Made by a program: the position numbers and the translations under genes. The notes under the pieces were generated by a model. It was given only the letters and a program-made list of their open reading frames with translations, did not search any database and had not been told where the DNA came from. Below are positions 1 to 21,577 of a stretch of 21,577 bases of DNA, piece by piece. Source of the stretch: a virus; the IMG/VR virus record IMGVR_UViG_3300037459_000052, positions 1 to 21,577 of that record; one strand, 5' to 3'. Position 1 is the first letter of the stretch. Each line of letters opens with the position of its first letter.

Positions 1-1
1 C

Positions 2-151
2 TGTGAAGCTGTTTTGATACGGCATGAGGTTTTGTACAATGACGGACTCTGTGATAAATGCATCACTCGGCGCCTCAAAGAATCCAGGCAAAAGAGACCC
101 CGACGGCCCAGCGGAAATTATATCCCGCCTGGAACAGTACAAGGACGATAA
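2..151 (+). CDS. Possible 3' end of an upstream gene, zinc-ribbon-like tail
   Basis: Reading frame 2 is open from the window edge to a TAA at 149-151. The peptide has a C-x15-C-x2-C pattern (motif GLCDKC) followed by an Arg/Lys-rich tail of about 25 residues, which looks like the end of a small zinc-ribbon protein. Its start lies outside the window. It would overlap the next gene by about 110 nt, which is long for this compact genome. Either this tail is chance, or the next gene starts later than assigned here. Seen: the open frame and cysteine spacing. Inferred: that it is coding. Confidence 0.25.
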   Translation, partial: CEAVLIRHEVLYNDGLCDKCITRRLKESRQKRPRRPSGNYIPPGTVQGR

Positions 152-410
152 TCCAGAGTGCATTGAGTATTGGGTCGAAACCGATATTGATGCGTCATAC
201 CTATTGCTGGCGATGGCTGCATCGCTGAAACACCTAGAGATCGACGTGAATAATGACAAGGACCGCATTAAAACACTTCGCCACTATGCCCACGCTTACC
301 GCACAGCCGTTCAAAAGGGCAATGCAATCAATTATCTGAACAGCCTGACCGATGAGGATGCACTGTCGATCTACGGCATGCGGATCCGGGCCAGGAAGAC
401 AGTCCATTGA
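39..410 (+). CDS. Small protein of unknown function upstream of the terminase nuclease
   Basis: A 123-residue protein that I do not recognise. I chose the ATG at 39 over the in-frame ATG at 24 because a GAGG motif (26-29) sits 9 nt upstream of it. The sequence is soluble and mixed-charge. The middle (about residues 50-95) looks helical, with many Asp/Lys/Arg/His residues (for example KDRIKTLRHYAHAYRTAV). There is no signal peptide or membrane segment. Its TGA overlaps the TTG start of the next gene, so the two are probably translationally coupled. With the following gene it sits just before a terminase nuclease domain that lacks its ATPase. A small-terminase role is possible from position alone, but nothing in the sequence supports it. 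Confidence 0.6.
   Translation: MTDSVINASLGASKNPGKRDPDGPAEIISRLEQYKDDNPECIEYWVETDIDASYLLLAMAASLKHLEIDVNNDKDRIKTLRHYAHAYRTAVQKGNAINYLNSLTDEDALSIYGMRIRARKTVH
393..398 (+). promoter_or_regulatory. Ribosome binding site supporting a TTG start
   Basis: AGGAAG lies 8 nt before the TTG at 407. The TTG overlaps the preceding stop codon (TTGA). The next in-frame ATG, near 452, would delete the P-loop-like motif, so this site decides the start of the sulfotransferase-like gene. Confidence 0.6.
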
Positions 411-838
411 TCATCGTTTGCCCGACTGTCCCGCACACTGGCACGCATTTCATGCGTAAGCTGCTCGAGGGTGCCGATGTCGAACGGGTGGTTATTGTTC
501 ATCCATACCCAGATCAGATTGAAAATCTCACAGCGCTAGTAAAGGCCGGTAACCCTTGCATTATTCCCCTGCGACATTCGGAGGCTGTACGCGCTTCCTG
601 GAAGAAATACGGCAAAGATCTTAATAATTTTGGCGGGATGAGCTTTGGTGAGTGGTATACAGCCCGCGATCGCATCGCTGATGCAGCAACCAGATTATTC
701 TATCTTGAAATCGACAACGATGAAGACCCCTATCCGCTAGCCAAAATGGAACGAGACGAACAACTGGCGTCGATCAATCGCGAGCTCGGCCTCGAGCTGG
801 TGACAGACTGGGAACCGGTACGGCAGGCCGACGCATGA
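407..838 (+). CDS. Sulfotransferase-like P-loop protein
   Basis: A 143-residue protein starting at TTG 407. Residues 5-20 (CPTVPHTGTHFMRKLL) resemble the 5'-phosphosulfate-binding loop of sulfotransferases, where a GT/GS turn follows the first strand and leads into a helix. Residues 54-70 (IPLRHSEAVRASWKKYG) resemble the 3'-phosphate-binding motif, with an Arg after a strand and a Ser about 8 residues later. Sulfotransferases move sulfate from PAPS to a hydroxyl or amine. Full enzymes are usually 250 residues or more, so this is a minimal form, and whether it is active is open. It could instead be another P-loop nucleotide-binding fold. It is coupled to both neighbours (TTGA and ATGA overlaps) inside the packaging operon. 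The substrate cannot be read from the sequence. Confidence 0.55.
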   Translation: MIIVCPTVPHTGTHFMRKLLEGADVERVVIVHPYPDQIENLTALVKAGNPCIIPLRHSEAVRASWKKYGKDLNNFGGMSFGEWYTARDRIADAATRLFYLEIDNDEDPYPLAKMERDEQLASINRELGLELVTDWEPVRQADA

Positions 839-1569
839 GTAAATACGTCACCATGATCGGCCAAGATGACGCCCCTCACTTGAATCCGCCGGCGATCACC
901 GTCGAGGAGCGCGAGGAGTTGTTTGCTGGAATGACGGAGGGAGAGCGCCAGGCCCGTGAAACTGGGCGGCCAGCGCTCGGGGCGGGTGCGATCTATCCGA
1001 TACGTGAGGAAATGCTATTTATCGATCCGATACCGATCCCGAACTGGTGGGAGTTTGCCTACGCGCTTGATCCAGGCTGGAACGTGACCGCTGGCCTGGT
1101 ATGCGCGAGGAACCCCGATACTGATCAGCACTACCTGGTGGCTGAGTATTACGGCATGCGGGACCAGCCAGTGATTCATGCCTCGGGTTTAAAGGCGATG
1201 CTACCCTGGCCAGAGTTGATCGGTTGTATCGATCCTTCCGGCGATAATGTCGGCAACCAGAAAGACGGCACCAAAATGAAGGAGGAGTACGAGGACCAGG
1301 GGCTGATTCTACAAAAGGCCAATAATGCCGTACACTCTGGATTGCGTCACTGCCTGATACTGATGCAGACCGGCCTGCTCAAGGTGTTCAATACGCTGGT
1401 CTATTTCAAGAAGGAATTCCGCCTGTACCGTCGTGACGTGAAGGGCAAAATCGTGAAACAGAATGATCATTTACTGGACGACATGCGTTATTTATTGAAC
1501 ACCGACGGCGCATTTCAAACCCGACCGATCGATCAGCCTGGCCGCCGTGCTGGTGGTGGCGAATGGTAA
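835..1569 (+). CDS. terL: Terminase large subunit, nuclease domain only (ATPase half absent)
   Basis: 244 residues matching the C-terminal half of P22-gp2-type large terminases. It begins with the conserved linker (DDAPHL near residue 11, then an EER...ERQARE...LGAGAIYP stretch to about 55). The RNase H-like nuclease follows: first acidic residue in ALDPGW (D79), second in CIDPSGDN (D133), last pair in DHLLDDMRYL (D215/D216). This domain cuts concatemeric DNA at the portal. Intact proteins are about 450-550 residues, with Walker A/B motifs in the N-terminal half. None of that is present here, and the upstream frame is closed by a TGA at 721-723. The ATPase must lie before the window, so the terminase appears split at the domain border. 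The start overlaps the previous stop (ATGA). Confidence 0.85.
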   Translation: MSKYVTMIGQDDAPHLNPPAITVEEREELFAGMTEGERQARETGRPALGAGAIYPIREEMLFIDPIPIPNWWEFAYALDPGWNVTAGLVCARNPDTDQHYLVAEYYGMRDQPVIHASGLKAMLPWPELIGCIDPSGDNVGNQKDGTKMKEEYEDQGLILQKANNAVHSGLRHCLILMQTGLLKVFNTLVYFKKEFRLYRRDVKGKIVKQNDHLLDDMRYLLNTDGAFQTRPIDQPGRRAGGGEW

Positions 1570-1585
1570 CCACGGAGATTTCATC

Positions 1586-4111
1586 ATGGCATCATCAGTA
1601 AAAACACCAGGCACTAAGCCCAACGAGATCCCGGACCAGGCACTCACGGTTGACGATGAAGGCAAAAAGCGCGAGGGTGAGGCGATAATGCGCCACCGGC
1701 GCCAACGGTTCCAGGTCATGCAAACTTTCTGGTCAGAGATCCATAGCCAGGGACTCAAAGATGATAAATTCGTAGCAGGTGAGCACTGGGATAAGCAAGT
1801 TAAACAGGAGCGCGAGGAAGCCCGCCGGCCGGTACTGACTTATAATCTATTACCGGCCTTTAACCGGCAGATTACCAACCGGGTACGCCAGGATCGTCCG
1901 ACGATCAAAGTCACGCCGATCGAAACCAATGCTGGTGCGGATCCCCGTCTCGCCAATATTGCCGGCAGCAAGGACTACAGCATGGCCGAAGTCTATGCTG
2001 GCATTATTAAAAATATCGAGCACGTCAGCCGTGCTGACCAGGCTTATGACACGGCGCTAAAACATGCGGTGGATCATGGATTCGGATATTTTTACTTGAT
2101 ACCTCAATGGTCGAAGCTGGACCCGTTTGTCCAGGAACTCGTTATCCACCGAGTGAAAAACAGTTATTCGATAATGCTGGATCCGGATGCCGAGGAAGTG
2201 GATTTTCGTGATATGCAGGATGCCTTTATGTTCAGCAATATTAATAAAGATACCTTCCAGGCCAAATATCCAGGTGTACCATATACGGAATTTGCAACCA
2301 CGGCGATGGGTACTGCCTATGAGGGCTGGTACGACGCGCAGCATGTTCGAATCTCGCAGTACTTCTATCTTGATCACAGGGACGACGAGGCACTGATGAT
2401 GTCTAACGGTAAGATTTTCTACCGTTCGGACGTTGAGAAGGTACTTGATGATCTCGAAAATGAATTCGGGGTCCATATCATGACAAATGACTCGGGTGAT
2501 GAAATGCGCAAAAAGGTCAAGCGGCCGGTTTGCATGTGGGAGAAGATGACAGCCGATCAAATCCTCGAGGGCCCGATCGAATTGCCTTTTTCCTCGATTC
2601 CCATTTTCCCGGTACTGGGTGAGGAAATGCTGGTTGACTCTCGGACACGCTACGAGTCAGCGATTCGCCATGCCACCGACGCGGCGAAATCGTATAACTA
2701 CTGGCGAACAGCCGCGGCCGAAACGGTCGCGCTGGCGCCTCGAGCTCCGTGGATGATAAGCAGTCGCCAGATCAAAGGTCATGAGCATATGTACGAAAAT
2801 GCTAACACCGATAACCATCCCTATTTGCTATACAATCATGTCGAGGGCGAGTCGCCACCGAAGCGGCTGTTTGCGTCGACGGTGGCCGCGGCTGAACTCC
2901 AAAATGCAAGCCAGGACGCGGTCGACATGCAGACCATTATCGGACTGCACGATGCGAGCCTGGGCAAGGAGAGCAACGAGAAATCCGGCAAGGCGATCCT
3001 CGCCCGGCAAAACCAGGGATCTATCTCTACCTTTCAGTTTCCGGACAACCTGGGCCGCGCGCTCGAGCAGTGTGGCCGATGCCAGGTAGAAGCCATTCCG
3101 CGAATCATGGACACCAAGCGCATTGCCCGGATTCGGCTACCCGATGGTTCTGATGACTTCATTATGATTAATCAATCTGTGAAGGATAAGGAAACCGGCG
3201 AGGACGTCCTGGTCCACGATATCGCCTATGGTAAATACGACGTCACCCTGGAAACAGGACCGAGCTACGCAACGCAGCGCCAGGAGGCGTCGGCCCTGCA
3301 AATGGACCTATTGAAAGTCCTAGGACCGGATCGAGCGGCCAACATTGTGCACTTGATTGTTCAGAACCTGGGTGTTCCGGGATCCGAGGAAGTGGCGGCA
3401 GTACTGCGCAAAATGCTACCCGATGCCCTGAAAACCGAAGACGAGAAAATGGCTGATCTGCCGAAAGGCATCACCAAGGATCCAGAGTCTGGCCAGCTGG
3501 TCGATGAGGATGGTAAACCCTGGCAGCCAGAGCCAACCCTGGATCAACAGTTGATGCAAAAGCAACAGGAAATCGACGAGCTCAAGGCCAATGTTGAGCA
3601 GCAGGAAGCTGCGGCCAAAAGTAAGAAAGCCGATGCTGATATAGCTGCTGCGAACGCGAAGCTGGCAGAGGCTGAGTTGGCAATGGAGCAGCTGAAAACT
3701 GGTGCCGGTGAACAGCAAAAAACGGATGACATGATGACCCGAATCAAGGAGATCATCGAGGAGACCATGGACGATCACGCCACCAACCCGAATGCGCATG
3801 CAGCCATGAACATCGAGGAGAAAATAGCCAATGCGATTGTTGAGGCCTTGAACCGGGTCCGGGGCTTTGTCGATCGACAGGTTAAGGATGGTGCAATAGT
3901 GCCGGTCGATTCACCCAGCGCATCAGATGGAAACAAAACGGATACCAAACAGTCACAAGAGCCCATGATGGGGCCGATTATATTCAAGGCCGAACCGGTA
4001 TTCCAGGAAGCCAAGAAACCAGACCGAATTAAAATAGTCCCTGCAGACGATGGAACCGGCGCCATGATCGCGACGCCGGAATGGAACGACGACGACGCCG
4101 AGCAAGGTTGA
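1586..4111 (+). CDS. Portal protein, P22 gp1 family
   Basis: 841 residues from the ATG at 1586, chosen for the GGAG at 1574-1577 (8 nt spacing); an in-frame GTG at 1547 lies inside the terminase gene and lacks this. It forms the dodecameric ring at the capsid vertex through which terminase pumps DNA. Family signs: the stretch NLLPAFNRQITNRVRQDRP near residues 85-105, followed by KVTP, then a wing/stem region with FPVLGEE and a long helical crown. Residues about 650-712 form a strong Ala/Glu/Gln/Lys coiled coil (from DQQLMQKQQEIDELK onward). A second helical patch spans about 716-772, before a polar tail. P22 gp1 is 725 residues, so the extra length is C-terminal and may be a long barrel pointing into the head. 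Position next to the terminase is canonical. Confidence 0.93.
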   Translation: MASSVKTPGTKPNEIPDQALTVDDEGKKREGEAIMRHRRQRFQVMQTFWSEIHSQGLKDDKFVAGEHWDKQVKQEREEARRPVLTYNLLPAFNRQITNRVRQDRPTIKVTPIETNAGADPRLANIAGSKDYSMAEVYAGIIKNIEHVSRADQAYDTALKHAVDHGFGYFYLIPQWSKLDPFVQELVIHRVKNSYSIMLDPDAEEVDFRDMQDAFMFSNINKDTFQAKYPGVPYTEFATTAMGTAYEGWYDAQHVRISQYFYLDHRDDEALMMSNGKIFYRSDVEKVLDDLENEFGVHIMTNDSGDEMRKKVKRPVCMWEKMTADQILEGPIELPFSSIPIFPVLGEEMLVDSRTRYESAIRHATDAAKSYNYWRTAAAETVALAPRAPWMISSRQIKGHEHMYENANTDNHPYLLYNHVEGESPPKRLFASTVAAAELQNASQDAVDMQTIIGLHDASLGKESNEKSGKAILARQNQGSISTFQFPDNLGRALEQCGRCQVEAIPRIMDTKRIARIRLPDGSDDFIMINQSVKDKETGEDVLVHDIAYGKYDVTLETGPSYATQRQEASALQMDLLKVLGPDRAANIVHLIVQNLGVPGSEEVAAVLRKMLPDALKTEDEKMADLPKGITKDPESGQLVDEDGKPWQPEPTLDQQLMQKQQEIDELKANVEQQEAAAKSKKADADIAAANAKLAEAELAMEQLKTGAGEQQKTDDMMTRIKEIIEETMDDHATNPNAHAAMNIEEKIANAIVEALNRVRGFVDRQVKDGAIVPVDSPSASDGNKTDTKQSQEPMMGPIIFKAEPVFQEAKKPDRIKIVPADDGTGAMIATPEWNDDDAEQG

Positions 4112-4120
4112 TTTACAATA

Positions 4121-4148
4121 GGGATACGCGCATCATTCGCGCCATCCC
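4121..4148 (+). other. Hairpin in the gap after the portal gene
   Basis: GGGAT (4121-4125) pairs with ATCCC (4144-4148), and CGCG (4127-4130) pairs with CGCG (4138-4141). The two stems are separated by a small A/CC internal loop and capped by 7 nt. No T-run follows, so it is not a standard intrinsic terminator. It lies between the portal stop and the next ribosome binding site, so it may be an mRNA processing or stability element, or chance. Confidence 0.4.
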
Positions 4149-4171
4149 GCCAACAACCAGGAACTAAAATT

Positions 4172-4645
4172 ATGCACTTACGCAAAATAATGACCAGGAA
4201 CCCTGAAGGAGAGTTGCTCTGGGCCGGATTGCAATTGTTGAAGCTGGCGCCGTCCCGCCGGCATCATTTCAGCCCTACCCAGCTTGCTCTCTGGGAAGCT
4301 CGCGGATTCTGCGAAATAACGGATTCCACGATCAGGCTCAAGACTGTCGACGGGGATATGGTATTCGATATTGATCACGAACCTGGTCGATATTGCCTGC
4401 ACTGTGGCGAGAAGTTGCACAACGAGGAGGAGGATCCTGGCGCGATCCCGCAAGGTGATCTGAGACTCGGCGCAGCTGCCAGGAAGCACGTCAAGGAAAA
4501 GCACGCCGGCAAAAAGGCGACGCACCCGAGTTTTCCGCATGGTTACAAATTCAAACATTATTACGGCGCCACAGCTCGCAAGGAAGTGCCCACGATTAAT
4601 CCAAAAGCGAAGCAAATCGGTCGTATTGAGAGGGTGGCATCATGA
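4172..4645 (+). CDS. Putative zinc-binding protein next to portal
   Basis: 157 residues, with AGGAA at 4159-4163 placed 8 nt before the ATG. Residues 75-78 (CLHC) form a CxxC knuckle. About 27 residues later HVKEKH (106-111) gives an HxxxxH, so one C2H2-type zinc site is plausible though the spacer is longer than in a classical zinc finger. The N-terminal 70 residues contain a helix and an LWEARGFCEI segment. The C-terminus is basic (Lys/His-rich from 108 on), which suits nucleic-acid or capsid contact. It lies 60 nt after portal and overlaps the next gene by 4 nt (ATGA). I do not know a precise function; structural or DNA-binding roles are both possible. Confidence 0.65.
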   Translation: MHLRKIMTRNPEGELLWAGLQLLKLAPSRRHHFSPTQLALWEARGFCEITDSTIRLKTVDGDMVFDIDHEPGRYCLHCGEKLHNEEEDPGAIPQGDLRLGAAARKHVKEKHAGKKATHPSFPHGYKFKHYYGATARKEVPTINPKAKQIGRIERVAS

Positions 4646-5241
4646 AACTATTTGCAGATATGATGGCTCACGGCGAGTGGGTAAACACGTACTGTGCCTA
4701 TCAATGGGATCCGGAAACACAGCGATACAAGGAAGTTAAAAAGCAGGGATACTGGCACAAAGGCCCTTTAACGCTCGCCGCTGATTTCGTGTTTAACTCA
4801 GCGCTTGGCCGTGTCACGCAGCTGGTCGATAACGTCGAACAGAATTCTCCGGCTGCTGCTGTCCTGCGCATGCACGCCTGGGTATCAACCCAATCCGACG
4901 ACACGCTAAACAACGAAGCCACGATAGCTGATGTCGAGGCCGTCGCATTGACCACAGAAGCGACGAACAGCGGGTATGTGAATCAGGTGATGGATGAGAC
5001 CGATATCACGATCACGGTCAACGATACGACGAACCTGGTTGACATCGATCTCACGGATCAGACTTTCACTTCTGTCAGCTCCGGGGATAACTGGACCGAT
5101 ATCACGATCTCTTATGATGGTGCGGGTACTGACACTGACTCGGCCACGCTGGTGCTAACCTGGCATGATTTCGTTGTCTCCCCAAATGGCGGTGATATCA
5201 CTGCACAACCATCGGCTACAGGGTTTTACCGGGCGACATAA
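4642..5241 (+). CDS. Beta-rich virion structural protein (possible decoration or surface protein)
   Basis: 199 residues, coupled to the previous gene by ATGA. The N-terminal 80 residues are mixed, with a Trp/Tyr-rich start (YCAYQWDPETQRYKEV). Residues about 110-195 are Thr/Asp/Val-rich and look all-beta. They contain NDTTNLVDIDLTDQTFTSV and end in SPNGGDITAQPSATGFY. This DxxNxVxxDxxDxTxT ... PNGGDxTxQ...G pattern is familiar to me from phage head or tail decoration-type proteins placed near capsid genes. There is no signal peptide. Which virion site it occupies cannot be told from sequence; a head decoration protein or a fibre-like protein are the main options. Confidence 0.6.
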   Translation: MKLFADMMAHGEWVNTYCAYQWDPETQRYKEVKKQGYWHKGPLTLAADFVFNSALGRVTQLVDNVEQNSPAAAVLRMHAWVSTQSDDTLNNEATIADVEAVALTTEATNSGYVNQVMDETDITITVNDTTNLVDIDLTDQTFTSVSSGDNWTDITISYDGAGTDTDSATLVLTWHDFVVSPNGGDITAQPSATGFYRAT

Positions 5242-5294
5242 TAGCAATAGCATTCGTGTCCTTTGGCATCGTTATCACATGAATACGGGAGCGG

Positions 5295-5615
5295 ATGGTG
5301 AAATGCTACGGCAGAAATTTAGACGATCATTGCTGTTACATTGCCGGGAAGCCGTGCCCTTTTTTAGAGGAAAACACTGAGGAAGGGCAGCGGTGGTCGT
5401 GCCAATTGAGGCGCGAGACAGGTTCGTGGGAAGCTGCAATAGCTGATCCTAGATATAATACTGGCAAGGGTTCCCCTGGTCATGCATTCCGTAATACAGC
5501 GTATATAAATTGCCGGGACTTTCAATGTTCAGCTTGTGCGCGCGTGGAAACTGGAGAAATCACACAACAAGAATTTGATGCTATGAGTGGCCCTTATAAG
5601 AGGGTGCCAGTCTAA
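5295..5615 (+). CDS. Small eight-cysteine protein of unknown function
   Basis: 106 residues with eight cysteines (4, 13, 14, 21, 36, 73, 78, 81), including C-x4-C-x2-C near the C-terminus. This is far more than its neighbours carry and suggests metal binding, for example two zinc sites. The start is uncertain: GGAG at 5288-5291 is only 3 nt before the ATG at 5295 and 6 nt before the in-frame GTG at 5298, so GTG may be used. Codon use and base composition are more AT-rich than in the portal and coat genes, pointing to a different origin. Its TAA shares one base with the ATG of the repeat protein, so the two are probably co-acquired and co-translated. I do not recognise a family. Confidence 0.6.
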   Translation: MVKCYGRNLDDHCCYIAGKPCPFLEENTEEGQRWSCQLRRETGSWEAAIADPRYNTGKGSPGHAFRNTAYINCRDFQCSACARVETGEITQQEFDAMSGPYKRVPV

Positions 5616-7207
5616 TGCCTGTTGCCTTTATAGTCCCCACTGGGATTGATCTGGGAGATAATATAGTTTCTGGTGATGAAACTGATATTGACGAAACAGT
5701 TGCATTAGCCGATGGTAACTTTATTGATTTTCAAACGAATGCTTGGACGGAAAATTCCGGGTTTACGGATTTCTTTGCAGGAACTTTGCCGGGTTCTGCA
5801 ATAAGCATAAATGGTATAATTATAAGAACTAGAGCCAGATTAACGGGCGGTGATGATGATGATAACGATCTGCTTGTTGATCATCAAAATTTGGGTTTAT
5901 CTGGTGGTCCCGTAACGTTTACCAACGCGGACACGGCATTCACAAACAGAGAAGTAACACTGACTGGAACAATGCCAAGTGTTGCGACGTTTAACCAAAC
6001 AGCTACTCAATGGAGACTAAGTACAAATTTTAATCAAGTTATGGGGCCTGATGGCGGCCACTGGGAACTTGATACTTTAGAGTTTGAAGTCGATTACGAA
6101 GAAGGCTCGCAAAATATTACAGTCGATCAGGTAACGGAAACCGATACGGCACAACCGTTCACTGTTCTTTCCGATCAAAACATCGCTGTTGATCAGATCA
6201 CGGAAACAAATATAGCCAATGCGTTTGCCGTCGCTGCAGTTATTGCAATCACATTCGGGCAAGTCACCGAGATTAATACAGCCAATGCCTTTACGGTGGT
6301 CCCTGGCAACATTGATATCCCGGTCAACCAGATCACCGAGATCGACACGGCCAACCCGTTTACTGTCGCACCCGGGAACGTCGATGTCGTTGTCGCACAA
6401 ATAACAGAAACTGACACGGCCAACCCGTTCACGATCAGCCAGGGGGCGGTCATCGCATTTGGACAGCCCGTTGAGACCGACACGGCCAACGCTTTTACTG
6501 TCGTGCCTGGTAATACCAATATCCCGCTGACGCAAGTAATCGAGACCAACATCGCGCAGCCTTTCACTGTAGCACCCGGCAATGTGAATGTGGCGTTCTC
6601 ACAGGCCGTTGAGACCAACACCGCACAGCCTTTCACTATTAGCCAAGCCACCATAGTGCCGTTCTCGCAAGTGGTTGAGACTGACACCGCCCAGGCGTTT
6701 ACTGTGGTACCGGGTAATGTGAATGTGGCGTTCTCGCAGATCATCGAGACTGATACCGCCAACGCTTTCACGGTTATCGGCGGTGGCGCACCGGTAGCTG
6801 CTGATAAACTAGCAGATCCGGGGACACCTGGGAGAGAGAGGGCCAGAACTAAGCCGAGGCAAAAGCATCCGGCATGGCGCGAAATGGAGGAGCGCCTCAA
6901 GCGGGAATATGAAACCAGTCGTGATGTGCAGGAAGTTACTGAAGTTGAGCTCGAGGACGAGCCTCCCGGTGATTACCTGCAGGTTCTTATTGGCAAGCGT
7001 GATCAGGTGCAGGATGATATCGACGCGATCGAGGATCGACTCGAAAATCTCGAAGCGATGCGATCAGCTGATAATGCTATTCAACTTGAAATTGAGCAAG
7101 ATATCGAAACAGCGCAGCATTACCTGGACTTGGCGCTGGAGCGAGAGATAACCCAGGCCCGTTTGATTGCGGCGATCGAGGTCGCGATCATGTATTATTA
7201 CTATTGA
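5615..7207 (+). CDS. Large virion-type protein with ten 22-23-residue repeats and coiled-coil tail
   Basis: 530 residues in three parts. Residues 1-165 are beta-rich and acidic (a D-run near 80, then FEVDYEE at the end), like a jelly-roll or surface domain. Residues 166-389 are ten tandem units of 22-23 residues with the core (E)TDTAN/Q-x-FTV followed by PGN or a similar turn. I know the VETDTAxPxT repeat type from phage structural proteins, where it probably makes a beta-solenoid or stalk. Residues 400-530 are charged and helical (REMEERLKREYE, then EDRLENLEAM), ending oddly in MYYYY, which may be a coiled-coil trimer or anchoring tail. The repeated stalk between globular ends suggests a head fibre or surface spike, consistent with its place between portal and scaffold. 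The first 450 nt are AT-rich compared with the rest. Confidence 0.7.
   Translation: MPVAFIVPTGIDLGDNIVSGDETDIDETVALADGNFIDFQTNAWTENSGFTDFFAGTLPGSAISINGIIIRTRARLTGGDDDDNDLLVDHQNLGLSGGPVTFTNADTAFTNREVTLTGTMPSVATFNQTATQWRLSTNFNQVMGPDGGHWELDTLEFEVDYEEGSQNITVDQVTETDTAQPFTVLSDQNIAVDQITETNIANAFAVAAVIAITFGQVTEINTANAFTVVPGNIDIPVNQITEIDTANPFTVAPGNVDVVVAQITETDTANPFTISQGAVIAFGQPVETDTANAFTVVPGNTNIPLTQVIETNIAQPFTVAPGNVNVAFSQAVETNTAQPFTISQATIVPFSQVVETDTAQAFTVVPGNVNVAFSQIIETDTANAFTVIGGGAPVAADKLADPGTPGRERARTKPRQKHPAWREMEERLKREYETSRDVQEVTEVELEDEPPGDYLQVLIGKRDQVQDDIDAIEDRLENLEAMRSADNAIQLEIEQDIETAQHYLDLALEREITQARLIAAIEVAIMYYYY
6110..6783 (+). repeat. Ten imperfect tandem repeats of 66-69 nt inside the gene at 5615
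   Basis: Each unit encodes 22-23 residues of the form x-V-x-V-x-Q-(I/V)-x-E-T-(D/N)-T-A-(N/Q)-x-F-T-V-x-P-G-N. The units are diverged at DNA level, but two non-adjacent ones share 20 identical bases (6581-6600 and 6716-6735). These lie 135 nt, exactly two units, apart, which implies duplication or conversion in two-unit steps. Repeat number is likely to vary between relatives. Confidence 0.9.
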
Positions 7208-7221
7208 ACCAGGAGAAACCA

Positions 7222-7536
7222 ATGCAGCAAAATCAACCAAAGCTACCGCCGATCACCTATTTTGTGGTGCAACCCCATGTATTCCAGAAAGTGGTCAACA
7301 AGCTGAGTGAACTGCCCTACAACGCGGTATCGAACGTACTGCAGGATCTGATCGGTACCTCGAGGGCGATGTTCGGTGAGCCCCCAATTACAGCAAAGTT
7401 CCGGGGCCCCGGCGGGCAGGTGGTGACCGATCAGCCCGGAAACGGCGACGTCAAAGAGCCCGGGGCGCCCGTCGACGGTCTAGACCTTGACGATAAAGAA
7501 ACTGGACAATCGGAAGATGGGAGCGCAGAATCATGA
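7222..7536 (+). CDS. Small acidic-tailed protein of unknown function before scaffold
   Basis: 104 residues from the ATG at 7222, chosen because AGGAG at 7211-7215 lies 6 nt before it; an in-frame TTG at 7204 has no such site. The N-terminal half is Pro/hydrophobic and probably folded (ITYFVVQPHVFQKVVNKL, then a helix with VLQDLIG). The C-terminal 45 residues are Gly/Asp/Glu-rich and probably disordered. It overlaps the scaffold gene by 4 nt (ATGA), so its product may be made in step with scaffold. I recognise no family; a small head-assembly factor is only a positional guess. Confidence 0.6.
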   Translation: MQQNQPKLPPITYFVVQPHVFQKVVNKLSELPYNAVSNVLQDLIGTSRAMFGEPPITAKFRGPGGQVVTDQPGNGDVKEPGAPVDGLDLDDKETGQSEDGSAES

Positions 7537-8579
7537 ATGAGCGTACAGACCAGCCGTCTAAAGTCTCCACCAAGGAGGAGGTCCGACCTGCCGATGAGCA
7601 TGTTGTGACGTCCGACACTGATTTCATTGTCGGATCCTTGCAGGCCCCTGAAACGCCCACCCCCGCCGCGTCCGACGACAACTCGGACCAAACGACCCAG
7701 GCCACGGCCGCCTCGGACGACAAACAGCAACAGCCTCACAAGCGCGATCGCAGTGCAGAGCGCAAGATTGGGAAATTAACTAAAAAACTTTCCAACCTTG
7801 AAACCTCTCGCACCGAGGACCGCCAGCAAATTGAGCGCCTACAAGGTGAACTGGAAACTTTGAAACAGTCCACGGCCGCGGCTAGTCCGGAGCCAGAACT
7901 GAAAGATTTCGCTTCACCGCAGGAATATGCGAAAGCATTTTCTAAGTGGGAAACCGGCCAGAAAGCCGCGTCCTCAAAAAAACCTGCTGACACCAGTACC
8001 CAACAGGGTACTCGGGATCCCAATGCGCACGCACAGCACGACAACCCTGGCAAGACCGAACCCGATAAGGAAGTGATTGACTTCCAGTCTCGGGGTAAGA
8101 AAAAGCTAGGCGACGAGTTCAGTGAGGCACTAGAGATCCAAAACACCGCTGTCGATACTGATATGGCTGATTTTTTAGTCGATTCAGATTTCGGCCCGGA
8201 GATTTACGTGCACCTGGCCAACAACCAGGAAGAAGCGCGCAAGATCTTCGACTCGGGAAGCCGCCGTAAAATGGCAGCCCTCGAAGCGCTGGAAGTCAAA
8301 GCGAAAGCGGGTGATCTCGACATCGAGGGGCAGGTCATCGTTGAAACTGGCGATAAGGGCCCGGCCACTGGTGGCAAGAAAACAAGCAAGCTAGGCGCGC
8401 AGGATAATGATGATCCGGACGGCAAGCCTGCTGCTAAAGAAACAAAGGCGGAAGATCCGCCGGATACCCGGGGCGGAGGCAATGCACCGCTGAAGCCGGA
8501 TCCGAATACCGAATCGATGGACGATTATGCAATCCGGCGCCAGAGAGAACTACGTCAGGCGAGGGGTTTACCGACTTAA
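7533..8579 (+). CDS. Scaffolding protein (P22 gp8-like role)
   Basis: 348 residues, highly charged, low in hydrophobics and Trp/Cys-poor, directly upstream of coat, which is the standard scaffold position. Residues about 70-113 form a coiled coil (RSAERKIGKLTKKLSNLE onward). A middle helical region (about 190-260, MADFLVDSDFG ... RRKMAALEAL) precedes a disordered acidic stretch. The last 20 residues include a basic helix (YAIRRQRELRQARG), as in scaffold tails that bind coat. P22 gp8 is 303 residues. Scaffold co-assembles with coat into the procapsid and leaves before DNA filling. Assignment rests on position and composition more than on sequence identity. An A7 run at 7976-7982 lies within it. 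Confidence 0.8.
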   Translation: MNERTDQPSKVSTKEEVRPADEHVVTSDTDFIVGSLQAPETPTPAASDDNSDQTTQATAASDDKQQQPHKRDRSAERKIGKLTKKLSNLETSRTEDRQQIERLQGELETLKQSTAAASPEPELKDFASPQEYAKAFSKWETGQKAASSKKPADTSTQQGTRDPNAHAQHDNPGKTEPDKEVIDFQSRGKKKLGDEFSEALEIQNTAVDTDMADFLVDSDFGPEIYVHLANNQEEARKIFDSGSRRKMAALEALEVKAKAGDLDIEGQVIVETGDKGPATGGKKTSKLGAQDNDDPDGKPAAKETKAEDPPDTRGGGNAPLKPDPNTESMDDYAIRRQRELRQARGLPT

Positions 8580-8582
8580 CGA

Positions 8583-8601
8583 GGGCCGATGTAGTTGGCC
8601 C
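8583..8601 (+). other. Short hairpin upstream of coat gene
   Basis: GGGCC (8583-8587) and GGCCC (8597-8601) can form a 5-bp stem with a 9-nt loop, in the 39-nt gap between scaffold and coat. It ends 7 nt before the GGAGG ribosome binding site (8609-8613), so it could tune coat translation or mRNA ends. The stem is short and may be chance. Confidence 0.25.
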
Positions 8602-8618
8602 GCTGATTGGAGGCAATC

Positions 8619-9842
8619 ATGGCCAATACATTAATCAACCCGAGCATCATCGCCAAGGAGGCGCTGTTCCATCTTGAGAACAACGTCATCATGGCGCAAA
8701 AGGTGCATCGCCAGTACAAGCGAGAGTTTGTCAAAATCGGTGACTCAGTCACCATTCGTAAGCCGGTTAAATTCATTGTCACCGATGGTGCTACCCGGTC
8801 CAACCAGGATGTTATCGAGGAAACTACCTCGATCGTCATCAACCAGCGCAAGCATGTCTCCTGGAACTTCTCAACTCAGGATCTAACCCTGACGATCGAG
8901 GAGTATGCCGAGCGCTACATCAAGCCGGCCATGATTGTGCTGGCGAACAACGTCGACCGCGCATTGTGTCTTGAAGGTTCCAACGAGTTTTTCAACTCGA
9001 CTGGTACGCCTGGAACAACCCCTGCAGATTTCGCGGTCCTGGGTGATACTGGGCAAAAAATGGATGAGGAACCAGTACCGGATGATGGCCTGCGGACCTT
9101 GGTGTTGGATCCTGCCGGCCGATGGGGCCTGGCTAATGGCATGGGTGGCACTGGATCTGGCGGCATCTTCAACGCTGAGATTGTGCACGGAATGGTTCGA
9201 CGTGGCCGCCTGGGTGAAATCGCGAATTTTGAGATCTTCGGTGATCAGAATATCGTCAGCCATACCGTCGGCACTCATTCAGGTTCGCCACTGGTTAATG
9301 ATGCCGCATTCGCAAACGATACCGACGTGGTGGCGTTCGATGGCATGGTAGGCACAGTGGTAGGTGTCTTCAAGAAGGGTGATGTTTTTACTATTGATGC
9401 CGTGAACAGCGTTAACGATGTGTCCAAGCAAGATTCTGGTCAACTGCAGCAATTCGTTGTTCAGTCTGATGTTAACTCATCATCAGGTGGTGGATCTGTA
9501 ACCGTGTTTCCGGATCTGAACGACGGAAGTACTCCCAGCACCGCAGCATTTCAGACAGTTACCGCGCTGCCTATCAACAATGCCCCCATTACCATCCGCG
9601 GTGTCTCGGCCGTCGCTTACCCGCAAAACCTGGCATTCCATATGAATGCCCTGGCGCTGGTAACGGTTCCACTGGAATTGCCTGATTCGGCAGTCTTCAA
9701 GGCGCGCGCTGATTGGCGTGGTTACTCGATTCGAGTTATCAAGGATTACGATATCGACTCGGACGAGGAAATCATCCGTCTGGACATCCTGTACGGGGTC
9801 AAGGCAATATACCGTGAGCTCGGCTGCCGCCTCTGGGGTTAA
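8619..9842 (+). CDS. Major capsid protein, P22 coat (gp5) family
   Basis: 407 residues from the ATG at 8619, set by GGAGG at 8609-8613 (5 nt spacing). Family marks: the N-terminus MANTLINPSIIAKEALFHLENN, then GDSVTIRKP near residue 48 in the N-arm/E-loop region, and the C-terminus (RLDILYGVKAIYRELGCRLWG type ending, LYGVKAIY then GCRLWG). These are typical of the P22 coat family with the HK97 fold; P22 gp5 is 430 residues. A Gly/Ser/Asp-rich central region (about 230-320) probably corresponds to the inserted I-domain. It forms the icosahedral shell after co-assembly with scaffold. It is the best-conserved marker of the virus type in the window. Confidence 0.95.
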   Translation: MANTLINPSIIAKEALFHLENNVIMAQKVHRQYKREFVKIGDSVTIRKPVKFIVTDGATRSNQDVIEETTSIVINQRKHVSWNFSTQDLTLTIEEYAERYIKPAMIVLANNVDRALCLEGSNEFFNSTGTPGTTPADFAVLGDTGQKMDEEPVPDDGLRTLVLDPAGRWGLANGMGGTGSGGIFNAEIVHGMVRRGRLGEIANFEIFGDQNIVSHTVGTHSGSPLVNDAAFANDTDVVAFDGMVGTVVGVFKKGDVFTIDAVNSVNDVSKQDSGQLQQFVVQSDVNSSSGGGSVTVFPDLNDGSTPSTAAFQTVTALPINNAPITIRGVSAVAYPQNLAFHMNALALVTVPLELPDSAVFKARADWRGYSIRVIKDYDIDSDEEIIRLDILYGVKAIYRELGCRLWG

Positions 9843-9926
9843 TCCAGAGTCGTGGCAAACCAGCTGATCAATAGCGTCGCTGGCACTGAGTCGGCGACAT
9901 TTATGCCCACCAATCAGGAGAAATCT

Positions 9927-10301
9927 ATGAACCAACGAAAAGAGGCGCCGGTTGAGCGCTGCTTCCTTTATTCTCTCGCGTACCCAGCCGGCAAGATATT
10001 CACCGGAGCTGAGGCAATCGAGAAAGCCCTGGAGGGGGAGTGGAAAGATACTCCACCACCCGCCGAACTGCTCGCACAGACCGCCCAGGCGGACGCTGAT
10101 ACCGGGAGCGCATTACAGGAATTGAGCGAAGCCAACCAGGCTTTGGTCAAGGAACTGGAAACCGCCACCAGCGAACTGCAAGCAGCCAATCAACGTGCTG
10201 ATGACGCCGAGGCCAAGCTGGTCGAAGCTGAAAAACAGCTGGCCGCTCCGGAACATAAAATAGCGGCCGCCGTGAAAGGTAGCAAGGATGCTAGCAAGTG
10301 A
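9927..10301 (+). CDS. Small coiled-coil protein between coat and connector
   Basis: 124 residues from the ATG at 9927, with AGGAG at 9916-9920 (6 nt spacing). An in-frame GTG at 9852 would add 25 residues but has only a weak site. Residues 1-45 are globular (RCFLYSLAYPAGKIFTGAEA). Residues about 65-112 are a long Ala/Glu/Leu coiled coil (SALQELSEANQALVKELE onward), ending in a Lys-rich tail. It overlaps the gp4-like gene by 14 nt. It has no obvious P22 counterpart in this slot. A head-completion or connector-associated role is a positional guess. Confidence 0.65.
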   Translation: MNQRKEAPVERCFLYSLAYPAGKIFTGAEAIEKALEGEWKDTPPPAELLAQTAQADADTGSALQELSEANQALVKELETATSELQAANQRADDAEAKLVEAEKQLAAPEHKIAAAVKGSKDASK

Positions 10302-11448
10302 GCTCATATCGCGGTCACTGCGATTAATCAATGAACCCGGGCGAGGGGCAACTCTCGACCCGGCGGATCAGAGCGACGCGCTCACAGCGCTGATCGAGGT
10401 CCTCGACAGCGAAAGCGTCTCAAAACAATTTATTCCCGGGGTCTCCCGGCATTTCTACTCGATGATTTCCGGCAAGTCGATCTATACCTATGGCGCTGGA
10501 TCAGGTGCTGACCTGCGCTCTGATGATTTTGGCAGCTTGCGATCGGGCCTCGGGGATCCGGCGCCGGTCACGATCGAGTTCGCCTTTATTCGTTCGGGTA
10601 CGGTCATTAATGATAACGAGATAGTCGACGAGTTTCGTTTCGAGGCCACGGGTACCTGGTCCCTCGATTCGGATCCGGACGTGAAGATCGTCAATAATCA
10701 GTTTTCGGTTGAACAGCCAGCCGGCGCAACTGCATCAAGCCAGGTGCTGGTTGGGCTGACGGCCGGCCGTGACTATGTACTGCGGGTTGATGCCGAAGTA
10801 TTTAACGGTGATATCGATATCCAGCTGCGCGACAGTGCCGCGGCATTTCAAACTTTTACGATCGATTCATCCGGTTTCTTTGATTTTGTTTTTACCTGGC
10901 CATCGGTCGTGGCGCCAGACATTAACCTGGTCACGGATCTGGCTACCGATGATATCCGATTCAATTCAATATCATTGATCGAAGAAGGCAAGCGCGATCG
11001 GCTCGAGCTCCCTGACTCTCGAGGATCTGATTACACCATCAGGATCATTGATCAAACGCAATACAATCGCCGGTTCACTAAAGGCACAGGCGGCCGTCCG
11101 TATCAGCTTTTTTATAATCGCGCATTCGACGAGATAGGGGAGCTCCGATTTGATAACTCAGCGATCACTGGGGATATTTTGGTGCTGAATGTCCTGACCA
11201 ATCGCGCAGCAATACGCACTGTCAACGACACCATCAGGCTAAACCCGGAGGGGATTAAGTGGCTGCGTTATGCGCTGGCCGATCACATAGCGCCGGAGTA
11301 TGGAAAGGAATTAACGCGCCGCCAAATCATTGTCATGAATACAGCCTGGGACTTGCTCGCTGCGTCCAATACCCGGATCAATACCCTGGGTGTTGATCGG
11401 GCACTGCGCAACCGGCCAACTTTCGATATTAACAGGGGAGATCCTTAG
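10288..11448 (+). CDS. gp4-like head-tail connector (tail accessory factor) with inserted jelly-roll-like domain
   Basis: 386 residues. The N-terminal part (1-104: LISRSLRLINEPG, DALTALIEVLDSES, SGKSIYTYG) and the C-terminal part (about 240-386: SDYTIRIIDQTQYN, PYQLFYN, GIKWLRYALADHIAPEYG) together match the P22 gp4 family, which binds the portal ring and starts head closure. P22 gp4 is only 166 residues. The excess is mainly residues about 105-240, a beta-rich insert with TWSLDSDPDV, LTAGRDYVLRVDAEV and DDIRFNSISLIEE. This order resembles carbohydrate-binding-module-type jelly rolls. The insert would project from the neck between two strands of the core. Insert boundaries are approximate. 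The start overlaps the preceding gene by 14 nt. Confidence 0.8.
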   Translation: MLASELISRSLRLINEPGRGATLDPADQSDALTALIEVLDSESVSKQFIPGVSRHFYSMISGKSIYTYGAGSGADLRSDDFGSLRSGLGDPAPVTIEFAFIRSGTVINDNEIVDEFRFEATGTWSLDSDPDVKIVNNQFSVEQPAGATASSQVLVGLTAGRDYVLRVDAEVFNGDIDIQLRDSAAAFQTFTIDSSGFFDFVFTWPSVVAPDINLVTDLATDDIRFNSISLIEEGKRDRLELPDSRGSDYTIRIIDQTQYNRRFTKGTGGRPYQLFYNRAFDEIGELRFDNSAITGDILVLNVLTNRAAIRTVNDTIRLNPEGIKWLRYALADHIAPEYGKELTRRQIIVMNTAWDLLAASNTRINTLGVDRALRNRPTFDINRGDP

Positions 11449-11450
11449 AC

Positions 11451-13013
11451 ATGGGCCTCAGGAATATAATTGCAAAGCGCGACCAAACGCAAACCTCACT
11501 TGGCAATCCCCTGGCCGGCGGGCTGGTTTTTCTGTATGAGCCTGGTACCACGACGTTTATTCAGTCCTTTTCAAATTTCGAACTGACGACAGCGCACGAG
11601 TCGCCGGTCAAGCTGTCCGGATCCGGTCGCGCGAATATCTGGATTAACCAAGATTGTGATATTCGCATCGAGGACCGCAATGGCAACCTGATTCTGACCG
11701 AGGATAATGCCAACCCTGATGGATTGACCTCGAGCGATGATGGTACCAATTTAATTTCGAATCCTAGCTTTGAAAGCGACACCGATGCTGATGGCACCCC
11801 AGATTCCTGGACGCTGGTCAATGATCCGGCATCCACCAACGCCCGCGATACCAGTGAATCAACGGATGGTGCGGCCTCATTTCGATTTACTTCGGCAGGA
11901 TCCGGCGGCGGCACACTGACGACCACTAACTTTTTCCCGGTTAATGGCGTTGACAATCTGCAGGTAAATTTCGATATTCGCTCAACTGATGCAACAGTCA
12001 AGAATATTGTCCGGGTTGAGTGGTATGACATTAGCCAGGTAGCAATATCTAATACTGATGTCTATGACTCAGTTACGAATCCAACGGCATTCGAGAGTCA
12101 GAAAATAGCAGCGATCCCACCAGCTACAGCACGATTTGCCAAAATTAAATTAATCGGTATTGATCCGTCAGTTGTAAAAACTGGATCCACTTTTTTCGAT
12201 AATCTCAATGTTTTCTACCCGATAACCTCGTCTGGGATCTTCGATAATGTCACGATCCAGAATAACGAAATCATCACCACTAATGTTGACGGGGACCTGG
12301 AGCTGAACCCGAACGGGGTCGGTAGTGTGAAGGTTAAGAATGATCTTGATGTTGTCGGCGATGTTTTAACCGATGCGACCCTTAAACCTTTGGGTGACAC
12401 TGCATCTGGTGATGCTGCTGCTGTGGGTTACACGGCCACCAGAGGTATTATTATACAAGGTCAGGGGTCGCTTAATGATGTAACGATTAAAAATGATGCG
12501 AGTGCTGCGGTAATTCAAATACCAACAGGAACCACAACGGTAAAATTCACCACCGGAATATCAGTGGGTGCGGCTACAGCGCAAGCGGGCGGGGTGGCAT
12601 TTCCTGCAACCGCAGTAGCGGTATCAGACGTAAATACACTAGATGATTATGAGGAGGGGACATTTACCCCTGTTACCTCCCCCCCAGCTACTTCATATAC
12701 GGTTCAAGGAGGCGATAACACTAAAATTGGAGACCGGGTATATTTTAATATTTCCTTAGTTATTAATCTTATTGGTTCTGGTGGCACTACCACTATCGGT
12801 GGTTTGCCTTTTACCATTGGTGGAAATACGCACATTTCTGCAGTTAGAGCAACAACAAGTGCTACTAGCATCGTATCTATTACTGCCCGATTGCCCGCAA
12901 GCGGCAATGTTATTAATTTAAGAAGTAGAACAGCCGCATCCGCTAGTGATGGTTCAAATGCAATATTTCAAGACTCAACAACGGTTGAGGTATCAGGATT
13001 TTACGGAGTATAA
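11451..13013 (+). CDS. Tail fibre / receptor-binding protein with tailspike-type head-binding N-terminus
   Basis: 520 residues. Residues 1-85 (GNPLAGGLVFLYEPGT, then SGSGRANIWI, CDIRIEDRNGN) match the N-terminal particle-binding domain of P22-tailspike-like fibres. Residues about 98-258 (NLISNPSFESD ... DGTPDSWTL ... TFFDNLNVFYP) look like a CBM4/9-type jelly roll. Residues about 285-312 (DGDLELNPNGVGSVKVKN) are a common shaft motif. From about 397 (LDDYEEGTFTPV) a C-terminal beta domain follows that often forms the fibre tip. No enzyme active site is visible. AGGGGAG at 11434-11440 precedes the start. The last 375 nt are AT-rich and lack GATC, unlike the 5' part, suggesting that the tip was swapped by recombination. 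Confidence 0.85.
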   Translation: MGLRNIIAKRDQTQTSLGNPLAGGLVFLYEPGTTTFIQSFSNFELTTAHESPVKLSGSGRANIWINQDCDIRIEDRNGNLILTEDNANPDGLTSSDDGTNLISNPSFESDTDADGTPDSWTLVNDPASTNARDTSESTDGAASFRFTSAGSGGGTLTTTNFFPVNGVDNLQVNFDIRSTDATVKNIVRVEWYDISQVAISNTDVYDSVTNPTAFESQKIAAIPPATARFAKIKLIGIDPSVVKTGSTFFDNLNVFYPITSSGIFDNVTIQNNEIITTNVDGDLELNPNGVGSVKVKNDLDVVGDVLTDATLKPLGDTASGDAAAVGYTATRGIIIQGQGSLNDVTIKNDASAAVIQIPTGTTTVKFTTGISVGAATAQAGGVAFPATAVAVSDVNTLDDYEEGTFTPVTSPPATSYTVQGGDNTKIGDRVYFNISLVINLIGSGGTTTIGGLPFTIGGNTHISAVRATTSATSIVSITARLPASGNVINLRSRTAASASDGSNAIFQDSTTVEVSGFYGV

Positions 13014-13015
13014 AA

Positions 13016-13354
13016 ATGCAAGCAATCGTAATATGTATAGGAACTGATCGCCACAATGGTGTTCGGGCTCGACTATCTTTAATCCACTATGACGATGATG
13101 GCGAAGAACTATCCGAGCAATACCACTCTGTCGCGCTAATGCCCGGTGATGACACCAACCAGGCGCGCAAAGCTGTTGAAGATCATATAGGTACCAAGCG
13201 CGGTGGTGTTGCTGGCGCGCCTTGGCCAACAATTCCAGATAAAGAATGGTCGAAAGTCGAACTGATGTGTAAACTTCTGCACACACCTGAACTTATTGCT
13301 GCGCGCCAGGTTGTTTTGGATGCAGAGGCAGCAGCGAAAGAACCCGCCGACTAG
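13016..13354 (+). CDS. Small protein after tail fibre, function unknown
   Basis: 112 residues, starting 2 nt after the fibre stop, with GGAG at 13005-13008 inside the fibre gene's end (7 nt spacing). Features: a beta start (IVICIGTDRHNGVRARLSLI), an acidic patch (DDDGEEL), a segment with PWPTIPDKEW, and a helix with HTPELIAARQ before a short Ala/Glu tail. The position suggests a fibre partner or assembly chaperone, and I recall similar small genes after phage fibres. I cannot name the family. Its first 60 nt share the AT-rich character of the fibre tip; the rest returns to the genome average. Confidence 0.55.
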   Translation: MQAIVICIGTDRHNGVRARLSLIHYDDDGEELSEQYHSVALMPGDDTNQARKAVEDHIGTKRGGVAGAPWPTIPDKEWSKVELMCKLLHTPELIAARQVVLDAEAAAKEPAD

Positions 13355-13372
13355 TAGGCGCCTGGTGTTGTA

Positions 13373-14842
13373 ATGGCAAAGCGAGTCCAGATCCCATTTG
13401 TCGGCCAGCAATCGGTGAGCCGATCTGTCCTGGTGAATAACCAGGAAACCGTTAATTTCATGAATGCAATCAAGGGATCAGGTGCGAAGGCGCCTATAGT
13501 CCTCGAGACAGCGCCTGGCCTGGTGGATCTCGGCTCCTCTGTCATCGGCAACGGACCGCTGCGATCGCCGCAGATGGTGAACTCGAAAATACGTGCTGCT
13601 GCTGTTGTTGGTGATCTCTATGGCGTATTTGGTGATCGCCTGATTCAGCAGACCAATGATATCGGGAATATCGACGTAGGTACCCTGAACAGCACCGGGG
13701 ATTCCGGCACTGTGCGGATGGCTCGAGGCCGCAGCCATATCATGATGGTGGATGGCACCGACGGCTATACCTATGACGGCACCACGTTTGCGCAGATCAC
13801 GGATCCGGACTTCCCGTCAAACCCCACGCACTGCATTTATATCGACGGCTTCTTTGTCGTTAACGATGCAGATACAGATAATTTCTTTATTTCGGCAGTC
13901 GAGGATCCGACCGACTGGAACGCGCTTGATTTTGAGGCCGCCGCGGTGGCGCCGGATGCCGCGCTGGCTCTGGCAGCGACTGAGTCAATATTGTGGATTA
14001 TCGGCGATGAGACCGCACAGGGTTACTACAATGACGGCAATCCCGATTTCCCCTATACCATTATTCTAAGTGCTACCCAGGAAGTCGGGATACTGGCGCC
14101 ACAGTCGATCGCTGAATCCGATGACGGTATTTTCTACCTGGCAACAACGCCAGAAGGCGGCCGGTTTGTTTATCGGATACGGGGAACCCAGGGGCAGGTC
14201 ATCAGTCAAGATGAGCAGGAGTCGTTTCTAACGGATATCACAGATCCGTCTGACGCCTATGGCTTCATTTACAAGCAAGCTGGCAAATCATTTTATGTGC
14301 TTCAGCTTGGCGCTAGTACGGGCAACGACCCGCGGCCCAGTAATACGATGCTTTTTAACATCAAAGCGGCGGCCTGGGAGAGGCGAGAAATCAATGACGG
14401 CAGCGCCTGGCGCGCAGCTGGCCATGGCATTCTCGGCGGTGACAATATCGTAGGCTCGAGACTTCAGGCGCAGTCCCTTCGGCTAGATCTTAATAACTTT
14501 CAGGATGCTGGCCAGGAAATGATCCGCCGTCGGCGATCACAGATCCTTCATCACAATAATTATACGTTGACATTTTGGTCCCTGGTCATTGACGTTGAAG
14601 GCGGTATCGGTACACCAGAAACCCCGAATCCCATTATAAAAATGCGTTATTCAGACGATGGTGGCGTAACCTGGTCCAGTTGGCTCGAAGCTCCGGTCGG
14701 TGCTGCGGGCGCGACTCGTACCCGTGTCAAATATAGCAAACTCGGATCCAGCCGGAACCGGGTATTTGAAATCGAATTTTCTGGTGCCAATAACCTGACC
14801 ATCGTGGGCGCCTATGCGGTCGTGGTAGCCGCAGCAGACTGA
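13373..14842 (+). CDS. gp10-like tail hub / packaged-DNA stabilisation protein
   Basis: 489 residues, close to P22 gp10 (472). In P22, gp10 follows gp4 onto the neck and plugs the head so that packaged DNA stays in. Family-like features: the N-terminus KRVQIPFVGQQSVSRSV, ETAPGL near residue 45, a beta-propeller-like series of GD/DG turns (VVGDLYGVFGDRL, MMVDGTDGYTYDG), then PTDWNALDF, and a C-terminal RYSDDGGVTWSSW ... KLGSSRNRVFEIEFSG ending. There is no signal peptide. Only a weak GGTG motif (13364-13367) precedes the ATG. In P22 it directly follows gp4; here the fibre and one small gene lie between. Confidence 0.88.
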   Translation: MAKRVQIPFVGQQSVSRSVLVNNQETVNFMNAIKGSGAKAPIVLETAPGLVDLGSSVIGNGPLRSPQMVNSKIRAAAVVGDLYGVFGDRLIQQTNDIGNIDVGTLNSTGDSGTVRMARGRSHIMMVDGTDGYTYDGTTFAQITDPDFPSNPTHCIYIDGFFVVNDADTDNFFISAVEDPTDWNALDFEAAAVAPDAALALAATESILWIIGDETAQGYYNDGNPDFPYTIILSATQEVGILAPQSIAESDDGIFYLATTPEGGRFVYRIRGTQGQVISQDEQESFLTDITDPSDAYGFIYKQAGKSFYVLQLGASTGNDPRPSNTMLFNIKAAAWERREINDGSAWRAAGHGILGGDNIVGSRLQAQSLRLDLNNFQDAGQEMIRRRRSQILHHNNYTLTFWSLVIDVEGGIGTPETPNPIIKMRYSDDGGVTWSSWLEAPVGAAGATRTRVKYSKLGSSRNRVFEIEFSGANNLTIVGAYAVVVAAAD

Positions 14843-15873
14843 TGTCTCGATCCATCGAACCCTATCTCAACCCACCCGTTGACCGGGCAGAAAAGCCTGC
14901 CAGCGAGCGTTTGCCTGACCGGTTTTTGCGCTGGATTGAAGTACTCCGGATCCGCATTAAGAGCATCCCTTGTTTTACCATGTCGGCGGGATCGCCGGAG
15001 GGTGTGATTGCTGGCCAGAAAGGTGATCGGTATTTCGACATCACTGCGCTGGTCTATTATACTAAAATCACAGATACGGGTAATGCAGGCTGGTTGATGG
15101 AGGCAAACAATTACGATTTACTGGTAGCAAGGGGCCTGGTTGATGGTGTGGCCGGGGTCAATAAGTTTGGCCGCTGCGAGGATAACGTCGATACCAATAT
15201 AGATACTGATATCTGGTCAGGCGCTAATGCCGCTGCCGGGGTTAAGGTCTTTATCGCGCCGACACAAGCTAGATCACATACAGTCGTTTCAAGCAGCCCT
15301 AATGATACCGCTGGCGGGACTGGTGCGGAGACCATTAAAATCAGCGGACTCCCTGATTGGGATACGCCCGAAGTGAGCGAAATCGTTGCGCTTGATGGTC
15401 TAACTCCGGTAGATTTGGCAAATGATTATGTGATCATCAATCGTGGAATGTGTGACTATGGCGCTAACGCGATTGGGCCTGGAAACGCGGGGGTTATTAC
15501 TGCGACGGCCGCGGTGGATTTAACTCTTTCACTTCGAATAGAAATAGGTCAAGGCCAAACACACCAGGTTATTTTCGGCTTTCCCAGCACTCAAAAACTT
15601 TACATCAATGATATGTACGGATCAGTCAATCGCGCCCAGGCGGGGGCGGTTAATGTTCAGCTGTTGGTTAATGATAATCCACAGATTCAGTTGAAGGCAT
15701 TTACGGTAAGGACGACTTACGCGTCAAACAGTTCGGGTGAAACGCTACCAACGAGAGCATTCGGCCCACCGATAGAAATTATGGGACCGGGCATAGTGAA
15801 AATAAGGGGCTCTGGATCAGTTCCCAATATGGACGTATCCGCTGGTTTCGCAGGATATTTAATCGATAATTAA
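14842..15873 (+). CDS. Beta-rich virion appendage protein in the P22 gp26 position
   Basis: 343 residues, overlapping the gp10-like stop by one base (TGATG). Residues about 45-85 (GSPEGVIAGQKGDRYFDI ... GNAGWLM) are the tail-protein motif in which GSPEG, a GD and GNTGW-like turns recur. Residues about 107-225 (KFGRCEDNVDT, VVSSSPNDTAGGTGAETIKI, then NRGM) look like a domain I know from structural proteins of other environmental phages. The C-terminal 110 residues are all-beta. In P22 the gene after gp10 is the needle gp26, a long trimeric coiled coil. No coiled coil is seen here, so this is either a different plug/appendage or an unrelated fibre-like protein. Cell-surface binding is likely but not shown. 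Confidence 0.65.
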   Translation: MSRSIEPYLNPPVDRAEKPASERLPDRFLRWIEVLRIRIKSIPCFTMSAGSPEGVIAGQKGDRYFDITALVYYTKITDTGNAGWLMEANNYDLLVARGLVDGVAGVNKFGRCEDNVDTNIDTDIWSGANAAAGVKVFIAPTQARSHTVVSSSPNDTAGGTGAETIKISGLPDWDTPEVSEIVALDGLTPVDLANDYVIINRGMCDYGANAIGPGNAGVITATAAVDLTLSLRIEIGQGQTHQVIFGFPSTQKLYINDMYGSVNRAQAGAVNVQLLVNDNPQIQLKAFTVRTTYASNSSGETLPTRAFGPPIEIMGPGIVKIRGSGSVPNMDVSAGFAGYLIDN

Positions 15874-15880
15874 TATTTAG

Positions 15881-15889
15881 TGGTACACT
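15881..15889 (+). promoter_or_regulatory. Extended -10 promoter-like motif before the enzyme cassette
   Basis: TGGTACACT (a TGn extension plus a TACACT hexamer) lies just after the appendage stop, in the 101-nt gap before the oxygenase gene. There is no good -35 (TTTAAT at 15858-15863 is weak and 20 nt away). A start here would give a leader of about 80 nt containing the AT palindrome. This is a candidate only. Confidence 0.3.
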
Positions 15890-15943
15890 CCAATCGCCTA
15901 GATCATTGACTCGTCGCCATAAGCGGCTGCCCCGGGCATGAAA

Positions 15944-15961
15944 TATATAATATATTATATA
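15944..15961 (+). repeat. 18-bp perfect AT palindrome (possible operator or promoter element)
   Basis: The bases TATATAATATATTATATA form a perfect inverted repeat in an otherwise GC-balanced gap, 14 nt before the oxygenase start. It holds a TATAAT hexamer at 15946-15951 but has no matching -35 about 17 nt upstream. Dyad operators look like this, as do AT-rich cruciforms and -10 regions. What it binds is unknown. Confidence 0.45.
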
Positions 15962-15974
15962 CCGACCCGAGGGC

Positions 15975-16520
15975 ATGATGTTCTACGAGCAGTCTGATTT
16001 TCTATCCCCCAAAGCCTTTAAACAACTGCTTGCTGCCGCCCAAAGCAGTGAATTTAACGACGTGGCCAACCCGATCGACGGCATTGTATATCCATTGATA
16101 TCCCTCGATATCCCGGACCTGGTTCGAAAGGAAATTGAATTCCTAACTAAAACGCCCGTCAAAATGTTGTTCATGCGTCGTAGTCCGAAAGGCGTCCATT
16201 GCCCCAACCCGTACCACCACGATGGCAGCCACGGCCGTACCAGCTTTATGCTGTATCTGAACGAGAGCGAGGGATCCGGTACCGCATTTGTCAGACACCG
16301 ACCCACCGGCGCAGCCTATGCGCCAGAAATAGAATCGATCGCGCAACACTTGCGTGATGATACGGCCCTCTTCAATGCCTGGGAGCTGGTGGGATTTTGT
16401 GAAGCCAAACCGAATAAGGCCTGCATGTTTAATGCTGAGTTGTTACATGCCGCCTATCCGCTCGGTGGCCATGGCGAAGGAGAGGGCGCTCGGTGCGTCC
16501 TGACAGCTTTTTTTGATTAG
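15975..16520 (+). CDS. 2-oxoglutarate/Fe(II)-dependent oxygenase, prolyl-hydroxylase type
   Basis: 181 residues. The iron triad is visible: H81 and D83 in YHHDGS (H-x-D), and H158 in ELLHAAYP. R173 in ARCVLTAFF, 15 residues on, fits the 2-oxoglutarate-binding Arg. These lie on the double-stranded beta-helix strands (TSFMLYLNES, GSGTAFV). Such enzymes hydroxylate protein, nucleic acid or small-molecule targets, releasing CO2 and succinate. The target here is unknown. GAGGG at 15969-15973 is too near the ATG at 15975, so the ATG at 15978 may be the true start. It lies in the slot of P22 gp14, opens a cassette with the GNAT gene, and follows a promoter-like gap. Related genes are common in marine phages, so it is probably functional. 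Confidence 0.85.
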   Translation: MMFYEQSDFLSPKAFKQLLAAAQSSEFNDVANPIDGIVYPLISLDIPDLVRKEIEFLTKTPVKMLFMRRSPKGVHCPNPYHHDGSHGRTSFMLYLNESEGSGTAFVRHRPTGAAYAPEIESIAQHLRDDTALFNAWELVGFCEAKPNKACMFNAELLHAAYPLGGHGEGEGARCVLTAFFD

Positions 16521-16956
16521 GCCAGCCACAGAGCTGGATTACCCGGCGATCATAGCGATGAGCCGGCAATTCTGGAAACTGATGCCGTATTCAGAACCGC
16601 ATGACGATGAGCACGTGCTGGTCATGGTGGAACTGGCGGCCGAGCAGCGATTGTTATTTGTCGTCGACATCGATAACCAGGCTGTCGGTTTCATTGCAGG
16701 AATTATCTCGCCATTATTGGCCAGCTCTGCAGCGCACCAGGTGACGGAAATCGGTTTATGGATCAACCCAGCGCAGCGCGGGCGCTATGGGATGGCATTA
16801 ATTAACATCCTTGAAAAAGGCGCGGAAGCGATCGGCGCAAAATATATGAACATGATCGCGATGGAATCGAGTGCTCCGGAGGTCGCTGAGGCGATCTATG
16901 CCCGACGTGGGTACTGGAAGCTCGAGACCGTTTACACCAAAGTATTAGGAGAATGA
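16513..16956 (+). CDS. GNAT-family N-acetyltransferase
   Basis: 147 residues. The N-terminus MIRPATELDYPAI is the standard GNAT opening. The acetyl-CoA-binding motif A is at about residues 85-100 (NPAQRGRYGMALINIL), and YARRGYWKLETVYTK near the C-terminus is motif B. It would transfer acetyl from acetyl-CoA to an amine of unknown identity. The start is a TTG that sits inside a T7 run (16508-16514) and overlaps the oxygenase stop by 8 nt; no good ribosome binding site precedes it, so it relies on coupling or on slippage. Losing one T would join both proteins in one frame. It precedes the ejection genes by one nucleotide, with the downstream AGGAG inside its end. Confidence 0.85.
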   Translation: MIRPATELDYPAIIAMSRQFWKLMPYSEPHDDEHVLVMVELAAEQRLLFVVDIDNQAVGFIAGIISPLLASSAAHQVTEIGLWINPAQRGRYGMALINILEKGAEAIGAKYMNMIAMESSAPEVAEAIYARRGYWKLETVYTKVLGE

Positions 16957-16957
16957 T

Positions 16958-17626
16958 ATGGCTGCAGTGACCGCTGTCGTCGCCGCGTCTGTAGTGAAAG
17001 CCTACAGTGTCAAGAAAGCTGCCGATGCAGCAGAAACATCAACCCAGGGCGGGGTGGATAAAGCTGTCGGTGCGATCGACATCTCTATGGAAAAACAGAT
17101 TGAGTCGCTCACCAAGCAATTTGAATACCAGCAAGAAATCCTGCAGCCTCAAATGGAGCGTCAGTTTGGCGCCCAGGAAAGGTATCACGATTTGCTCGGG
17201 CTCGGGGACCAGGATCCGTCAGAGGTATTCGAGGGCACTCCCGGGTACGAGTTTCAGCGTGAGGAAATGGATCGCCAGCTTGAACGGGTTGGATCTGCCG
17301 GCGGGCCCAACATCGGAGGCCGGGCGATCATGGAGGCTCAACGCCGTGCACAAGGGCTGGCATCCGATGATTATTACAATTATCTCGATGCTGTCTCGAG
17401 AGAGGCTCAATTCGGTGGTGGTCCCGCGGCCAATGTGGTTGCAACGTCAGATGTTTACGGTCGCAATGTCGCCAGCACCTATCGGAACCAGGGTAATAGA
17501 CTGGCCGCCATTCACACCCGACAGGGTGAAAATCTGGCTGAGATCGAATCGAATAAATACGCCGGGTATAACAATGCGATCCAGCAGGGCTTTACCAATT
17601 ACATCGCCCAAAGAGAAGGAGGTTGA
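16958..17626 (+). CDS. DNA ejection protein, gp7 / DNA-transfer-protein-p32-like
   Basis: 222 residues with AGGAG at 16947-16951 (6 nt spacing). P22 gp7 is 229 residues and sits in the same place. An Ala/Val-rich N-terminus (AAVTAVVAASVVKAYS) could insert into or lie along a membrane. A helical stretch with ESLTKQFEYQQEILQPQMERQ follows, then the GTPGYEFQREEMDRQLERV motif and GLASDDYYNYLDAVSREAQFG, which are typical of the DNA-transfer p32-like family. The C-terminus is Asn/Gln/Gly-rich. In P22 such proteins leave the virion with DNA and help form a conduit across the envelope. An alternative name would be internal virion protein A. Confidence 0.75.
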   Translation: MAAVTAVVAASVVKAYSVKKAADAAETSTQGGVDKAVGAIDISMEKQIESLTKQFEYQQEILQPQMERQFGAQERYHDLLGLGDQDPSEVFEGTPGYEFQREEMDRQLERVGSAGGPNIGGRAIMEAQRRAQGLASDDYYNYLDAVSREAQFGGGPAANVVATSDVYGRNVASTYRNQGNRLAAIHTRQGENLAEIESNKYAGYNNAIQQGFTNYIAQREGG

Positions 17627-17628
17627 TC

Positions 17629-18489
17629 ATGGCTTTTAATGACCCGAGTAAATTCCAATCCTTTGACTATGGTGACGCCATTAAGACAGGGCAGAACATT
17701 TCCTTTAATCGTATGCGCAACGACGCCATGGCTGACCAACAAACCGAGCGCAAGGACATGCTGAGAAATCGGAAAAAAGCGCAGGATTTACGATCCATGT
17801 ATGATCGAATGCCGGATCAAATCGCCGCACTTGAGCGAGAGAATATGTTCAAGGAGGCCGACGAGCTGCGCGACAATTATATTGAGACTCGCAAAACTGA
17901 GGTCGACCTGTTGACCGCCATGCGGCCCAATATCAACGCGGATAATTATAAGCAGTTCCGCCAGGAGCTTCTCCAGGCTGGGGCTGTGACGCCTGAAATG
18001 ATGCCGGTCGAGTATTCAGATAAGTGGTTTCGGAGTGAAATCGACAAGCGCAAGCAGTCTTTAACTAAATTCACCGTGCAGTCACATGAAAACGGAGCGC
18101 TGATGGCGCGAGATTATGTGCAGCAAAATGGACAGATTGACTGGGATCTGACCGGCGCATGGTATGAAAAAAAGGACGATAAGAAGGGCAAAGGTGGCGC
18201 CGGTGGGAAAGGTGGTTTCAAGGCAGCCGATGCCAGCCAGATCGGAAAACAGATCGAGCGCTTGTTCGGTGGCTTCTACGATCCACAAACCGGGCAATTG
18301 AAAGGCCTGGATCCGAGCGTGGCACCGCGGGTCCAGTCGATCCAGGAAGAAGCGGAATTGATATACACCCAGGGTGGTGGTGCAATCACGCACGGGGTGG
18401 CAGTGACTCAGGCCGCTCGTAAACTCGGAATCAACATCGAGAATTACCGCAACAAAGCAGCCTCGGATCCACTAAGCCTGCGCCAGTAA
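17629..18489 (+). CDS. Probable second ejection / internal virion protein (gp20 position)
   Basis: 286 residues from the ATG at 17629, chosen for the AAGGAGG at 17616-17622 (6 nt spacing); an in-frame TTG at 17623 lacks spacing. The N-terminal half is helical and highly charged (RKDMLRNRKKAQDLRSM, ALERENMFKEADELRDNY). Residues about 185-198 form a Lys/Gly linker (KKGKGGAGGKGG), and the C-terminal part is helical with AARKLGINIENYRNKA. There is no membrane helix. Its place between the gp7-like and gp16-like genes matches P22 gp20, but I see no clear sequence signature, so function is by synteny. Its stop is 2 nt before the next start. Confidence 0.6.
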   Translation: MAFNDPSKFQSFDYGDAIKTGQNISFNRMRNDAMADQQTERKDMLRNRKKAQDLRSMYDRMPDQIAALERENMFKEADELRDNYIETRKTEVDLLTAMRPNINADNYKQFRQELLQAGAVTPEMMPVEYSDKWFRSEIDKRKQSLTKFTVQSHENGALMARDYVQQNGQIDWDLTGAWYEKKDDKKGKGGAGGKGGFKAADASQIGKQIERLFGGFYDPQTGQLKGLDPSVAPRVQSIQEEAELIYTQGGGAITHGVAVTQAARKLGINIENYRNKAASDPLSLRQ

Positions 18490-18491
18490 TC

Positions 18492-21400
18492 ATGGCAACC
18501 AGGCTGCAAGATTTTCGGGAGCAATACCCGCAGTATTCGGATATGGACGACGAGGATCTGGCCGAATCGCTGCGCCAGCGCTATTACTCCGACATGCCTG
18601 TTGATACCTATCGTGAGTCGATGGGGCTTGGGCCGTCGGTTTGGAATGAATATCCGAAGGATCCTGCAGGGTTCAGCATCGACCCGACTAGGCCATCAAT
18701 TAAAAATCCAGATGGTAGCATGTCGACCGAGCGCACGGTCACGGTAGAATTTGATGGGCGCCAGATAAATATCCCGAGCATTGTTGACGGCAAAGCCTAC
18801 GATTACAATGATCCGGCACAGATGGATTTTATCATCCAGGATGCACGCAAGAAAATGCGGCAAGGCTGGAAATTTCCAAACTTTGCCACGGTCGATGAAG
18901 CTGTTGCTGCAGCGAAGCAACGTAGTGCCGGGATCCGGCCGGCGCGTAATCAATGGGAAGCTGATCATAAGCCGAGTGTGTGGGACCGGGTGAGCTCCTT
19001 GTGGGAGAAAACCGAGCAAAAGTCAGACAATGTGCTCGAGCCTGCAGTATCGCCCCGGGTCGATTTCGAAACCGATGATGAAACTCGCGAAGCAATCAAA
19101 GCCGAAACCGACACAGGTTATTCGCAACCTCTCAGTGGTCGCAGTAAATTCAAACGATTCAATGATAAATCCATTGCCACGATATCGCCCGAGGCGGAGA
19201 GCAAGACCGAACCTCGAGCGCTACTGCGCGATCAGCTGTTTGCCGGCTTTGATGAAATGCGCGCTAACCGGGCAACCACTGACTTTTTGGCAGCGAGCCA
19301 GGAATACCGAAGCGCAGAAGCGATCGCCACCGGTGAGCTGACTCAGGGCGGGTATCCCAATACAGGTGCAACCGGCGCCGAAATCGATAAGCGGATCCGG
19401 GCAGCGCATGCTAAATATGGCGACCAGAGCCAAAGCGCTGCGGCAATGGCTGATATTCAACGTGATATTGATTTGGTGCGCACGGAACAGGTTCAGCGCA
19501 TGCAGCAGGCGATCGATAAATCCACAGAGCTGCGTGGCCGTGCATCCCAGGTGCCCTACCACAAAGAAACTCGCGAGATGCTCGAGGCCGAAACATTCGG
19601 TGAGGGTATCAGCGAATTCATGGACGACCCCGTGATGATTATCGCCGAGACCAGTTTGCGATCGCTGCCGAATATGGCCGAGGCAATCCCGCTCGCAGTC
19701 GGTGGTGCGATCGTGGCCGGTCCTTATGGTTTCGCTGCAGGCATGGGTACTGGGGCCGCGATGGTGGAATACCGTGCAGCCTTTGCCCAATACCTACAAA
19801 CCCAGGGCGTGGATCTCACGGACGCGCAATCGATGGTCACCGCTGGCATGAATGATGATCTCATGCGACAGGCCCGCGAGTACGCCGGTACGCGCTCTAG
19901 TGTGATAGGCACGTTTGCAGCAATATCAGGCGGCATTGCCACCAAACCCCTGACCCCATTTGTCAAAAACATTGTCGGTCGAGAGTTATCGAATATCGGC
20001 GCTCAGATCGTGGCTCAGGCCAGCCTCGAGGGAACTGGTGAAGCCCTGGCCCAAGTGGCCACAGGTGAGGACATTGCCCCGGGTGAGGTCATGGCTGAAA
20101 TGACTGGATCTCTGATCAGTGCGCCGATCGAGGTAGGGGCTGCAGCTGTGACTGGGGTGCGCGCGCAATCACAACAGGCCCAAGTTGCGCGCATTGAGAG
20201 TGAGGTCAACGAGATACTGGGTCGTGGCGATTTTTATGAACCACCGACTACGGCGCCTGACGAGACGATTACACCAGCACCAGAGCCGGACCAGGTTCCA
20301 CGTGAAACAGCGGGCCCGCCAGGCCCGGATCTCGACGACGGGACCATGCCACCGGATATTGATTTCCCGACTGGCGAGGTCGATGACGGCACCATACCCG
20401 GCGATGTTGATTTTCCACCTGACGACACGATCGAGCGCGAGGACGTGGTTGAGTATTTCGATCAGCGCTTGAAACGGAATTTTTACCGGGAACACTTGCA
20501 GGGTATGGCAAACGAGCTCGTATACGGCGGGGAAGTGACCTACCTGCGCGACGAAAACGATAAGATTATCGGGCGTACACCATCGCTTGATCCAGAATGG
20601 TTTCAATTTATGAGCCAGGATCCGGAGTACAGCATGAGCACCGACCAGGTGAAAAATGCGGTAACCAAAGCGATCACCGGTAAAAAACTGGGGGTTCGCC
20701 AGCAAAGGGTGGTTCAGGCCATGATCGATATCGTAACTGACCAGCGGCTGGCTGAGGTTGACTACGCAAGGCAGGAGCTTGAGGCGGCTCGTAAACGCCG
20801 TTCTGAGCGACGATCTGCAGAAGGTATGCAACCTGACGCTGATGCGGAGATTGCAGGAGAGCGCTACAGCGAGGACGAGTACAGCCCTGAAATGAGCGCT
20901 GATAGCCGAATCATCTTTGAATTGATGGAGTCGGCGGTTGAAATGGGTGTTGATGAGGGTATCCTCGAAGGCCTGGCCATTAAAATTGAAGACAACCAGG
21001 CGCTGATGACAGCCCTGGAAGGAGTGATTGATGAACACAGACGCACGGCTCGCCCTGCGACAGCTGAAGCGCAACCGCCGACTAGGCCGGATCCCGACGC
21101 TGAAACCGCAGATATCTTCGGAGACAACACCGAATCAGCGCAAGCGATCGCGGACGAGATCCGACGACGTGACACCGCACGTGATGCCGGCCAGGAATCA
21201 GTAGAAACCGGGGATCCCGGAGATCTGTTCAGCGATGCCCAGCGCCAAGTCGATATCGATGATGCTGTACCCGGCGCCATGCCGGGCGTTTACGACCACG
21301 CCAAGCACGTATCAGAAGTATTAACCGGCAAAAAAACACTACACAGGAAAGGAAACAGGCAAGGGCGCTGGTGGTCTAATACCCAAAAATACACCAATCT

Positions 21401-21577
21401 TTATAAGGATACGGGCGAGGGGGGGCCACAGACAATCGAAGTAGATCTTGATCAGCTGAATATCCTGGACACGCTGAATAACAATAGTGATTTTTTAAAT
21501 AATCTTGATAATAACGAAATCGATATTGAGCTCAAAAAGCGTGGTTATGACGGGTGGTTGGGAGATAGTGAGCTAGA
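18492..21577 (+). CDS. Giant ejection / internal virion protein, gp16-like position, with ADP-ribosyltransferase-like C-terminus (truncated by window)
   Basis: Open from the ATG at 18492 to the window end (at least 1028 residues, no stop). There is no strong ribosome binding site; it starts 2 nt after the previous stop. Residues 1-45 (FREQYPQYSDMDDEDLAESL) match the opening of large phage internal proteins. Residues about 68-150 (NPDGSMSTERTVTVEFDG, then IPSIVDG) match a domain common in phage virion proteins. Residues about 377-556 are Gly/Ala-rich and hydrophobic, which fits a membrane-spanning conduit. Residues 580-655 are an acidic Pro linker with a twofold 16-residue repeat. From H951 (HRKGNRQGRWWSNTQKYT, then TIEVDLDQL, ending KKRGYDGWLGDSE) the segment resembles ADP-ribosyltransferase domains of injected polyvalent proteins. 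That last call is tentative because the domain is cut. P22 gp16 is 609 residues. Confidence 0.75.
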   Translation, partial: MATRLQDFREQYPQYSDMDDEDLAESLRQRYYSDMPVDTYRESMGLGPSVWNEYPKDPAGFSIDPTRPSIKNPDGSMSTERTVTVEFDGRQINIPSIVDGKAYDYNDPAQMDFIIQDARKKMRQGWKFPNFATVDEAVAAAKQRSAGIRPARNQWEADHKPSVWDRVSSLWEKTEQKSDNVLEPAVSPRVDFETDDETREAIKAETDTGYSQPLSGRSKFKRFNDKSIATISPEAESKTEPRALLRDQLFAGFDEMRANRATTDFLAASQEYRSAEAIATGELTQGGYPNTGATGAEIDKRIRAAHAKYGDQSQSAAAMADIQRDIDLVRTEQVQRMQQAIDKSTELRGRASQVPYHKETREMLEAETFGEGISEFMDDPVMIIAETSLRSLPNMAEAIPLAVGGAIVAGPYGFAAGMGTGAAMVEYRAAFAQYLQTQGVDLTDAQSMVTAGMNDDLMRQAREYAGTRSSVIGTFAAISGGIATKPLTPFVKNIVGRELSNIGAQIVAQASLEGTGEALAQVATGEDIAPGEVMAEMTGSLISAPIEVGAAAVTGVRAQSQQAQVARIESEVNEILGRGDFYEPPTTAPDETITPAPEPDQVPRETAGPPGPDLDDGTMPPDIDFPTGEVDDGTIPGDVDFPPDDTIEREDVVEYFDQRLKRNFYREHLQGMANELVYGGEVTYLRDENDKIIGRTPSLDPEWFQFMSQDPEYSMSTDQVKNAVTKAITGKKLGVRQQRVVQAMIDIVTDQRLAEVDYARQELEAARKRRSERRSAEGMQPDADAEIAGERYSEDEYSPEMSADSRIIFELMESAVEMGVDEGILEGLAIKIEDNQALMTALEGVIDEHRRTARPATAEAQPPTRPDPDAETADIFGDNTESAQAIADEIRRRDTARDAGQESVETGDPGDLFSDAQRQVDIDDAVPGAMPGVYDHAKHVSEVLTGKKTLHRKGNRQGRWWSNTQKYTNLYKDTGEGGPQTIEVDLDQLNILDTLNNNSDFLNNLDNNEIDIELKKRGYDGWLGDSEL
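20334..20429 (+). repeat. Twofold 48-nt repeat in the linker of the giant protein
   Basis: Two 16-residue units, the first starting DDGTMPPDIDFP and the second DDGTIPGDVDFP, at 20334-20381 and 20382-20429 (residues 615-646). They lie in a disordered, acidic, proline-rich linker, typical of a spacer between functional domains. Confidence 0.7.

What the first reader, a model, noticed from the sequence alone, without database searches (positions are those of the whole stretch)
21300..21577. ADP-ribosyltransferase-like segment at the end of the giant ejection protein
H951...GRWWSNTQKYT, a strand TIEVDLDQL, and KKRGYDGWLGDSE match the order of ADP-ribosyltransferase domains in phage polyvalent proteins: an early H or R, a WxS/T strand, and GYDG before a final E. 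If injected with DNA, this enzyme could modify host targets at once, as T4 Alt does. The catalytic end is cut by the window, so it is unproven.
Basis: inference. Interest (0 to 1): 0.65.

Follow-up and report, generated by a model that had tools for sequence, protein, structure and literature searches.

The report
Divergent ADP-ribosyltransferase in phage ejection protein
A P22-like virus of bacteria appears to carry, inside a giant protein that is probably injected with its DNA, an unusual and so far uncatalogued version of an enzyme domain that attaches ADP-ribose to host targets; the domain is cut off by the end of the available sequence, so activity is unproven.

Summary
The quoted residues are real and in frame. 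The segment is not the end of the protein: the window is a whole 21,577-base fragment, and four sister phages have 1,260-1,467 more residues after the matching point. It lies in a module slot directly after a conserved linker. One sister (L004) has a clear Pfam ART-PolyVal domain there (E 8e-12); three others go straight on to a GGDEF-like domain. The segment hits no Pfam, PHROG or NCBIfam model, but is significantly ART-like: a 76-sequence ART-PolyVal profile scores it at about 3e-6, with 0 of 5,000 shuffles as good; a pattern made from its own spacing pulled ART-PolyVal domains out of 2.9 million viral contigs (8 of 10 in-frame hits); and a homologue (G825, E 3e-14, in a 2,213-codon ORF) independently matches the same profile. 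That homologue corrects the anatomy: H951 is Tyr there, R952 is kept in the place of the family's His, GRWWS is identical, D1020 and E1027 are conserved. Most likely it is a divergent R-type ART module of an injected polyvalent protein. Catalysis, target and injection are inferred. Single-sequence folding failed (pLDDT 37.5); alignment-based folding was closed. Interest moderate: a new variant of a known kind.

The parts
18492..21575 (+). N-terminal 1028 residues of a giant polyvalent protein, cut by the contig end
   Evidence: ORF open at 3' edge; sister giants are 2473-3421 codons stop to stop
18504..18638 (+). residues 5-49, shared with the N-termini of giant polyvalent proteins of isolated podophages (X14, BA3, 41E34.2, 1.211.A); possible packaging or ejection signal (inference)
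   Evidence: tblastn E 7e-8 to 5e-4
20445..21053 (+). residues 652-854, conserved domain of unknown function in all four sister giants
   Evidence: 43-54% identity to L003-L006
21087..21272 (+). residues 866-927, conserved linker RRRD..R..GQ.S.ETGD.GDLFS after which cargo modules vary
   Evidence: alignments A2, A3; cargo after it
21318..21577 (+). ART-like module (residues 943-1028 and on), truncated by the contig end
21330..21353 (+). predicted strand 1, KKTLHRKG; R952 (21345-21347) is the candidate catalytic residue; H951 (21342-21344) is Tyr in the homologue
   Evidence: alignment with L172 KRTLYRRG
21363..21377 (+). predicted strand 2, GRWWS (958-962), equals G-x-[YW]-F-[TS] of ART-PolyVal
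21432..21458 (+). predicted strand 3, TIEVDLDQL (981-989), aligned with VxPVYLSIKNP
21543..21554 (+). GYDG (1018-1021), predicted strand 5; D1020 (21549-21551) invariant across 44 aligned sequences
21570..21572 (+). E1027, conserved in the homologue; alternative third catalytic residue
16958..17623 (+). gp7-like DNA ejection protein
   Evidence: phrog_598 'DNA ejection', E 1.6e-7; homologues in L003-L007
17623..18489 (+). conserved ORF directly before the giant, probable ejection protein by position
   Evidence: phrog_36852, E 2.4e-19; homologues in L003-L010

Best explanation
The segment is the first part, probably two thirds, of a divergent ADP-ribosyltransferase-fold module, of a rare Arg-type subfamily related to ART-PolyVal, set in the middle of a giant polyvalent protein of a P22-like podovirus. 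The protein is probably packaged with the ejection proteins and enters the cell with the DNA. The module would then bind NAD+ between strand 1 (TLHR952KG) and strand 2 (GRW960WS) and, using D1020 of GYDG and/or E1027, move ADP-ribose onto a host macromolecule to help early infection. Shown here: the frame, the statistical ART relationship, a true homologue with R952, GRWWS, D1020 and E1027 conserved, and the module slot after a conserved linker that holds a clear ART-PolyVal in one sister phage and none in three. Inferred: fold, catalysis, injection, host target.
For: Profile from 76 ART-PolyVal domains (most collected): segment ranks first of 1238 targets; single-sequence E 2.6e-6, 8.6e-7 and 5.1e-6 with three versions of the profile, 0 of 5000 shuffles each. 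hhalign 73%, E 3e-5, rising to 86%, E 5.5e-6 when the homologue is added; decoys 0.7% and 0.3%. A pattern from the segment's own motif spacing found 48 stretches in viral contigs; 8 of the 10 in-frame open ones are ART-PolyVal, and no other ART lies in that 474 kb except tandem copies beside the hits, confirmed by Pfam. Homologue G825/L172, E 3.1e-14, 37% identity, itself matches the ART profile at E 5.1e-6, 0 of 3000 shuffles. The same slot holds PF18760 in L004, E 7.9e-12; an ART also follows the linker region in L023. Gene order ends in ejection genes then the giant, as in VvAW1 and others.
Against: No Pfam, PHROG or NCBIfam model convincingly hits the segment; the Pfam ART-PolyVal model does not ring in this genome even at E 10. 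Against the whole 1028-residue protein the profile score is only 7.4 bits. The YHG strand-1 signature is absent: best site no better than shuffles, 43%. The gap from H951/R952 to strand 2 (about 7) is shorter than the usual range (13 or more). The single-sequence model is uninformative, pLDDT 37.5. Only one homologue was found. The C-terminal third is missing.
Confidence: 0.75

Rival explanations
1. The module has the ART fold but is catalytically dead or repurposed: it lost the canonical strand-1 His and serves as a binding or spacer domain.
For: YHG signature missing; T4-like R-S-E sites are not known in polyvalent proteins (PMC5512222); L165 shows that strand 1 can drift in this family (YNA instead of YHG).
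Against: R952, GRWWS, D1020 and E1027 are kept between two sequences only 37% identical, which suggests selection on a site.
Confidence: 0.25
2. It is a different alpha/beta domain that merely resembles the strand 2 to strand 5 part of ARTs by convergence.
For: No curated model hits; no structure could be computed; strand 1 and loop length differ from ART-PolyVal.
Against: Two sequences match the ART profile with the same alignment; pattern retrieval; slot shared with a true ART.
Confidence: 0.12
3. Contig-end artefact: the last 250-300 bases are a chimera or mis-assembly and do not belong to this protein.
For: G+C drops from 56% to 44% right after the linker; no sister has this sequence.
Against: The frame runs on without a break; the joined part is a plausible cargo for this slot and has its own homologue inside another giant protein.
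Confidence: 0.07

Closest known systems
ART-PolyVal (Pfam PF18760), the Tox-ART-HYD2-like ARTs of phage polyvalent proteins (PMC5512222)
   Same: Order and sequence of strand 2 (G-x-[YW]-F-[TS]-x4-[YF]-[AT]), strand 3 and GYDG; setting inside a giant virion polyvalent protein; same slot after the linker as in L004
   Different: No YHG: Arg in place of the strand-1 His, about 7 residues instead of 13 or more to strand 2; no hit to the Pfam model
Phage T4 Alt (R-S-E ART, injected with the DNA)
   Same: Would be injected and act at once; Arg in strand 1 and Glu near the end are at least possible
   Different: No similarity to any Alt-type model was found here; different clade; Alt is a stand-alone head protein, not a polyvalent one
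Giant polyvalent proteins of podophages VvAW1, 1.211.A, BA3, 41E34.2, X14
   Same: Gene position after the ejection genes; shared 45-residue N-terminus (not detected for VvAW1); LPD38 at the far end of VvAW1, 1.211.A and 41E34.2, as in sisters L012 and L013
   Different: Where scanned, those carry methylase (VvAW1 also helicase) modules and no detected ART

Membership tests
ART-PolyVal (PF18760) | Score above the curated cut-off of the family model | tested here: not met
   No match in this genome at E up to 10; no Pfam hit
ART-PolyVal (PF18760) | His in strand 1 (YHG) | tested here: not met
   Best site scores like shuffles; R952 stands in the His place by alignment with L172 (placement inferred)
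ART-PolyVal (PF18760) | Tyr in strand 2, within G-x-[YW]-F-[TS] | tested here: met
   GRWWS aligns with Trp at the Tyr place; Trp is common there in true members
ART-PolyVal (PF18760) | Asp in strand 5 (GxDG) | tested here: met
   D1020 invariant in 44 sequences
ART-PolyVal (PF18760) | C-terminal strand F-x-P-x-Q-I-K | not testable with these tools
   Beyond the contig end; the homologue has NIFFLAKNVDEI there, aligned by hhalign
ADP-ribosyltransferase superfamily | Significant profile relationship to a known ART family | tested here: met
ADP-ribosyltransferase superfamily | Split beta-sheet NAD-binding fold | tested here: inconclusive
T4 Alt / R-S-E ARTs | Arg, Ser and Glu at the active site | tested here: inconclusive
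   R952, S962 and E1027 conserved in the one homologue; no profile hit to any such family
Phage polyvalent protein | Very large protein with several unrelated domains, carried in the virion | tested here: inconclusive
   Size and domains met by the sisters: 2473-3421 codons with ART, GGDEF, RadC-like and LPD38 domains; presence in virions not testable here

The most novel reading that the evidence does not exclude
A catalytically active Arg-type ART subfamily, with an R-W(S)-D/E site, exists in polyvalent proteins, where only His-type (H-Y-D) ARTs have been described; P22-like podoviruses swap it in and out at a fixed slot between a linker and a cyclic-nucleotide-synthase-like domain.
Probability: 0.4. 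Interest if true: 0.5.

Novelty: new variant of a known kind. Interest (0 to 1): 0.4.

Why it matters
ARTs are the commonest protein-modifying domains of polyvalent proteins, but none of the curated libraries searched here sees this form. [quoted passage not shown] The fixed slot, filled in some sisters and empty in others, gives a natural presence/absence experiment.

Tried and rejected
H951 as the catalytic His: rejected, it is Tyr in the homologue. H936 (VYDH): best YHG-like site, but no better than shuffles and outside the region shared with the homologue. Extension of the contig: impossible, the record ends there. Direct searches with the segment: no relatives in viral contigs, genome contigs (exact-peptide seeds), phages or plasmids. 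A first motif pattern GRWWS...Y gave 0 hits. PDB sequence search gave only chance matches. Weak hits in 369 genomes of one class were inspected and were chance. Searching the homologue and the two-row profile in phages, plasmids and about 785 genomes gave no convincing third member. G+C drop as proof of recent transfer: suggestive only.

Full report
What was checked. The window is the whole of one viral record of 21,577 bases, classed as a linear fragment. It encodes P22-like virion genes: portal (PF16510, E 1e-137), coat (PF11651, E 6e-52) and a head-closure protein (phrog_578, E 3e-75), then an ejection gene (phrog_598, E 1.6e-7), a conserved ORF, and the giant ORF that runs off the right edge. 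The frame is genuine: no stop in 92 codons, against 6 and 14 in the other forward frames.

Not the end of the protein. Four sister phages were found through the head-closure gene, with homologous giant proteins. Stop to stop these are 2473-3421 codons, with 1260-1467 residues after the conserved linker that ends at window residue 927. Isolated relatives (Vibrio phages VvAW1, 1.211.A and 41E34.2; Thalassomonas phage BA3; Shewanella phage X14) have the same gene order or the same giant N-terminus, with giants of about 2630-3640 residues where the full gene was read; VvAW1, 1.211.A and 41E34.2 carry methylase modules (VvAW1 also a helicase) and LPD38. So the window holds roughly the first third of a polyvalent protein.

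A module slot. The linker (RRRD..R..GQ.S.ETGD.GDLFS) is conserved in window and sisters. In L004 it is followed at once by a true ART-PolyVal domain (PF18760, E 7.9e-12, residues 1801-1923) and then GGDEF. In the genomes of L003 and L005 (read as L012 and L013) it goes straight to GGDEF, and in L006 to a degenerate GGDEF-like sequence (the last is my reading of the sequence). More distant giants have other cargo after it, and L023 has an ART. In L004 the protein after the linker is about 140 residues longer than in the genomes of L003 and L005, the size of one ART domain (my arithmetic).

The segment is ART-like. No curated model convincingly hits it. Three tests nevertheless agree. First, a profile from 76 ART-PolyVal domains (71 of them) ranks it above 1000 shuffles and 237 decoys; as a single sequence E is 8.6e-7 to 5.1e-6 with three profile versions and 0 of 5000 shuffles reach it. 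The match runs colinearly over strand 2, strand 3 and GYDG. Placed in the whole 1028-residue protein the score falls to 7.4 bits, so this is a targeted, not a database-wide, significance. Second, hhalign gives 73% (E 3e-5) against 0.7% and 0.3% for two other parts of the same protein. Third, a DNA pattern built only from the segment's motif spacing was run on 2.9 million viral contigs: 48 stretches, 10 in frame and open, 8 of these ART-PolyVal, falling into five distinct sequences or close groups. These have G-x-W-F-[TS], so Trp at the strand-2 Tyr place is normal in the family.

A true homologue corrects the anatomy. A scan of 391 genomes of one order found one relative at E 3.1e-14, 37% identity, inside a 2213-codon ORF (G825, locus L172). 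It reads KRTLYRRGHREGRWWSDDKSYTELYKES...VDFDNLKVWDTVND...SNGFDAARMEGEDGQNIFFLAKNVDEI. On its own it matches the ART profile at E 5.1e-6 with the same alignment, 0 of 3000 shuffles, and adding it raises hhalign to 86%, E 5.5e-6, now reaching the C-terminal strand. Conserved between the two: R952, GRWWS, Y967-T968, D1020, E1027. H951 is Tyr in the homologue, so TL[HY]R lines up with the family's VVYH and Arg takes the place of His. That placement is inference: the profile alignments start after strand 1, the YHG signature is absent and the loop to strand 2 is short. The homologue's own ORF has no Pfam hit, only weak ParB-like PHROG matches, so its phage origin is likely but not shown.

How it probably works. 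P22 injects the products of genes 7, 16 and 20 with its DNA (abstract of PMC8402733). The giant sits after the ejection genes and shares its N-terminal 45 residues with other podophage giants, so injection is likely but not shown. Polyvalent ARTs are thought to modify host proteins early in infection (PMC5512222). The proposed site is R952, W960/S962 and D1020 and/or E1027; the published sites are H-Y-D for polyvalent ARTs and R-S-E for T4 Alt. No target can be named.

Membership. By tested features it is not a standard ART-PolyVal member (model cut-off and strand-1 His not met), but it is a relative within the ART superfamily and works, most likely, like one. T4 Alt is an analogy only.

Limits. 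Only one homologue is known. The last third of the domain is outside the window.

Noticed in passing
window 835-1569 and 407-838: Terminase nuclease domain (PF17289, E 9e-4, just under the curated cut-off) stands in a 244-codon ORF of its own without the ATPase part, preceded by an unrelated small ORF; possibly a split or interrupted terminase, but the contig starts just upstream.
   Followed up: partly
window 15975-16520 and 16513-16956: A dioxygenase-like protein (DUF6445, E 1.2e-6) and a GNAT acetyltransferase (PF00583, E 6.6e-7) sit between the tail and ejection genes.
   Followed up: no
window 5615-7207 (array 6542-6739): An ORF with repeats of a TETDTANAFTV-like unit; 69-base tandem array of 2.9 copies.
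   Followed up: no
L012, L013, L004: Sister giants carry a GGDEF domain after the linker (E 1e-6 to 2e-10), a possible cyclic-nucleotide synthase injected with the DNA; L004 also has a RadC-like JAB domain (E 4e-6).
   Followed up: partly
L165:3604-4053 (-): An ART-PolyVal domain with YNA in place of YHG in strand 1, so natural loss of the strand-1 His occurs in this family.
   Followed up: no
window 21273-21577: G+C falls from 56% in the first 930 codons of the giant to 44% right after the linker, consistent with a swapped-in module.
   Followed up: partly
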